Assembly (NCBI RefSeq): GCF_010728325.1
Contig: NZ_AP022570.1
Span: 2,728,001-2,792,000, forward strand
DNA length: 64,000 bases
Source: Mycolicibacterium poriferae
GTDB taxonomy: Bacteria; Actinomycetota; Actinomycetes; Mycobacteriales; Mycobacteriaceae
Direction of reading: 5' to 3'
In this document: in pieces, positions 1 through 64,000 of the stretch
Layout of the letters: each line of letters begins with the position of its first letter
Numbering within the stretch: the first letter of the stretch is position 1
Made by a program: the position numbers and the translations under genes
Notes under the pieces: generated by a model
Database searches by the model: none
Told to the model about the DNA's origin: nothing
The model's input: the letters and a program-made list of their open reading frames with translations, nothing else

Positions 1-2
1 CC

Positions 3-470
3 GAGACGCCGTCCACCACGGCGACCCCACCGCCCCCGCCGGCGGCATTCGGCGGACAGGCGCCCACCCCGCCCCCGTCGAACGACCGCATCCTCCCGGT
101 TGGCTCCCGATGGCTGGAGATCGACGACGTCGACGGATTGGGCACGATCGTCGTCGACGGGGTCGGTCGTACGGTGTACGCCTCGTCCTCGGACGGCCCC
201 GAGCAGTCGACCTGTTACGGAGCCTGCGCCGACACCTGGCTGCCGTTGCTGGCCGACGGAGATCCGGCAGGCGGCATCGGCATCCAAGTGTCCGAGGTCG
301 GGACCTTGGCGCGCCGCGACGGCAGTCAGCAGGTCACCTACCAGGGGCGCCCGCTCTACTGGTACGCCGGTGACGACATGCCCGGGCAGATCAACGGCCA
401 CGGAATCGAGCTCTTCGGTGCGGAGTGGTTCGTGGTGACTCCGGACGGAGGCCGGGCGTCGGTCGAATGA
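3..470 (+). CDS. Secreted repeat lipoprotein, COG4315-like (5' truncated)
   Basis: The frame is open from the window edge, so the start and any signal peptide lie upstream. The visible part is a Pro/Ala/Thr-rich linker of about 35 residues followed by two copies of the 'secreted repeat of unknown function' (PF03640/COG4315) pattern. The first has VYASSSDGPEQSTCYGACADTWLPLLA, shown here by its key residues Y-x-S and C-x3-C-x3-W; the second has LYWYAGDDMPGQ. Family members are surface lipoproteins of unknown function, sometimes linked to redox or metal proteins. It probably ends its own transcript, because a strong hairpin follows directly. Function is not inferred further. Confidence 0.7.
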   Translation, partial: ETPSTTATPPPPPAAFGGQAPTPPPSNDRILPVGSRWLEIDDVDGLGTIVVDGVGRTVYASSSDGPEQSTCYGACADTWLPLLADGDPAGGIGIQVSEVGTLARRDGSQQVTYQGRPLYWYAGDDMPGQINGHGIELFGAEWFVVTPDGGRASVE

Positions 471-489
471 CGGCCCGACGGCGTGGTGC

Positions 490-511
490 GGCCTGCCCGG
501 ACGGGCAGGCC
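490..511 (+). terminator. GC-rich hairpin after the lipoprotein gene
   Basis: A perfect 10-bp inverted repeat, GGCCTGCCCG and CGGGCAGGCC, is separated by 2 nt and lies 20 nt after the stop. It has no T-run, which is usual for mycobacterial terminators. It could equally be an RNA-stabilising stem, and no experimental termination data exist here. Confidence 0.5.
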
Positions 512-590
512 GGCGCTGGTCATCTGATCAGCTAGACAGGTGTTCAGATGGGGGAATAGGGTGCAGGGTGTGAACGAGCAGTTCCTCGCC

Positions 591-1274
591 ATGCACATGA
601 GCGACGGTATCGTCAACGCCCCGATCTCCCTGCTCTTCGTCGGGATCGCCGTGCTGGCGCTCGGTGTCTGCGCCTACCGCGCCCGCACCGAGCTGGACGA
701 GCGGACCGTGCCCCTGGCGGGTCTGGTGGCGGCGTTCATCTTCGCGGTCCAGATGGTCAACTTCCCGATCCTGCCCGGCGTCAGCGGGCACCTGCTCGGC
801 GGCGCGCTCGCCGCGATCCTGGTAGGCCCCTTCACCGGTGCACTGTGTGTCGCCGTCGTGCTCATCGTGCAGGCGCTGCTGTTCGCTGACGGCGGCGTGA
901 CAGCGCTGGGAACCAACATCGTCAACATGGCCGTCATCGGCGTAGCGGCCGGGTACGGAACGGCGGTGCTGGTCTACCGGCTGCTCCGCCGCCGGGGCGC
1001 GGTCGGTGTGCCAGCGGTCGGGGCCCTCTCGTTCGTCGCCGCGGTTGTCGGGACCGTCTGTGCTGCCATGGGTTTCGTGCTCGAGTATGCCCTCGGCGGT
1101 GCTGCCACGACGTCGCTCGGAACAGTGGGGACCTACATGTTCGGCACCCACGTGCTGATCGGGATCGGAGAGGGAATCATCACCGCGCTGACCGTGATGG
1201 CCGTGGTCCGGGCCCGTCCCGACCTGGTCTACCTGCTGCGCACCAACCCGGCGGCAGTGGGGGCGAACGCATGA
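591..1274 (+). CDS. cbiM: Energy-coupling Co/Ni transporter S component, CbiM
   Basis: CbiM/NikM is the metal-binding substrate component of an ECF-type importer in the cytoplasmic membrane. The protein begins MHMSDGIVNAP, and in this family the N-terminal Met-His is part of the metal site, so I chose the ATG that exposes it over the upstream GTG in frame at 570. It has about six hydrophobic segments in 227 residues and the conserved run PGVSGHLLGG. It overlaps the next gene by ATGA. No cobalamin riboswitch is recognisable in the short leader, so B12 control is not evident. Cobalt versus nickel cannot be decided from this protein. Confidence 0.9.
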   Translation: MHMSDGIVNAPISLLFVGIAVLALGVCAYRARTELDERTVPLAGLVAAFIFAVQMVNFPILPGVSGHLLGGALAAILVGPFTGALCVAVVLIVQALLFADGGVTALGTNIVNMAVIGVAAGYGTAVLVYRLLRRRGAVGVPAVGALSFVAAVVGTVCAAMGFVLEYALGGAATTSLGTVGTYMFGTHVLIGIGEGIITALTVMAVVRARPDLVYLLRTNPAAVGANA

Positions 1275-1639
1275 CCGAGACGACGCAGCGGCGCTGGTGG
1301 TTCTGGATCGGGTTCGGAGTCATCACCCTGCTCATCGCCGGGGGTGTGTCCTATCTGGCCAGTTCGGACCCCGACGGCCTGGATTCGGCCACACTGCAGG
1401 GCTGCGAGGTGGTCGAGTCCGCCGACGGTGAGGAACTGCAGGGCGACTGCATCGCCCAGCATGCCGAAGAACACAGCCTGGCCGGCTCCCCGCTGGCCGA
1501 CTACGCGCTGGGTGGGCAGGACGGCACCGGCGGGCTGGCGGGAATCGTCGGCGTGGTGGTGACCGTGTTGGTGGCCGGCGTGCTCTTCTGGTTCATCGCG
1601 CGTTCGCGGGGCAGGGCGCCGACCCAGTCCGGGGACTGA
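1271..1639 (+). CDS. PDGLE-domain small subunit of the Co/Ni transporter (CbiN/NikN-like)
   Basis: This is a 122-residue protein with two membrane segments (about 11-29 and 95-115) flanking an outside loop. The signature SSDPDGLD sits just after the first helix and identifies the PDGLE domain (PF13190), which replaces or accompanies CbiN in Co/Ni ECF transporters. By family knowledge it assists metal loading by CbiM. Start and stop are coupled to cbiM upstream (ATGA overlap) and cbiQ downstream (1 nt gap). PDGLE subunits are often reported with nickel systems, which would fit the hyp genes at the other end of the window. Confidence 0.85.
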   Translation: MTETTQRRWWFWIGFGVITLLIAGGVSYLASSDPDGLDSATLQGCEVVESADGEELQGDCIAQHAEEHSLAGSPLADYALGGQDGTGGLAGIVGVVVTVLVAGVLFWFIARSRGRAPTQSGD

Positions 1640-1640
1640 C

Positions 1641-2420
1641 GTGGGAGGCGGCCACTCGCACCCGCTCTACCGCGACGGTGACTCGCCCGTGCACCGGCTG
1701 CCGGGCGAGGTCAAGATCGTCTGTCTGGTGGTGTTCGTGCTGGCGGTGGTGGCCACGCCCCGAGAGTTGTTCTGGCCCTTCGGGTTGTTCGCCCTGATCC
1801 TGCTGGCCACCTGGTGGGTGGCCCGGATCCCGCTGCGCTGGATGCTGCCCCGGATGCTGATCGAGGTGCCCTTCGTGGTGCTGGCGGTGCTGTTGCCGTT
1901 CGCCGAAGGTGGCGAACGCGTTACGGTGGCGGGGGTGGAGCTGTCGGTGGTCGGGCTGTACGCCGCATGGGGAATCGTGGCGAAGGGCACCCTCGGGGTT
2001 GCCGCCTCGCTGACCGTGGCCGCCACGACCACCGCGCGCGAGCTGCCCATCGCGCTGAGCAGGTTGGGCGTCCCCGGGGTCATCGTGTCGGTGCTGACGC
2101 TGATGATCCGCTACATCGACGTGCTCGCCGCAGAGGCCCGCCGGATGCGCATGGCGCGCATCTCGCGCGGCGACTCACCGCGCATGGCGCATCAGATCGG
2201 GGCGACCGCCAAGGGTGTCGGATCGCTGTTCCTGCGCTCCTATGAGCGCGGTGAGCGGGTGTACCTGGCGATGCTCTCGCGCGGTTTCGACGGCCAGATA
2301 CCGCCGATGGCCGTCGGCGCGGGCTGCGCGATCGCCGCCTCGTCGCGGCAATGGGCGCTGGCGCTGGTGCCTGCCACCGCGGCGGTGGTCGTGACGATCA
2401 GCGCCTGGATGGTGCGATGA
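1641..2420 (+). CDS. cbiQ: Energy-coupling transporter transmembrane (T) component CbiQ
   Basis: This is the 259-residue T component that links the ATPase to CbiM. It has several hydrophobic helices and two cytoplasmic Ala/Ser-Arg-Gly coupling motifs, visible as ISRGD (about residue 175) and LSRGFDG (about 212), which contact the ATPase grooves. It starts with GTG directly after the PDGLE gene. Its TGA stop is now part of an 8-bp sequence repeated at the far end of the inserted IS110 element. In the uninterrupted operon the stop would overlap the cbiO start. Confidence 0.92.
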   Translation: MGGGHSHPLYRDGDSPVHRLPGEVKIVCLVVFVLAVVATPRELFWPFGLFALILLATWWVARIPLRWMLPRMLIEVPFVVLAVLLPFAEGGERVTVAGVELSVVGLYAAWGIVAKGTLGVAASLTVAATTTARELPIALSRLGVPGVIVSVLTLMIRYIDVLAAEARRMRMARISRGDSPRMAHQIGATAKGVGSLFLRSYERGERVYLAMLSRGFDGQIPPMAVGAGCAIAASSRQWALALVPATAAVVVTISAWMVR

Positions 2421-2421
2421 G
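2414..2421. repeat. Left copy of 8-bp direct repeat flanking the IS110 element
   Basis: GCGATGAG contains the TGA stop of cbiQ. The identical octamer occurs at 3998-4005 and contains the ATG of cbiO. IS110 elements insert at short core sequences shared by target and element, so this marks the insertion junction. Confidence 0.7.
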
Positions 2422-2431
2422 TAGCCCTGTG

Positions 2432-3635
2432 TCAAGCAGCGGGTTGTTGAGCTCGCAGATGGGCTTGGAGTGCGCCGTGGCGGTGGGGGTCGTAGGCGGT
2501 GTTGTCTTGCCAGCAGTGCCAGATGACGTAGAGCCAGGCGCGGGCCAGGATGCGTACGGCATGTTGGTGGTCGCGTCCGCGGGATCGGGCTTGGCGGTAG
2601 AGGTTGTCGGCCCAGGGGTTAGCGCGGCGGGAGTCGGCGGCGAAGTCGGTGACGGCGTCGCGCAGGTGTTTGTCGCACGACCAGCGGAATCCGACGGTGC
2701 GCATGGTTCCCGATTGGCGGGTCGAGGGGGCCACGCCGGCCAGGCAGGTCAGGGACTCGGGGGTGGGGAATCGTCCTCGGCAGTCGCCGATTTCAGCGAA
2801 GCTTGGCGGCTCTGATCTTTCCGGATCTGGGCAGGCTGGTGAAGATGTGTGCGTCGCAGTGCGCGGCGAGTTGTTCGGCGATCTGGTCGGACAGGCTGGT
2901 GATTTGTTTGACCAGAGTGGTGAGGGTGGCCAGCAGGGCGTGGGTGATCCGGGCGTGCGTGGCGCCTTCGTGGCCGGTGGCGCCGCGGGGTGCAGTGATG
3001 AGGCGGGTGTGCAGCACGGCGGGGTCGGTGCGGCCGGTGTAGCCCACCGAGGCCAGCCAGTTCGCCATTCGTGCGGGGGTCAACCAGTCGGCACGGTCTT
3101 GGCAGTCGAAGCGGGCCAGGAAGGTCAGGCTGATTGGGGAATCGAGGTCGGCGAACAGTCCTACGGCGCCGGGAAACACGCGGTTGAGGTGTTCGCGCAG
3201 CTGGTTGGTTACCGCGACGCGGTGTCTGATGAGTTCTTTGCGGGCTCGGCACGTGCTGCGCAGCGCTACGGTGGCGGGGCTGTCGGGGACCAGTGGCCGC
3301 AGTCGGGTGCGGTCGGTGCGCAAGGTGTCAGCCAGGACGAAGGCGTCGAAGCGGTCGTCTTTGTTGCCGGCCGAGCCGTAGCGGCCCCGCAGGTTCTTGA
3401 GCTGGTTGGGACTGATCACCACGACGGTGAACCCGGCCTCGAGCAATGTGTCGACGACGGGCCCGTCGGGACGTTCGATAGCGACTTCGCTGACCCCGGC
3501 ACGGGTCAGCGTGTCGACCAGTGTGCGCAGTCCCCTAGCGCTGTGGTCAGTGAGCTCGCGCAACACTTCGGCGCCTCGAGAATCGACTACCGATACCGCC
3601 TGATCGTCACGAGACCAGTCCAGGCCAGCGGTCAC
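2432..3635 (-). pseudogene. IS110-family transposase (DEDD + Transposase_20), frameshifted
   Basis: The N-terminal RuvC-like DEDD domain is intact: GLDW with D6, the acidic IERPDG (E54), and the KDDRFDA block with D94 and D97. The reading frame then stops at 2793 after GKIRAAKLR. It resumes one frame over with AEIGDCRGRFPTPESL and the Transposase_20 serine region STRQSGTMR, running to the stop at 2432. A net one-frame shift lies at about 2791-2798, most simply a 2-nt loss. The start used is GTG, and the real one could be a few codons upstream. By family knowledge the two domains act together, so the split product should be inactive unless frameshifting occurs. Confidence 0.85.
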
Positions 3636-3997
3636 CCGTTGGCCGGTTCTGCCGCCAAGACGGCAGTAGGGGCATAATCCATCACAGCCTCCTCGCTGCT
3701 AGACCCAGTGGGGAGGCACCCAAACTTCGGTGCCGAGGTGTGGCTGCCGCTTCGCTCACTGATCGGCGCTCGGTGGCGCGCAGCCCTGTCGACGGTCGGC
3801 ACACCCCGGGTAACCGTCGAGTCCCGCGAAACTCATCGTGGACATCGATGCGTCAAGCGCTTGTGGCGGTAACTCGACGGCACCTCGGGTGCATCGGCAA
3901 CCCATCCAAGATCACCGACACACAAATGGTGCACCAGTGAGCGCTTGCGCCGCGACGAGCGCGCGCGCGAGGAGCCGTCGATGAAGAGCCGAGGGCA
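3636..3997 (-). ncRNA. Noncoding 5' end of IS110; candidate bridge-RNA region
   Basis: No credible gene is present in these 360 nt. In IS110-type elements the noncoding end upstream of the transposase encodes the bridge RNA whose loops pair with donor and target DNA. In this region the reverse strand carries CGATGAG (complement at 3832-3838), the complement of seven bases of the insertion-site core read on that strand. Several GC-rich inverted segments are present. The RNA boundaries cannot be fixed by eye, so the assignment is inference from family architecture plus this heptamer. Confidence 0.4.
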
Positions 3998-4005
3998 GCG
4001 ATGAG
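3998..4005. repeat. Right copy of 8-bp direct repeat flanking the IS110 element
   Basis: GCGATGAG, the partner of the copy at 2414-2421, includes the ATG start of cbiO. Insertion therefore left both neighbouring genes with complete coding sequences. Confidence 0.7.
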
Positions 4006-4741
4006 CGTGCCGGCGGTGCAGGTGCGAGGACTGCGATACACCTATCCCGACGGTCATATCGCGCTGGACGGCATCGACCTCGACGTCGCGGCGGGGGAGC
4101 GGGTGGCGTTGCTCGGCCCCAACGGAGCGGGCAAGACGACGCTGATGCTGCACCTCAACGGTGTGTTGACCGCGTCGGCCGGCTCCGTTGCGATCGGCGG
4201 GAAAGCCTTGTCGCGCAGCACATTGCGGGATGTCAGGCGCCGAGTCGGGTTGGTGTTCCAAGACCCTGACGACCAGCTGTTCATGCCCACCTTGGCCCAG
4301 GATGTGGCATTCGGCCCGGCCAATTTCGGTCTGCGGGGCGAACAGCTCGCCGAGCGGGTCCGCCACGCTCTCGAGGTCGTGTCGATGACGGAGCTGGCGG
4401 ACCGCAGCCCGGCGCACATGTCGGGTGGCCAACGTCGACGCGCGGCACTGGCCACCGTGTTGGCTTGCGAGCCTGAGGTTCTGGTCCTCGACGAGCCGTC
4501 GGCGAATCTCGACCCGGTGGCCCGCCGCGAGCTGGCCCAGACCTTGACGACCTTGGAGTCGACGATGTTGATCGTCACCCATGATCTGCCCTATGCCGCA
4601 CAGCTGTGCGACCGGGCGATCGTGATGGACCACGGCGTGATTGTCGCCGACGGCGCTGTGGGCGAAGTGCTTTCGGACGCAGAGCTGCTGGCTGCGCACC
4701 GGCTCGAACTGCCGTGGGGTTTCACCGTCGCACCCCGCTGA
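4001..4741 (+). CDS. cbiO: ECF Co/Ni transporter ATPase CbiO
   Basis: This 246-residue ABC ATPase powers CbiMNQ-type metal uptake. Walker A is GPNGAGKT (about 39-46), the Q-loop region is VFQDPDDQLF, the signature is MSGGQRRR (about 139), Walker B is VLVLDEPSANLD and the H-loop is IVTHD. The FQDPD motif is typical of ECF ATPases. It is separated from its partner genes by the IS110 element, so it may have lost translational coupling and co-transcription with cbiMNQ unless a promoter lies inside the element. It converges on trcS with a 6-nt gap. Confidence 0.93.
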   Translation: MSVPAVQVRGLRYTYPDGHIALDGIDLDVAAGERVALLGPNGAGKTTLMLHLNGVLTASAGSVAIGGKALSRSTLRDVRRRVGLVFQDPDDQLFMPTLAQDVAFGPANFGLRGEQLAERVRHALEVVSMTELADRSPAHMSGGQRRRAALATVLACEPEVLVLDEPSANLDPVARRELAQTLTTLESTMLIVTHDLPYAAQLCDRAIVMDHGVIVADGAVGEVLSDAELLAAHRLELPWGFTVAPR

Positions 4742-4747
4742 TCCAGG

Positions 4748-6256
4748 CTATCCGGCTGGGGCGGGCTCGCTGACGGAGGTTCTCAACGGCAGCGTGATGC
4801 TGAACGTCGTCGCACCCGGCGCGGAACGCGCAGTGATGATGCCTGCGTGGGATTCGACGATGGAGGCCGTGATCGACAATCCCAGACCGAAGCTGCCGGT
4901 CTCGCGGGACCTGGACTTGTCGGCACGCACAAAGCGTTCGAACAAATGAGGAAGCACGGCGTCGTCGATGCCCGGCCCGTCATCGGTCACCGTCAGCTCG
5001 ACTCCGGGTGTCCCGTCAGGGGCCTGCGTCGTCCTCAGTGCCGCGGTCACCGTGGTCCCCGCCGGCGTGTGCACCCGGGCGTTGGTGAGCAGGTTGGCGA
5101 TCGCCTGGTGGAGTCGGGCCCTGTCGGCGCGCACCCAGACCGCCGTGTCGGGCGCATCCATCGACCAGTGGTGCGTCGGAGCCGACACCGCGGCGTCGTT
5201 GACCGCATCGACGACGATGTCGGTGAGATCGACGTCGCTGGCCTGCAGATCGTCGCCTTCGTCGAGGCGAGCCAGCAGCAAGAGGTCAGCGACCAGCGAG
5301 TTCATCCGTTGCGCCTCGGCCTCGATGCGCGCCAGCGAGTACTCGGTCGTCTCCGGCAGGATCGCGCTGTCCTGCCGGGTCAGCTCGGCGTAGCCGTTGA
5401 TCGCGGCCAGCGGGGTGCGGAGTTCGTGGCTGGCGTCGGTGATGAACTGCCGCATCCGCCGGTCCGAAGCCGCCACGTCGGCGAGTGCGTGCTCGACATG
5501 ATCGAGCAGCCGGTTGAGGGTGTCGCCGACGAGACCGACCTCGGTGCGCGGATCGGTGTTCTCCGCGGGAACCCGCGGCGTGATGGTGTGATTGTCACGG
5601 TCCAGCGGTAGCGCCGCTACCTCTGCCGCAGTCATGGCGACGCGCCGCAACGGGCGCAGGGCGAAGCGAACGACCGCCAGTGTGCTCAGGGCCGTGATCA
5701 CCAGGGCAAGTACCGTCAGCCCGGAGACTATGAGGGTTTCGCGGATCATCGCCTCCCACGCGGGCGTGCGGGACACGCCCGTCACGAGGATCTCGTTGTC
5801 GTCTGCGGGCCGGCTGGTCATGCGATACCAGCCCAGTCCGGGTAGTTCGAAGGTGCGCGGCTCGGCACGCCACGGCGAAGTGGCAAGCACCTCGATAGCG
5901 GCGGCAGGTAACGGCTCCGCCCCACCTTCGACGAAGTGCGCCGAGTCGACGACCCGGCCGCTGCGAATGATCGCCACGACATTTCCCGGTGCCTGGCCTG
6001 TCAGGTTCGCCATCGGCTTCATCGCCCCGGGTGGCGGCAGCTCCCCGCCGGGCATTGGTGTGCTGCGGTACTTCGCTACCCCAGCGCTGAATCCGTCCGC
6101 CGCACCGGCGAGTTGAGAGTCGAGGATGCCCAGCACGGAGGATCTCAGCGAGATCACCGACATCGCACCGGTCGTCGCCACGACCACCATCACCACCAGA
6201 GAGACCGCGACGGCCAACTGCTTCTGCAGTGACCAGCTCCGCCAGCGGCGCGTCAT
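4748..6256 (-). CDS. trcS: Two-component sensor histidine kinase, TrcS-like
   Basis: This 502-residue membrane kinase has TM1 at about 13-35, an extracytoplasmic sensor of about 140 residues, TM2 at about 175-198, then a HAMP linker. The H-box FITDASHELRTPLAAINGY carries H277, followed by the N-box (ANLLTNA), G1 (DDGPGID), F (LFERF) and G2 (GLGLSI) boxes. Length and architecture match M. tuberculosis TrcS (about 509 aa), and it follows its regulator with an ATGA overlap as trcRS does. The gene symbol rests on this resemblance. The stimulus is unknown. Confidence 0.85.
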   Translation of the reverse strand: MTRRWRSWSLQKQLAVAVSLVVMVVVATTGAMSVISLRSSVLGILDSQLAGAADGFSAGVAKYRSTPMPGGELPPPGAMKPMANLTGQAPGNVVAIIRSGRVVDSAHFVEGGAEPLPAAAIEVLATSPWRAEPRTFELPGLGWYRMTSRPADDNEILVTGVSRTPAWEAMIRETLIVSGLTVLALVITALSTLAVVRFALRPLRRVAMTAAEVAALPLDRDNHTITPRVPAENTDPRTEVGLVGDTLNRLLDHVEHALADVAASDRRMRQFITDASHELRTPLAAINGYAELTRQDSAILPETTEYSLARIEAEAQRMNSLVADLLLLARLDEGDDLQASDVDLTDIVVDAVNDAAVSAPTHHWSMDAPDTAVWVRADRARLHQAIANLLTNARVHTPAGTTVTAALRTTQAPDGTPGVELTVTDDGPGIDDAVLPHLFERFVRADKSRSRETGSFGLGLSITASIVESHAGIITARSAPGATTFSITLPLRTSVSEPAPAG

Positions 6257-7020
6257 CGCGGGGACCGGAGCATGTAGCCGACACCTCGCACGGTGTGCAG
6301 CAACGGCTCACGTCCCGCGTCGATCTTCTTGCGCAGGTACGACACGTAGAGATCCACGATGCTCGACTTGCCGCCGAATTCGTACTCCCATACCCGGCGC
6401 AGGATCTCCTGACGGGTCACTGCCTTGCCCTGGTTACGCATCAGGTAACGCAGCAGTTCGAATTCCGTCGACGTCAAGGCGACTGTGTCGTCGCCACGCT
6501 TCACCTCGCGGCTGGTGGCGTCGAGGAACAGGTCGCCGACGCGCAGCGTCTCGTCGTCGGACGGCGTCAGGTAGGCCGAGCGGCGCAGCAGTCCGCGCAG
6601 CCGCGCGACGAGCTCCTCCAACGAGAACGGCTTGGTCATGTAATCGTCGCCGCCGGCGGTCAGGCCGGTGACCCGGTCGACGACCGAATCGCGCGCGGTC
6701 AGGAACAGGATGGGGGTGTAAGGCCCGGATGCTCGGATTTCGGCGAGCACACCGAAGCCGTCCATGTCGGGCAGCATGATGTCCAGGACCAACAGGTCGG
6801 GCGGGTTGGCGCGGTACATCGCGACTGCCTCGGCGGCATCGTGCGCGGTGTCGATCTCCCAGCCCTCGTAGCGCAACGCCATGCGGACGAGGTTGGTGAG
6901 GGCACGCTCGTCGTCGACGAGCAGCACCCTGATCGGCGATCCGTCGGCGCGGTACATCCTGGGCAACTGGCCCAGGATCGCGCGGCGCGGACCCTGTTCG
7001 TTCACCGGTGCGGATGTCAC
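6253..7020 (-). CDS. trcR: OmpR/PhoB-type response regulator, TrcR-like
   Basis: A 255-residue regulator. The receiver domain has D36/D37 in the acidic pocket, phospho-acceptor D80 (LVLDIMLPDMDG) and K130 (YMTKPFS). The C-terminal winged helix includes LTSTEFELLRYLM and the recognition helix region SSIVDLYVSYLRKKID, ending HTVRGVGYMLR. Length and N-terminal extension (about 27 residues before the receiver) resemble M. tuberculosis TrcR. It is first in an operon with the kinase. The upstream intergenic DNA is locally A/T-richer and would hold its promoter; TrcR of M. tuberculosis is autoregulated. Confidence 0.88.
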   Translation of the reverse strand: MTSAPVNEQGPRRAILGQLPRMYRADGSPIRVLLVDDERALTNLVRMALRYEGWEIDTAHDAAEAVAMYRANPPDLLVLDIMLPDMDGFGVLAEIRASGPYTPILFLTARDSVVDRVTGLTAGGDDYMTKPFSLEELVARLRGLLRRSAYLTPSDDETLRVGDLFLDATSREVKRGDDTVALTSTEFELLRYLMRNQGKAVTRQEILRRVWEYEFGGKSSIVDLYVSYLRKKIDAGREPLLHTVRGVGYMLRSPR

Positions 7021-7112
7021 CAGACCATTGTCGCGGCTGCCGCCCGGGCTTTCAGGACCTTCATAGACATCTCATATGTCAGGTCGTGACGCCCGGGCGC
7101 ACGCGCATGTGC

Positions 7113-7127
7113 ATTCGCTATGAGAAC
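7113..7127. promoter_or_regulatory. Imperfect palindrome upstream of the DoxX gene
   Basis: ATTCGCTATGAGAAC matches 13 of 15 positions of the perfect palindrome at 7634-7648. It ends 63 nt before the DoxX start, almost exactly the distance seen for the second copy and the sigma-factor start. A shared operator is likely. The cognate regulator is not identifiable from the site alone. Confidence 0.5.
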
Positions 7128-7190
7128 CGCGCTGCCGACACCGCCGACCAGGAGACTCAGGCGCGTCGACCCCTCTGACGAAAGGCCCGG

Positions 7191-7589
7191 ATGATGACCG
7201 CTACCGCTTCGCTCGACACCCGGCTGACTGCACACTCAGCCTCTGCCCTCGGAGTCTTCCGGATTCTCACCGGCCTGATGTTCACGATGCACGGCACCGT
7301 GAAGCTCTTCGGGTGGCCGACCGGTTCGCCGGCTGCGATGGCGGCGTGGCCGATGTGGTGGGCGGGTGTGCTCGAGGTGATTCTCGGTGTCCTCGTCGCG
7401 ATCGGCTGGTACGCCCGCGCGGCGGCCTTCGTCGCGTCGGGCATGATGGCCGTCGCGTACTTCTGGATGCACTTTCCCGCGGGATTCTGGCCCGTCGTCA
7501 ACGGGGGTGAGACCGCGGTGCTCTACTGCTTTGCCTTCCTGCTGTTCGTGTTCCACGGCCCCGGCGCCCTCCGGGTCTCCAGGCGATGA
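7191..7589 (+). CDS. DoxX-family membrane protein
   Basis: A 132-residue protein with four hydrophobic helices and the DoxX hallmark of an early RILTGLMFTMHGTVKLFGW helix, followed by GVLEVILGVLVAIGW. In mycobacteria DoxX proteins associate with SodA and SseA in a membrane oxidoreductase complex linked to oxidative and thiol stress; that partner relationship is family knowledge, not visible here. The gene starts ATGATG, and either codon is possible. It shares an upstream palindrome with the downstream sigma-factor gene, which suggests common control. Confidence 0.85.
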   Translation: MMTATASLDTRLTAHSASALGVFRILTGLMFTMHGTVKLFGWPTGSPAAMAAWPMWWAGVLEVILGVLVAIGWYARAAAFVASGMMAVAYFWMHFPAGFWPVVNGGETAVLYCFAFLLFVFHGPGALRVSRR

Positions 7590-7633
7590 CCTCGTCGCCG
7601 CCGTTGCGCCGGGTATTTCGGCCGTTCTTGTGA

Positions 7634-7648
7634 GTTCGCTATGCGAAC
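7634..7648. promoter_or_regulatory. Perfect 15-bp palindrome upstream of the ECF sigma gene
   Basis: GTTCGCTATGCGAAC has 6-bp arms around a TAT centre and ends 64 nt before the chosen ATG. The related site before the DoxX gene lies at the same distance from its start. Palindromes of this GTTCG...CGAAC form are known for IclR- and TetR-type repressors, but no such gene is adjacent, so the binding protein is unknown. Confidence 0.55.
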
Positions 7649-7712
7649 CTGGTGCTGTGGCGTCTCGCCAATAGGCTGGAAGGCACTGGTAATCAACATT
7701 TTTGGAGGAACG

Positions 7713-8300
7713 ATGGCCACCTTGACCGCCATGGCAGACCATCCCGAAACCATGCGGTTCGAGCGCGACGTACTACCGCTGCTCGACCAGCTCTACCGGG
7801 CCGCGCGCAGGTACACCCTCAACATCGCTGACGCCGAAGACCTGGTGCAGGACACGATGGTGAAGGCCTACAAGTCATTTCACACCTATCGGGACGGCAC
7901 CAACGTTCTTGCGTGGCTGCTGAGGATCATGACCAACACGTGGATGAACTCGCACCGGCGAGCCCAGTGTCGACCCAATGAATTGCTCTCCGAGGACATC
8001 ACCGATGCGCAGTGGGCGGCGCACGCTGAACATCAGTCCACCGGCCTGCTGTCCGCCGAACTCGCCGCTCTGGAGGCGCTCGGCGACGACGAAGTCAGGG
8101 ACGCCTTCGCGAGGGTGCCCGAAAGCCAGCGCCTGGCCGTGTACTACGCAGACGTCGAGGGCCTGCCCTATCGCGAGATCGCGCACATCCTCGACATCCC
8201 GGAGGGGACTGTCATGTCACGGGTGTTTCGTGGCCGACGCGTGCTGCGCGGTCTGCTGGTCGGCGTGGCGACGGCTCGCGGTTATCTGCGCGCCGCATGA
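7713..8300 (+). CDS. ECF RNA polymerase sigma factor, SigH/SigR-like, orphan
   Basis: 195 residues from an ATG with a clear TGGAGGAA ribosome site; a longer in-frame reading upstream lacks one and runs through the palindrome. Region 2 has [17 protein letters not shown] and [12 protein letters not shown]. Region 4 has [18 protein letters not shown] followed by RGRR. The [12 protein letters not shown] block resembles the SigH/SigR group, which answers thiol and heat stress. SigH genes are normally followed by an RshA-type zinc anti-sigma gene. None is present here, and the next gene is mtr on the other strand. The assignment to SigH paralogues is inference. Confidence 0.82.
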
Positions 8301-8316
8301 GCCGATCGTCGCCTGT

Positions 8317-9729
8317 TCAGTGCCGGCGCGGCGGTGGCCACGGCGGCTCGCCGCACAACGCCAGCAGCGCGTTCTCCACCACCTCCGGTAGCGCCGGATG
8401 GATCCAGTACTGACCGCGGGCCATGTCCTGAGCGGGAAGGCCGAACGCCATCGCCTGGATGAGCGGCTGGATGATCGACGAGGCCTGGTGGCCCATGATG
8501 TGGGCGCCCAGCAGCAGGCCGGTGTCGTCGTCGACGATCAGCTTGGCGAATCCGGTGGAATCCTCCATCGCCCAGCCGTAGGCGACGTCGCTGTAGTCCT
8601 GGACCTTGGTCTTGAAGCGGTAACCGGCGGCGCGGGCCTGGTTCTCGGTCAACCCGACCGACGCGATCTGCGGTTCGGTGAACACCGCCGAGGGCACATT
8701 GGCGTGGTTGGCCGGCATCAGGTTGTCGGTGTCGTCCCACGGCTGCAGCAGGTTGTGCTTGACCACCCGGGCCTCGTGGTTGGCGACGTGCTTGAGTTGA
8801 TAGGGCGAGCTGACGTCGCCGAGCGCGAACACGTTTCGCGCCGTGGTGCGCTGGTACTCGTCGACGGCGACCAAGCCTGCCGATACCTCCACACCGGCCA
8901 GGTGGGCGTCGAGTTGATCGCCGTTGGGCACGCGGCCCGTCGCCACCAGCAGCGTGTCGGCACGCACGGTGGACCCGTCGTCCAGATGCAGGGTGACACC
9001 CGAGTCGTCCGACGACCCACCCACCAGGTTTCGCCGGCTGCGGATCTCCCATTTGCGGCTGGCGATGTCGGTGAACCGCTCGCAGATCGTGTCGTCGGTG
9101 TGGGTGAGCATCGTCGTGCCGCGCAGCACGATCGTCACGTGCGATCCCAGCGCGGAGAAGACATGGGCGAACTCGGCTGCGACGAATCCGCCACCGACGA
9201 TCACGATGTGCTCGGGCACCTCCGAGATCCGCATGATCGTGTCGCTGGTGTGGAAGGCCACCCCGCACTCGGCGATCGCAGAAGGCACCGTGGCCCGCGC
9301 ACCGGCGGCGATGACCACCTGCTCTGCGCTGAACTCGTCGCCGTCGTCGGTGTGCAGCTGATAGCTGCCGTCGTCGTTGCGCGCGGCGAAGCGGGTGTGG
9401 CTGGCGAAAACCTCGACGTTCGGTGAGGAACGCCGGTACTGTTCCCCGCCGGCGGCCAGCGGATCGATGCGGCCGAACACCCGGGACACGATGTCGGGCC
9501 AGCGCACCCCGTCGATGTGGGCGTCGACCCCGAAGCGTGCCGAATCACGGATCTGCTGGGCCACCCCGGCCGCGTAGACGAACATCTTGGTGGGGATGCA
9601 TCCGACGTTGAGGCAGGTTCCGCCGAACACCCCCTTCTCACAGATCGCGACGCGTTTGTCGACGTAGCGTTCGTCGAGCAGCGAGTTGCCCGAACCGGTC
9701 CCGATGATCGCGATGTCGAAGTCAGCCAT
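8317..9729 (-). CDS. mtr: Mycothione reductase
   Basis: A 470-residue FAD/NADPH flavoprotein disulfide reductase that reduces mycothiol disulfide to mycothiol. FAD-binding GTGSGN is at 10-15, the redox-active pair CLNVGC (C39, C44) follows GGT, the NADPH-binding GGGFVAAEFAHVFSALG lies mid-protein, and the C-terminal interface has HPALPEVVENAL with the catalytic His. It overlaps the upstream hydrolase gene by 8 nt (ATGGCTGA), which fixes the start at MADFD. In M. tuberculosis the orthologue Rv2855 also follows Rv2854. It ends 16 nt from the convergent sigma-factor gene. Confidence 0.95.
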   Translation of the reverse strand: MADFDIAIIGTGSGNSLLDERYVDKRVAICEKGVFGGTCLNVGCIPTKMFVYAAGVAQQIRDSARFGVDAHIDGVRWPDIVSRVFGRIDPLAAGGEQYRRSSPNVEVFASHTRFAARNDDGSYQLHTDDGDEFSAEQVVIAAGARATVPSAIAECGVAFHTSDTIMRISEVPEHIVIVGGGFVAAEFAHVFSALGSHVTIVLRGTTMLTHTDDTICERFTDIASRKWEIRSRRNLVGGSSDDSGVTLHLDDGSTVRADTLLVATGRVPNGDQLDAHLAGVEVSAGLVAVDEYQRTTARNVFALGDVSSPYQLKHVANHEARVVKHNLLQPWDDTDNLMPANHANVPSAVFTEPQIASVGLTENQARAAGYRFKTKVQDYSDVAYGWAMEDSTGFAKLIVDDDTGLLLGAHIMGHQASSIIQPLIQAMAFGLPAQDMARGQYWIHPALPEVVENALLALCGEPPWPPPRRH

Positions 9730-10765
9730 GCCCGTCGCTCCCGTCGTTGTCGGCCGGTGCCGTGCACTCGCCTCGATGCTCTGTCCGATACCACTGCAGC
9801 CAGCGGTCCAATTCGGTGTACGCCTGCCGTCGCGCCTCGGGCACCGACAGGAACACGTCGTGCTTGGCGTCGGTGATCGGCACGATCGTCGTCCGGTTGC
9901 CGATGCAGCCCGCCCAGCGGGCGATCTGGGTGACGTCGAGCACAGCGTCACCGCGTTGGATGGCTGCGGGATCGGCCACCTCGCGCACGCTGCGGTCCGA
10001 GCGCAGGATCAGATTGGGCACCCCGACGTCGAGGCCCCGGTGCAGCCTGGCCTGCCCGCGTCGGATGGCGTGGATCCAGCCCACCTTCACCGGGAATCCG
10101 CCGATCGGCTTCCAGGTCAGGTTGTAGTCGAAGTCGCCGTCGTAGTCGCGGTGCAGGGTGGTGCCGTACCCGCCGGTGCCCGGACGACGCACCACTGTGT
10201 GTTTGCGCAGCCGCCCCAGGGCCGACAGCGCCGCCGAGGTCGGCGCCGAACGCAGCAGCGCATGGCCCTGCAGGTCCAGCCACGGGCTGTTGAGCACCAG
10301 CCCGGCCACCCCGGCGCGGGCGGTGCCGCCGCTGCGTCGCAACCGGTCCAACCACAGTGACGTGATCAACCCACCCGCGGAATGCCCGTAGATCAGCACG
10401 CGCGCCCGGGACACGGCCGCCACCGTCGCCAGCGCCCGTTCGAGTTCGACGTCGTAGCGGGCCAGGTCGGTGGTGAAGTGCGGGGTCTGACCGTCGCGGT
10501 GCGAGCGCCCACATTTGTGCAGGTCCAGTGCGTAGACCCGGAAACCCTGCGAAGCGAGATGATCTGCGAGTTCGGTGTGGAAGAAATAGTCGGTGAATCC
10601 GTGCACCACCAGTACCGCGTCGCGCGCGCGGTGGGCGGCGTCCTCGTCGGGGTGACCCCGGCTCACCAGCGTCGCCACGAGCTCGCCCTCGCCGTCGGGG
10701 TCGGGGCCGAGTTCGAAGGTGCGCTGCCAATATCCGGGCAGCACGTCGGGCTCCCATCCAGGCAC
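9722..10765 (-). CDS. Alpha/beta hydrolase, Rv2854-like lysophospholipase family
   Basis: A 347-residue serine hydrolase with nucleophile elbow GHSAGG (S129), oxyanion-region motif VVHGFTDYFFH and cap-flanking LDLHKCGRS. The fold resembles monoglyceride lipase or lysophospholipase (Hydrolase_4). The GTG with an AGGGTGG just upstream was preferred because it gives the length of the M. tuberculosis homologue (about 346 aa); a GTG three codons earlier is possible. It is transcribed ahead of mtr with overlapping codons, and away from mqo across a short promoter region. The substrate is unknown. Confidence 0.85.
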   Translation of the reverse strand: MPGWEPDVLPGYWQRTFELGPDPDGEGELVATLVSRGHPDEDAAHRARDAVLVVHGFTDYFFHTELADHLASQGFRVYALDLHKCGRSHRDGQTPHFTTDLARYDVELERALATVAAVSRARVLIYGHSAGGLITSLWLDRLRRSGGTARAGVAGLVLNSPWLDLQGHALLRSAPTSAALSALGRLRKHTVVRRPGTGGYGTTLHRDYDGDFDYNLTWKPIGGFPVKVGWIHAIRRGQARLHRGLDVGVPNLILRSDRSVREVADPAAIQRGDAVLDVTQIARWAGCIGNRTTIVPITDAKHDVFLSVPEARRQAYTELDRWLQWYRTEHRGECTAPADNDGSDGHG

Positions 10766-10814
10766 GGATGCCACCCTAATGCCGAAAGCGGGTAGACCGG
10801 TGCGGTGCGGGGCA

Positions 10815-10836
10815 GTGGTCGCCACGTGGTGACCAC
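10815..10836. promoter_or_regulatory. 22-bp near-perfect palindrome between the hydrolase gene and mqo
   Basis: The arms GTGGTC and GACCAC enclose a CCACGTGG core, with mismatches only at the pair just outside the core. It lies in the 138-nt divergent region; a candidate -10 hexamer TAACCT for mqo follows at 10848. The shape suggests an operator for a dimeric regulator. No regulator is encoded beside it. Confidence 0.45.
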
Positions 10837-10903
10837 GGCCCGCGGGATAACCTGAACATCGGTAAGCCGTGATCCACGGGCCGCGACGCGAAGGATCGAC
10901 GAG

Positions 10904-12460
10904 GTGTCTGAACCAGAGAAGACCGACGTCCTGCTGGTAGGGGCGGGGATCATGAGCGCGACGCTCAGTACGCTGCTGCGTCTGGTAGAGCCGGACTGGT
11001 CGATGACGCTGGTCGAACGGCTCGACGGCGCCGCCGCCGAGAGCAGTGACGCCTGGAACAACGCCGGCACCGGGCACTCGGCGTTGTGTGAGTTGAACTA
11101 CACCCCGGCCCGCCCTGACGGCACCATCGACATCTCCAAGGCTGTCAACGTCAACGAGCAGTTCCAGGTTTCGCGACAGTTCTGGGCCTACGCGGTCGAG
11201 AACGGGGTGTTGCCCGACGTCCGCAGCTTCCTGAACCCGATCCCGCACGTGAGCTTCGTGCAGGGCGCCGACAACGTGGACTATCTGCGCCGGCGCTACG
11301 AGGCGTTGGTCTCCAATCCGCTGTTCGCCTCGATGGAGTTCATCGACGACCGCGACGAGTTCACCCGCAGGCTCCCGCTGATGGCCGCGGGCCGCGACTT
11401 CTCCGAGCCCGTCGGGCTGAACTGGACCCAGGACGGCACCGACGTCGACTTCGGCGCGCTGTCGCGTCAGCTGATCGGTTTCGGTGCCAAACAAGGCATG
11501 TCGACGTTGTTCGGCCACGAGGTCTCCGACCTGAAGCAGAACTCCGACGGAACGTGGCGCGTGCAGGTGGTCAACCGCCGCACCGATCGCAAGCGGACCT
11601 TCCACGCCAAGTTCGTCTTCGTCGGCGCCGGCGGTGGCGCGCTGCCGCTGTTGCAGAAGGCCGGCATCAAAGAGGCCAAGGGATTCGGTGGGTTCCCGGT
11701 GGGCGGCCAGTGGCTGCGCAGCGGCAACTCCGCGCTGACCGCCGGGCATCAGGCCAAGGTGTACGGGCTGCCGCCGCTGGGTGCGCCACCGATGTCGGTG
11801 CCTCATCTGGACACTCGCGTCATCAACCGGCGTTCGTGGCTGCTGTTCGGACCGTTCGCGGGCTGGTCGCCGAAATTCCTGAAGCAGGGCAAGGTCACCG
11901 ATCTCCCGTTCTCGGTGCGGCCGGACAACCTGGTGTCGATGCTCGGTGTCGGTATGACCGAGATGGGTCTGCTGAAGTACCTGATCGGCCAGCTGTTGCT
12001 CAGCGAGTCTGCGCGGGTGGACACGCTGCGTGAATTCGTGCCCAGTGCGCGAGATTCCGACTGGGAGCTCGACATCGCCGGCCAGCGCGTGCAGGTCATT
12101 CGCAAGGCGAAGGGCAAGGGTGGTGTGTTGGAGTTCGGCACCACCGTGCTCTCGGCGTCCGACGGCAGCATCGCCGGCCTGCTCGGCGCCTCGCCCGGCG
12201 CCTCCACCGCGGTGCCGGCCATGCTCGACGTCATGCAACGGTGTTTCGGCGACCGCTACGAGGGCTGGCAGTCCAAGCTCACCGAGATGGTGCCGTCGCT
12301 GGGTACTCCGCTGTCGGGTGAGCCCGCGCTGTTCGAGGAAGTCTGGTCGTGGGGGACCAAGGTGCTCAAGCTGGACAAGCCGGCCAGCGGGGTACCCGAC
12401 GTGCCCGGTGACGTGTCGGTCGCGGGAACCGGTCATTCGGCCACCTCGGCGACCGCATGA
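10904..12460 (+). CDS. mqo: Malate:quinone oxidoreductase
   Basis: A 518-residue FAD-dependent peripheral membrane enzyme that oxidises malate to oxaloacetate and passes electrons to menaquinone. The N-terminal dinucleotide motif is [36 protein letters not shown] is shown by its key NNAGTGHSA block, and later [11 protein letters not shown] and [16 protein letters not shown] are family-conserved. The length is typical. It starts at GTG, with no strong ribosome site. It is followed after 13 nt by the acetyltransferase gene. M. tuberculosis mqo (Rv2852c) sits in the same order relative to cobO. Confidence 0.95.
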
Positions 12461-12473
12461 CGGTGACTGCTTG

Positions 12474-12920
12474 ATGACAGTCGCGCTGCGCCGCAGCTGG
12501 GCCAAGGATCTCGACGCCGCCACGCTCTACGAGTTGCTCAAATTGCGTGTCGAGGTGTTCGTGGTCGAGCAGGCCACCCCGTATCCCGAGTTGGACGGGC
12601 GGGACCTGCTGGCCGAGACGCGCCACTTCTGGCTGGAAAACTCTGAGGGACAGGTGGTTTCGACGTTGCGATTGATGGAGGAGCACCCCGGCGGGCAGAA
12701 GGCGTTCCGGATCGGGCGGGTGTGCACCAAGCGCAGCGATCGCGGACAGGGACACACCGCACGACTGTTGACGGCGGCGCTGGCCGAAGTCGGCGACTAC
12801 CCCTGCCACATCAACGCCCAGACCTATCTGGTGGAGATGTATGGCAGGCACGGATTCGTCCGCGCCGGTGACGAATTCCTCGACGACGGCATTCCGCACG
12901 TGTCGATGGTGAAACCATGA
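12474..12920 (+). CDS. GNAT-family N-acetyltransferase, ElaA-like (Rv2851c homologue)
   Basis: A 148-residue acetyltransferase. It matches the ElaA pattern: [16 protein letters not shown] near the N-terminus, then [21 protein letters not shown], the acetyl-CoA pyrophosphate-binding R/Q-x-x-G-x-A/G segment, and a C-terminal YGRHGF. The substrate is unknown. It lies between mqo and the chelatase gene and shares an ATGA overlap with the latter, so it is probably in the same transcript. Confidence 0.85.
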
Positions 12921-14839
12921 CCGTCGCCGACCGTGTCGACGTCAGCTACCCGTTCAGTGCGCTGGTCGGGCACGACCGCCTTCGGCTGGCGCTGGTGTTG
13001 TGCGCAGTGCGGCCCGACATCGGCGGAGTGCTGATCCGCGGCGAGAAGGGCACCGCGAAGTCGACCGCGGTTCGCGGGCTGGCGCAGGTGCTGACCATGG
13101 CTTTTCAGGCCTCCGGTGGCGGTCACCTGGTGGAGTTGCCGATCGGGGCGACCGAGGACCGGGTGATCGGCTCCCTCGACTTGCAGAAGGTGCTGCGCGA
13201 CGGTGAGCACGCCTTCTCGCCGGGCCTGCTGGCCCGTGCACACCGCGGTGTTCTCTACGTCGACGAGGTCAACCTGCTGCACGACCACCTCGTCGACATC
13301 CTGCTCGACGCCGCCGCCATGGGCCGGGTGCACATCGAACGCGACGGGGTCTCGCACAGTCATGAGGCCCGATTCGTGTTGATCGGCACCATGAATCCCG
13401 AAGAGGGGGAGTTGCGTCCACAGTTGCTGGACCGTTTCGGGCTCACCGTCGACGTCGCGGCCTCCCGCGATGTCGACGTGCGCACCGACGTGATCCGGCA
13501 GCGACTCGCGTTCGAAGCCGACCCGGCCGCCTTCGCCGCGAGGTATGCCGACGAGGATGCCGCGCTGGCCGCCCGCATCGCCGAAGCGCGGGCCCTGCTG
13601 GCAGAGGTGTCGTTGCCCGACAATGAGTTACGGCGCATCGCGGCGTTGTGTGCGGCGTTCGACGTCGACGGCATGCGCGCTGATCTCGTGGTCGCGCGAA
13701 CCGCGGTGGCGCACGCCGCGTGGCGCGGGGCCACCACCGTCGACGAGCAGGATATTCGCGTAGCCGCCGAACTGGCGTTGCCGCACCGCCGTCGCCGCGA
13801 TCCGTTCGACGACCCCGGTCTGGACCCCGAACGTCTCGACGATGCCATGCAGCAGGCCGCCGATGCCGCCGACGAGCAGCCCGAGCCTCCGCCGGACCCG
13901 CCGGGGGGTGGCCAGGACGCTGCTGAAGAGCAGAACGCCCAAGCGCCGCAACAGGATTCGTCCTCCTCGTCGCCGCCGTCGGAGTCGCAGCCCCGACCGA
14001 ACGGTGCGGGGGCGCCGCCACGCACGAGTGCTCCTCCGTCGGCGCAGTTCCGTACCCGCGCGCTGGTCGTGCCCGGGATCGGCGAGGGCGCGCCCGGTCG
14101 GCGCTCGCGCGCCAGAAACCGCACCGGCACGGTCGTGTCGGCGGCCACCGATTCCGGCGCCGGACACGGCGTGCATCTGTTCGCGACCGTGCAGGCCGCG
14201 GCGGGACGACAGACCGGGATCGGTCGACTGCGGGTGGTGCCCGACGATGTGCGCCGGGCGGTTCGGGAGGGGCGCGAGGGCAACCTGGTCATCTTCGTCG
14301 TGGACGCCTCGGGTTCGATGGCTGCCCGCGACCGGATGTCGGCGGTGGGAGGCGCGACGCTGTCGCTGCTCCGGGACGCCTACCAGCGACGGGACAAGGT
14401 CGCGGTCATCACGTTCCGCCAGCAGGATGCGCAGGTGGTGCTGCCTCCGACGTCGTCGGTGCACATCGCCAGCCGGCGGCTGGCACAGTTCCAGACCGGC
14501 GGGCGAACCCCGCTGGCGCAGGGCCTGCTCGCCGCCCGGGACATGGTGGTGCGGGAACGGGCCCGCGACCGGGCGCGGCGCAGCCTGGTGGTCGTGCTCA
14601 CCGACGGGCGTGCCACCGGTGGGGTCGACCCGCTCGACCGTGCCCGCGCCGCGGCGACCCGGCTGGTGGCCGAGGGGGCGGCGGCCGTCGTCGTGGACTG
14701 TGAGACATCCTTTGTCAGGTTGGGTTTGGCCGAAGACCTGGCCCGACACCTCGACGCTCCGGCGGTACGGCTGGATCAGCTGCGTGCCGACGATCTCTCC
14801 GTCCTGGTGAAATCTCAGGCCGGCCGGGGCGCCGCGTAG
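12917..14839 (+). CDS. Fused AAA+/VWA chelatase subunit (ChlI-ChlD type), probable cobaltochelatase partner
   Basis: 640 residues. The N-terminal AAA+ module has Walker [11 protein letters not shown] (41-50), Walker [12 protein letters not shown] and the sensor region [20 protein letters not shown] low-complexity Pro/Gln/Ser/acidic linker spans about 315-380. The C-terminal VWA domain has the MIDAS motif DASGSM (D463) and a matching TDGR. This fuses the roles of BchI and BchD. The homologue Rv2850c is annotated as magnesium chelatase. Mycobacteria lack chlorophyll and the gene abuts cobO-cobB, so work with CobN to insert cobalt into the corrin ring is the more likely job; that is inference. 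Confidence 0.85.
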
Positions 14840-14876
14840 AAGTTTCGGCGATGCCAGTGCGTAGAAAGGTGCGGCG

Positions 14877-15491
14877 ATGCCACAGGGTCAACCATTGGCT
14901 GTTCCCCGTGACGGATTGACGACGCGTCAGCGGCGCAACGCTCCACTGTTGGCCGTGCACACCGGCCCGGGGAAGGGGAAGTCGACGGCCGCGTTCGGAA
15001 TGGCGCTGCGCGCCTGGAATCAGGGCTTCGACATCGCGGTCTTCCAGTTCGTCAAGAGCGCGAAATGGAAGGTCGGCGAAGAGACCGCGCTGACCGAACT
15101 CGGTCGAGCGCATGAGGAACGCGGTGTCGGTGGTCCCGTCGAGTGGCACAAGATGGGCTCCGGATGGTCGTGGTCGCGCAAGGCGGGCACGGAGGATGAT
15201 CATGCCGCCGCGGCTGCGGAGGGTTGGGCCGAGATCGCCCGCCGACTCGCCGAGGAGCGGCACGACTTCTATGTGCTCGACGAGTTCACCTATCCACTGA
15301 AGTGGGGCTGGGTCGACGTCGACGAGGTGGTTGCCACGCTGGCCGAGCGTTCGGGCACCCAGCATGTGGTGATCACCGGCCGCGACGCACCGGCGGCGCT
15401 GCTCGATGCGGCGGATCTGGTGACCGAGATGACGAAGGTGAAGCATCCGATGGATGCGGGCCGCAAAGGCCAGAAAGGGATCGAGTGGTGA
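14877..15491 (+). CDS. cobO: Cob(I)yrinic acid a,c-diamide adenosyltransferase
   Basis: A 204-residue P-loop enzyme that transfers the adenosyl group from ATP to cobalt in the late cobalamin pathway. The CobA/CobO-type P-loop is TGPGKGKST (29-37), and FVLDEF-like YVLDEFTY and the C-terminal KHPMDAGRKGQKGIEW are diagnostic. The stop is embedded in the first unit of a 38-bp tandem repeat that bridges to cobB. It follows the chelatase gene by 37 nt with an AAAGG ribosome site. Confidence 0.95.
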   Translation: MPQGQPLAVPRDGLTTRQRRNAPLLAVHTGPGKGKSTAAFGMALRAWNQGFDIAVFQFVKSAKWKVGEETALTELGRAHEERGVGGPVEWHKMGSGWSWSRKAGTEDDHAAAAAEGWAEIARRLAEERHDFYVLDEFTYPLKWGWVDVDEVVATLAERSGTQHVVITGRDAPAALLDAADLVTEMTKVKHPMDAGRKGQKGIEW

Positions 15492-15609
15492 GCGCAGCGA
15501 ACCACGACAGACAGGCGGGCGAGTGGTGAGCGCAGCGAACCACGACAGACAGGCGGATGAGTGGTGAGCGCAGCGAACCACGACAGACAGGCAGGCGAGT
15601 GGTGAGCAC
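15483..15609 (+). repeat. MIRU-like 38-bp tandem repeat (3.3 copies) carrying three coupled mini-ORFs between cobO and cobB
   Basis: Units begin at 15483, 15521, 15559 and (partial) 15597. Each holds GAGTGGTGAGC, so the stop TGA of one frame overlaps the start GTG of the next. This produces three 13-residue ORFs: 15488-15529 (MSAANHDRQAGEW), 15526-15567 (G replaced by D) and 15564-15605. The first overlaps the cobO stop by GTGA and the last overlaps the cobB start by GTGA. Each unit also contains a GTGGT...ACCAC inverted repeat. This is the architecture described for mycobacterial interspersed repetitive units, whose small ORFs overlap both neighbours. Whether the peptides are made is unknown. 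Confidence 0.85.
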
Positions 15610-16972
15610 CCCGGCGGTCGTGATTGCCGCTCCCGCCTCGGGCAGCGGCAAGACCACGGTGGCGACCGGCCTGATGGGCGCGTTGCGCGCGGCCGGCCGC
15701 CGAGTGGCGCCGTTCAAGGTGGGGCCGGACTTCATCGACCCCGGCTATCACGGGCTGGCGTCGGGACGCCCCGGCCGCAACCTGGATCCGGTTCTCGTTG
15801 GCGACTCGTTGATCGGCCCGCTGTTCCGGCACGGCAGCGACGACGCCGACATCGCGGTCGTCGAGGGCGTCATGGGTCTGTTCGACGGCCGCATCAGTCC
15901 GACCGCCCCCGGTCCCGCCCACGGCTCCACGGCCCAGGTGGCCGCGATGCTCGGGGCTCCGGTGATCCTCGTCGTGGATGCCCGCGGACAGAGCCACAGC
16001 ATCGCCGCGCTGCTGCACGGCTTTGCGACCTTCGACCAGAGCGTGCGGTTGGCGGGGGTGATCCTCAACCGCGTCGGCTCGGCTCGCCACGACGAGGTGC
16101 TGCGCCAGGCGTGTGAACATGCCGGCGTACCGGTGCTGGGGTCCATCCCGCGGGCCGACGAGCTGACGGTGCCGTCCCGGCATCTGGGTCTGGTGACCGC
16201 GGTCGAGCACGGCAACCTGGCCGGCGCGGCAGTGGATGCGATGGCGGGACTGGTCGCTCGCCACGTCGATCTGGACGCGGTGGCCGCGGTGGCGGCCAGC
16301 GGCGTCGCCGCACCGCCGTGGGACGCGGCCGTGCACGAACCCGTTGCCGGCGGGGTGACCGTGGCCATGGCCGCGGGCAAGGCCTTCACATTCAACTATG
16401 CCGAGCACGTCGAGGTGTTGCGGGCCGCAGGCGCGACGGTCGTGGACTTCGACCCGCTGACCGATCCGCTGCCCAAGGCGACGGCGGCCCTGGTGCTGCC
16501 CGGCGGTTTTCCCGAACAGTTCGGCCCGCAGTTGTCGGCCAACGACATCGTCCGCTCCCAGATTCGGGCGCTGGCGGTGCGTGGGGCGCCGGTGCACGCC
16601 GAGTGCGCGGGCCTGACATACCTGGTCGACGACCTGGACGGGCAACCGATGTGCGGGGTGCTGGCGGGCTCTGCGACGTTCACCGACACGTTGACGCTGG
16701 GATACCGCGATGCTGTCGCGGTCGGTGACTCGCCGCTGCACCGCATCGGCGACCGGGTGGTCGGTCATGAATTCCATCGCACCGCGGTCCAGTTCACCGG
16801 AGACCGTCAGCCGGCGTGGCGGTTCGCCGGGCGCGGCGGCCACGTCGTCGACGACGGCGCTGTCCGCGCCGGCGTGCATGCGGGCTATCTGCACACCCAT
16901 CCAGCGGCCCATCCGGACGCCGTCGCCCGGTTCGTCTCCGCGGCGGCGGCAGCCTCTAGGCTCGCCGGGTGA
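15602..16972 (+). CDS. cobB: Cobyrinic acid a,c-diamide synthase (CobB/CbiA)
   Basis: A 456-residue glutamine-dependent amidotransferase that amidates cobyrinic acid or its hydrogenobyrinic form. The N-terminal P-loop is APASGSGKTT (10-19) in a dethiobiotin-synthase-like domain; the C-terminal GATase domain has the nucleophile in HAECAGLTYL and a late HTHPAAHP. I start it at GTG 15602 (VSTPAVVIAAPASG), because an earlier ATG in frame would read the repeat array as protein. Its TGA overlaps the cysG start. Confidence 0.94.
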   Translation: MSTPAVVIAAPASGSGKTTVATGLMGALRAAGRRVAPFKVGPDFIDPGYHGLASGRPGRNLDPVLVGDSLIGPLFRHGSDDADIAVVEGVMGLFDGRISPTAPGPAHGSTAQVAAMLGAPVILVVDARGQSHSIAALLHGFATFDQSVRLAGVILNRVGSARHDEVLRQACEHAGVPVLGSIPRADELTVPSRHLGLVTAVEHGNLAGAAVDAMAGLVARHVDLDAVAAVAASGVAAPPWDAAVHEPVAGGVTVAMAAGKAFTFNYAEHVEVLRAAGATVVDFDPLTDPLPKATAALVLPGGFPEQFGPQLSANDIVRSQIRALAVRGAPVHAECAGLTYLVDDLDGQPMCGVLAGSATFTDTLTLGYRDAVAVGDSPLHRIGDRVVGHEFHRTAVQFTGDRQPAWRFAGRGGHVVDDGAVRAGVHAGYLHTHPAAHPDAVARFVSAAAAASRLAG

Positions 16973-18204
16973 CCCCCGCCCACGTGAGGAGCGAAGCGAG
17001 CTCCGAGAACGCGTACCTGGTGGGTTTACGGCTCACCGGCAAGAAGGTCGTCATGGTCGGCGGCGGTACCGTCGCGCAGCGCCGGTTACCGCTTCTGGTC
17101 GCCAGCGGCGCGGACGTGCACGTCATCGCCATCTCCGCGACGCCCGCAGTCGAGGCCATCGACGGGATCACGCTGAACCTGCGGGAGTTCCGCACCGGCG
17201 ACCTCGACGGTGCCTGGTACGCCATCGCCGCGACCGACGACCCCGACGTCAACGCGGCCATCGTGGCCGAGGCCGAAGCCCGGCACATCTTCTGCGTCCG
17301 CGCCGACATCGCGCGCGAGGGCACGGCCGTCACCCCGGCCTCCTTCGAGTACGAGGGGCTGGCGGTGGGCGTGCTGGCCGGTGGGGAGCATCGGCGGTCG
17401 GCGGCGATCCGTTCGGCCATCCACGAAGCGCTACAGCAGGGTGTCATCGCCAGGGACGACTCGGTGACCCCCGGTGTGGTCCGCGGCGGTGTCGCACTGG
17501 TCGGTGGTGGCCCGGGCGACCCGGAGTTGGTGACTGTGCGCGGACGCCGGCTGTTGGCTCACGCCGATGTCGTGGTCGCCGACCGCCTCGCGCCGCAGGA
17601 ACTGCTGGCCGAATTGTCCCCGGACGTCGAGGTGATCGACGCGGCAAAGATCCCGTACGGCCGCTCGATGGCCCAGGACGCGATCAACAGCGTGCTCGTC
17701 GACCGCGCCAAGGAAGGCAAGTTCGTGGTGCGGCTCAAGGGCGGCGATCCGTTCGTCTTCGCGCGCGGCCAGGAAGAGATCATCGCGTGCGCCGAGGCCG
17801 GGATTCCGGTGACCGTGGTACCCGGTGTGACCAGCGCCATAGGGGTTCCTGCGCTTGCCGGGGTACCCGTCACGCACCGGGCGATGACGCACGAGTTCGT
17901 GGTGGTCAGCGGACATGTTGCGCCGGAGCACCCCGAATCGTTAGTGAATTGGGATGCATTGGCCGCGATGCGGGGCACAATCGTCTTGTTGATGGCTGTC
18001 GAGCGGATCGAACTGTTTGCCAGAGTCCTTCGGGAGGGGGGTCGTCCTGCTGATACCCCTGTTCTAGTGGTGCAACAGGGCACGACGTCTGCTGAACGAA
18101 CTTTGCGGGCGACGCTTGCCGATGCGCCGGAGAGAATCCGTGCCGAGGGCATCAGGCCGCCGGCGATCATCGTCATCGGGGCGGTGGCAGCGTTCGGCGC
18201 CTAA
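16969..18204 (+). CDS. cysG: Bifunctional siroheme synthase (precorrin-2 dehydrogenase / uroporphyrinogen-III methyltransferase)
   Basis: 411 residues. The N-terminal Rossmann domain has LVGLRLTGKKVVMVGGGTVAQRRL, shown by its core GGGTVAQRR, and performs NAD-dependent dehydrogenation and ferrochelation. The C-terminal SUMT domain starts near residue 170 with LVGGGPGDPELVTVRG and includes VVADRLAP, RLKGGDPFVFARG and PGVTSAIGVPALAGVPVTHR. The GTG start gives a GTGA overlap with cobB. The first 15 codons (HVRSEASSEN) come from a GTGAGGAGCGAAGCGAGC-type mycobacterial repeat, so the functional start could be slightly downstream. Products feed both siroheme and corrin synthesis. Confidence 0.93.
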   Translation: MTPAHVRSEASSENAYLVGLRLTGKKVVMVGGGTVAQRRLPLLVASGADVHVIAISATPAVEAIDGITLNLREFRTGDLDGAWYAIAATDDPDVNAAIVAEAEARHIFCVRADIAREGTAVTPASFEYEGLAVGVLAGGEHRRSAAIRSAIHEALQQGVIARDDSVTPGVVRGGVALVGGGPGDPELVTVRGRRLLAHADVVVADRLAPQELLAELSPDVEVIDAAKIPYGRSMAQDAINSVLVDRAKEGKFVVRLKGGDPFVFARGQEEIIACAEAGIPVTVVPGVTSAIGVPALAGVPVTHRAMTHEFVVVSGHVAPEHPESLVNWDALAAMRGTIVLLMAVERIELFARVLREGGRPADTPVLVVQQGTTSAERTLRATLADAPERIRAEGIRPPAIIVIGAVAAFGA

Positions 18205-18223
18205 AGGATTCTTAAGAGTACTG

Positions 18224-18237
18224 TAAGGTAACCTGTT
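18224..18237 (+). promoter_or_regulatory. Putative extended -10 element giving a leaderless efpA mRNA
   Basis: TGTAAGGT sits so that transcription would begin at or next to the ATG (8 nt between hexamer and start codon). No ribosome site is visible. The -10 is embedded in the palindrome AGGTAACCT, where a repressor could act. Leaderless transcripts are common in mycobacteria. Confidence 0.45.
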
Positions 18238-19860
18238 ATGACGGCTCTCAACGATGCGGAGCGTGCCGCCATCCACCGTGATTCTGAAGGCGAAAACCAG
18301 CGAGGCTCGAGGCGAGCCGGTGACCGTGCGTTGCCGGACCGTGCGCCCACGCTGGGCGGGCAGGGTGCCGACACTCAACGACCTGGCAGGTCGCCGGCGG
18401 CGTGGCTGCCGTCGCGGCGCTTCATCGCTGCGGTCATCGCGATCGGCGGCATGCAGCTGCTGGCCACGATGGACAGCACCATCGCCATCGTCGCGCTCCC
18501 CAAGATCCAGGACGAGCTGAACCTCTCCGACGCCGGTCGAAGCTGGGTCATCACCGCCTACGTGCTGACGTTCGGCGGGTTGATGCTGCTCGGCGGGCGG
18601 CTCGGTGACACCATCGGCCGCAAGCGCACCTTCATCGTCGGCGTCACGCTGTTCACGATCGCGTCGGTGTTGTGCGGCATCGCCTGGGACGAGGCGACGC
18701 TGGTCATCGCCCGGCTGCTGCAGGGTGTGGGCGCCGCGATCGCCTCACCGACCGCGTTGGCGCTGATCGCGACCACCTTCCCCAAAGGGCCCGCCCGCAA
18801 TGCGGCCACCGCGGTGTTCGCCGCGATGACCGGTGTCGGCTCGGTGATGGGACTGGTTGTCGGCGGTGCGCTGACCGAGGTCTCGTGGCGGCTGGCGTTC
18901 CTGGTCAACGTGCCCATCGGCCTGCTGATGATCTACCTGGCCCGCAAGACGCTGCGGGAGACCAACCGCGAGCGTCTCAAGCTCGACGCCGCCGGCGCGC
19001 TGCTGGCCACGCTGGGATGTACCGCCGCGGTGTTCGGCTTCTCGATGGGGCCCGAGCAGGGCTGGTTGTCGCCGTTGACGCTGGGTTCCGGCGTGATCGC
19101 GGTGGCCGCGTTGGTGGGCTTCCTGATCGTCGAACGCACCGCGGAGAACCCGGTGGTGCCGTTCAGCCTGTTCCATGACCGCAACCGGGTGGCGACCTTC
19201 GCGGCCATCTTCCTGGCCGGCGGTGTCATGTTCACGCTGACAGTGCTGATCGGTCTGTACGTGCAGGACATCATGGGTTACAGCGCGCTGCGGGCGGGCA
19301 TCGGTTTCATCCCGTTCGTCATCGCACTCGGTATCGGCCTGGGGCTGTCCTCGGCGCTGGTGTCGAAGTTCCCCCCGCGTGTGTTGGTCATCGCCGGCGG
19401 CGTGCTCGTGCTCGGCGCGATGATCTACGGATCCACGCTCGACGCCGACATCCCGTACTTCCCGAACCTGGTCTTCCCGATCACGATCGGTGGACTCGGC
19501 ATCGGCATGATCGTGGTCCCGCTGATGATCTCGGCCATCGCCGGAGTCGGCTTCGACCAGATCGGTCCCGTGTCGGCGATCGCGCTGATGCTGCAGAACC
19601 TGGGTGGACCCGTCGTGCTCGCGATCATCCAGGCGGTCATCACCTCGCGCACCCTCTACCTCGGGGGCACCACCGGGCCGGTCAGTGACATGAACGCCGC
19701 CCAGCTGCACGCCCTCGATCAGGGCTACACCTACGGCCTGCTGTGGGTGGCCGCGGTCGCCGTCGTCGTCGGCGCCGCTGCGCTGTTCATCGGCTACACG
19801 GCTCAGCAGGTGGCGCATGCGCAGGAAGTCAAGGACGCGATCGACGCCGGAGAGCTTTAG
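18238..19860 (+). CDS. efpA: EfpA, QacA-type (14-TMS) MFS efflux transporter
   Basis: A 540-residue major facilitator with a cytoplasmic N-terminal tail of about 55 polar residues and about 14 predicted membrane helices. Motif A is GGRLGDTIGRKRTF, the motif D1-like region is MDSTIAIVALPKIQ, and the antiporter motif C is recognisable around GVGSVMGLVVGGAL. EfpA exports drugs and is essential-like in M. tuberculosis (Rv2846c), where it also sits between cysG and proS. The last codons GAG CTT TAG lie inside the first unit of a 28-bp tandem repeat. Confidence 0.95.
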   Translation: MTALNDAERAAIHRDSEGENQRGSRRAGDRALPDRAPTLGGQGADTQRPGRSPAAWLPSRRFIAAVIAIGGMQLLATMDSTIAIVALPKIQDELNLSDAGRSWVITAYVLTFGGLMLLGGRLGDTIGRKRTFIVGVTLFTIASVLCGIAWDEATLVIARLLQGVGAAIASPTALALIATTFPKGPARNAATAVFAAMTGVGSVMGLVVGGALTEVSWRLAFLVNVPIGLLMIYLARKTLRETNRERLKLDAAGALLATLGCTAAVFGFSMGPEQGWLSPLTLGSGVIAVAALVGFLIVERTAENPVVPFSLFHDRNRVATFAAIFLAGGVMFTLTVLIGLYVQDIMGYSALRAGIGFIPFVIALGIGLGLSSALVSKFPPRVLVIAGGVLVLGAMIYGSTLDADIPYFPNLVFPITIGGLGIGMIVVPLMISAIAGVGFDQIGPVSAIALMLQNLGGPVVLAIIQAVITSRTLYLGGTTGPVSDMNAAQLHALDQGYTYGLLWVAAVAVVVGAAALFIGYTAQQVAHAQEVKDAIDAGEL

Positions 19861-20022
19861 CTCGACATTGGGCTGGGGAGAGCTTTAGCTCGACATTGGG
19901 CTGGGGAGAGCTTTAGCTCGACATTGGGCTGGGGAGAGCTTTAGCTCGACATTGGGCTGGGGAGAGCTTTAGCTCGACATTGGGCTGGGGAGAGCTTTAG
20001 CTCGACGTTGGGCTGGGGAGAG
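19850..20022 (+). repeat. 28-bp tandem repeat, about six copies, between efpA and proS
   Basis: Units beginning CTCGACATTGGGCTGGGG recur at 19861, 19889, 19917, 19945, 19973 and 20001; only the last has a G for A change. The first unit includes the efpA codons for Glu-Leu-stop, and TAG is then repeated in every unit. Because 28 is not a multiple of 3 the stops fall in all three frames. Each unit contains GAGCTTTAGCTC, a 5-bp inverted repeat. The copies are nearly identical and directly abutting, so this is recent slippage rather than a spacer array. Confidence 0.9.
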
Positions 20023-20052
20023 CTCCGGCCCCCACCAGTAAGGTGGTCGCTC

Positions 20053-21807
20053 GTGATCACCCGCATGTCCGAGCTGTTCCTGCGCACCTTGCGCGACGAC
20101 CCGGCCGACGCCGAAGTCCCGAGCCACAAGCTGCTCATCAGGGCGGGCTACGTCCGCCCCATCGGGCCCGGGCTGTACAGCTGGTTGCCGCTGGGTCTGC
20201 GGGTGCTGCGCAAGATCGAGAAGATCGTGCGCGACGAGATGACCGCGATCGGCGGCCAGGAGATCCTGTTCCCCGCTCTGCTGCCGCGTGCGCCGTACGA
20301 GACGACGAATCGCTGGACCGAGTACGGCGACAATCTGTTCCGGCTGGCTGACCGCCGCGGCAACGATTACCTGCTGGGCCCGACCCACGAGGAACTCTTC
20401 ACGATGACCGTGAAGGGGGAGTACAGCTCCTACAAGGACTTCCCGCTGCTGCTGTTCCAGATCCAGACCAAGTACCGCGACGAGGCCCGGCCTCGCGCCG
20501 GCATCCTGCGCGGGCGCGAGTTCATCATGAAGGACTCGTACTCGTTCGACGTCGACGAGGACGGCCTCAAGAGCGCCTACCACGCTCACCGCGACGCCTA
20601 TCAGCGCATATTCGGCCGCCTCGGCGTGAACTATGTGATCGTCTCGGCGGTCTCGGGGGCGATGGGTGGCAGCGCGTCGGAGGAGTTCCTGGCCGAGAGC
20701 GCCGTCGGCGAGGACACCTTCGTGCGGTGCATGCAGTCGGGTTATGCCGCCAATGTCGAAGCGGTGCTCACCGCGGTTCCCCCGACGATCGACATCGAAG
20801 GCCAGCCTGCGGCCACGGTCTACGACACTCCCGACGCACCGACGATCGCCACGCTGGTCGACTGGGCCAACTCGGCCGGCCTGCCACAGTTCGCCGACCG
20901 CGAGGTGGTCGCCGCGGACACATTGAAGAACGTGCTGCTCAAGGTCCGCGAGCCCGGCGGCGACTGGGAGCTGCTGGCCATCGGCGTGCCCGGTGACCGC
21001 GAAGTCGACGACAAGCGCCTGGGCGCCGCACTCGAGCCGGCGGAGTACGCACTGCTCGACGACGCCGACTTCGCCAAGCATCCGTTCCTGGTGAAGGGCT
21101 ACGTCGGACCCAAGGCACTGCTGGCCAACGGTGTGCGCTACCTCGTCGATCCCAGGGTGGTCGACGGCACGTCCTGGATCACCGGCGCCGACGAGCCGAA
21201 CAAGCACGTTGTCGGCCTGGTGGCCGGGCGTGACTTCACCGCGGACGGCACGATCGAGGCCGCCGAGGTGCGCGACGGAGACCCGTCCCCGGACGGAGCG
21301 GGGCCGCTGGTGTCGGCGCGGGGCATCGAGATCGGCCACATCTTCCAACTGGGCCGCAAGTACACCGACGCGTTCTCCGCCGACGTTTTGGGCGAGGACG
21401 GCAAGCCGGTCCGGTTGACGATGGGGTCCTACGGAATCGGCGTGTCGCGGCTGGTGGCCGTCATCGCCGAGCAGCACCACGACGAGCTCGGGCTGCGTTG
21501 GCCCTCGACGGTGTCGCCGTTCGACGTGCACCTGGTGATCGCCAACAGGGACACCGAAGCACGTGCGGGCGCCCTGGAGTTGGCCGCCGATCTCGATGTG
21601 CTGGGCACCGAGGTGCTGCTCGACGACCGGACGGCCTCGCCCGGGGTGAAGTTCAAGGACGCCGAGTTGCTCGGGGTGCCATGGGTGGTCGTCGTGGGCC
21701 GCGGCTGGGCCGACGGTGTGGTGGAGCTGCGTAACCGGTTCAGCGGCGACAAGCGCGACGTTCCGGTCGACTCGGCGGCAGCGGAGATCGCCCGGGCGCT
21801 CGCCTGA
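20053..21807 (+). CDS. proS: Prolyl-tRNA synthetase
   Basis: A 584-residue class II synthetase that charges tRNA-Pro. Motif 2 region [25 protein letters not shown] is shown by its core [12 protein letters not shown]; motif 3 is [11 protein letters not shown]. The INS editing domain lies at about 225-405 and the anticodon-binding domain at the C-terminus, as in bacterial-type ProS. The GTG start ([21 protein letters not shown]) matches the M. tuberculosis protein start and length. It lies just downstream of the 28-bp repeat array, so its leader may be affected by array length. Confidence 0.97.
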
Positions 21808-21817
21808 CGAGCGCGGC

Positions 21818-22303
21818 CTACTCCGAGCCGCCCGGGAAAGCCACAGTGACCGGCGTCTCGCCCATCAGGCGTCGCCACCGGGCCGCGGTGACCGCGCATT
21901 CGGTCAGTGCGTTGACCCCGAAGGCCCGCACCGTCTGGTCGTCGGCCTGCTCGATGACTGCCCGCCACGCCACGGCGGCGTCCTGTTCCATGGTGACGGC
22001 CAGTTCGGCGGCTTGGCGTGGATCGTCGACCTCGCCCGGCAGCCGGTAGCCGGCGGCGGGCAGCGGGGCGGCCACGCCGCGTTCCTCCATCAGCGCGATC
22101 GCGGCTTCGCGGCGGGCCCGGTGTTCGTTCATCGCATCGGCGACCAGGTAGTTCCGGTCGAAGGTCGAGTGCGCCGACACGATCCCGTAGCCGTAGATGG
22201 CAGCGTGCTCGACCTCCAGTGCGTCGTAGAGCGCGCCGTCGGTCGCCCCGTCCGGGCGGGGCGGTTCCGGCTGCGCGGACGGGGAGGTCGTGGGCGTGGT
22301 CAT
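21818..22303 (-). CDS. Ferritin-like (DUF4439) protein, Rv2844-like
   Basis: 161 residues. After a Pro/Ser/Thr-rich tail the sequence becomes helical, with ALEVEHAAIYGYG, a typical E-x-x-H/Y ferritin-like helix, and MNEHRARREAAIALM. The DUF4439 family has a four-helix ferritin-like fold, with no catalytic activity assigned. It overlaps the preceding lipoprotein gene by ATGA, so the two are co-translated. It converges on proS. Confidence 0.8.
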   Translation of the reverse strand: MTTPTTSPSAQPEPPRPDGATDGALYDALEVEHAAIYGYGIVSAHSTFDRNYLVADAMNEHRARREAAIALMEERGVAAPLPAAGYRLPGEVDDPRQAAELAVTMEQDAAVAWRAVIEQADDQTVRAFGVNALTECAVTAARWRRLMGETPVTVAFPGGSE

Positions 22304-22836
22304 GACGTCTCTCCGAGCGGGGTGAGCGCGACGGTGTAGGCGGCGGTACACGCCGCGGCGATCGAGCCGAGCAGCCCGGCCCGGTAGCCGGACAGCGCGG
22401 TGGCCGACGTGGTTGCGCTCTCCGCCGAGGTGCGCAGGGCGCCGACGACGTCGTCGACGGTGGGCGGTGGGTCTGCGACCGAGGACGTCGACGAGGTGGT
22501 CGTCGTGGAGGTGCTGACCGTGACGCTGGTGGACGGGGCCGCCTGTCCGGTGAGCCGCACGATCTCATCGGCGAGCGCGTCGGCGTGCGCGGAGCGTTGC
22601 GCCGCGATCGCGCCGAGGGCCTGGGCGACGGGGCCGCGCATCCGCTCGGCGACCTCGGTCGCCAGCTGGCTGTCGGCGAGGGCCCGGTCCAGTGCGGTGG
22701 TCAGGTCGTCGAGGTCGGGGGGCGGCGGGGCGGTGCCGCAGGCCGCCGCTGCCAGCCCCGCGGCGGCCAGCGCCGTGGCGCCGAGCAGCAGGCGTCGACG
22801 GTTGACGGTCGGGGCGGGGCTCGGCACGAGCAACAT
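22300..22836 (-). CDS. Tat-type lipoprotein, alanine-rich (Rv2843-like)
   Basis: 178 residues with a twin-arginine leader [16 protein letters not shown] and lipobox LAAAAC at about 27-32, so a folded exported lipoprotein is predicted. The mature part has helical segments, a Thr/Ser stretch ([14 protein letters not shown]) and a C-terminal Ala-rich hydrophobic segment. Function is unknown. It is coupled to the ferritin-like gene and transcribed away from rimP. Start ATG was chosen because it gives a normal leader length. Confidence 0.75.
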
Positions 22837-22913
22837 CCTGCCATTGGGTCGGTGACGCTCCGGGCGGCGCCGGTGGTCGTTTCCTTTTGGCGTTTGGGCC
22901 CCCCCGGCTGGCG

Positions 22914-22919
22914 TATCGT
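22914..22919 (+). promoter_or_regulatory. Candidate -10 for the rimP-nusA-infB operon
   Basis: TATCGT fits the mycobacterial TAnnnT consensus, 74 nt before rimP in the divergent region with the lipoprotein gene. No convincing -35 is seen. Confidence 0.3.
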
Positions 22920-22992
22920 GGTGACTCGGGTTCGCGGGAGCACGATCGATCCTGCGCGCCGGGTCCGGACAACTCAAGACGAGGAGCTCGCC

Positions 22993-23520
22993 GTGGTAGA
23001 GCGGTCCAGTCGACTGCCGTCGCAACGACAGGTGATCGAACTGCTCGAGGGCGAGTTCGCGCGCGCAGGCTACGACATCGAAGATGTCGTGATCGACACG
23101 TCCGCCCGTCCGCCGCGCATCGCGGTGGTGGCCGACGGCGACGACGGGCTGGACCTGGATACGATCGCCGCGCTGTCCCGGGCAGCGTCGGAGTTGCTCG
23201 ACGACCTGGACACCTCGCCGTACGTGCTCGAGGTGACGTCCCCGGGAGTGGACCGCCCCTTGACGACGCCGACGCACTTTCGGCGGGCGCGGGGACGTCG
23301 GGTGGAGATCACGTTGACCGACGGCGCGACGGTATCCGGCCGGCTCGGTGACTGCGGCGACGAGACGGTGGCGCTGGTGGTGCGCGAAGGCTCCCGGGCA
23401 GATCTGGCCGTGCACGAGATCGCCCTGAGCACGATCGTCAACGCCGTCGTCCAGGTGGAGTTCTCGCCGCCGAATCCGCGGGAGCTGGAATTGGCCGGCC
23501 TGGCCGGAGAGGAAACCTGA
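22993..23520 (+). CDS. rimP: Ribosome maturation factor RimP
   Basis: A 175-residue 30S assembly factor with N-terminal alpha/beta and C-terminal SH3-like domains. The family core [12 protein letters not shown] is present, preceded by [23 protein letters not shown] start with a GAGGAG ribosome site 5 nt upstream. It is the first gene of the classical rimP-nusA-ylxR-infB-rbfA operon, with 2 nt to nusA. Confidence 0.95.
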
Positions 23521-23522
23521 GC

Positions 23523-24578
23523 GTGAACATCGACATGGCTGCCTTGCATGCGATCGAGGCGGACAAGGGGATCTCGGTCGACGTCGTGGTCGAGACCATC
23601 AAGTCAGCGTTGCTGACCGCGTATCGGCACACCGAGGGGCACGAGCCCGACGCCCGCATCGACATCGACCGCAAGACCGGTGTGGTCAAGGTGATGGCGC
23701 GCCAGACCGACGAGGACGGCAACGTCCTGCACGAGTGGGATGACACCCCGGAGGGTTTCGGCCGCATCGCGGCGACCACCGCGCGCCAGGTCATCCTCCA
23801 GCGGCTGCGCGATGCCGAGAACGAGAAGAACTACGGCGAGTTCTCCGCCCGTGAGGGCGACATCGTCGCCGGTGTCATCCAGCGGGACGCCCGGGCCAAC
23901 GCCCGCGGCCTGGTGGTGGTGCGGATGGGGAGCGAGACCAAGGGCTCCGAAGGTGTCATCCCGGCGGCCGAGCAGGTGCCGGGGGAGCGCTACGAACACG
24001 GTGACCGGTTGCGCTGCTATGTCGTGGGCGTGACCCGGGGCGCCCGGGAACCGCTGATCACGCTGTCGCGGACGCACCCGAACCTGGTGCGCAAACTGTT
24101 CGCGCTGGAGGTCCCCGAGATCGCCGACGGGTCCGTCGAGATCATCGCGGTGGCCAGGGAGGCCGGGCACCGCTCCAAGATCGCCGTGACGTCGCGGATG
24201 CCGGGACTCAACGCCAAGGGCGCCTGCATCGGCCCGATGGGGCAGCGGGTGCGCAACGTCATGAGTGAACTGTCCGGCGAGAAGATCGACATCATCGACT
24301 ACGACGAGGACCCCGCCCGGTTCGTCGCCAACGCGCTGTCGCCGGCCAAGGTGGTCTCGGTCACGGTGATCGACGAAGCCAACCGCGCCGCGCGGGTCAT
24401 CGTGCCGGATTTCCAGTTGTCGCTGGCCATCGGCAAGGAGGGGCAGAATGCCCGCCTGGCCGCCCGGCTCACCGGCTGGCGCATCGACATCCGCAGCGAC
24501 GACGCGGACAGCCAGCGTCCGGAGCACCGCCGCGAACCGCGCCCGGACGCCGCGCACGGCGCTGTCGGCGAGCGCTGA
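23523..24578 (+). CDS. nusA: Transcription termination/antitermination factor NusA
   Basis: 351 residues. The N-terminal RNA-polymerase-binding domain is followed by an S1 domain ([15 protein letters not shown]; about 108-190) and two KH domains with their GxxG-type loops, [10 protein letters not shown] and [11 protein letters not shown]. It lacks the E. coli C-terminal acidic repeats, as other actinobacterial NusA proteins do. GTG start 2 nt after rimP. It binds the nascent RNA and modulates pausing, termination and rRNA antitermination. Confidence 0.96.
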
Positions 24579-24635
24579 TCCACGCCGCGTCCGACCGGTT
24601 TTCAATTTGGTGACGCGGTGACGGTAGACTCAGCC

Positions 24636-25016
24636 GTGGTCCAGCGCGAGGAATCGGCACGGATGCAGCGAAGCAAGCCCCCACCAGGGCCGGTGCGAAC
24701 CTGCATCGGATGCCGGAAACGAGAGCTGGCCGTCGAATTGCTTCGAGTAGTAGCTGTCGACAGTGGGGACGGCCCTGGGAATGGCCAGGTCGTCGTGACT
24801 GTTGACACAGCGAAAGCACTTCCGGGGCGGGGTGCCTGGTTGCATCCCCGGTCGGAATGTCTGCACGCGGCGGTCCGGCGGCGAGCGTTCGGCCGGGCGC
24901 TGCGGATCACCGGTTCACCGGACATCACCGCGGTGATCGAGCGCTTCGATTCGTCGGAGCGTCCGGACACGGCGGCACCTAGAGAACAGGTAGCGAAGAA
25001 CATGAGCACACCGTGA
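24636..25016 (+). CDS. YlxR-family RNA-binding protein (DUF448)
   Basis: A small basic protein with the family motifs RTCIGCRKR and GRGAWLHP, found throughout bacteria between nusA and infB. Bacterial YlxR proteins bind RNA and influence RNase P or transcription. The start is uncertain: GTG 24618, GTG 24636 and ATG 24663 are all in frame, and homologues usually begin about 15-20 residues before the RTC motif, favouring the two later ones. The tail after the domain is Ser/Pro-rich and lies just ahead of the infB leader. Confidence 0.8.
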   Translation: MVQREESARMQRSKPPPGPVRTCIGCRKRELAVELLRVVAVDSGDGPGNGQVVVTVDTAKALPGRGAWLHPRSECLHAAVRRRAFGRALRITGSPDITAVIERFDSSERPDTAAPREQVAKNMSTP

Positions 25017-25093
25017 AGTCCCGATGACCATGCGTCATAGCTAAACCGAGGCGCGGCGCCTACCACCGCTGTCGCCTCTAGACAGGAGATGTA

Positions 25094-27858
25094 GTGGCAG
25101 GTAAGGCCCGTGTGCACGAGTTGGCCAAGGAACTCGGTGTCACCAGTAAGCAAGTGCTCGCCCGTCTGAGCGAACAGGGCGAATTCGTCAAATCCGCGTC
25201 CTCCACCGTGGAGGCCCCGGTAGCGCGCCGGCTGCGCGAGTCGTTCGGCGGCAACAAGCCCGCCGGCGACAAGGGCCGCAGCGGCGGCGCCGCTGCCGCG
25301 AACGGTGCACCGGCCCAGGCGGCTGCGCCTGCGGCGCCCGAGCGGCCCGCCGCGCCCAAACCCGGCCCGCCGCAGGTGACCAAACCCGGTCCCACCCCGG
25401 CCCAGCCCCCGGCCGCCGCGCAGCCTCCGGCCGCCGCCCCGCCGCCGCGGCACCGCCCGCCGCACCACAGCCGCCCGCCGCTGCCGCTCCCGGCGCGCCC
25501 CCGCGGCCCGGGCCCGCGCCGGGTCCCCGGCCCACTCCCGGACCGAAGCCCGGACCCCGGCCCGCCGCGCGCACCCCGCGCGTCGGCAACAACCCCTTCT
25601 CCTCGCAGCAGCCTGTCGAGCGTCCGGCGCCTCGCCCCCAGGGCCCGCGACCGGGTCCCGGCGCAGGCGGACCCCGCCCCGGCGGCGGCCCGCGCCCGGG
25701 CGCGACGCCCGGCAACATGCCCCCGCGGCCCGGCGGTGGCCCTCGTCCCGGTGGCGGTCCCCGTCCCGGTAGCGGTCCGCGTCCGGCCCCCGGTGGCCGG
25801 CCGCAGCCCGGCGGCGGCGGTCGTCCCGGCGGCGGTGGAGGCAACTACCGCGGCGGCGGACCCGGTGGAGGTCCCGGCGGCGGTGGCGGTGGTTTCCGTG
25901 GTCGCCCCGGCGGCGGCGGTCGTCCCGGCCAGCGCGGCGGCGCCGCGGGTGCGTTCGGACGCCCCGGTGGCGCACCCAAGCGGGGTCGCAAGTCGAAGCG
26001 GGCCAAACGCGCCGAATACGAGAACATGCAGGCTCCGGTCGTCGGTGGCGTCCGGCTGCCCAAGGGCAATGGCGAGACCATTCGCCTGGCTCGCGGTGCG
26101 TCGCTGAGCGACTTCGCCGAGAAGATCGACGCCAACCCGGCCTCGCTGGTGCAGGCGCTGTTCAACCTCGGCGAGATGGTCACCGCCACGCAGTCTGTCG
26201 GCGACGACATCCTGGAACTGCTGGGCGGCGAGATGAACTACAAGGTTCAGGTCGTCTCCCCGGAGGACGAGGACCGCGAGCTGCTGGAGTCCTTCGACCT
26301 CACCTACGGCGAGGACGAGGGCGGCGAGGAGGACCTCGAGTTCCGCCCGCCGGTGGTCACCGTGATGGGTCACGTCGACCACGGCAAGACCCGGTTGCTG
26401 GACACCATCCGCAACGCCACCGTCCGCGAGGGCGAGGCCGGCGGCATCACCCAGCACATCGGCGCCTACCAGGTGTCGGTCGAGCACGACGGTGCCGAGC
26501 GGCCCATCACCTTCATCGACACCCCGGGTCACGAGGCGTTCACCGCCATGCGTGCGCGCGGCGCCAAGGCCACCGACATCGCGATCCTGGTGGTCGCCGC
26601 CGATGACGGCGTGATGCCGCAGACGATCGAGGCGGTCAACCACGCTCAGGCGGCAGAGGTGCCGATCGTGGTCGCGGTCAACAAGATCGACAAAGAAGGT
26701 GCCGACCCGTCGAAGATCCGCGGGCAGCTCACCGAGTACGGGTTGATTCCCGAGGAGTACGGCGGCGACACGATGTTCGTCGACATCTCGGCGAAGAACA
26801 ACGTCAACATCGAGCAGTTGCTCGAGTCGGTGCTGCTGACGGCCGATGCCTCCCTGGACCTGCGGGCCAACCCGGACATGGAGGCTCAGGGCGTGGCGAT
26901 CGAGGCGCACCTGGACCGCGGTCGCGGCCCGGTGGCCACCGTGTTGGTGCAGCGCGGCACGTTGCGCGTCGGCGATTCCATCGTCGCGGGCGACGCTTAC
27001 GGCCGCGTGCGGCGCATGGTCGACGAGCACGGCGAGGACGTCGAGGAAGCGCTGCCGTCGCGGCCGGTGCAGGTCATCGGTTTCACGTCGGTACCGGGCG
27101 CAGGCGACAACCTCCTGGTCGTCGACGAGGACCGGATCGCCCGACAGATCGCCGACCGGCGCAACGCGCGTAAGCGCAACGCGCTGGCGGCCCGTGCGCG
27201 CAAGCGGATCAGCCTGGAGGACCTGGATTCGGCGCTGAAGGAAACCAGCCAGCTCAACCTCATCCTCAAGGGCGACAACTCCGGTACGGTCGAGGCCCTC
27301 GAGGAAGCCCTGCTGGGTATCCAGGTCGACGACGAGGTCGAACTGCGTGTCATCGACCGCGGCGTCGGTGGCGTCACCGAGACCAACGTCAACCTGGCCT
27401 CGGCCTCGGATGCGATCATCATCGGCTTCAACGTCCGCGCCGAGGGCAAGGCGACCGAGCTGGCCAACCGCGAGGGCGTGGAGATCCGGTACTACTCGGT
27501 GATCTACCAGGCCATCGACGAGATCGAGAGCGCGCTCAAGGGCATGCTCAAGCCGATCTACGAGGAGCGCGAACTCGGCCGTGCCGAGATCCGGGCGATT
27601 TTCCGGTCGTCCAAGGTCGGCAACATCGCCGGCTGCCTGGTGCAGTCGGGCATCATGCGGCGCAACGCCAAGGCTCGGCTGTTGCGGGACAACGTGGTGG
27701 TCGCGGAGAACCTCACGGTGTCGTCGTTGAAGCGCGAGAAGGACGATGCCACCGAGGTGCGCGAGGGTTACGAATGCGGTCTGACGTTGACGTACTCCGA
27801 CATCAAGGAGGGCGACGTCATCGAGACCTACGAGCTGGTCGAAAAAGAGCGGGTCTGA
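25094..27858 (+). CDS. infB: Translation initiation factor IF-2, with an apparent frameshift in the Pro/Gly-rich linker
   Basis: The GTG start opens the IF2-N domain ([20 protein letters not shown]). The reading frame is correct to about 25430 and then becomes nonsense. From about 25441 the sensible Pro/Gly/Arg-rich linker and all the rest are in the -1 frame, to the stop at 27858. The G domain is intact: [16 protein letters not shown] and NKID. The beta-barrel and C-terminal fMet-tRNA-binding domains follow. A single missing base in the GC run near 25430-25450 explains everything. The gene is essential, so either the base call is wrong or the product is made from an internal start such as ATG 25717. 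Annotated here as one gene. Confidence 0.9.
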
Positions 27859-27891
27859 GTGGGATCCGGGACCGAAAGGTGAGCACGCGCC

Positions 27892-30713
<2,822 letters not shown>

Positions 30714-30745
30714 GCCGCGGTTTAGCCGAGCTCCATTCGGCCGAG

Positions 30746-30772
30746 CTCGCGCGTCTGCACGGCGACACACCG
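30746..30772. repeat. Dispersed intergenic motif, copy 1 (convergent dinF/methyltransferase gap)
   Basis: CGCGCGTCTGCACGGCGACA followed by CACC recurs with small changes at 31899-31922 and, on the other strand, at 39406-39427. All three lie in gaps between convergent genes, which suggests a terminator or boundary role. Confidence 0.5.
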
Positions 30773-30800
30773 ATATTGCCGTACCGCGGCGCGCGCTCGA

Positions 30801-31415
30801 TCATGGCCGGCGCGCGCTCACTGCCCACACGGCCCGCTTACCGGCCTGTCTGGTCGTCGCGTCGACGTCGACCAAGCCGGCCGATGAGCACAGCGCCGCA
30901 AAAGACTCGGCCTGCTGCGCGGTCCAGCCGTGGCTGGCATAACCCGTCGCCCCGGGTTCGGTCCGGCGCTCGATGGCCAGCAACCGGCCACCGGGGGCGA
31001 GCACGCGGCGGATCTCGGTGAGTGCGGTGGGGACGTCACGCCAGTGGTGCACCGTCGACAACGCCCAGACGTGGGTGGCGCAGGTGTCGGCGACCGGCAG
31101 CGCTTCGGCGCTGCCCTGGGCCCAGGTGGCGGCTGCGTCCCGGGTGACGGTGCGTGCGACCCGCAACATTGCGGCAGACGGGTCGACACCGGTGGCCTGT
31201 GCGCCCCGCCGGACAGCCGCGCGTACGGCGTTGCCCGGGCCGCAGCCGATGTCGACGACGTGGTCGCCGGCCGCCGGGTTGGTCAGCTCGGCGGCCAGAG
31301 CGGCTCCGGCGCGGCCGGCAAGCAGGAACACCGCCGCGAACAGTGTGCCGGTGATTCCGGCGAAGCCAGGATGATCGCCGTGATGGTTGACCGGCATCGG
31401 TGTGGTGTCGTCCAT
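30801..31415 (-). CDS. Class I SAM-dependent methyltransferase
   Basis: 204 residues with the SAM-binding motif VVDIGCGPGNAVRAA, acidic loop TGVDPSAAMLRVA, and motif VLAPGGRLLAIER, so a UbiE/Methyltransf_11-type fold. The acceptor is unknown. The first ATG chosen (MDDTTPMPVN) leaves a 45-nt divergent gap to the MerR gene; a start 7 codons earlier is possible. The pairing suggests the MerR protein may control it. Confidence 0.8.
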   Translation of the reverse strand: MDDTTPMPVNHHGDHPGFAGITGTLFAAVFLLAGRAGAALAAELTNPAAGDHVVDIGCGPGNAVRAAVRRGAQATGVDPSAAMLRVARTVTRDAAATWAQGSAEALPVADTCATHVWALSTVHHWRDVPTALTEIRRVLAPGGRLLAIERRTEPGATGYASHGWTAQQAESFAALCSSAGLVDVDATTRQAGKRAVWAVSARRP

Positions 31416-31420
31416 ACGAC

Positions 31421-31440
31421 GACCTTGCCGGTTCAAGTCG
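31421..31440. promoter_or_regulatory. Candidate MerR operator in the methyltransferase/MerR divergent gap
   Basis: CTTG and CAAG half-sites lie 6 nt apart (CTTGCCGGTTCAAG), centred in the 45-nt gap. MerR proteins bind short dyads inside promoters like this. The site is weak by itself. Confidence 0.35.
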
Positions 31441-31460
31441 GGGTGAAGTCAAATGTCGGA

Positions 31461-31883
31461 ATGGACATGATCACGATCGGCGAGGCCGCGACACGCTTGC
31501 AGATGGCGCCGTCGGCGTTGCGGTACTACGACGAGCGTGGCCTGGTGCGGCCCACGGCCCGGCGAGCCGGGACCCGGATGTACGGTACCGAGGAGCTACG
31601 GCGACTGGCCTTCCTGAAGATCGTTCACCGCCTGGGCGTTCCGCTCGACATCGCCGCAGCGGTGCTGGATGCACCCAGCGAGCAGTGGCGCGACTCCGTC
31701 CGCGATCAACTGGCCGATCTCGACCGCGTCATCGCCCAGGCGCGCGCCGCGCAACACTTCCTCACCCACGCCCTGAACTGTCCGACCGATCACCCCGCAC
31801 AGGAGTGCGCGACGATGACCGGTGCGCTCGACCGGCTGGTCGACGGCATGAGCGTGGAACAGTTGGCGGCCGAACAGATGTGA
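31461..31883 (+). CDS. MerR-family transcriptional regulator
   Basis: 140 residues. The N-terminal MerR HTH is complete: TIGEAATRLQMAPSALRYYDERGLV, then the wing R-x-Y pattern RMYGTEELRRLAFLK. A dimerisation helix follows. Near the C-terminus two cysteines occur in NCPTDHPAQEC, the position where metal- or thiol-sensing MerR proteins carry ligands; whether they sense anything is inference. The gene is divergent from the methyltransferase and followed by a strong bidirectional hairpin. Confidence 0.85.
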   Translation: MDMITIGEAATRLQMAPSALRYYDERGLVRPTARRAGTRMYGTEELRRLAFLKIVHRLGVPLDIAAAVLDAPSEQWRDSVRDQLADLDRVIAQARAAQHFLTHALNCPTDHPAQECATMTGALDRLVDGMSVEQLAAEQM

Positions 31884-31890
31884 TGACGCG

Positions 31891-31951
31891 GCGAGGGCGC
31901 GCATCTGCACGCGACACACCGGTGTCGGAGTGTGCAGACATGCGCCCTCGC
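31891..31951. terminator. Large bidirectional hairpin between convergent merR and ABC genes
   Basis: A 20-nt arm (GCGAGGGCGCGCATCTGCAC) has a nearly complementary partner at 31932-31951 with about three mismatches. Between them CGACAC-ACCG-GTGTCG forms a second perfect stem. It also contains copy 2 of the dispersed motif seen at 30746 and 39406. Confidence 0.6.
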
Positions 31952-31969
31952 GACGCGGCCGGAGGTGGG

Positions 31970-32800
31970 TCAGTCGGCGGCCGAGGAGCTGCCGAGCAGT
32001 TCACGCACCCGGTTGGCCACCCGGATGAACTCGGGGCGTTCCATCGTCTCGCCGTAGTCCCGTTCAGCGGGTAGGTCGACGTCGAGGGTCTCGATGATGC
32101 GCCCCGGTCGCGGGCTCATCACGACGACCCTGTTGGCGAGATACACCGCCTCGGCGACCGAGTGGGTCACCAACACGACGGTGGTGCCGGTCTCGCGCCA
32201 GATGCGATGCAACTCGACGTTCATCTTCTCCCGGGTCAACGCGTCGAGCGCCCCGAACGGTTCGTCCATCAGCAGCACCCGAGGCTGGTGCAGCAGCGCG
32301 CGGCACAGCGAGACACGTTGCTGCATACCGCCGGAGAGCTCATGGGGGAGGGCCTGCTCGAATCCGGTCAGACCGGTCATCTCGATGAGCTGGTCGCAGC
32401 GCTGCTGGGCGACCTGACGGGGCATGCCGCGCATCTCGGCCTGCAGCAGGATGTTCTTGCGTACCGACCGCCACTCCAGCAGCGCGGCCCGCTGGAACAC
32501 GTAGCCGATCTCGCGCTGCGGCCCCTGCACCCGGGTCCCGCGCAGGCGCACGTCACCGGAGGACGCGTCGGTCACCCCGGCGACCACCTTCAGCAGTGTG
32601 GACTTGCCACATCCCGAAGGTCCTGCGATGGCGACGAACTCGCCGTCGGCGACCCGCAGATCGATGTCCTCCAGTGCGGTCACCGTGGCCCGCTTCGAGG
32701 AGAACGTCACGGTCAGACCGTCGATCGCGATCACGTCGGAGGACTCGGTGGTCTCACTTCTCACTGGGTTACCCGCCGGGGTGATGGTTGCGGTGGTCAT
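31970..32800 (-). CDS. ABC transporter ATPase, nitrate/sulfonate/taurine (SsuB/TauB) type
   Basis: 276 residues. Walker A is GPSGCGKS, signature LSGGMQQR, Walker B VLLMDEPFGALD and H-loop VLVTHSVAEA. The long N-terminal extension is low complexity. It is last in the permease, binding protein, ATPase order, 12 nt after the binding-protein gene. The family serves NMT1/THI5-like binding proteins. Substrate is not determined. Confidence 0.9.
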   Translation of the reverse strand: MTTATITPAGNPVRSETTESSDVIAIDGLTVTFSSKRATVTALEDIDLRVADGEFVAIAGPSGCGKSTLLKVVAGVTDASSGDVRLRGTRVQGPQREIGYVFQRAALLEWRSVRKNILLQAEMRGMPRQVAQQRCDQLIEMTGLTGFEQALPHELSGGMQQRVSLCRALLHQPRVLLMDEPFGALDALTREKMNVELHRIWRETGTTVVLVTHSVAEAVYLANRVVVMSPRPGRIIETLDVDLPAERDYGETMERPEFIRVANRVRELLGSSSAAD

Positions 32801-32812
32801 GGCGAGGATCTC

Positions 32813-33850
32813 CTACTGCTGTCCGTCGGGGGCGAAGGACGAATCCCAGTACTCGGCAGGGTCTTTGGCGCTCTCCAGCAGCCCGGCCTCGTTGAGGGTG
32901 GCGATGGTGGTCTCCCAGTCCTCCTTGGCGTTGTTGCCCGGTGCCTGATCGGCGGTGGCCGGTGTGGACAGCAACGGGATGGTCTGCTGCCACTGCTGCA
33001 GCAGCACCTCGCGCGGCGGCATCTGAGGGTCTTTGCCGGCCATGGCGTCGACGGCGGCCTCCGGGTTCTCGGTGGCCGCCGCGAATGCCTCGCTGGTGGC
33101 ATCGACCATCGCCTGCACCAGTTCTGGATTGTCGGCGATCATGGCGTTGTTGACGATCAGACCGTTGCTGTAGAAGTTCAGGCCGGCATCGGAATAGCGT
33201 AGGTAGCGCACGTCGCGGTTACTCTTGTCGGCGATCGTCGGACCCTGGTCGTGGGCGAAGCCGATCAACCCGTCGACGCGGCCCGACAGCATCGCCGCCA
33301 TCTTGCCGGCGGCGTCGAGGCTCTGCTGGGTCACCTGGTTCTCGGGCACCCCGACCTTGTCCAGATAGATGGGGAAGGTCGTAGTGGGTGCATCACCGGC
33401 GGACACCGCGATGGTGCGGCCCGCGAGGTCCTGGGGGTCGTCGATGCCGGAGTCGGCGAACACCTGCACCGCTGAGGGCGTGGTCTGCAGGAAGACTCCC
33501 GCGCTCTTCACGTCGACGCCCTTGTCGATGTTGCTCAGTACGGCAGGGGTGTCGGCCCACCCGAAGTCCGCCTGGCCGGTGCCGATCGCCTGCACGGTCT
33601 TGGTGGATCCCTGTCCGGCGTCGATGGTCAGGTCGATGCCGTGGTCGGCGAAGATGCCTTCCTGCACGCCGTAGTAGAAGGGGGCGTGCTCGCCGTAGGG
33701 GTACCAGTTGAGCATCAGCGTCGCCGGGGTGGCAGAACCGTCGGCGGCGGGTGCGTTGTCGGGGCTGCTGCCGCCGCAGGCCGACAGGGTGAACAGGGCC
33801 GTGGTGGCGGCGATGGCGGCCGTGGTGCGGCGTCGGGAGAAGGACATCAT
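32813..33850 (-). CDS. NMT1/THI5-like ABC substrate-binding lipoprotein
   Basis: 345 residues with a signal peptide SRRRTTAAIAATTALFTLSAC whose key features are the Arg-rich start and lipobox LSAC. The mature part has LNWYPYGEHAPFYYGVQEGIF and GQADFGWADTPAV, resembling the ThiY/SsuA class (PF09084) that binds pyrimidine precursors, sulfonates or similar small molecules. An AGGAG ribosome site precedes the double ATG. Because a LacI-type operator controls the cluster, a sugar-derived or organic-acid ligand is possible. The ligand cannot be read from sequence. Confidence 0.88.
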   Translation of the reverse strand: MMSFSRRRTTAAIAATTALFTLSACGGSSPDNAPAADGSATPATLMLNWYPYGEHAPFYYGVQEGIFADHGIDLTIDAGQGSTKTVQAIGTGQADFGWADTPAVLSNIDKGVDVKSAGVFLQTTPSAVQVFADSGIDDPQDLAGRTIAVSAGDAPTTTFPIYLDKVGVPENQVTQQSLDAAGKMAAMLSGRVDGLIGFAHDQGPTIADKSNRDVRYLRYSDAGLNFYSNGLIVNNAMIADNPELVQAMVDATSEAFAAATENPEAAVDAMAGKDPQMPPREVLLQQWQQTIPLLSTPATADQAPGNNAKEDWETTIATLNEAGLLESAKDPAEYWDSSFAPDGQQ

Positions 33851-33894
33851 GAACTCCTGGAGAGGTCGTGGATGGGTCGGGTTTCGGTTACCGG

Positions 33895-34776
33895 TCAGGC
33901 GCCGGTGGTTGCGGAACCGGCGGTGCGGCGCGAGGAATGCCACGGGATGAGCAGTTTCTCGGCGATCTCGATGATCGCGAACAGGACGATGCCGAGAACC
34001 GACATGATGATCAGGGCGGCGAACAGCATTGCGGTGTCGACGTTTCCGTTGGCTTGCAGGATGACGTAGCCCAGACCTTCGTTGGCGCCGACGAATTCGC
34101 CGACGACTGCGCCGGTGACCGCGAGGGTGGCAGCCACCTTCAGTCCCGACATCAGCTGCGGCAACGAGGCCGGGAACCGGATCTTCATGAATGTCTTGAG
34201 TCGGCTGGCGCCCATGGTCGAGCTCAGTTCGAGGATCTCGGGGTCGACCGAACGGAGGCCGGCCAGGCCGGAGATGACGATCGGGAAGAAGGCCATCAGC
34301 ACCGCGACGAGGATCTTGGGCGACGGGCCGAAACCCAGCCACACGACGAACAGCGGTGCGATCGCGATCTTGGGGATCACCTGGGCGAACAGGATCAGCG
34401 GGTAGACGGTCTTCTCCAGGCTCGCCGAATACACCATGATCACCGCGACCAGTTCGCCTACGACCGCCGCGATGACGAACCCGACGACGGTCTCCCACGT
34501 GGTGACCCAGGTGTTCTGGGCGAGGTAGGCCGCGTTCTGTTGCGCGGTGTGCCAGGTGTCGATCGGGGAGGGGAGGATGTAGGGGGCGACGAGCTCGGCC
34601 GCGGTGACGGCCCACCAGCCCGCGAGCAGGGCGATCACCAGCGCGGCGGGCCGCCAAATGCTCGCTGCTACGCGTCGGGCGGAGAACGACGGCCGCCAGG
34701 AGCGTGTCGGGCGGGAGGGGGCCGGAGGGGGCCCCGACGAAGAGGGGCGCACGCCGGCTGATGCGGTTACCGCCAT
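33895..34776 (-). CDS. ABC transporter permease, SsuC/TauC type
   Basis: 293 residues with about six membrane helices and the cytoplasmic EAA-like loop ELSSTMGASRLKTFMKIRFP, which contacts the ATPase. The ATG used (MAVTASAGVRP) has an AGGA 6 nt upstream; a longer reading would run into the operator at 34822. It is the first gene of the importer operon, so the operator probably controls all three genes. Confidence 0.88.
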   Translation of the reverse strand: MAVTASAGVRPSSSGPPPAPSRPTRSWRPSFSARRVAASIWRPAALVIALLAGWWAVTAAELVAPYILPSPIDTWHTAQQNAAYLAQNTWVTTWETVVGFVIAAVVGELVAVIMVYSASLEKTVYPLILFAQVIPKIAIAPLFVVWLGFGPSPKILVAVLMAFFPIVISGLAGLRSVDPEILELSSTMGASRLKTFMKIRFPASLPQLMSGLKVAATLAVTGAVVGEFVGANEGLGYVILQANGNVDTAMLFAALIIMSVLGIVLFAIIEIAEKLLIPWHSSRRTAGSATTGA

Positions 34777-34821
34777 GGAATGTCCTAAGTTCGCTGGAGC
34801 TCGAGTCGAGAGACTCGACTG

Positions 34822-34835
34822 GGAATGCGCTTTCC
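34822..34835. promoter_or_regulatory. LacI-type operator upstream of the ABC importer operon
   Basis: GGAATGCGCTTTCC is the exact reverse complement of the site at 36025-36038. It has the central CG dyad expected for LacI-family operators. It lies 45 nt before the permease start. Confidence 0.7.
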
Positions 34836-34911
34836 GAAGCAATTCCGACCCTAACGTGACTCAGCGCACACTGTCAACGTCGGTAGTGCCGCCGTTCCAT
34901 CGGGAGTCGCG

Positions 34912-35937
34912 TCACGGTAGGCGGGTGCTGTCCCGCAAGACCACGTGGCCGGGGACGCGTTCGCGCAGGTCATCACTGCCCGAGCGCAGGGCGAGCTGCA
35001 CGGCTTGGGCGCCGATGTCTTCCAGCGGCAGCACCACCGTGGTCAGGCTGGGAGTGTGGTCGCGCAGCGTCGGGATGTCGTCGAACCCGGCGACGCAGAC
35101 GTCTCTCGGCACGACCAGGCCCATCTCCCGCCACGCCGCGATGGCGCCGATCGCCATCACGTCGGTGACCGCGAAGACGCAGACCGGCGTGGCGCCACTG
35201 TCGGGCTGCAGCTGCAGCGCCGCAGCCAGGCGTCGTGCTGCGGCGTAGCCACCGTCGCGGGTGAACGGCCCGGACACCTCGACCAGTGTCGTCAAGCCTC
35301 GCCGGCTCAGTGCCTCGACGAAGCCGTTGCGTCGGTCGACCGCGGTACGGATGTTGCCCGGGCCGCCGATCACGGCGAACTGTGTGTGCCCGGCGTCGAC
35401 CAGCGCGTCGGCCAACTGGCCGGAGGCGCAGTGGTTTTCGGGCTCGACCGCCGATCCGAAGGCCAGCGGTTGGCCGATCACCACCACCCGTCCACCGTTG
35501 GCCCGGTAGTAGTCGAACTCAGCCTCCAGGGCGCGGTCGAGGTGCCCGCTCTGGCGGGAGCCGGCCAGCACGATCGCATCCGCCCGATGGGAGATGAACG
35601 TGCTCACCGATTCGCGTTCGATGTCGAAGTCGCGGTCGGTGCTGGCCAGCAGCACCTGTTTGCGGGCGGTCCGGGCCGCGGTCTGCACGCCGCGCACGAT
35701 GGAGGAGAAGTACGGGTCGGCGATGTCGTGCACGACCAGACCCAAAAGGCCGGTGGAGGCTCGCGCCAGGGCTTGGGCCTGCGCATTCGGCTTGTAGCCC
35801 AGTTCTCGCGCGGCGGCGCGGACGCGGTCGGCCACTCCCTCACCGGGGATTCTCGTGGACCCGTTGAGCACCCGCGATGCGGTGGCCTGGGACACGCCGG
35901 CGCGCGCTGCTACGTCCTGAAGTCTGACCGCCGCCAT
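34912..35937 (-). CDS. LacI-family transcriptional repressor
   Basis: 341 residues. The N-terminal LacI HTH is VRLQDVAARAGVSQATASRVLNGSTRI, with key AGVSQATASRVLN, followed by the hinge helix ALARASTGLLGLVVHD. A periplasmic-binding-protein-like effector domain follows, with GFDDIPTLRDHTPSLTTV at the end. ATG with AGGAG upstream. It lies between the importer operon and the catabolic operon, and both carry the same palindrome, so it is the likely regulator of both. The inducer is presumably a pathway sugar or derivative. Confidence 0.9.
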   Translation of the reverse strand: MAAVRLQDVAARAGVSQATASRVLNGSTRIPGEGVADRVRAAARELGYKPNAQAQALARASTGLLGLVVHDIADPYFSSIVRGVQTAARTARKQVLLASTDRDFDIERESVSTFISHRADAIVLAGSRQSGHLDRALEAEFDYYRANGGRVVVIGQPLAFGSAVEPENHCASGQLADALVDAGHTQFAVIGGPGNIRTAVDRRNGFVEALSRRGLTTLVEVSGPFTRDGGYAAARRLAAALQLQPDSGATPVCVFAVTDVMAIGAIAAWREMGLVVPRDVCVAGFDDIPTLRDHTPSLTTVVLPLEDIGAQAVQLALRSGSDDLRERVPGHVVLRDSTRLP

Positions 35938-36024
35938 CGCTGCCGCTCCTGAACTCGCCGAATGCTCGTCGTTTGTTGTCGGGCCGCGTTGTGGGTTGAC
36001 CGCGACGTGCGCACAGCTTACCGT

Positions 36025-36038
36025 GGAAAGCGCATTCC
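36025..36038. promoter_or_regulatory. LacI-type operator between lacI-family gene and catabolic operon
   Basis: GGAAAGCGCATTCC matches the reverse complement of the importer site exactly over 14 nt. It sits in the 218-nt divergent region, 118 nt before the oxidoreductase gene and 88 nt before the regulator gene, so it could give both repression and autoregulation. Confidence 0.7.
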
Positions 36039-36155
36039 GAAGTGCTGACACCACGCAACCTCGTCGCCGGGGCGCGCGCCGGTGCAGGTCACCCGACAGC
36101 ACATGCCGTGACGGCGTCGTCCGTCGCCGCTCTTTCCAGACAAGGAATCTCCCAG

Positions 36156-37319
36156 ATGACCTCAGCGACTTCGCCGCGCAGAACTCTGCGCATCGCGATG
36201 AACGGCGTGACCGGACGGATGGGCTACCGCCAGCACCTGCTGCGTTCCATCCTGCCGCTCCGCGATGCCGGCCTGGTCCTCGAGGACGGCACGCGGGTGG
36301 CTGTCGAGCCCATCTTGGTCGGCCGCAATGCCGACAAGATCGCCGACCTGGCCGCCGAGCACGGGGTGCAGGAATGGACCACCGACGTGGCCGCGGTGAT
36401 CGCCGACCCCACGGTCGACGTCTACTTCGACGCCCAGGTGACGTCCCGGCGCGTGGAGGCGCTGGCGGCGGCCATCAAGGCCGGCAAGCACGTCTACACC
36501 GAGAAGCCGACCGCCGAAACGCTGACCGAGGCCATCGAACTGGCCCGGATGGCGCACAATGCCGGCGTCGTCGCAGGCGTCGTGCACGACAAGCTCTACC
36601 TTCCCGGGTTGGTCAAGCTGCGTCGCCTGGTCGACGAGGGATTCTTCGGACGAATCCTGTCGATGCGCGGGGAGTTCGGTTACTGGGTGTTCGAGGGCGA
36701 CGGGCAGCCCGCTCAGCGGCCGAGTTGGAATTACCGCGCCGAGGACGGCGGCGGGATCACCGTCGACATGTTCTGCCATTGGAACTATGTGATGGAGGGA
36801 CTGCTGGGCGCGGTGCGGGCCGTCACCGCCCGCGCGGTCACCCACATCCCCACGCGGTGGGACGAGGCGGGGCAGGCGTATTCGGCTACCGCCGACGACG
36901 CGGCGTACGGCATCTTCGAAATCGACGGCGGCATCGTCGCGCAGATCAACTCGTCCTGGGCGGTGCGGGTGTACCGCGACGAACTCGTCGAGTTCCAGAT
37001 CGATGGAACCCACGGTTCGGCCGTGGCCGGGCTGCGGCGCTGTGTGGCCCAGCAGCGTGCACACACCCCGAAACCCGTGTGGAATCCGGATCTCCCGGTC
37101 ACCGAGCGATTTCGTGACCAGTGGCTCGAGGTACCCGCGAACGCCGATCTGGACAACGGTTTCAAACTGCAGTGGGAGGAGTTCCTGCGCGACGTGCTCG
37201 CCGAGCGGCCACACCGCTTCGGATTGCTCTCCGCAGCCCGCGGTGTGCAGTTGGCCGAGCTCGGACTGAAGAGCTCGGCCGAGGGCTGCCGGCTCGACGT
37301 TCCGGAGATCGTGCTGTGA
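36156..37319 (+). CDS. Gfo/Idh/MocA-family oxidoreductase
   Basis: 387 residues. The N-terminal Rossmann fold has NGVTGRMGYRQ (GxxGxxG) and the conserved EKPT in HVYTEKPTAE, which carries the catalytic Lys of the family. The C-terminal alpha/beta domain includes GGGITVDMFCHW. Such enzymes oxidise or reduce sugars, inositols or their phosphates with NAD(P). First gene of a three-gene operon with 4-nt and 1-nt overlaps. Substrate is unknown. Confidence 0.88.
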   Translation: MTSATSPRRTLRIAMNGVTGRMGYRQHLLRSILPLRDAGLVLEDGTRVAVEPILVGRNADKIADLAAEHGVQEWTTDVAAVIADPTVDVYFDAQVTSRRVEALAAAIKAGKHVYTEKPTAETLTEAIELARMAHNAGVVAGVVHDKLYLPGLVKLRRLVDEGFFGRILSMRGEFGYWVFEGDGQPAQRPSWNYRAEDGGGITVDMFCHWNYVMEGLLGAVRAVTARAVTHIPTRWDEAGQAYSATADDAAYGIFEIDGGIVAQINSSWAVRVYRDELVEFQIDGTHGSAVAGLRRCVAQQRAHTPKPVWNPDLPVTERFRDQWLEVPANADLDNGFKLQWEEFLRDVLAERPHRFGLLSAARGVQLAELGLKSSAEGCRLDVPEIVL

Positions 37320-38503
37320 CCGCGAGCGTCACCTCCGCCTCTGTGGTGCTGCCGATCGACGGGCAGCTCGACCGTTACCAGCTGAGCGAGCCGGGCGACT
37401 GGCGCCGGCCCCGCGCGCCCATCACGTCCCGGATCGCCTACGCGGCAGCGCATGTGGTGCCGAACGTGCTGGGCGACAACACGCCCGGTGCGCCCGCCGA
37501 CGTCGACTGGGACGCCACGCTGTCCTACCGTCACGAGCTGTGGTCCTACGGCCTCGGCGTCGCCGACGCGATGGACACCGCGCAGCGCGGCATGGGCCTG
37601 GACTGGAATGCGACCAGGGAGCTGATCACCCGCTCGGGACGTGAGGCCGCCGTGGTGGGGGGTCGGTTGGCCTGTGGTGCCGGCACCGACCAACTGGCGG
37701 CGCAGGATGTTCCCGCCGGGGCGCGCGGGCTGGCGGTCATCACCGATGCCTACCGGGAACAGATCGACGTGGTCACCGCAGCGGGGGCGAACGTGATCCT
37801 GATGGCGTCGCGCGCGCTGGCGCGGGTGGCCTCCTCGCCCGAGGACTATCTGTCGGTCTACGGCACCCTGCTCTCTGAAGCCGACCGTCCCGTGATTCTG
37901 CACTGGCTCGGGGAGATGTTCGATCCGGACCTGCGCGGCTATTGGGGAAGTGCCGACCTCTACAGTGCCACCGCGACATTCGAGGCGCTGGTACGGCAGT
38001 ACGCCGACAAGATCGACGGGGTGAAGGTGTCGCTGCTGGACGCCGCGCATGAGGTGGCACTGCGCCGCGCGCTACCCGAGGGCGTACGGCTCTACACCGG
38101 TGACGACTTCAACTATCCCGAGTTGATCATCGGCGACGGCCAGTATCATTCCGATGCGCTGCTGGGTGTCTTCGCGGCGATCTACCCGGCCGCCTCGACT
38201 GCGCTGCAACACCTGGACGCCGGCGACAGCGCCTTGGCCCGGCGGATTCTCGAGTCGACCGGGGCGCTCGGTCGGCATCTCTTCGCCGCGCCCACCTATT
38301 ACTACAAGACGGGTATCGCATTCCTGTCGTGGCTCAACGGCCACCAGCGCGGCTTCAGTCTGATCGGCGGGCTGGCCAGTGGGCGGTCGGTCGCCCACCT
38401 CAGCGAGGCCTTCGTTCTCGCGGACCGCGCCGGTCTGCTGGCTGATCCGGAGCTCGCCGCCGATCGGATGCGAACGTTCCTCGCGCTCAACGGAGTCGGC
38501 TGA
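37316..38503 (+). CDS. DUF993 family protein, predicted DHDPS-like TIM barrel aldolase
   Basis: 395 residues from GTG (VTASVTSASVVLPIDG), overlapping the oxidoreductase stop by GTGA. The DUF993 family (PF06187) is related to dihydrodipicolinate synthase/N-acetylneuraminate lyase barrels. KIDGVKVSLLD contains a Lys at the position where that superfamily forms its Schiff base, so aldol cleavage or dehydration of a keto-acid is plausible. No member function is known to me. YTGDDFNYPELI is a further conserved stretch. Confidence 0.8.
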   Translation: MTASVTSASVVLPIDGQLDRYQLSEPGDWRRPRAPITSRIAYAAAHVVPNVLGDNTPGAPADVDWDATLSYRHELWSYGLGVADAMDTAQRGMGLDWNATRELITRSGREAAVVGGRLACGAGTDQLAAQDVPAGARGLAVITDAYREQIDVVTAAGANVILMASRALARVASSPEDYLSVYGTLLSEADRPVILHWLGEMFDPDLRGYWGSADLYSATATFEALVRQYADKIDGVKVSLLDAAHEVALRRALPEGVRLYTGDDFNYPELIIGDGQYHSDALLGVFAAIYPAASTALQHLDAGDSALARRILESTGALGRHLFAAPTYYYKTGIAFLSWLNGHQRGFSLIGGLASGRSVAHLSEAFVLADRAGLLADPELAADRMRTFLALNGVG

Positions 38504-39339
38504 TGTCGGCCTGGTGTGACCGTCTGTCGTTGAACACCATGACCACGAAGGGCTGGACCCTGCGGGAAGCGGTCGAGGCCACCGCCGCGGCCGGTTTGCC
38601 TGCCATCGGGGTGTGGCGTGACCGGGTCGCCGAGGCCGGCGTCGACGAGGCCGCGAAGATCGTGCGTGACAACGGTCTTCGGGTTTCCACCTTGTGCCGG
38701 GGCGGCTTCCTGACCGGACTCGACGACCCCGGCGCCATTCTCGATGACAATCGGCGCGCGATCGACGAGGCCGCTGCGCTCGGCACCCACGAGCTGGTGA
38801 TGGTCGTCGGCGGGCTGGTCGGGCGTGATCTCGTCGGTGCCCGCGCGCGGGTAGCCGAGCGCCTCGCCGACCTCGTTCCCTACGCGGTCGAGCGTGACGT
38901 GCGGTTGGCGCTCGAACCGCTGCACCCCGTGTTCTGCGCCGAACGGGCAGTCATCAGCACGCTCGGCCAGGCGCTGGACCTGGCCACACCGTTCCCGGCG
39001 CATGCCGTCGGCGTCGTCATCGACACGTTCCACGTGTGGTGGGACCCCGGTCTGGCCGAATCGGTGGCCCGGGCCGGTGCCGCCGGCCGGATCAGCAGCT
39101 ACCAGATCTGCGACTGGCTGGTGCCGATGGCGGCCGATCCGCTGGTGTCGCGCGGCATGATGGGCGACGGCGTCATCGACTTCGCCGCGATCAGCGCGCT
39201 GGTCGATCAGGCCGGTTATCGGGGAGACATCGAGGTCGAGATCTTCAACGAAACCGTCTGGGCCACCGACGGCGTCGCGGTCTTGGAGACCATGAAGGAG
39301 CGCTACCGGGACCTGGTCTGGTCGTCACTGCAGAGCTGA
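38503..39339 (+). CDS. Sugar phosphate isomerase/epimerase (xylose-isomerase-like TIM barrel)
   Basis: 278 residues of the AP endonuclease 2 family (PF01261). Metal-ligand motifs are visible: LALEPLHP (Glu), VIDTFHVWWDP (Asp/His), and VEIFNETVW (Glu) near the C-terminus, with GDGVIDF. Such proteins isomerise or epimerise sugars or inosose. The ATG overlaps the DUF993 stop by 1 nt. With the two preceding genes it forms a pathway segment controlled by LacI. Confidence 0.86.
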   Translation: MSAWCDRLSLNTMTTKGWTLREAVEATAAAGLPAIGVWRDRVAEAGVDEAAKIVRDNGLRVSTLCRGGFLTGLDDPGAILDDNRRAIDEAAALGTHELVMVVGGLVGRDLVGARARVAERLADLVPYAVERDVRLALEPLHPVFCAERAVISTLGQALDLATPFPAHAVGVVIDTFHVWWDPGLAESVARAGAAGRISSYQICDWLVPMAADPLVSRGMMGDGVIDFAAISALVDQAGYRGDIEVEIFNETVWATDGVAVLETMKERYRDLVWSSLQS

Positions 39340-39402
39340 CCGGCACTGCGGGCGCGCCGGCGGTCGACGAGCGCGCGCGACGCGCCACGACACGCCGGCG
39401 CC

Positions 39403-39430
39403 GACTGCACAGACACGCGCCTTCGCGGGG
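39403..39430. repeat. Dispersed intergenic motif, copy 3 (convergent gap before echA16)
   Basis: Read on the reverse strand, CGCGAAGGCGCGTGTCTGCA matches the arm of the hairpin at 31932-31951 with few changes. The 101-nt gap between the convergent isomerase and echA16 genes is otherwise just GC-rich sequence with several short inverted repeats. Confidence 0.45.
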
Positions 39431-39440
39431 CGAAACGGGG

Positions 39441-40202
39441 TCAGCGCACCTGGGAGCGGCCGCGTTCGATGACCGAGCCGCGGCTGGCGGCGATGTCGTC
39501 GCCGCTGGTGGACTTCATCCACTCCCGCGCCGACGCGGCCTCCATCCACAGCCCTGAGCTGTTCTGGGCCTCGTCGATCTGGTGATACGACGCCATCAGC
39601 GCCCGCACCGCCTTCTGGTTGTTGCCGACGATCGACGTCGCGATCCGGCGCGCGGTGTCGAGCAGCTCGGCGTGCGGCACGACCTGGGTCACCAGCCCGG
39701 TGCGCAGTGCCTCGTCCGCCGACAGGTAGTCACCGGTCATGCTCATCCGCCGGGCCATACCGATCCCGACCTTCTGCGGCAGCCGCACCGACAGACCCCA
39801 GGTCGGCAGCAGACCGACCCGGGCGTGGGTGTCGGCGAAGCGCGCCTGGTCGGAGGCGATCAGGATGTCGCAGTACAGCGCGATCTCCAGGCCTCCGGTG
39901 ACGGCCGCACCGTTGATCGCGCCGATCACCGGCTTGGTCATCGGCGGCCACTTCGGGGAGATGTCGGGCAGCTCGGTGGTGTCGCCGAGTTCCTTGAGGT
40001 CCAGTCCGGCGCAGAACACCGGGTCGGCGCCGGTGAGGATGACGACGTCGACGTCGTCGTCGTTCTGGGCATCGCGCAGTGCCGCGAACAACCGGGTGCG
40101 CAGCGCCACCGACAGCGCGTTGCGGGCCCCGGGCCGATTCAGTGTCAGCGTGCGGATCCGGTCGGTGGTCTCGACCAGCAGGACATCGGACGTTTCGGTC
40201 AT
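39441..40202 (-). CDS. echA16: Crotonase-family protein, EchA16-like
   Basis: 253 residues of the enoyl-CoA hydratase/isomerase fold: FCAGLDLKELGD forms the oxyanion-hole segment, and AAVTGGLEIALYCDILIAS carries the first catalytic Glu. The position of the second catalytic Glu (the QPE motif of rat hydratase) reads ADTHARVG here, so a His replaces it and classic hydratase chemistry is doubtful. The position next to the dinF block matches M. tuberculosis echA16 (Rv2831). It may be an isomerase or have another crotonase activity. Confidence 0.85.
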   Translation of the reverse strand: MTETSDVLLVETTDRIRTLTLNRPGARNALSVALRTRLFAALRDAQNDDDVDVVILTGADPVFCAGLDLKELGDTTELPDISPKWPPMTKPVIGAINGAAVTGGLEIALYCDILIASDQARFADTHARVGLLPTWGLSVRLPQKVGIGMARRMSMTGDYLSADEALRTGLVTQVVPHAELLDTARRIATSIVGNNQKAVRALMASYHQIDEAQNSSGLWMEAASAREWMKSTSGDDIAASRGSVIERGRSQVR

Positions 40203-40246
40203 CCGCTCACCGTATCGACACCCGTCAAGCGCCTATCGTGGAGGTC

Positions 40247-40513
40247 ATGTGCCGAAACATCACCGAGCTGCGCGGGCTGCAACCGGCAGCCACCGCCGTG
40301 GAGATCGAGGCCGCGGCGCGCCAGTACGTCCGTAAGGTCAGCGGCATCACCAAGCCGTCGGCGGCCAATGTCGACGCGTTCGAGACCGCGGTCGCCGAGG
40401 TCACGGCGACCACGGAACGCTTGCTGGCCGGTCTGGCGCCGCGCAGGCAGCCACCGAAAACGGTTCCGCCGCTGCGCCGCCCGGAGGTCCGGGCACGGCT
40501 CGGCCTGGCGTGA
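40247..40513 (+). CDS. DUF2277 family protein
   Basis: 88 residues, MCRNITELRGLQPAATAVEIEAAARQYVRKVSG, seen here as the family start MCRNI-x-x-LR and ARQYVRK. The fold is predicted helical and the C-terminal half is basic and Pro/Arg-rich. Function is unknown. A GGAGG lies just before the ATG. It shares a GTGA overlap with the next gene and diverges from echA16. Confidence 0.8.
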   Translation: MCRNITELRGLQPAATAVEIEAAARQYVRKVSGITKPSAANVDAFETAVAEVTATTERLLAGLAPRRQPPKTVPPLRRPEVRARLGLA

Positions 40514-41145
40514 CCGGCGAGGTGAGACCGAGCTCCGGGCCGCTCGCGGGGCAGACTCCAGCGCCGGCCTCGACGCCGGCCTCGCGGCCGACTTCGGTGT
40601 TGACCCCCGCGCTCAAGGAATGGAGCGCGGCCATCCACGCGCTCCTCGACGGCAGGCAGACGCTTCTGCTGCGCAAGGGCGGCATCCACGAGAAGCGGTT
40701 CGAGGTCGCCGCGTCGCGATTCCTGCTGTTCCCGACGGTCGCACACAGCCACGCCGAGCGGGTGCGGCCCGAGCATCGCGACCTGCTGCAGGAGTCGGCG
40801 CGCGACAGCACCGACGACGAGGTGCTGGTGCGTGCCGGCGCCCGCGTGGTCGCCGTCGTGGAGGTCCGCCGACCGGAGAACCTCGAACAGCTCGCGTCGC
40901 TGCACATCTGGACCGACGAGTCGGTCCGCGCCGACCGGCTGGACTTTCGCCCCCGGCACCGGCTCACCGCCGTGGTGGTCTCGGCGGCGGAGTTGCGTGA
41001 GCCGGTGCGTGTGCAGCGCACGCCGGATCACCGCGGCTGCGCGAGTTGGGTCCAGCTGCCGGTGCGACCGGACTGGGCGGACCCGGTGCACGAGGAGACC
41101 GCCCTGGAGGGGATCGCCGACCGGGTGCGCAGCTCAGTCGGTTGA
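40510..41145 (+). CDS. DUF1802 family protein
   Basis: 211 residues. After a 30-residue Pro/Ala/Ser tail the family core appears: KEWSAAIHALLDGRQTLLLRKGGIHE and FEVAASRFLLFPTVAHSHAERVRP, with key RKGGIHE and FLLFPT. No activity is established for DUF1802. It is co-translated with the DUF2277 gene. Its last 12 nt overlap the convergent hydrolase gene. Confidence 0.8.
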   Translation: MTGEVRPSSGPLAGQTPAPASTPASRPTSVLTPALKEWSAAIHALLDGRQTLLLRKGGIHEKRFEVAASRFLLFPTVAHSHAERVRPEHRDLLQESARDSTDDEVLVRAGARVVAVVEVRRPENLEQLASLHIWTDESVRADRLDFRPRHRLTAVVVSAAELREPVRVQRTPDHRGCASWVQLPVRPDWADPVHEETALEGIADRVRSSVG

Positions 41146-42807
41146 CGGTGGCCGGGTGTCAGCCGGCAGCACCAGACGTGTTTCACCACCCAGGTGCACG
41201 GTGTGACGTGCCGTCGCCAGCGCGGTGCCGGTCGCGACGGATTCGCCGGTGCCCAGGTTGCGCACGAAACGCGGGTGCGACCCGCCCGCGATCAGCACCC
41301 GGATCCGGGATCCTGCCGGAAAGGTGTGTGCGACGGCGTCGAGTTCGAGGCGCACCGTGCCGGTGTCGGGTGCTGAAGCCAGGTAGCCGTCGCTGATGTT
41401 GCGCGACCGGCCCTGCGCGTCCACCTGGCTGACCCGGACGAACAGATCGTTGTTCGGGTTGGTGCAGGAGTGTGACAGTTCCACGACGGGGGCGCCGACG
41501 ACACACAGGTCGGTGGGCAGCGGCGTGCTGGTGAAGGTCAGCACGTCGGCGCGGCGCGCCAGTTCGGTGTCGTCGCGGTAGCCGCCGACGGGGGACAGCA
41601 GCCGTCCTCCGACCGTCGGGGTCGGGTCGGCGGGGTTGTACACGAAGACCTCGCCACCGCCCCGAGCCGGTGCAGCAGCGGCCAGGGCACCGCCGGGCTG
41701 CAGGTACAGCACCTGCTCGGGCATCGGCGGCGGCCAGTCGGCGAGCTCCAGCCAGCCCTGCCCGCCGACATGCACCCGTACCGGACTGGGACGTCGGGAA
41801 GGCTGGTCGCCCAGATGCGTGCCGAGCCAGTCCAGCGTCTCCCGGATGACCGTGGGCGCGGCCTTGGTCATCATGTGTCCGTGGGTCCACGGTCCGACGG
41901 TCAACCCGACGGGCACGTCGCGGTCGCGCAACCTGGCGAACTGGGTCAGCGTCTGTTCGAGGAACAGGTCCTGCCAACCGGACAGCAGCAGCACCGGAAT
42001 GTCGGTGCGCTCCAGGGCCTCTCGCAGATGCAGCCGCGTCCAGAACTCGTCGTCGGCGTCGGGGTGCTCGAGCCAGGACTCGAACCACAACGCACCGTCA
42101 CCGAGCAACGCGCGGCTCGATTCGCCCAGCGGCAGTCCGTAGGACGCGCGCGTCACACGGCGTTGCGCCCGCGCCTGGCGCAGCAGCGTCAGCAGTCGGT
42201 TGGGATCTTCCTGGTGTGCGACCAGGTCGCTCCAGCCGAGGAAGTCGTTGAGGCCGAACGACCCCGTGCCCCAGCGTGGCCCGCTGACGTCGTGCGGGCC
42301 GACGGTGATCACGGCCGCCTTCATCTCGGGTGGGGGATCGCTGAGCAGCGCCCACTGGGTGAAGCCCAGATACGACAGCCCGACAGTGCCGAAGGTGCCG
42401 GTGAACCAGGTTTGTTCGCGCAGCCACGCGACGGTGTCGGCGCCGTCGGGGATCTCGTGCACCATGGGCGAGAACTCGCCGCCCGAACCGAACGTGCCCC
42501 GCACGCTCTGCACCAGCACGTGATAGCCGCGGGCGGCGTAGACCGAGCCGAACAGCGCCGCGAACGGGAAGCTGCGCCCGTAGGGGCCACGCACCAGCAG
42601 TGTGCCGGCCGGGGTGGCGAGCTGCGGCTCGTAGTGGTCGGCGATCAGGTCGACGCCGTCGCGCATCGGAACACGCAGGCCGCGGTGGACGGCCACCTCG
42701 GCCGTGGGTGACGGCACCCCCAGCAGCGCCCCGAGCGCGCGCCGGGCGGCGCTCGCGAGGCCGGGCCGGGTCGAGGGGGTGGTCTCGGCGTCGGTGGGGG
42801 CGCTCAT
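41134..42807 (-). CDS. CocE/NonD (X-Pro dipeptidyl-peptidase-like) hydrolase
   Basis: 557 residues. The N-terminal alpha/beta hydrolase domain has the nucleophile in GLSYLGF (S145), DGVDLIADHYEP near the start and the His-bearing GPWTHGH. The C-terminal jelly-roll domain (PepX_C, PF08530) follows from about 300. Family members cleave esters or acyl-peptides, cocaine esterase being the best known. The M. tuberculosis homologue is in the Rv2800 position. A KstR-type palindrome lies upstream of the adjacent same-strand gene, hinting at sterol-linked expression. Confidence 0.86.
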   Translation of the reverse strand: MSAPTDAETTPSTRPGLASAARRALGALLGVPSPTAEVAVHRGLRVPMRDGVDLIADHYEPQLATPAGTLLVRGPYGRSFPFAALFGSVYAARGYHVLVQSVRGTFGSGGEFSPMVHEIPDGADTVAWLREQTWFTGTFGTVGLSYLGFTQWALLSDPPPEMKAAVITVGPHDVSGPRWGTGSFGLNDFLGWSDLVAHQEDPNRLLTLLRQARAQRRVTRASYGLPLGESSRALLGDGALWFESWLEHPDADDEFWTRLHLREALERTDIPVLLLSGWQDLFLEQTLTQFARLRDRDVPVGLTVGPWTHGHMMTKAAPTVIRETLDWLGTHLGDQPSRRPSPVRVHVGGQGWLELADWPPPMPEQVLYLQPGGALAAAAPARGGGEVFVYNPADPTPTVGGRLLSPVGGYRDDTELARRADVLTFTSTPLPTDLCVVGAPVVELSHSCTNPNNDLFVRVSQVDAQGRSRNISDGYLASAPDTGTVRLELDAVAHTFPAGSRIRVLIAGGSHPRFVRNLGTGESVATGTALATARHTVHLGGETRLVLPADTRPPSTD

Positions 42808-42842
42808 TTGCGACAGGCTACCGAGGCGCGCCTGCTCGCCGA

Positions 42843-43427
42843 TCAATAGATGTAGAACGGGCTCAGTTCATGCGCGCGCTGCAGGTTGGTCTGCATGCAG
42901 TCCGGGTCGGGCTCGGAGTAGATCGGCGAGTAGAACAGTGACTGCTGGATGACGCCGTAGCTGGTCTTGAAGGCCACCATGCAGGTGATCCACCAGCGGT
43001 TGTTCCAGTCGGTGGGCTTCATCACCCAGTACTGCGCCGCGCGGTGGCCGTTGATGTCGAGTTCGATCGCATCGGGTGGCAAGGTCTGTTCGAAGGTGCG
43101 CCAGACGAACGCCTCGACTGCCATCTGGTAGTTCCCGGCGTCGTATTTGCAGCGCAGACTGTCCTCGGGCGTGGGCGGGGTGAAGGCCAGGCCGATGCGC
43201 TGCACCACGTTCAGCGGGATGTCTCGGCAGGGATCGAACGGATCCGGGTCGACGAGGTCGATCACCGGATACTTGATGGTCGTCGACACCGCCGGCAACG
43301 GCGCGCCGGTCGCACGCAGTTCGACGCGGTCGCCGGCCACCGGGCCGGCCGGAGTCGTCTGCCAGACCACCACCACCGCGGCGACCAGCGCGCACAGCGC
43401 CGAGAAGAGCCGCAGCTTGGCGACCAT
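42843..43427 (-). CDS. Secreted/membrane-anchored DUF3558-like protein (Rv2799-like)
   Basis: 194 residues with an N-terminal uncleaved or signal helix LRLFSALCALVAAVVVVW and four later cysteines, including DPFDPCRDIP and WWITCMVAF. The pattern DPC...L...G with spaced Cys matches the DUF3558 family of mycobacterial exported proteins. It lies upstream of the CocE gene on the same strand with a 35-nt gap. The KstR-type palindrome lies about 104 nt before its start. Confidence 0.78.
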   Translation of the reverse strand: MVAKLRLFSALCALVAAVVVVWQTTPAGPVAGDRVELRATGAPLPAVSTTIKYPVIDLVDPDPFDPCRDIPLNVVQRIGLAFTPPTPEDSLRCKYDAGNYQMAVEAFVWRTFEQTLPPDAIELDINGHRAAQYWVMKPTDWNNRWWITCMVAFKTSYGVIQQSLFYSPIYSEPDPDCMQTNLQRAHELSPFYIY

Positions 43428-43530
43428 CGCACCCCCTCGAGGTTCCGGGCCGGTCACGTGTCCGGTCCCGCTCGCATCGTCCGTCCTGCGGGGCAGTGTA
43501 ACGGCCGCCACGCGCCGGGGGACCGGAAGC

Positions 43531-43546
43531 CTAGAACACGTTCTAG
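43531..43546. promoter_or_regulatory. KstR-type operator palindrome
   Basis: CTAGAACACGTTCTAG is a perfect inverted repeat of 7 nt around AC and fits the published KstR pattern TnnAACnnGTTnnA. KstR is the TetR-family repressor of cholesterol catabolism genes. The site is in the divergent region between the DUF3558/CocE pair and the metallophosphoesterase gene. Confidence 0.7.
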
Positions 43547-43575
43547 TTGCCCGGCGAACGTGCGGCGAGCGCGTG

Positions 43576-44553
43576 ATGAGCGCACCAGTACCCTGGTCTG
43601 TTGTGACCAGTGACGACCGACGTCCGACGCTGTGGGCGGTCAGCGACCTCCACACCGGACACACCGGCAACAAGCCTGTGGCTGAGTCGCTGCATCCTGC
43701 CTCACCTGAGGACTGGTTGATCGTGGCCGGCGACGTCGCCGAACGCACCGACGAGATCCGGTGGGCACTGGACCTGCTGCGCAAGCGGTTCGCCAAGGTG
43801 ATCTGGGTGCCGGGCAACCACGAGCTGTGGACCACCAATCGCGACCCGATGCAGATCTTCGGTAAGGCGCGTTACGACTACCTCGTCAACATGTGCGACG
43901 AGATGGGCATCCTCACCCCGGAGCACCCCTATCCGGTGTGGACCGAGGAGGGAGGCCCGGCGACGCTCGTGCCGATGTTCCTGCTCTACGACTACTCGTT
44001 CCTGCCGCAGGGTGCGGGCACCAAGGCCGAGGGGTTGGCGATCGCCAAGGAGCGCAACATCGTCGGCACGGACGAATACCTTCTCTCGGCCGAGCCGTAC
44101 TCCACTCGCGACGCCTGGTGCCGCGAGCGGGTGGCCTACACCCGCAAGCGGCTCGAAGACCTGGACTGGATGACGCCGACCATCCAGATCAACCACTTCC
44201 CGATGGTCCGTGAACCCTGTGACGCGATGTTCTACCCGGAGTTCGCGCTATGGTGCGGCACGACGGCGACCGCTGACTGGCACACCCGCTACAACGCGCT
44301 CTGCTCGGTGTACGGACACCTGCACATCCCGCGCACCACCTGGTACGACGGGGTCCGCTTCGAGGAGGTTTCGGTCGGCTATCCCCGCGAGTGGCGCCGT
44401 CGCAGGCCCTACCGGTGGTTGCGGCAGATCCTTCCGGATCCCAAGTACGCGCCCGGCTATCTCAACGAGTTCGGCGGGCATTTCCAGATCACCCAGGAAA
44501 TGCGTGATCACGCAGCCAAGGTGCAACAGCGGATCGTGAGCAGGCGGGCATGA
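43576..44553 (+). CDS. Metallophosphoesterase (Rv2795c-like)
   Basis: 325 residues with the calcineurin-like metal motifs AVSDLHTGH, IVAGDVAE, PGNHELW and the late YGHLH. The substrate is unknown. ATG 43576 gives a length close to the M. tuberculosis homologue; GTG 43603, giving MTSDDRRPTLW, is a real alternative. Its stop overlaps pptT by ATGA, so the two genes are linked, as in M. tuberculosis, where the homologue of this protein affects PptT function. Confidence 0.88.
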   Translation: MSAPVPWSVVTSDDRRPTLWAVSDLHTGHTGNKPVAESLHPASPEDWLIVAGDVAERTDEIRWALDLLRKRFAKVIWVPGNHELWTTNRDPMQIFGKARYDYLVNMCDEMGILTPEHPYPVWTEEGGPATLVPMFLLYDYSFLPQGAGTKAEGLAIAKERNIVGTDEYLLSAEPYSTRDAWCRERVAYTRKRLEDLDWMTPTIQINHFPMVREPCDAMFYPEFALWCGTTATADWHTRYNALCSVYGHLHIPRTTWYDGVRFEEVSVGYPREWRRRRPYRWLRQILPDPKYAPGYLNEFGGHFQITQEMRDHAAKVQQRIVSRRA

Positions 44554-45227
44554 TCGCCGCCACCCTGCTGGCCGGGGTGCTGCCCGGTTCGATCAACGCC
44601 CTGGCGGCCGCCGAGCTGTACACCGACCCCAAGGAACTCGCTCCGCTGCCTGAAGAGGAGCCGCTGATCGCCAAGTCGGTTCCCAAGCGGCGCAACGAGT
44701 TCATCACCGTGCGGTACTGCGCCCGTCAGGCCCTGGTTGATCTCGGTGCCGACCCTGTCCCCATCCTGAAAGGGGAGAAGGGCGAACCCTGTTGGCCTGA
44801 CGGCATTGTCGGCAGCCTGACGCACTGTGAAGGATTTCGCGGTGCTGCGGTGGGCCGCCGCGAAGAGGTGCGGTCCGTCGGGATCGACGCCGAGCCGCAC
44901 GACGTGTTGCCCAACGGGGTGCTCGACGCGATCAGCCTGCCCGTCGAACGGCACGAGCTCGCCGCGTTGCCCGACGACGTGCACTGGGACCGGGTGTTGT
45001 TCTGTGCCAAGGAAGCGACCTACAAAGCGTGGTACCCCTTGACGCGACGGTGGTTGGGCTTCGAGGACGCACACATCCGCTTCGATGTCGACGGGTCCGG
45101 ACACGCGGGGACGTTCACGTCCCAGATCCTGATCGACCCGGAAGCGCTGTCGGGTCAGCCGCTGACGGCGCTGACGGGTCGGTGGTCGGTGCGCAACGGG
45201 ATCGCGTTGACGGCGATCGTGCTGTGA
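44550..45227 (+). CDS. pptT: 4'-phosphopantetheinyl transferase PptT
   Basis: A 225-residue Sfp-type enzyme that arms acyl and peptidyl carrier proteins for mycolate, PDIM and mycobactin synthesis. The motifs are SVGIDAEP for the Mg ligand Asp and [13 protein letters not shown] for the KEAxYK signature. [15 protein letters not shown] is the CoA-binding segment. It is coupled on both sides: ATGA with the phosphoesterase and GTG-overlap with truB. Confidence 0.95.
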
Positions 45228-46117
45228 CGGCGGTGCCACCGGGCCTGGTGGTGGTCGACAAGCCCGGCGGGATGACCAGTCACGACGTCGTCGGCCGGTG
45301 CCGGCGGTTGTTCGGCACCCGCAAGGTCGGGCACGCGGGCACTCTGGATCCGATGGCCACCGGCGTGCTCGTGGTCGGCGTGGAACGCGCCACCAAGATC
45401 CTCGGTCTGCTGACGGCCACGGCGAAGTCGTATTCGGCGACGATCCGGCTCGGCGAGGCGACGACCACCGAAGATGCTGAAGGCGAACTCGTGCAACGCG
45501 TTTCGGCTGTCGCTGTGACCAACGACCACATCGCGGCCGCTGTCGCTGCGCTACGCGGCGACATCGAGCAGGTTCCGTCAGCCGTGAGCGCCATCAAGGT
45601 GGACGGTAAGCGGGCCTACCGGATGGTGCGCGAGGGTGAGATGCCCGAACTGTCACCCCGCCCGGTGCGGATCGACCGTTTCGAGGTGCTCGCGGTGCAC
45701 CGGGACCGCCCGAATGAGGTCGTCGACGTCGACGTCGAGGTCGACTGCTCCAGCGGCACCTACATTCGGGCACTGGCTCGCGACGTCGGGGGAGCACTGG
45801 GCGTCGGTGGTCACCTCACGGTGCTGCGGCGCACCCGGGTCGGCGATTTCGGCCTCGAGCATGCCCGGACACTGGAGCAGCTCGCCGAGGCGCCGGAACT
45901 GTCCTATTCCCTCGACGAGGCGTGCCTGCGGGCTTTTCCACGCCGTGACCTCACCGCGGCCGAGGCCATCGACGCCGGCCACGGACGTCCGCTCACGCCC
46001 GCCGGCATCCCCGGTGTCTACGCCGCGGCGGCCCCCGACGGCACCGTGATGGCGCTGTTGCAAGACGCCGGAGCGAAGACCAAGTCGGTGGTGGTGATCC
46101 GGCCGGCGACGCTGTGA
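45224..46117 (+). CDS. truB: tRNA pseudouridine-55 synthase
   Basis: 297 residues. The catalytic Asp (D42) is in [24 protein letters not shown] and [15 protein letters not shown] complete the TruB signatures. The C-terminal PUA-like segment is the short actinobacterial form. GTG start inside the last codons of pptT. It modifies U55 of the T-loop of tRNAs. Confidence 0.95.
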
Positions 46118-46118
46118 G

Positions 46119-46550
46119 TCAGCAGTACAGCCGCTCGAACTCTCGGATCGACCTGTCGATGTCGCCCTTGACCGCCCGCGCCGCCGCGGAACCGATCGGT
46201 CCGAACAGCGGTGCACCGCCGAGGTCCATGCGCACGGTGAACGTGCAGCCCTCGTCGGTGGAATCGACCTTCATCGACAGCGTGTAGCGCGTTCCGCCCA
46301 CACCCTCACCGCTGACCGACAGCGCCGTCGGCGGATCGAACTGGCGCACCGTCCACGTGACCCGATTGCGCATACCCTTGGCGCCGGCCACGCCCACGAC
46401 GGTGGTACCCACCTCGATCACCTCGGGCACCTCCGAGCGCCAGCCCTGGTGCATCGTCATCCAGTCCCCGAGGCTCGACAGGTCCGACGCGTGGGCCCAT
46501 GCCTGGTCGGCCGACAACGGCAAAGAGCGCGACATCTCCAGCTTGGCCAT
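46119..46550 (-). CDS. SRPBCC-fold protein (polyketide cyclase/dehydrase family)
   Basis: 143 residues with the START-like beginning MSRSLPLSADQAWAHASDLSSLGDWM and the Gly-rich C-terminal helix region. These proteins bind hydrophobic ligands; mycobacterial paralogues such as Rv0910 are toxin partners, but no antitoxin is next to this gene. It converges on truB with a 1-nt gap and follows sirR on the same strand closely. Confidence 0.8.
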   Translation of the reverse strand: MAKLEMSRSLPLSADQAWAHASDLSSLGDWMTMHQGWRSEVPEVIEVGTTVVGVAGAKGMRNRVTWTVRQFDPPTALSVSGEGVGGTRYTLSMKVDSTDEGCTFTVRMDLGGAPLFGPIGSAAARAVKGDIDRSIREFERLYC

Positions 46551-46559
46551 CCGAGGATG

Positions 46560-47279
46560 CTAGGCGATGACCCAGATGGCCTCGGCGGCTGGGCTTCCCA
46601 GATCCACCGTGGTCTCGGGCGGCTCGCCCGCACCGTCCGGGCCCGGTTGCGTGACCGCGACGGAGATCATGCCGGCAAAATCGCGGCGCGCGACCACCCG
46701 CAGCCGCGCATCCAGGCTGATCCCGACGGTGTCGAAATAACGCAGCATCTCCGGGTCGGCATCGGAGATGCGCGCGACGGTGCCGGCGTCACCGTCCTCG
46801 CAGACCGACAGCTGACGCGCCGGCGGGGTGGGCACCTGGCCGTCGGCCGCCGGGATCGGGTCACCGTGCGGGTCCCGGGTCGGGTGACCGAGCTTGGCGT
46901 CTATCCGGTCGAGCATCCGGTCGGAGACCGCGTGCTCGAGCACTTCGGCCTCGTCGTGCACCTCATCCCAGCTGTAGCCGAGCTCGCGCACCAGGAACGT
47001 CTCCATCAGCCGGTGTCTGCGCACCATCGCCAGCGCCGCGCGCCGACCGGCGTCGGTGAGCGTGACCGCGCCGTATTTCTCATGGTCCACCAGCCCCTGA
47101 TCGGCGAGTTTGCGGACCGACTCCGAGGCGGTGCTGGCCGATACGCCGAGGCGCTCGGCCAGCAACTTGGTGGACACCTTCTCGTGTGACCACTCCTGCG
47201 CGGTCCAGATCACTTTGAGGTAGTCCTGGGCCACCGTCGACAGATCAGCGGGGTCGGCGGGACTGCCTTCAGGGCTCAC
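46560..47279 (-). CDS. sirR: DtxR-family metal-dependent regulator SirR/MntR
   Basis: 239 residues. The N-terminal winged HTH has AERLGVSASTASESVRKLADQGLV; the metal-binding dimerisation domain has LMETFLVRELGYSWDEVHDEAEVLEHAVSD, whose E, H and E residues are the usual ligands; a FeoA/SH3-like C-terminal part ends VDLGSPAAEAIWVI. The M. tuberculosis orthologue Rv2788 responds to manganese. GTG start, directly after a candidate -10, so possibly leaderless. Confidence 0.9.
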   Translation of the reverse strand: MSPEGSPADPADLSTVAQDYLKVIWTAQEWSHEKVSTKLLAERLGVSASTASESVRKLADQGLVDHEKYGAVTLTDAGRRAALAMVRRHRLMETFLVRELGYSWDEVHDEAEVLEHAVSDRMLDRIDAKLGHPTRDPHGDPIPAADGQVPTPPARQLSVCEDGDAGTVARISDADPEMLRYFDTVGISLDARLRVVARRDFAGMISVAVTQPGPDGAGEPPETTVDLGSPAAEAIWVIA

Positions 47280-47286
47280 AACTGGA

Positions 47287-47309
47287 AAGTTTAGGCAATC
47301 ATCACCTGA
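47287..47309 (-). promoter_or_regulatory. Candidate sirR promoter with overlapping dyad
   Basis: On the reverse strand TAAACT lies 8 nt before the GTG, consistent with a leaderless start. An AGG/CCT dyad (AGGTGATGATTGCCT) overlaps it and could be an autoregulatory site for the metal regulator. Confidence 0.35.
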
Positions 47310-47360
47310 TCTGGGTGGTGCTGATGGGCCGGCGTTGACGTCGGGTCGTAGGCTTTGGCT

Positions 47361-48335
47361 GTGCAGCGCTGGCGAGGCCAGGGGGAGATCCCGACCGACT
47401 GGGGCCGATGTGTGGTGACCATCGGCGTCTTCGACGGTGTCCACCGCGGGCATCAGGAGCTGATCGGTCGTGCGGTCAAAGCCGGCCGGTCGCGCGGCGT
47501 GCCCACGGTGTTGATGACCTTCGACCCGCACCCGATGGAGGTCGTCTTTCCGGGCAGCCACCCGGCGCAACTGACCACGCTGACGCGTCGCGCCGAGCTG
47601 GTCGAGGAGATGGGCATCGACGTGTTCCTGGTCATGCCGTTCACTTCGGACTTCATGAAACTCACCCCCGAGCGCTACGTCCACGAACTGCTCGTCGAAC
47701 GCCTCCACGCCGTCGAGGTCGTGGTCGGCGAGAACTTCACGTTCGGCAAGAAGGCGGCGGGCAACGTCGAGTTGCTGCGCAAGGCGGGCGAACGGTTCGG
47801 CTTCGCCGTGGACTCGGTGAACCTGGTGGCCGAACATCACCGCGACGAGACGGTGACGTTCTCGTCGACCTACATCCGCTCGTGCGTGGATGCCGGTGAC
47901 ATGGTCACCGCGGCGGAGGCACTGGGCCGTCCACACCGGGTGGAGGGTGTCGTGGTGCGCGGCGACGGTAGGGGCAAGGTGCTGGGCTTCCCGACGGCCA
48001 ACGTCGCCCCGCCGATGTACTCGGCGATCCCCGCCGACGGTGTCTACGCCGCGTGGTTCACCGTGCTCGGACATGGCCCGGTGGTCGGCAGCGTCACCCC
48101 GGGGGAGCGCTACCAGGCCGCCGTCTCGGTCGGCACCAACCCGACGTTCTCCGGACGCACCCGCACCGTCGAGGCGTTCATCCTGGACACGACCGCCGAC
48201 CTGTACGGCCAACACGTCGCGGTCGACTTCGTGGCCCGGCTGCGCGGCCAGGAGAGGTTCGACTCGGTGGACGATCTGGTGGCGGCGATGGGTGCCGACA
48301 CCGAACGCGCACGCACCATCCTCTCCGCCCACTGA
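47361..48335 (+). CDS. ribF: Bifunctional riboflavin kinase/FMN adenylyltransferase
   Basis: 324 residues making FMN and FAD. The N-terminal FAD-synthetase domain has GVFDGVHRGHQEL and TFSSTYIRSCV; the C-terminal flavokinase domain has GRPHRVEGVVVRGDGRG, LGFPTANV and SVGTNPTF. GTG at 47361 (MQRWRGQGEIPTDWGRC) matches the M. tuberculosis start; a TTG two codons earlier is less likely. A 25-bp tandem array follows 3 nt after the stop. Confidence 0.95.
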   Translation: MQRWRGQGEIPTDWGRCVVTIGVFDGVHRGHQELIGRAVKAGRSRGVPTVLMTFDPHPMEVVFPGSHPAQLTTLTRRAELVEEMGIDVFLVMPFTSDFMKLTPERYVHELLVERLHAVEVVVGENFTFGKKAAGNVELLRKAGERFGFAVDSVNLVAEHHRDETVTFSSTYIRSCVDAGDMVTAAEALGRPHRVEGVVVRGDGRGKVLGFPTANVAPPMYSAIPADGVYAAWFTVLGHGPVVGSVTPGERYQAAVSVGTNPTFSGRTRTVEAFILDTTADLYGQHVAVDFVARLRGQERFDSVDDLVAAMGADTERARTILSAH

Positions 48336-48338
48336 CTG

Positions 48339-48476
48339 GCGGCCCGCCGCGGTGTCTGTCTGCGCGGCCCGCCGCGGGGTCTGTCTGCGCGGCCCGCCGC
48401 GGGGTTTGATTCGCGGCCCGCCGCGGTGTCTGTCTGCGCGGCCCGCCGCGGTGTCTGTCTGCGCGGCCCGCCGCGG
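48339..48476 (+). repeat. 25-bp GC-rich tandem repeat, six copies, between ribF and rpsO
   Basis: Units starting GCGGCCCGCCGCGG recur at 48339, 48364, 48389, 48413, 48438 and 48463, the third being 24 bp with a variant TTTGATTC tail. Each unit has the inverted repeat GCGG-CCCG-CCGC. The tail TGTCTGTC is the complement of GACAGACA in the cobO-cobB repeat, so the two arrays may share ancestry. It lies upstream of the rpsO promoter and may end ribF transcription. Confidence 0.85.
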
Positions 48477-48504
48477 TCGATTCGGTGGCGCCGCAACTCG
48501 CTGC

Positions 48505-48510
48505 TAAACT
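48505..48510 (+). promoter_or_regulatory. Candidate rpsO -10 hexamer
   Basis: TAAACT, a close match to TAnnnT, is preceded by GCTGC. It would give a leader of about 90 nt that contains the hairpin at 48555. Confidence 0.4.
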
Positions 48511-48554
48511 CCCTGCCGACCCGGCGCGCGCTGCAGTTCGCGGTGGCCGTGCCC

Positions 48555-48570
48555 CCGGAGTTTCCTCCGG
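48555..48570 (+). promoter_or_regulatory. rpsO leader hairpin
   Basis: CCGGAG-TTTC-CTCCGG forms a 6-bp stem with a tetraloop, 37 nt before the rpsO start. Ribosomal protein S15 often represses its own mRNA through leader structures. That role here is inference. A very similar stem occurs in the pnp leader. Confidence 0.5.
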
Positions 48571-48606
48571 ATTCGTGATCGCGGACCGAATTGATGGAGT
48601 TGTTTC

Positions 48607-48876
48607 GTGGCGCTTACCGCCGAACAGAAAAAAGAGATCCTCGGCCAGTACGGCCTGCATGACACCGACACCGGCTCGCCGGAGGCCCAGGTGGCGCTGC
48701 TGACCAAGCGCATCATCGACCTCACCGAGCACCTCAAGATGCACAAGCACGACCACCACTCGCGCCGCGGCCTGCTGCTGCTGGTCGGCCGTCGTCGTCG
48801 GCTGCTGAAGTACGTGGCGCAGGTCGACGTCGAGCGGTACCGCTCGCTGATCGAGCGCCTCGGCCTGCGCCGCTGA
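48607..48876 (+). CDS. rpsO: 30S ribosomal protein S15
   Basis: 89 residues, full length, with [18 protein letters not shown] and [22 protein letters not shown], whose key DTGSPE and DHHSRRGL motifs contact 16S rRNA helix 22. GTG start with GGAG upstream. It is followed by lppU and pnp as in M. tuberculosis. Confidence 0.98.
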
Positions 48877-48907
48877 CCTGGGCTGTCACCTGCGCCGGGC
48901 CCCAGCA

Positions 48908-49411
48908 GTGCGTGCCCTGCTCGTCGCGTTCGCGACGACCGTGGCGGCAGGTCTGCTGACCGGGTGCTCGTCGTCGACGCCTGCCACGGAGCTCGTCGTG
49001 GGGGACTGTGTGCAGATGGGCGGGCCTCCCGACCGTCCTGAGGCGGCCGAAGCCCCATGCGGGTCGGCGGAGTCCAACTACAAGGTGGTGGCGGTGTTCT
49101 CCGGCTCGGCCGACACCGCCGAGGAGTGCCCGTCGGACGTCGACTCCTATTACTCGATGCGCGGGTCGTTCTCCGATTCGCGCACCACGGTGTGCCTGGA
49201 CATCGACTGGGTGGTCGGGGGATGCATGAGCATCGACACCAAGAGTGGGTCGGACCCCGTGCGGGTCGACTGCGGTGACGCGCAGGCGCCCAGACGTCAG
49301 CGCGCCACCCAGATACTGACCGATGTCGCCAACGCCGATCAGTGCGCCAGCGGCGTTGGCTACCCCTACGAGGAGCGCGCCTTCACCGTGTGTGTCGAGG
49401 ACGTGGCCTGA
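48908..49411 (+). CDS. lppU: Lipoprotein LppU
   Basis: 167 residues with signal LLVAFATTVAAGLLTGC, the lipobox being LLTGC, then SSSTPATELVVGDCVQ and seven further cysteines, so several disulfides are likely outside the cell. Length and position between rpsO and pnp match M. tuberculosis LppU (Rv2784c). Function is unknown. GTG start 31 nt after rpsO. Confidence 0.88.
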   Translation: MRALLVAFATTVAAGLLTGCSSSTPATELVVGDCVQMGGPPDRPEAAEAPCGSAESNYKVVAVFSGSADTAEECPSDVDSYYSMRGSFSDSRTTVCLDIDWVVGGCMSIDTKSGSDPVRVDCGDAQAPRRQRATQILTDVANADQCASGVGYPYEERAFTVCVEDVA

Positions 49412-49714
49412 ACCGGAGGGATTAGGGGTTTGCGGTGTACCGGGATGTACCATGGGTGCGTTCGGCTGCCGCAGGCGCGAACAACCGGGTGCGGTCCTCG
49501 CAGATCCGCAGGGATCGTTCCCGCGTGACACGACAGGAACCGCCCGATCGCGCGGTCTTCGGTAGTGGCTGCCGGAGAGAACTCCGGCCGCTTCGATCGA
49601 CGGCCGTCGACGCATCTGGGCTGGGGCTGCTCCGGGTTGACCCGGAGGCGGGACTTCGCGCGTGCCCACGCAAAACAGGTGAATGATGACCCCAGAGAGG
49701 CCGTACGGACGTTT
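49412..49714 (+). promoter_or_regulatory. pnp leader region with two mutually exclusive hairpins
   Basis: No gene is supported in these 303 nt. Two strong stems are present: GCCGGAG-AGAA-CTCCGGC (49571-49588) and CTCCGGGT-TG-ACCCGGAG (49630-49647). Their arms share CCGGAG/CTCCGG, so the 3' arm of the first can also pair with the 3' arm of the second. PNPase is autoregulated through its leader in other bacteria. A similar mechanism here is inference. Confidence 0.45.
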
Positions 49715-51982
49715 ATGTCTGTCGTAGAAATTGATGAAGGCGTGTTCGAATCGACCGCCGTGATCGACAACGGGAGCTTCGGCACCCGCACCATCCGCTT
49801 CGAGACCGGTCGGCTGGCCCAGCAGGCCGCCGGCGCCGTCGTCGCCTACCTCGACGACGAAACCATGCTGCTGAGCGCGACCACGGCCAGCAAGAGCCCG
49901 AAGGACCACTTCGACTTCTTCCCGCTGACCATCGACGTCGAGGAGCGGATGTACGCCGCGGGCCGCATCCCCGGTTCGTTCTTCCGGCGTGAAGGCCGGC
50001 CGTCCACCGACGCGATCCTGACCTGCCGCCTGATCGACCGTCCGCTGCGTCCCACGTTCGTCTCCGGGCTGCGCAACGAGATCCAGGTCGTCGTGACGGT
50101 GCTGAGCCTGGATCCCAAGGATCTCTACGACGTGCTGGCGATCAATGCCGCGTCGGCGTCCACGCAGATCTCCGGCCTCCCGTTCTCCGGGCCGGTGGGC
50201 GGTGTACGGGTCGCCCTCATCGACGGCCAGTGGGTTGCGTTCCCGACCGTCGAGCAGCTCGAGCGCGCCGTGTTCGACATGGTCGTCGCCGGCCGCAAGG
50301 TCGAGGAGTCCGATGACGTCGCGATCATGATGGTCGAGGCCGAGGCCACCGAGAACGTGATCGAGCTGGTCGCCGGCGGTGCCGGTGCACCCACCGAGGC
50401 CGTGGTGGCCGAGGGTCTCGAGGCCGCCAAGCCGTTCATCGCGACGCTGTGCGACGCGCAGGCCGAGCTGGCCGGCAAGGCCGGTAAGGAGACCGCCGAG
50501 TACCCGCTGTTCCCCGAGTACGGCGAGGACGTGTACTACTCCGTCGCCTCGGTGGCCACCGATGCGCTGTCCGAAGCGCTGGCCATCGCGGGCAAGAACG
50601 AGCGCAACGAGCGCACCGACGAGATCAAGGTCGAGGTGCTCGACCGGCTGGCCGAGCAGTACGCCGGCCGCGAGAAGGAGATCGGGGCGGCGTTCCGGTC
50701 GCTGACCAAGAAGCTCGTCCGGCAGCGCATCCTGACCGATCACTTCCGCATCGACGGTCGCGGCATCACCGACATCCGCGCCCTGTCGGCCGAGGTCGCC
50801 ATCATCCCGCGGGCGCACGGCAGCGCGTTGTTCGAGCGCGGCGAGACCCAGATCATGGGTGTGACCACGCTGGACATGATCAAGATGGCCCAGCAGATCG
50901 ACTCGCTGGGGCCCGAAACCAGCAAGCGCTACATGCACCACTACAACTTCCCGCCGTTCTCGACCGGTGAGACCGGCCGGGTCGGTTCGCCCAAGCGCCG
51001 CGAGATCGGCCACGGCGCGCTGGCCGAGCGGGCGCTGTTCCCCGTGCTGCCCAGCGTCGAGGAGTTCCCCTACGCCATCCGCCAGGTCTCCGAAGCGCTC
51101 GGCTCGAACGGGTCGACGTCGATGGGCTCGGTGTGTGCCTCGACGCTGTCGTTGCTCAACGCCGGTGTGCCGTTGAAGGCCCCGGTCGCGGGCATCGCGA
51201 TGGGCCTGGTCTCTGACGACGTGGAGGTGGAAGGCGGCGGTGTCGAACGGCGTTTCGTCACGCTGACCGACATCCTCGGCGCCGAAGATGCGTTCGGCGA
51301 CATGGACTTCAAGTGTGCCGGCACCAAGGACTTCGTCACCGCGCTGCAGCTCGACACCAAGCTCGACGGCATCCCCTCCAAGGTGCTGGCCGGTGCGCTG
51401 GCGCAGGCCAAGGATGCGCGGATCACGATCCTCGAGGTCATGGCCGAGGCGATCGACGAGCCCGACGAGATGAGCCCGTACGCGCCGAGGATCACGACGA
51501 TCAAGGTGCCGGTCGACAAGATCGGCGAGGTCATCGGGCCCAAGGGCAAGATGATCAACTCGATCACCGAGGAGACCGGCGCCCAGATCTCCATCGAGGA
51601 CGACGGCACCGTGTTCGTCGGTGCGGCCGACGGGCTTTCGGCGCAGGCCGCGATCGACAAGATCAACGCGATCGCCAACCCGCAGCTGCCCAAGACCGGC
51701 GAGCGGTTCCTGGGCACCGTGGTCAAGACCACCGATTTCGGTGCGTTCGTGTCGCTGCTGCCCGGTCGTGATGGTCTCGTGCACATCTCGAAGCTGGGCC
51801 GCGGCAAGCGGATCGCCAAGGTCGACGATGTCGTCAAGGTCGGTGACAAGCTGCGGGTCGAGATCGCCGACATCGACAATCGCGGCAAGATCTCGCTGAT
51901 TCTCGTCGACGAGGACGCCGACACCGAGAAGGCGGACAGCCCGGCTGACGCTCCTGTTGATGCCGCGACCGCCAGCAACTAG
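49715..51982 (+). CDS. pnp: Polyribonucleotide nucleotidyltransferase (PNPase / GpsI)
   Basis: 755 residues. Two RNase PH domains flank a helical domain; the second has [27 protein letters not shown], with key [11 protein letters not shown], and [13 protein letters not shown] near the active site. KH ([12 protein letters not shown]) and S1 ([13 protein letters not shown]) domains complete the exonuclease. ATG gives [10 protein letters not shown]; the in-frame reading upstream is the leader. It degrades RNA 3'-5' using phosphate and can synthesise tails. Confidence 0.97.
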
Positions 51983-53306
51983 AGCGACAGCGCTGCGACG
52001 CGGGCGCCGCGGCGAGGACACCACCGCCGCGGTGCGCCGCACCGAACTGTCCGGTGGCCTTCGTGTGGTCACCGAGCACATTCCGTCGGTGCACTCCGCG
52101 TCGGTCGGGGTGTGGGTCGGTGTGGGGTCCAGGGACGAAGGCCGCACCGTCGCCGGTGCGGCCCACTTCCTGGAGCACCTGCTGTTCAAGGCGACGCCGA
52201 ACCGCACGGCGGTGCAGATCGCGCAGGCGGTCGACGCCGTCGGTGGTGAGTTGAACGCCTTCACCGCCCGTGAACACACCTGCTACTACGCGCATGTGCT
52301 CGACTCGGACCTTGCGCTGGCGGTCGACCTGGTCGCCGATGTCGTCTTGCGCGGGCGATGCCTGGTCGACGACGTCGAGGTCGAGCGTGACGTGGTGCTC
52401 GAGGAGATCGCCATGCGCGACGACGATCCCGAGGACACCCTCGGTGACGTCTTCCTGTCGGCGATGTTCGGTGAGCATCCCGTCGGCCGGCCGGTGATCG
52501 GCAGCGTCGACTCGGTTTCGGCGATGACCCGTGACCAGTTGCACTCCTTCCACGTGCGCCGCTACACCCCTGATCGCATGGTGGTCGCCGTCGCGGGCAA
52601 CGTGGACCACGACGAGGTCGTGAGCCTGGTGCGTGAGCACTTCGGACCGCATCTGGTGCGGGGCCGCACCCCCGTTCCGCCGCGCAAGGGTGCCGGCCGG
52701 GTCAGCGGTCGTCCGTCGCTGCAGCTGATCCGGCGCGACGCCGAGCAGACCCATCTGTCGCTGGGCGTGCGGACGCCGGGTCGGCACTGGGATCACCGTT
52801 GGGCGCTGTCGGTGCTCAACAGTGCGCTCGGTGGGGGGCTGAGTTCCCGTCTGTTCCAGCAGATTCGGGAGGAGCGCGGGCTGGCGTACTCGGTGTACTC
52901 CACGGTGGACACCTTCGCCGACAGCGGTGCGCTGTCGATCTACGCCGGGTGTCAGCCCGAACGGTTCGACGAAGTCGTGCGGGTGACCACCGATGTGCTG
53001 GCCGAGGTGGCGCGTGACGGCATCACCGCCGACGAGTGCCGCATCGCGAAGGGGTCGCTGCGCGGTGGTCTGGTGCTGGGTCTGGAGGATTCGGGTTCGC
53101 GGATGCACCGGATCGGGCGTAGTGAGCTCAATTACGGTACTCACCGCAGCATCCCCGACACCTTGGCCAAGATCGAGGCGGTGACGCTCGAGGAGGTCAA
53201 CGCCGTTGCCCGCCAACTGCTCACGCGCCAGTTCGGCGCCGCTGTGCTGGGCCCGGTGCGCACCAAACGCTCGCTGCCCAAACCGCTGCAGACTCTGGCG
53301 GACTGA
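51960..53306 (+). CDS. pepR: M16-family zinc protease PepR
   Basis: 448 residues. The inverted zinc motif HFLEH with the downstream Glu in the [13 protein letters not shown] stretch marks the catalytic half; RSLHRG-type [24 protein letters not shown], with key GLSSRLFQ, is the M16_C domain. The start lies inside the last 23 nt of pnp. The homologue is Rv2782c. Substrates are unknown. Confidence 0.93.
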
Positions 53307-53312
53307 CTCGGC

Positions 53313-54236
53313 ATGACATCTCTGTCACGTCGGCGTCTGATGGTGGGCGGCTTGTCGGTGACCGCGCTCGCCGCGTGTGGTCGTGCCGAGCCCCCTGTCC
53401 GCGACGATCCTCCTGTTCGTGACGACCCCACTTCGCCGGTTGCGCCCACCGACCCCCGGATCGAGGCGCTCGAGAGGCGCGAGGGGATCATCGTCGGGCT
53501 GCACGCCGTGGACCTACCCACCGGCCGCCGGCTCGCGCACCGTGCCAAGGACCGTTTCGCGATGTGCTCGACGTTCAAGGGTTACGCCGCGGCAGCTGTG
53601 CTCAGCCGCGTCGACCGTGGGCTGCTGGCACTGACCGACACCGTGACGATCGCGCCCGCGGAGCTGGTGACGTATTCGCCGGTGACAGAACCCCGGCTGG
53701 GTCAACCGATGACGCTGGCCGAGTTGTGCCAGGCCGCGGTGCAGCAGAGCGACAACAGCGCGGCCAACGCCCTGCTGCGCGTGCTCGGTGGTCCGCCCGC
53801 GATCACCGAATTCGCGCGCTCGATCGGGGACGAGGTGTCGCGGCTGGACCGCTGGGAGACGGCGTTGAACTCGGCCGTGCCGGGCGATCTCCGCGACACC
53901 AGCACGCCGGTGGCGTTGGGCACCGGCTACCGCGCACTGTTGGCCGGTGATGCGTTGGGCGGGTCGAGCCGTCAGACCCTGCAGGACTGGATGCAGGCCA
54001 ACGAGACGTCGAGCATGCGGGCCGGCCTGCCCGGGTGGTCCACCGCCGACAAGACCGGCAGCGGCGATTTCGGCACCGCCAACGACGTGGGGATCGCATA
54101 CGGACCGCAGGGCCAGCAGTTGCTGTTGTCGATCATGACCCGTTCTGCCGGCGATGATCCGGAGGCGCCGAGCCGGCGCGACCTGATCGGCGAGCTGGCG
54201 GCCCTGGTGGCGACCGATCTGTATGACGGGCAGTAG
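53313..54236 (+). CDS. Class A beta-lactamase, Tat-exported lipoprotein-like
   Basis: 307 residues. The leader [18 protein letters not shown] shows twin Arg and a lipobox with C22. The catalytic set is complete: S86-T-F-K89, S146-D-N148, E182-T-A-L-N186 and K247-T-G-S. It is a BlaC/BlaS-type penicillinase of the mycobacterial cell envelope. A short PPVRDD tandem duplication follows the Cys. In M. tuberculosis blaC is elsewhere (Rv2068c); here the gene directly follows pepR by 6 nt. The IS5-family element begins 6 nt after its stop, so nothing is lost. Confidence 0.93.
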
Positions 54237-54239
54237 GCC

Positions 54240-54259
54240 CTAAAGCGTGTCGAACAACT
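54240..54259. repeat. Left terminal inverted repeat of the IS5-family element
   Basis: CTAAAGCGTGTCGAACAACT is the exact reverse complement of 56627-56646. Outer TA pairs (54241-54242 and 56644-56645) fit a TA target duplication, leaving 17-bp element ends AAGCGTGTCGAACAACT. The transposase stop lies in this repeat. Confidence 0.85.
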
Positions 54260-55076
54260 GGGTGCGGTCGAGTCGGCGTAGCAGTAGGGCGATCTGGCTG
54301 AGGTAGAGGAAGCCTTCGTGTGCTTTGAGGGTGACTTCGTAGTGGCGGTCGAGTCGTCGGCAGTGGTTGATCCAGCCGTTGGTGCGTTCGACCACCCAGC
54401 GTCGCGGTTGGACGATGAACCCGCGGCCGGGTTTCGGCCCGGACACCACGTCCACTGTGACACCGGCCCTGGCCGCGGCGCTGGTCACGGCCTGACCGGT
54501 GTAGCCCTTATCCACCCACACGTGGCTGATGGTCGGGGCGATGCGTTTTGCCTTGTGTAGCAGCGTGGGGAATGCCGCGCGGTCGGCGACGTTGGCAGCG
54601 GTGACGACGGCGGCGACCAGAACGCCGCCGGAATCGACGAGCACATGACGTTTGACGCCATCGACCTTCTTTGCCCCGTCGAACCCGCGCGGCCCGGCCA
54701 CCGGGGACGCCTTGACGCTGGAGGAATCAACGACGGCCGCGGTGGGTCGTCTGCGGCGGCCGGAGCGGGTACGGACCTCGCCGCGGACCGTGGTCAGGAT
54801 TCGCGCCCATGTGCCGTTGCGGCACCAGCGCAGGAAGTGTATGTGCGCCGCTGACCACGACACGGTGAAGTCGTGCGGCAGATGCCACCACGCGCACCCG
54901 GTGCGCAGCACATACAAGATGGCGTCGAGGTACTCGCGCCACCGCTGCGGTGGGCAGGGCCGCCCACCTCTGGGATGTTTCGAGACGAGGAAGCGGGCGA
55001 TGCGCGCCCACGCGGTATCGGACAGATCGGAGCGGTACCGGCGGCGCCGATCAGGTTTCGGGTCACATGACCACAA
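54240..55076 (-). CDS. IS5-family DDE transposase
   Basis: 278 residues. The first part has the DUF4096-type YRSDLSDTAWARIARFL and GRPCPPQRWREYLDAILYVLRTGCAW. The DDE triad appears as VVDSSS (D117), WVDKGYTG (D189) and VVERTNGW (E230) with the family R-x-x-x-R-x-x-Y/H-x pattern HCRRLDRHYE. It looks intact. A TTG is the first start in frame, so the real start is uncertain by several codons. The stop codon is part of the left terminal repeat. Confidence 0.9.
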   Translation of the reverse strand: MWSCDPKPDRRRRYRSDLSDTAWARIARFLVSKHPRGGRPCPPQRWREYLDAILYVLRTGCAWWHLPHDFTVSWSAAHIHFLRWCRNGTWARILTTVRGEVRTRSGRRRRPTAAVVDSSSVKASPVAGPRGFDGAKKVDGVKRHVLVDSGGVLVAAVVTAANVADRAAFPTLLHKAKRIAPTISHVWVDKGYTGQAVTSAAARAGVTVDVVSGPKPGRGFIVQPRRWVVERTNGWINHCRRLDRHYEVTLKAHEGFLYLSQIALLLRRLDRTQLFDTL

Positions 55077-55102
55077 ATCGTCATCACGGGTACCGACACG
55101 AC

Positions 55103-55118
55103 TGCGCTGGCCAGCGCA
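55103..55118. repeat. 16-bp perfect palindrome upstream of tnpB
   Basis: TGCGCTGGCCAGCGCA, 27 nt from the transposase start and 28 nt from tnpB. IS200/IS605-type elements carry subterminal hairpins at their left end, so this may mark the left end of the tnpB unit. Confidence 0.45.
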
Positions 55119-55145
55119 ACTTGTCAGCCAGTCATGAGACGCTCA

Positions 55146-56585
55146 ATGGTGATGGCGCGCCACACCACGTTCCGGCTCTGTCTCGACCCCACGGTCGAGC
55201 AGTGTGAGGTGCTGGCCCGTCATGCCGGGGCGTCGCGGTTCGCGTTCAACCAGTGCCTGCGGATCGTCAAAACCAGCCTGTCTGGCCGGCGAACCGACCC
55301 GGGCACCACGGTGCCGTGGACGGTTTTCGACCTGATCAACACCTTCAATGGGTGGAAGAAGACCGAGGATGCCGGCCGGGTGTTCGCTGTCGATGCCGAC
55401 GGTGGCGTCGAAGTGGTGGTGACAGGCCTGTCTTGGCGGGGCGATGTGTGCCAGCAGGTGTTCGAGGAAGCCGCCGTTGACCTGGGTAAAGGGTTGGCGG
55501 CATGGTCTGATTCGCGCTCGGGCAAGCGCAAAGGCCGCCGCGTCGGGTTCCCACGGTTCAAGAAGAAAACCGGCGACATCCCGTCGTTTCGGCTGCGCAA
55601 CAAGCACCCCAAGGGTAAACCCGCCGCGATCCGTATCGGCGACAACGACCGGCCCCGTTCGCTCACGCTGCCCGGCATCGGCCAGATCGCCGTCCATGAC
55701 GACACCCGCCGACTGCGACGCATGCTCGCCAAGGACCGGGCCAAGATTCTGTTCGCCACCCTCAGTCGTCACGGGGGCCGGTGGTGGATCGCACTCAATG
55801 TCGAGGCCGCCGATCTGCACTCAGCTCATCAGCACCCACCCCGCCGCGACGACGGTGGCGGCTGGGTGGGGGTGGATCGCGGCCTGTCGGCGTTCCTGGT
55901 CGCCGCGACTGTAGACGGCACCGAGGTCGCCCGCATCGATGACGCCCCCAAGGCGCTGGCCGCCGGCATCGCTCATCAGCGGCGGTTGTCGAAGTCGTTG
56001 TCTCGCAAGAAGAAGGGATCACGAAACCGCAAGGATGCCGCGGCCCGGTTGGGGCGGCATCATCATCGTGTCGCCAACGTGCGCCGCCATTTCCTGCACC
56101 AGGTGTCGGGCGAGCTGGTCAAGACCCACGACCGGATTGTCATCGAAGACCTCAACGTGACCGGAATGCTGCGCAACCATCGGCTGGCCCGCGCCATCTC
56201 CGACGCCAGCTGGTCGGAGTTCGCGCGGCTGTTGCGGTACAAGCAGGCGTGGCGGGCCGGGCAGCTCATCGAAGCCGACCGGTGGTATCCATCGACCCGT
56301 CTGTGCCCTGAGTGCGGGGACATCGACAGTTCGATGACCTTGGCGGATCGGGTGTTCACCTGCGGATGCGGGCATACCGCCGACAGAGACGCCAACGCCG
56401 CGCGGAATCTGGCCCGCTGGGGCCAGGGCCACCAGCACGACACCTCAACCGATCCCCGGACCCCCAAGCAACGGGGCCGGGCCGCCAAAGCCCGCCGACG
56501 GGACGGCGCTGGCCAACACCCTCGTGTTGGTGAAACCAGCCCGAATGACGCGGGAACCGACGTTCACACCGCACCCGCGGCCTGA
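55146..56585 (+). CDS. tnpB: TnpB, IS200/IS605- or IS607-type RNA-guided nuclease
   Basis: 479 residues from ATG 55146; MVM offers two further starts. The N-terminal OrfB_IS605 helix-turn-helix-like part is followed by the RuvC acids: GVDRGLSAF (D244), VIEDLNVTGM (E334) and TADRDANAA (D413/D415). A zinc ribbon CPEC...CGC (C387, C390, C406, C408) lies before the last. All catalytic positions are present. It is unusually long because of an insertion around 55-100 and a Pro/Arg-rich tail. No TnpA accompanies it. By family knowledge it cuts DNA with an omega RNA from the element's right end. Confidence 0.9.
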   Translation: MVMARHTTFRLCLDPTVEQCEVLARHAGASRFAFNQCLRIVKTSLSGRRTDPGTTVPWTVFDLINTFNGWKKTEDAGRVFAVDADGGVEVVVTGLSWRGDVCQQVFEEAAVDLGKGLAAWSDSRSGKRKGRRVGFPRFKKKTGDIPSFRLRNKHPKGKPAAIRIGDNDRPRSLTLPGIGQIAVHDDTRRLRRMLAKDRAKILFATLSRHGGRWWIALNVEAADLHSAHQHPPRRDDGGGWVGVDRGLSAFLVAATVDGTEVARIDDAPKALAAGIAHQRRLSKSLSRKKKGSRNRKDAAARLGRHHHRVANVRRHFLHQVSGELVKTHDRIVIEDLNVTGMLRNHRLARAISDASWSEFARLLRYKQAWRAGQLIEADRWYPSTRLCPECGDIDSSMTLADRVFTCGCGHTADRDANAARNLARWGQGHQHDTSTDPRTPKQRGRAAKARRRDGAGQHPRVGETSPNDAGTDVHTAPAA

Positions 56586-56626
56586 ACCGACGACGCCCGA
56601 GAAGGGCGGTGCCGAACATTCAATAG
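56586..56626 (+). ncRNA. Right end of the tnpB unit; candidate omega-RNA 3' portion
   Basis: CGCCC-GAGAA-GGGCG (56594-56608) forms a hairpin just after the tnpB stop, and TTCAAT follows at 56619. In tnpB elements the omega RNA spans the end of tnpB and this right end, and the guide is the flanking DNA that follows. Exact RNA limits cannot be seen. Confidence 0.4.
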
Positions 56627-56646
56627 AGTTGTTCGACACGCTTTAG
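56627..56646. repeat. Right terminal inverted repeat of the IS5-family element
   Basis: AGTTGTTCGACACGCTTTAG pairs perfectly with the left repeat. Its TTA supplies the TAA stop codon of the neighbouring reverse-strand gene. Confidence 0.85.
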
Positions 56647-57200
56647 ACGACGGGTAGTGAGTCGTCGCGCCGCAGCAAGAAGAAGTACGGCCGCCTGATG
56701 CCGCGCAGATCCATTGCGCCCAAAACGGTTTGATCGTCGAGCTTACGGAAGACGTCGTTGATCGGGAGCTGGTCGTAGATCATGGTCGCGGTGTCCACGC
56801 CGCGGTAGCGGGTGGTGCGCAGCCGGGCCTTGGCACCGCGCGCCGCTAGTATCGGACGCAGCGCGGCGATGGTGCCGGCGAAGTTGCGGTTCTTCACCCC
56901 GGGAACCTTGGTGGCGACGCCGAGACCGCCGAACGCGAGAGCGGGATTGAGGGGCCACAGCGCGCTGCCGTCGGAGGTGGGGAACAGCAGGGGGTGCACG
57001 GTTTCGGCGTCGCGGAACTGCTTGCCCCACCAGCCGCTTGCGGCCAGCATGCCGTCCAGCGGGTGAGCCGTGGGTACCTCGGCACCATGCCAGGTCCCGA
57101 TCATGAACTCCGGTTCCACGGCAGGCAGTGCGTCGTAGCGTTGCAGCGCGTCGTCGGTGGTCGTCGGAGTGTCGGGCAGAACGTCGGCGAGCATCAACAT
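56643..57200 (-). CDS. GXWXG / DUF4334 domain protein
   Basis: 185 residues. FMIGTWHGAEVPT contains the name motif G-x-W-x-G (PF14231), and the C-terminal half (RGVDTATMIYDQLPINDVFRKLDD) fits DUF4334 (PF14232). Function is unknown, though such genes often sit with sterol or lipid genes. The IS5-family element inserted at its last codon: the TAA stop is made of the TA target plus an element base, and before insertion the stop would have been TAG, so the protein is unchanged. Confidence 0.82.
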   Translation of the reverse strand: MLMLADVLPDTPTTTDDALQRYDALPAVEPEFMIGTWHGAEVPTAHPLDGMLAASGWWGKQFRDAETVHPLLFPTSDGSALWPLNPALAFGGLGVATKVPGVKNRNFAGTIAALRPILAARGAKARLRTTRYRGVDTATMIYDQLPINDVFRKLDDQTVLGAMDLRGIRRPYFFLLRRDDSLPVV

Positions 57201-57214
57201 GCCCTCGACTTTAC

Positions 57215-57228
57215 TTGACACCCGTCAA
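57215..57228. promoter_or_regulatory. Dyad in the divergent GXWXG/UPF0225 promoter region
   Basis: TTGACACCCGTCAA has 5-bp arms around ACCC. Twelve of its bases (GACACCCGTCAA) recur at 40217-40228, again about 15 nt before a reverse-strand start (echA16). Confidence 0.4.
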
Positions 57229-57246
57229 TTGGGGCACACTGTCTGT

Positions 57247-57621
57247 GTGCAACCCGATGGCCTCTGTCCCTGCGGAAGCGGCGAGGTGTTCGGACGCTGC
57301 TGTCTGCCGCTACACCTGGGCGAGCGGCAGGCGCACACCGCCGACGAGCTGATGCGCTCGCGGTACAGCGCCTACGTCGCCGGCGACGCCGACTACCTGT
57401 GGCGCACCTGGCACCCCCGCACCCGCCCGGAGGACGTCGCAGTCGGCGCCGTCACCTGGTCGCGTCTGGAGATCGTCGACCGAGTCGGTGGAGGCGTCGA
57501 TGACGACGCGGGCGAGGTGGAGTTCCTGGCCCACCACCGCGCCGGGGTGCTGCACGAGCGCTCGCGCTTCAGTCGCCGAGCTGGGCGCTGGTTCTACGTC
57601 GACGGCGACATCGATGGGTGA
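57247..57621 (+). CDS. UPF0225 (YchJ-like) SEC-C motif protein
   Basis: 124 residues. The N-terminal zinc-binding SEC-C motif [13 protein letters not shown] is followed by the NTF2-like YchJ domain: [21 protein letters not shown] and [18 protein letters not shown]. Function is unknown. GTG start. It converges on ald with a 3-nt gap. Confidence 0.87.
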
Positions 57622-57624
57622 CTC

Positions 57625-58740
57625 TCAGCGCAGCGCGTGCGCCGGATCGGTGAACGGCAGGTCCAGGTCCGCGGCGACCTGCTCGGACAGCAGCGCGCCC
57701 TCGTGGGTGGACAGGCCCTTGGCCAGCGCGGAGTCGGCGCGGCACGCGTCGCGCCAACCCTTGTCGGCCAGCTTGAGCACGTACGGCATGGTCGCGTTGG
57801 TCAGCGCGTAGGTCGACGTACTCGGCACCGCGCCAGGCATGTTGGCCACGCAGTAGAACACCGTGTCGTGCACGCGGAAGGTGGGATCGTCGTGCGTGGT
57901 GGGGCGGGAGTCCTCGAAGCACCCGCCCTGGTCGATCGCGATGTCCACCAGGACGGCACCGGCCTTCATCTCGGCCACGGTCGAATTCAGCACCAGCTTG
58001 GGGGCTTTGGCGCCGGGCACCAGCACCGCGCCGATGACCAGGTCGGCCTGCTTGACGGCGTCCTCCAGGTCGAGCCGCGACGAGTAGCGCGTCTCGATGG
58101 CGCCGCCGTACTCGGCGTCGATCTTGCGCAGGATGTTGATGTTCAGATCGAACACGGTGACGTGCGCGCCCATGCCCCAGGCCACAGCGGCGGCGTTGTC
58201 GCCGGCCATGCCGCCGCCGATGACCACCACCCTGGCCGGAGCGACGCCGGGCACCCCGCCCATCAGGACGCCGCGTCCGCCCTGGGTGCGCATCAGGTGG
58301 TAGGCGCCGACCTGAGCGGAGAGCCTGCCCGCGACCTCACTCATCGGGGCCAGCAGCGGGAGCGCTCCGTCGGCAGTCTGCACCGTCTCGTAGGCGATCG
58401 ACGTGGTGCCGGAGGCCATCAGTGCGTCGGTGCACGGTTTCGAGGCGGCCAGATGCAGATAGGTGAACAGTGTCTGCCCTTTGCGCATCCGGGAGTACTC
58501 GGGCTCGATCGGCTCCTTGACCTTGAGCAGCAGCTCGGCGTCGGCCCACACCGCGTCGGCTCCGTCGACCATCTGGGCGCCGGCGCGGGTGAAATCGTCG
58601 TCCGTGATCGCCGAGCCCTCGCCTGCGCCGGCCTGGATCAGCACGTCGTGGCCGTGGCGCACCAATTCGGAGACGCCCGCCGGGGTGATCGCGACGCGGT
58701 ACTCGTTGTTCTTGATCTCGGTCGGAATTCCGACACGCAT
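57625..58740 (-). CDS. ald: L-alanine dehydrogenase
   Basis: 371 residues, the same length as the M. tuberculosis enzyme, which interconverts alanine and pyruvate plus ammonia with NAD. Catalytic and substrate residues are in [10 protein letters not shown] (Lys) and YLHLAA (His); the NAD-binding [10 protein letters not shown] lies mid-protein. [19 protein letters not shown] is typical. It diverges from aldR, its expected activator. Confidence 0.96.
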
Positions 58741-58845
58741 GATCGCTCCTCGCGCTTGGTCAGGAAGATGGAAAAGTCCTTCAAAGTGTGAAGAAACCTC
58801 GACTCTGACGCAATATCAATGATCATTATTCGCTAGCATCCGGCC
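58741..58845. promoter_or_regulatory. ald/aldR divergent control region
   Basis: This 105-nt A/T-richer gap holds the palindrome AATGATCATT (58818-58827), and a TAGCAT hexamer 6 nt before the aldR ATG that would make a leaderless transcript. Lrp-type AldR binds several boxes in this region in M. tuberculosis. The boxes are not defined here. Confidence 0.5.
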
Positions 58846-59361
58846 ATGCCAGCAGAATCGTCGGCCGACGAGCCCGGCCGACCGCAGCCGCCGAAGGATG
58901 TTCGGACCGTTGCTCTCGACGACATCGACCGTCGCATCCTCACCGCACTGCACGCCGACGCGCGGATGTCCAACAGCGCGCTGGCCGACCTGGTCGGCAT
59001 CGCCGCCTCGACGTGCCACGGACGGGTGCGCCGGTTGCAGGAGGCCGGCGTGATCCGCGGCTTCTACGCCGACATCGACCCCGCCGCGATCGGCCTGACG
59101 CTGCAGGCGATGATCTCGGTCAGCCTGCAGTTCAACGCGCGCGGCAAGATCCGTGACTTCATCGCCCAGATCCGGGCCAAGCCGCAGGTGATGGACGTGT
59201 ACTTCCTGGCCGGTGCCGACGACTTCATCCTGCACGTCGCCGCGCGCGACACCGACGATCTGCGGGCGTTCGTCGTGGAGAACCTCAACGCCGACGCCGA
59301 TGTCGCCGGGACGCAGACGTCACTGATCTTCGAACATCTGCGCGGCGCCTCTCCGCTGTAG
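58846..59361 (+). CDS. aldR: Lrp/AsnC-family regulator AldR
   Basis: 171 residues. After a 25-residue polar tail the AsnC HTH reads LDDIDRRILTALHADARMSNSALADLVGIAASTCHGRVRRLQEAGVI, with key helix ASTCHGRVRRL. The C-terminal RAM domain binds amino acids. Position opposite ald identifies it as AldR, which adjusts ald expression to alanine. Confidence 0.93.
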   Translation: MPAESSADEPGRPQPPKDVRTVALDDIDRRILTALHADARMSNSALADLVGIAASTCHGRVRRLQEAGVIRGFYADIDPAAIGLTLQAMISVSLQFNARGKIRDFIAQIRAKPQVMDVYFLAGADDFILHVAARDTDDLRAFVVENLNADADVAGTQTSLIFEHLRGASPL

Positions 59362-59374
59362 GCGCTTCAGGCCT

Positions 59375-59446
59375 CGGCGGCGAAGCGCCGCACTCAGATG
59401 CCGGCGGCGAAGCGCCGCACTCAGATCTCGGCGGCGAAGCGCCGCA
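59375..59446 (-). repeat. 27-bp tandem repeat (3 copies) made of the 3' end of hypB
   Basis: Units start at 59375, 59402 and 59429. The right-most is the hypB C-terminus (RRFAAEI-stop). Each further unit, read on the reverse strand, has GTG directly after the previous TGA and encodes VRRFAAGI-stop and then VRRFAAEA-stop. Each unit also has a CGGCG...CGCCG stem. It separates convergent aldR and hypB. Confidence 0.85.
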
Positions 59447-60260
59447 ACCAGGCGAACCAGTCGGCCATGCCCTCTCCGGTGCGGGCGCTGACCGCCAGCA
59501 CGGTGGCGGTCGGATTCACCTGTCTGATCCGCTCGGTGTAGGTCGCGACGTCGGCGTCCAGATACGGCGCCAGATCGATCTTGTTGAGCAGCACCACATC
59601 GACGGCGCGAAACATCACCGGGTACTTCAGCGGCTTGTCCTCGCCTTCGGTGATCGAGTACACCATCGCCTTGGCATGTTCGCCGACGTCGAATTCGGCG
59701 GGGCACACCAGGTTCCCGACGTTCTCGATGATGACGAGATCCAGTGCGTCGAGCTCGAGACCGGCAAGAGCGCGGTTGACCATCGGTGCGTCGAGGTGGC
59801 ATTCACCGCCGAATCCGTTGTCGGTGTTCAGCAGTGAGATCTGCGCGCCGCGTCCGGAGAGCCGCGCGGCGTCCAGGTCGGTGGCGATGTCTCCCTCGAT
59901 GACCCCGACGGCCAGCTCGCCGGCTAGTTCGTCGAGGGTGGCAGCCAGCACCGTGGTCTTGCCGGAACCGGGCGAGCTCATCAGGTTCAGTGCTCGAACT
60001 CCGTTCGATTCGAAGGCTTCCCGATTGATCGATGCGCGGAGGTCGTTCTCGGAGAAGATGGCCTGGAGAACATCCACCCGCTCGGTGGCGGTGGCGTAGC
60101 CGCTGTGGTCGCCGTGCTGATCGGTGCCGTCGTGCTCGTGCACGGTGTCGCCGGCGTGGCTGTGCACGAGGTCGCTGCCGTGGCTGTGCACGGTTCCGCC
60201 GTCGTGCTCATGCACGGTGCCGTCATCGTGGCGATGAAACCTACCCACGACCGGCCCCAT
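59421..60260 (-). CDS. hypB: Hydrogenase nickel-incorporation GTPase HypB
   Basis: 279 residues. The N-terminal 50 residues are His/Asp-rich with repeated V-H-x-H units, suited to nickel storage. The GTPase core has SSPGSGKTT, GDIATDLDAARL, the Ni-site-like CHLDA and NKIDL. By family knowledge it delivers Ni to HypA and the hydrogenase large subunit. The start chosen (MGPVVGRFHRH) overlaps hypA by 20 nt. Confidence 0.94.
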   Translation of the reverse strand: MGPVVGRFHRHDDGTVHEHDGGTVHSHGSDLVHSHAGDTVHEHDGTDQHGDHSGYATATERVDVLQAIFSENDLRASINREAFESNGVRALNLMSSPGSGKTTVLAATLDELAGELAVGVIEGDIATDLDAARLSGRGAQISLLNTDNGFGGECHLDAPMVNRALAGLELDALDLVIIENVGNLVCPAEFDVGEHAKAMVYSITEGEDKPLKYPVMFRAVDVVLLNKIDLAPYLDADVATYTERIRQVNPTATVLAVSARTGEGMADWFAWLRRFAAEI

Positions 60261-60615
60261 GCTCGACGACCTCGTCGTGGTTGCGCACATCGATCGACGT
60301 CACCAGGAACTCCTCACCACGTATCACCTCGACGGAGCCGCTGCCGCACGCCGGGCAACACACCGAGAAGCGCGACGCGATGTCCGATGTCGCGCCACAC
60401 ACGCCGCACTCCACTGCGGCGGACACCGACTCGATCTGCAACTCCGCGGCACCCAGCCCCTCATGGTCACGCACGATGCTCCAGCAGAAGAGCAGCGAGT
60501 CCGGGACCACCTGCCGCAGCGCACCCACCCGCACCCGGACGACCTCGACCGGTCGTCCCTCGGCATGCGATGTCACGACTCCGGCGATCGCATGACACAG
60601 CGACAACTCGTGCAC
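60241..60615 (-). CDS. hypA: Hydrogenase nickel-incorporation protein HypA
   Basis: 124 residues. The N-terminal MHELSLC carries the Ni-binding His2; the zinc site is CGVC...CCPAC. It is the metallochaperone partner of HypB. It is first in the hypAB unit, divergent from hypFCD across 170 nt. Confidence 0.93.
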   Translation of the reverse strand: MHELSLCHAIAGVVTSHAEGRPVEVVRVRVGALRQVVPDSLLFCWSIVRDHEGLGAAELQIESVSAAVECGVCGATSDIASRFSVCCPACGSGSVEVIRGEEFLVTSIDVRNHDEVVEHGAGRG

Positions 60616-60672
60616 ATCCGCAGGGTAATCCTGTGACCACAGCCTGCGCAGGGCCCACGGTCAACGGAAAAG

Positions 60673-60688
60673 CGCAGACCTGTCTGCG
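60673..60688. promoter_or_regulatory. Palindrome in the hypA/hypF divergent region
   Basis: CGCAGACCTGTCTGCG has 7-bp arms separated by 2 nt, 57 nt before the hypA start and 97 nt before hypF. It could coordinate both maturation operons. No regulator gene is adjacent. Confidence 0.4.
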
Positions 60689-60785
60689 AGATTGCGATTG
60701 TTGGCCCTCCAGGCGAGGGATAGCCTTGATCGGGCCGATCTGTGTCGACAGCCCACTGACGCAGAGCTGAGGAGACCCGCGCCCC

Positions 60786-63140
60786 ATGAGCGCATGTGCT
60801 GAAACCGACGGTGTGGCCCGCGTCGCTGACACCGTGCGTCTCCGGCTGCGCATCACCGGCCTGGTTCAGGGCGTGGGGTTCCGCCCCGAGGTCGCCCGCA
60901 TCGCCGCCGACCACGGGGTCACCGGCTTCGTATTCAACGCCTCCGGGGCGGTGCACTGCGAGTTCGAGGGCCCCGGCGAGCGGGTAGCCGCGGCACTGGT
61001 CCGGCTCCGCGACGCACCGCCGCCGCTCGCGCGCATCGACGCGATCGACGTCGAAACCACCGCGCCGCAGGGCGACACGACGTTCGCGATCCGACACAGC
61101 GACGACGCCACCACCACAGCAGCGCGCACCCTGGTTTCGCCCGACATCGCAGTCTGCGCCGACTGCCTGCGGGAACTGTTCGACCCGAACGATCGCCGGT
61201 ACCTGCATCCCTTCATCACATGTACGAACTGCGGTCCGCGCTACACCGTCATCACCGATCTGCCCTACGACCGGCCCGCCACGACGATGGCGGGTTTCGC
61301 GATGTGTCAGGCGTGTGCCGTCGAATACGCCGACCCCACCGACCGCCGGTTCCACGCCCAGACCATCGCCTGCCCGCAGTGTGGCCCGACGTTGAGGTGG
61401 CACGGTCCGGGCGACGGGCCGCCGGTGGCGGCGGCTGCCGCTGCGCTGCGTGGCGGGTCGATCGTCGCGATCAAAGGCATCGGCGGCTACCACCTCGCCT
61501 GCCGGGCCGACGACGACGCAGCGCTGGCAACGCTGCGTCAGCGGAAGAACCGGCCCGCCAAACCCTTCGCGGTGATGACCGCCGACATCGAGGGCGCCCG
61601 GCGCATCGCCGAGGTGGACGACGCCGCCGCCCGGTCGCTGAACGCGCCGGCAGCCCCGATCGTGCTGGTGCCGGCGCGGCCCGGAACCTTGAGCCCACTC
61701 GTGGCGCCCGGACTGCGCGACGTCGGGGTCATGGTGGCCTATTCGCCGCTGCACCATCTGCTGTTCGCTGCGCTCGGTACCGGCGCCCTGGTCATGACGT
61801 CGGCCAACCAGGGCGGCTCGCCCATCGTGTACCGCGACGGCGACCTCGACTGGATCGATGGCCTCGCCGACGCGGTGCTGACCCACGACCGGCCCATCCA
61901 TGTGCCCTGTGAGGACTCCGTCGTCGCGATCGACGACGACGGCGCCGAACTGCCGGTACGCCGATCACGCGGCTACGCGCCGCTGCCGGTCGGGCTGGGA
62001 GGCGCGGCGGGGAACCGGCCGACCGTCCTGGCCACCGGTGGCGACCTGAAGACGACCTTCGCGCTGACGGGCCCCGACGGGCGCGCGCACCTGTCCTCCC
62101 ATCTGGGTGACATGGCCGACCCTCGGACACAGCAATGCTTCACCACAGCCGTGGACCACCTGTCGTTCATGACCGGACGTCACGCCGAGCTGGTCGCCTG
62201 CGATCTGCACCCCGGCTACGCGACCAGCCGGTGGGCGCAACGACGGGGCGGGCGCGTGCGCGCCGTCCAGCACCACCACGCCCACGCGGCGGCGCTTCTT
62301 GCTGAACACGGCCGCCTCGGCGACCCTGTCGTCGCCGTGACCTACGACGGCACCGGATACGGCACCGACGGGACGATCTGGGGCGGTGAGCTGCTGGCGA
62401 TCAGCGACCCGACCCGGTTCACCCGGGTCGCTCACCTCGCACCGTTCGCACTGCCCGGCGGCGACGGCGCGGTGCGCCAACCCGCCCGGATCGCGGTGGA
62501 CCTGCTTCTCCGGGCGGGGCTCACCGGCATCGACGACCTGCCGCCCGCCGCCGCGATCGGTCCGGTCGGCATGAACATCCTGAGCCAGCAGCTGCGTCGG
62601 CAGCTCGGATGCGTTGCGACGACCAGCATGGGCCGGCTGTTCGACGCGGTGGCCAGCCTGCTGGGGGTGTGCCAGGAGGTCAGCTACGAAGGGCAGGCCG
62701 CGGTCGAACTCGAACACCTCGCCCGTACCGCACGCAGCCGCCCGACACTGGATTTCGCGTGGGACGGCGCCGTCCTCGACCCGGCGCCGGTGATCGCCGC
62801 CCTGGCCGCCGGGATGCGCGCCGGCGCCGACCGTGCCGGTTTGGCGGCGGCGTTCCACGACGCCGTCGTGCGAGCCACCGTGCGGGCGGCCACCGACACA
62901 GTCGCCGCAGCGGGCATCACCACCGTGGGCCTGACCGGGGGTGTGTTCGTCAACCGTCTGCTGCTGACCGGGATCGCTGCCGGGCTGCGGTCGCGCGGCC
63001 TGGAGGTGCTCACCCATCGGGTGGTGCCGTGCAATGACGGAGGTTTGGCACTAGGGCAGGCCGCGGTTGCCGCAGCCTCGTTCTCGGAGTGCATCGAAGA
63101 AAGGAGCGGCCAGTGTGCCTCGGAATCCCCGGCAAGGTGA
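60786..63140 (+). CDS. hypF: Carbamoyltransferase HypF
   Basis: 784 residues making the CN ligands of NiFe-hydrogenase from carbamoyl phosphate. Domains in order: acylphosphatase (VQGVGFRPEVARIA), two zinc fingers (CADC...CTNC and CQAC...CPQC), YrdC-like (GGSIVAIKGIGGYHLACRA; key KGIGGYHL), and a Kae1-like domain with HHHAHAAALLAEH and TYDGTGYGTDGTIWGGE. Full length. Its end overlaps the hypC start by 28 nt. Confidence 0.95.
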   Translation: MSACAETDGVARVADTVRLRLRITGLVQGVGFRPEVARIAADHGVTGFVFNASGAVHCEFEGPGERVAAALVRLRDAPPPLARIDAIDVETTAPQGDTTFAIRHSDDATTTAARTLVSPDIAVCADCLRELFDPNDRRYLHPFITCTNCGPRYTVITDLPYDRPATTMAGFAMCQACAVEYADPTDRRFHAQTIACPQCGPTLRWHGPGDGPPVAAAAAALRGGSIVAIKGIGGYHLACRADDDAALATLRQRKNRPAKPFAVMTADIEGARRIAEVDDAAARSLNAPAAPIVLVPARPGTLSPLVAPGLRDVGVMVAYSPLHHLLFAALGTGALVMTSANQGGSPIVYRDGDLDWIDGLADAVLTHDRPIHVPCEDSVVAIDDDGAELPVRRSRGYAPLPVGLGGAAGNRPTVLATGGDLKTTFALTGPDGRAHLSSHLGDMADPRTQQCFTTAVDHLSFMTGRHAELVACDLHPGYATSRWAQRRGGRVRAVQHHHAHAAALLAEHGRLGDPVVAVTYDGTGYGTDGTIWGGELLAISDPTRFTRVAHLAPFALPGGDGAVRQPARIAVDLLLRAGLTGIDDLPPAAAIGPVGMNILSQQLRRQLGCVATTSMGRLFDAVASLLGVCQEVSYEGQAAVELEHLARTARSRPTLDFAWDGAVLDPAPVIAALAAGMRAGADRAGLAAAFHDAVVRATVRAATDTVAAAGITTVGLTGGVFVNRLLLTGIAAGLRSRGLEVLTHRVVPCNDGGLALGQAAVAAASFSECIEERSGQCASESPAR

Positions 63141-63405
63141 TCGAGATCTGGGAGGAAGCGGGGACGCGGATGTCGACCGTCGAGTTCGGCGGTACGACGA
63201 AAACCGTCTGCCTGGCCTACCTTCCCGATATGCAGGTGGGTGAGTACACGATCGTGCACGCGGGTTTCGCGATCACCCGCCTCGACGAAGCATCGGCCAA
63301 CGAGACCCTGCAGATGTTCGCCGACCTCGGCGTGCTCGACGACGAACTGGCCGGCGAGCAACCCGACCGTCACGAGACACCGGGGGACATGAAGAGGAAT
63401 TCGGC

Positions 63406-63409
<4 letters not shown>
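63113..63409 (+). CDS. hypC: Hydrogenase assembly chaperone HypC
   Basis: 98 residues. GTG start exposes MCLGIPGKV, whose Cys2 is the Fe(CN)2CO-binding residue of the family, with AAAGGAG upstream. The C-terminal tail is longer and polar. ATGA overlap with hypD, its complex partner. Confidence 0.94.

Positions 63410-64000
<591 letters not shown>

What the first reader, a model, noticed from the sequence alone, without database searches (positions are those of the whole stretch)
15483..15609. Chain of three 13-residue ORFs translationally linked by GTGA overlaps from cobO to cobB
The 38-bp unit encodes MSAANHDRQAGEW, and its stop overlaps the start of the next unit. cobO feeds the first and the third feeds cobB. 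A 38-bp period is exactly what keeps a 42-nt ORF with a 4-nt overlap in register, so ribosomes could pass along the whole chain. Copy number could then tune coupling between cobO and cobB. This is MIRU-like architecture, here inside a cobalamin operon.
Basis: partly seen in the sequence, partly recalled or inferred. Interest (0 to 1): 0.75.

Follow-up and report, generated by a model that had tools for sequence, protein, structure and literature searches.

The report
Ribosome relay between two B12 genes
Three tiny overlapping reading frames sit between two vitamin B12 genes of a mycobacterium, and comparison with related bacteria suggests they serve as stepping stones that hand ribosomes from the first gene to the second, whatever short peptides they encode.

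Summary
Three 38-bp units (15488-15601) lie between cobO and cobB. Each carries a 13-codon GTG ORF whose TGA overlaps the next GTG; cobO's stop opens the chain and the third ORF ends on cobB's GTG. Units 1 and 3 encode MSAANHDRQAGEW, unit 2 MSAANHDRQADEW.
I compared 188 distinct cobO-cobB junctions: 70 direct overlaps, 118 with inserts. In 102 of 118 an ORF chain opening at cobO's stop ends exactly (-4) on a cobB start, in 115 within 13 nt; frame-randomised shuffles give about 35 and 44 of 116. In 31 of 42 path-disjoint contrasts insert lengths differ by a multiple of 3, 14 expected. The chlD-cobO junction shows no significant phase bias, and spaced gene pairs in about 0.86 Mb of the own genome show exact one-ORF relays in 12 of 56.
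Best reading: a MIRU-like translational relay, kept by selection on frame, not peptide. It is not shown to be a MIRU: in the own genome the unit was found only here. Unit number differs between species (1, 3, at least 4), but tuning by copy number is untested. Translation was not measured.

The parts
14877..15491 (+). cobO, corrinoid adenosyltransferase; its last W codon and TGA give GTGA, the entry of the relay
   Evidence: sequence; NCBIfam TIGR00708 and NF004637, both above cut-off
15488..15529 (+). relay ORF 1, MSAANHDRQAGEW, GTG start overlaps cobO stop
15526..15567 (+). relay ORF 2, MSAANHDRQADEW
15564..15605 (+). relay ORF 3, MSAANHDRQAGEW, TGA overlaps cobB GTG
15488..15601 (+). three tandem 38-bp units
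   Evidence: array of the same length in L033/L114
15602..16972 (+). cobB, cobyrinic/hydrogenobyrinic acid a,c-diamide synthase; GTG start in the context VSTPAVVIAAP
   Evidence: NF002204, TIGR00379 above cut-off
16969..18204 (+). next gene (uroporphyrinogen-III C-methyltransferase domain, siroheme synthase-like), joined to cobB by a -4 GTGA overlap

Best explanation
The array is a translational relay. In many relatives cobO and cobB overlap directly by GTGA, so a ribosome that ends cobO can restart at once on cobB. Here the overlap was opened by a 38-bp insert, now present as three tandem copies. Every copy begins and ends with GTGA, so a ribosome ending cobO can restart on ORF1, end, restart on ORF2, then ORF3, then cobB. 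Selection keeps the frame and the terminal overlap, not the peptide. SHOWN (sequence): the chain, its relatives with 1, 3 and at least 4 units, and the phase and openness of unrelated inserts at the same junction. INFERRED: that ribosomes really terminate and reinitiate at each GTGA, that cobB depends on this, and that the selection is for cobB output.
For: Of 118 distinct inserts, an ORF chain entered at cobO's stop (-4, or -7 where the stop is TAG/TAA) ends exactly on a cobB start in 102 and within 13 nt in 115; frame-randomised dinucleotide shuffles give 35.5 and 43.5 of 116. Of the 99 inserts entered by GTGA, 89 hit exactly (79 by one ORF, 5 by two, 5 by three) and 83 have spacer phase 1 mod 3. 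Path-disjoint tree contrasts: length difference is a multiple of 3 in 31 of 42 (binomial P 9.6e-8 against 1/3), 21 of 27 among pairs within 0.3. Inserts form 37 homology clusters; 31 of 37 are mostly exact relays, and 24 of 30 singletons. The longest exact GTGA-entered relay spans about 300 nt (L091). Controls: chlD-to-cobO phases 30/27/19 in 76 of 80 loci (chi-square P 0.28); exact one-ORF relays in 12 of 56 spaced NTGA gene pairs of the own genome, against 79 of 99 one-ORF relays here. Published: in E. coli and Haloferax, spacings of about 20 nt nearly abolish reinitiation (PMC10666635, abstract and passages); AUGA termination-reinitiation from a uORF of an M. tuberculosis gene was demonstrated in M. 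smegmatis reporters (PMC11260477, passages).
Against: No expression data. cobB starts were assigned by rule (in-frame start codons upstream of the P-loop), which allows several candidates per junction. 69 of 118 inserts fall in one homology cluster, so plain counts overstate independence; six inserts were too short to cluster, so some singletons may be related. Unit junctions have no significant Shine-Dalgarno-like pairing, and hairpins at the unit starts are not clearly stronger than shuffles (z 0.07 to -1.79; in the best case 9 of 200 shuffles fold as well). Three inserts break the relay (L063, L165, L243) and 8 of 19 inserts behind a TAG/TAA stop have phase 0, so it is not indispensable everywhere. 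With insert length kept, shuffles already give 59 of 99 exact hits, so openness adds less than phase. A tandem copy of a GTGA-bounded unit keeps the chain automatically, so copies 2 and 3 alone prove no selection.
Confidence: 0.8

Rival explanations
1. The ORFs are kept only to cover the spacer with ribosomes and prevent Rho-dependent polarity; cobB initiates on its own.
For: Inserts stay open over up to about 300 nt. cobB's upstream region pairs with the anti-SD at -9.2 kcal/mol, though this is no better than shuffles.
Against: An ORF in any frame, even one running into cobB, would serve, yet the end lies exactly on a cobB start in 102 of 118 and phase is 1 mod 3 in 83 of 99 GTGA-entered inserts.
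Confidence: 0.1
2. Neutral tandem repeat; chain and phase are accidents of high-GC sequence.
For: In GC-rich DNA stops are rare and TGA after G, A or T is common; shuffles reach about 30% exact ends with phase randomised and about 60% with length kept.
Against: 102 of 118 against about 35 of 116; 31 of 42 contrasts; no significant bias at chlD-cobO.
Confidence: 0.04
3. CobB is made with an N-terminal extension through unit 3, from the in-frame ATG at 15557.
For: The frame is open from ATG 15557. Two inserts in other genomes (L109, L077) do read as in-frame extensions from cobO's stop.
Against: The ATG is absent from the sister L033; the two CobB models above cut-off match from residues 4 and 6 counted from GTG 15602.
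Confidence: 0.04
4. The 13-residue peptide has a function of its own.
For: VSAANHD is shared by the units of the window, L033, L117, L118 and L119.
Against: Other species keep unrelated peptides at the same place; in those five the DNA of this stretch is unchanged as well, so the peptide is not singled out.
Confidence: 0.02

Closest known systems
MIRU (mycobacterial interspersed repetitive units, senX3-regX3; Supply 1997, paper itself not seen; described in PMC12548453 and PMC4213456, passages)
   Same: Tandem intercistronic repeats in a mycobacterial operon, three copies in senX3-regX3 of H37Rv (PMC4213456); [quoted passage not shown]
   Different: 38 bp against 77 or 53 bp; other operon; one locus in the own genome instead of many; no sequence comparison with MIRU was made.
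-4 nt termination-reinitiation gene pairs (PMC10666635, abstract and passages)
   Same: Each junction is a -4 overlap, the commonest spacing of unidirectional gene pairs there.
   Different: Here several consecutive overlaps over mini-ORFs bridge a 114-bp insert; the published tests are in E. coli and Haloferax.
uPPE2-ppe2 relay of M. tuberculosis (PMC11260477, passages)
   Same: Short ORF with an AUGA overlap passes ribosomes to the next gene in a B12-related operon, shown with reporters in M. smegmatis.
   Different: Single uORF behind a riboswitch, not between two genes and not tandem; Rfam at gathering scores found no riboswitch in this window.
rnc-fpg1 MIRU-VNTR of M. tuberculosis (PMC2734929, abstract and passages)
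   Same: Intercistronic tandem repeats; longer arrays went with higher downstream mRNA.
   Different: Effect measured on mRNA; no relay in the passages seen.

Membership tests
MIRU | Repeat lies between co-directional genes of an operon | tested here: met
   (co-direction and -4 overlaps; co-transcription not tested)
MIRU | Repeat carries an ORF overlapping the neighbouring stop and start by 4 nt | tested here: met
MIRU | Interspersed at many loci of the genome (41 in H37Rv per PMC2734929) | tested here: not met
   Own genome: one place. With the window's array as query at E up to 0.05, 6 of 9 genomes show only the cobO-cobB place, G184 that place plus a second 21-base match, G288 only a weak match elsewhere, G187 none, so diverged units can be missed. 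With the 20-base core at up to 2 mismatches, 8 of 9 show only cobO-cobB; G288 has one match elsewhere
MIRU | Copy number variable between strains | tested here: inconclusive
   Between species: 1 (L117, L118, L119, L048, L036), 3 (window, L033), 3 of 35/35/32 bp (L116), at least 4 (L115, array runs to the contig end). Within a species: no strains available
MIRU | Sequence homology to the 77/53-bp MIRU | not tested
   no MIRU sequence was fetched
-4 nt termination-reinitiation pair | NTGA stop/start overlap | tested here: met
   all four junctions are GTGA
-4 nt termination-reinitiation pair | Downstream translation depends on upstream translation | not testable with these tools
   needs reporters or ribosome profiling

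The most novel reading that the evidence does not exclude
The cobO-cobB junction is a site where inserted DNA is kept only if it reads as a ribosome relay: ORFs selected purely as conveyors. GTGA-bounded tandem units form a dial whose copy number sets the CobO:CobB ratio, with the same unit type recurring in scattered lineages by exchange of the junction.
Probability: 0.2. Interest if true: 0.8.

Novelty: new variant of a known kind. Interest (0 to 1): 0.62.

Why it matters
That the ORF of an intercistronic repeat may serve only to carry ribosomes onward has been put forward for MIRUs (PMC12548453, passages, citing Supply 1997). The cobO-cobB junction offers over a hundred natural inserts as replicates, and they point to selection on reading phase and end point while the peptide is free. 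That makes 'ORF as conveyor' a testable class, and warns that conserved short ORFs in operon gaps need not encode functional peptides. The series of 1, 3 and at least 4 units is a ready set for measuring the cost of each termination-reinitiation step.

Tried and rejected
Shine-Dalgarno-like pairing and hairpins at unit starts: not clearly better than shuffles, dropped. Dispersal of the unit as a mobile element: not seen. Genome-wide relay excess: modest (exact one-ORF ends 12 of 56 against 9 and 6 in shifted frames; ends within 12 nt 29 against 17 and 12, home-made gene caller), so no general claim is made. Single origin of the unit: the trees do not group the carriers (some nodes weakly supported); left open. 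The first script's cobO-end finder picked wrong stops for many loci and was replaced. One search failed to find its anchor in L115 (wrong strand); read instead.

Rows dropped: 2 of 221 loci had no recognisable cobO end (L115, L221) and 7 no cobB P-loop; 212 junctions became 188 after removing identical ones. L077 and L109 (in-frame extensions, spacer over 32) were counted as direct. In one search two short inserts had no shuffle null. In one search, 4 of 80 loci gave no upstream ORF. In one search, 52 distinct junctions of the 111 loci offered could be read. In one search, 187 of the 188 junctions were in the tree.

Literature: the listings of searches (open-licence PMC only; seven searches) showed no paper on the cobO-cobB junction; the one mycobacterial cobamide review found (PMC12713380, passages only, 12 of 15 places shown) does not mention it there. 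PMC8092293 (Salmonella intergenic small ORF): abstract and outline only.

Full report
OBSERVATION. The array is as described. cobO ends GAG TGG TGA at 15491; GTG at 15488 opens ORF1, which ends in TGA at 15529; GTG at 15526 opens ORF2 (to 15567); GTG at 15564 opens ORF3 (to 15605); GTG at 15602 opens cobB. The period is 38 bp, each ORF 42 nt including the stop. Units 1 and 3 encode MSAANHDRQAGEW, unit 2 MSAANHDRQADEW. NCBIfam supports a corrinoid adenosyltransferase (cobO, name recalled) and CobB, after a chelatase gene (best match 'putative cobaltochelatase', 753.9 bits against a cut-off of 779.45; called chlD here) and before a siroheme synthase-like gene. In the own genome the array is one place; two 16-base matches lie on contig 2.

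RELATIVES OF THE UNIT. The sister L033 (Mycobacterium sp. PO1; the same junction in G328/L114) has three identical units; against it the window differs at 29 of 615 positions in cobO, 4 of 137 in the array plus cobB N-terminus, and 63 of 1300 in cobB. Single units of the same kind stand at the same junction in L118, L119 and L048 (38 bp), L117 (a 42-nt ORF ending in TAG, cobB start at -7) and L036 (35 bp). L116 has three units of 35, 35 and 32 bp (VNGVNATEGWEW, VNAVNATEGWEW, VNGVNATEGGA). L115 has at least four 38-bp units, cut by the contig end. On a 97-tip tree of cobO and cobB proteins the nine carriers are scattered through a clade of 56 tips, among species with direct overlap or other inserts; some nodes are weak. 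Whether this is an old insert often lost or a junction exchanged between lineages is not resolved.

THE JUNCTION ACROSS GENOMES. From 80 named cobO loci, 30 loci of a genus-wide search in which 378 of 396 genomes matched and 110 further stretches, the cobO stop could be found in 219 of 221 (window included) and the cobB P-loop in 212; 188 are distinct. The genus stretches were taken from the upper part of a list ranked by DNA similarity to the window, so the sample leans to near relatives. Seventy are direct overlaps (62 GTGA, 8 GTAG/GTAA). The other 118 have inserts.

RELAY TEST. Starting at cobO's stop (GTG at -4, or at -7 if the stop is TAG or TAA), I read the ORF to its stop and, if that stop is NTGA with a start codon, read on. 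The chain ends with a -4 overlap on a cobB start in 102 of 118 and within 13 nt in 115; exceptions are L063, L165 and L243. When the insert is dinucleotide-shuffled and its length phase randomised, 35.5 and 43.5 of 116 are expected. Counting only GTGA entry, 89 of 99 hit exactly: 79 by one ORF, 5 by two, 5 by three; with length kept, shuffles give 59.4 of 99. Phase is 1 mod 3 in 83 of these 99, and in 9 of the 19 with a TAG/TAA stop, where 8 have phase 0 (Fisher P 0.0013, not corrected for relatedness).

INDEPENDENCE. Inserts fall into 37 homology clusters, one with 69 members; 31 of 37 clusters are mostly exact relays and 24 of 30 singletons are; six inserts were too short to cluster. On the nucleotide tree, 42 path-disjoint pairs of GTGA-entered inserts differ in length; in 31 the difference is a multiple of 3, against 14 expected; among pairs within 0.3, 21 of 27. 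Of the 11 exceptions, five pair chains with different numbers of ORFs and six include a junction that is not an exact relay. Pairs involving a TAG/TAA stop: 5 of 12.

CONTROLS. At the chlD-cobO junction, phases are 30, 27 and 19 in 76 of 80 loci (chi-square P 0.28); for spacers over 10 nt 28, 17 and 15 (P 0.086): no significant bias. In 0.8 Mb of the own genome plus the window, of 500 co-directional pairs 204 have an NTGA stop, 121 of these overlap directly, and of 56 with spacers of 15-330 nt, 12 show an exact one-ORF relay against 9 and 6 for shifted frames; ends within 12 nt are 29 against 17 and 12 (simple gene caller). So relays elsewhere are at most modestly enriched, and cobO-cobB (79 one-ORF relays of 99) stands out. 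At cobB-cysG, 33 of 52 readable junctions are direct; 13 of the other 19 have a stop without NTGA, so no -4 entry; of the six entered by NTGA, four are exact relays (one ORF in L047, two in L078, four in L065 and L060), one ends 9 nt before the start (L126) and one overlaps it by 11 nt (L043).

MECHANISM. Published work in E. coli and Haloferax says that a spacer of about 20 nt nearly abolishes reinitiation (PMC10666635, abstract and passages), so a plain 114-bp insert should uncouple cobB. The chain of -4 overlaps restores contact at each step. That AUGA overlaps work mainly by termination-reinitiation has been shown for an M. tuberculosis uORF in M. smegmatis reporters (PMC11260477, passages). 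Because a GTGA-bounded unit is self-propagating, tandem gain or loss never breaks the relay; this would explain how copy number can drift between 1 and at least 4. Whether each step loses ribosomes, so that copy number sets the CobO:CobB ratio, is not known. SD-like pairing (-8.6 to -9.4 kcal/mol, anti-SD recalled) and hairpins at the unit starts do not clearly exceed shuffles.

COMPARISON. It works like a MIRU as described in PMC12548453 (passages) and in PMC4213456 (passages: three 77-bp MIRUs in senX3-regX3 of H37Rv). It fails the interspersed feature in the own genome, and homology to MIRU was not tested. Verdict: new variant of a known kind, a tandem relay in a cobalamin operon, with comparative evidence for selection on frame and end point.

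Noticed in passing
window 19849-20024: 28-bp unit repeated 6.3 times (99% matches), beginning in the last codons and TAG of the ORF 18238-19860; perhaps another variable-copy array.
   Followed up: no
window 48332-48477: GC-rich tandem repeats of about 25 bp with GCGGCCCGCCGCGG stretches.
   Followed up: no
window 49551-49608: Actino-pnp RNA (RF01688), the only Rfam match of the window at gathering scores.
   Followed up: no
window 14834-14882: Imperfect 26-bp duplication between the chlD stop and the cobO start; the spacer is 37 nt here and 13 nt in L033.
   Followed up: partly
window 15557: Unit 2's two-base change creates an ATG in frame with cobB, a possible N-terminal extension absent from the sister L033.
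   Followed up: partly
L047, L060, L065, L078 (and L043, inexact): cobB-cysG junction: The next junction of the operon also holds relay ORFs, some in tandem.
   Followed up: partly
cobO-cobB inserts of 69 loci: One homologous cluster of inserts, many about 100 bp with inverted CGAGCGTGCG/CGCACGCTCG ends, perhaps a dispersed mycobacterial repeat that reads as a relay here; dispersal not tested.
   Followed up: no
tree: The 38/35-bp unit type recurs in scattered lineages at this one junction; L142, next to L117, has an unrelated insert instead.
   Followed up: partly
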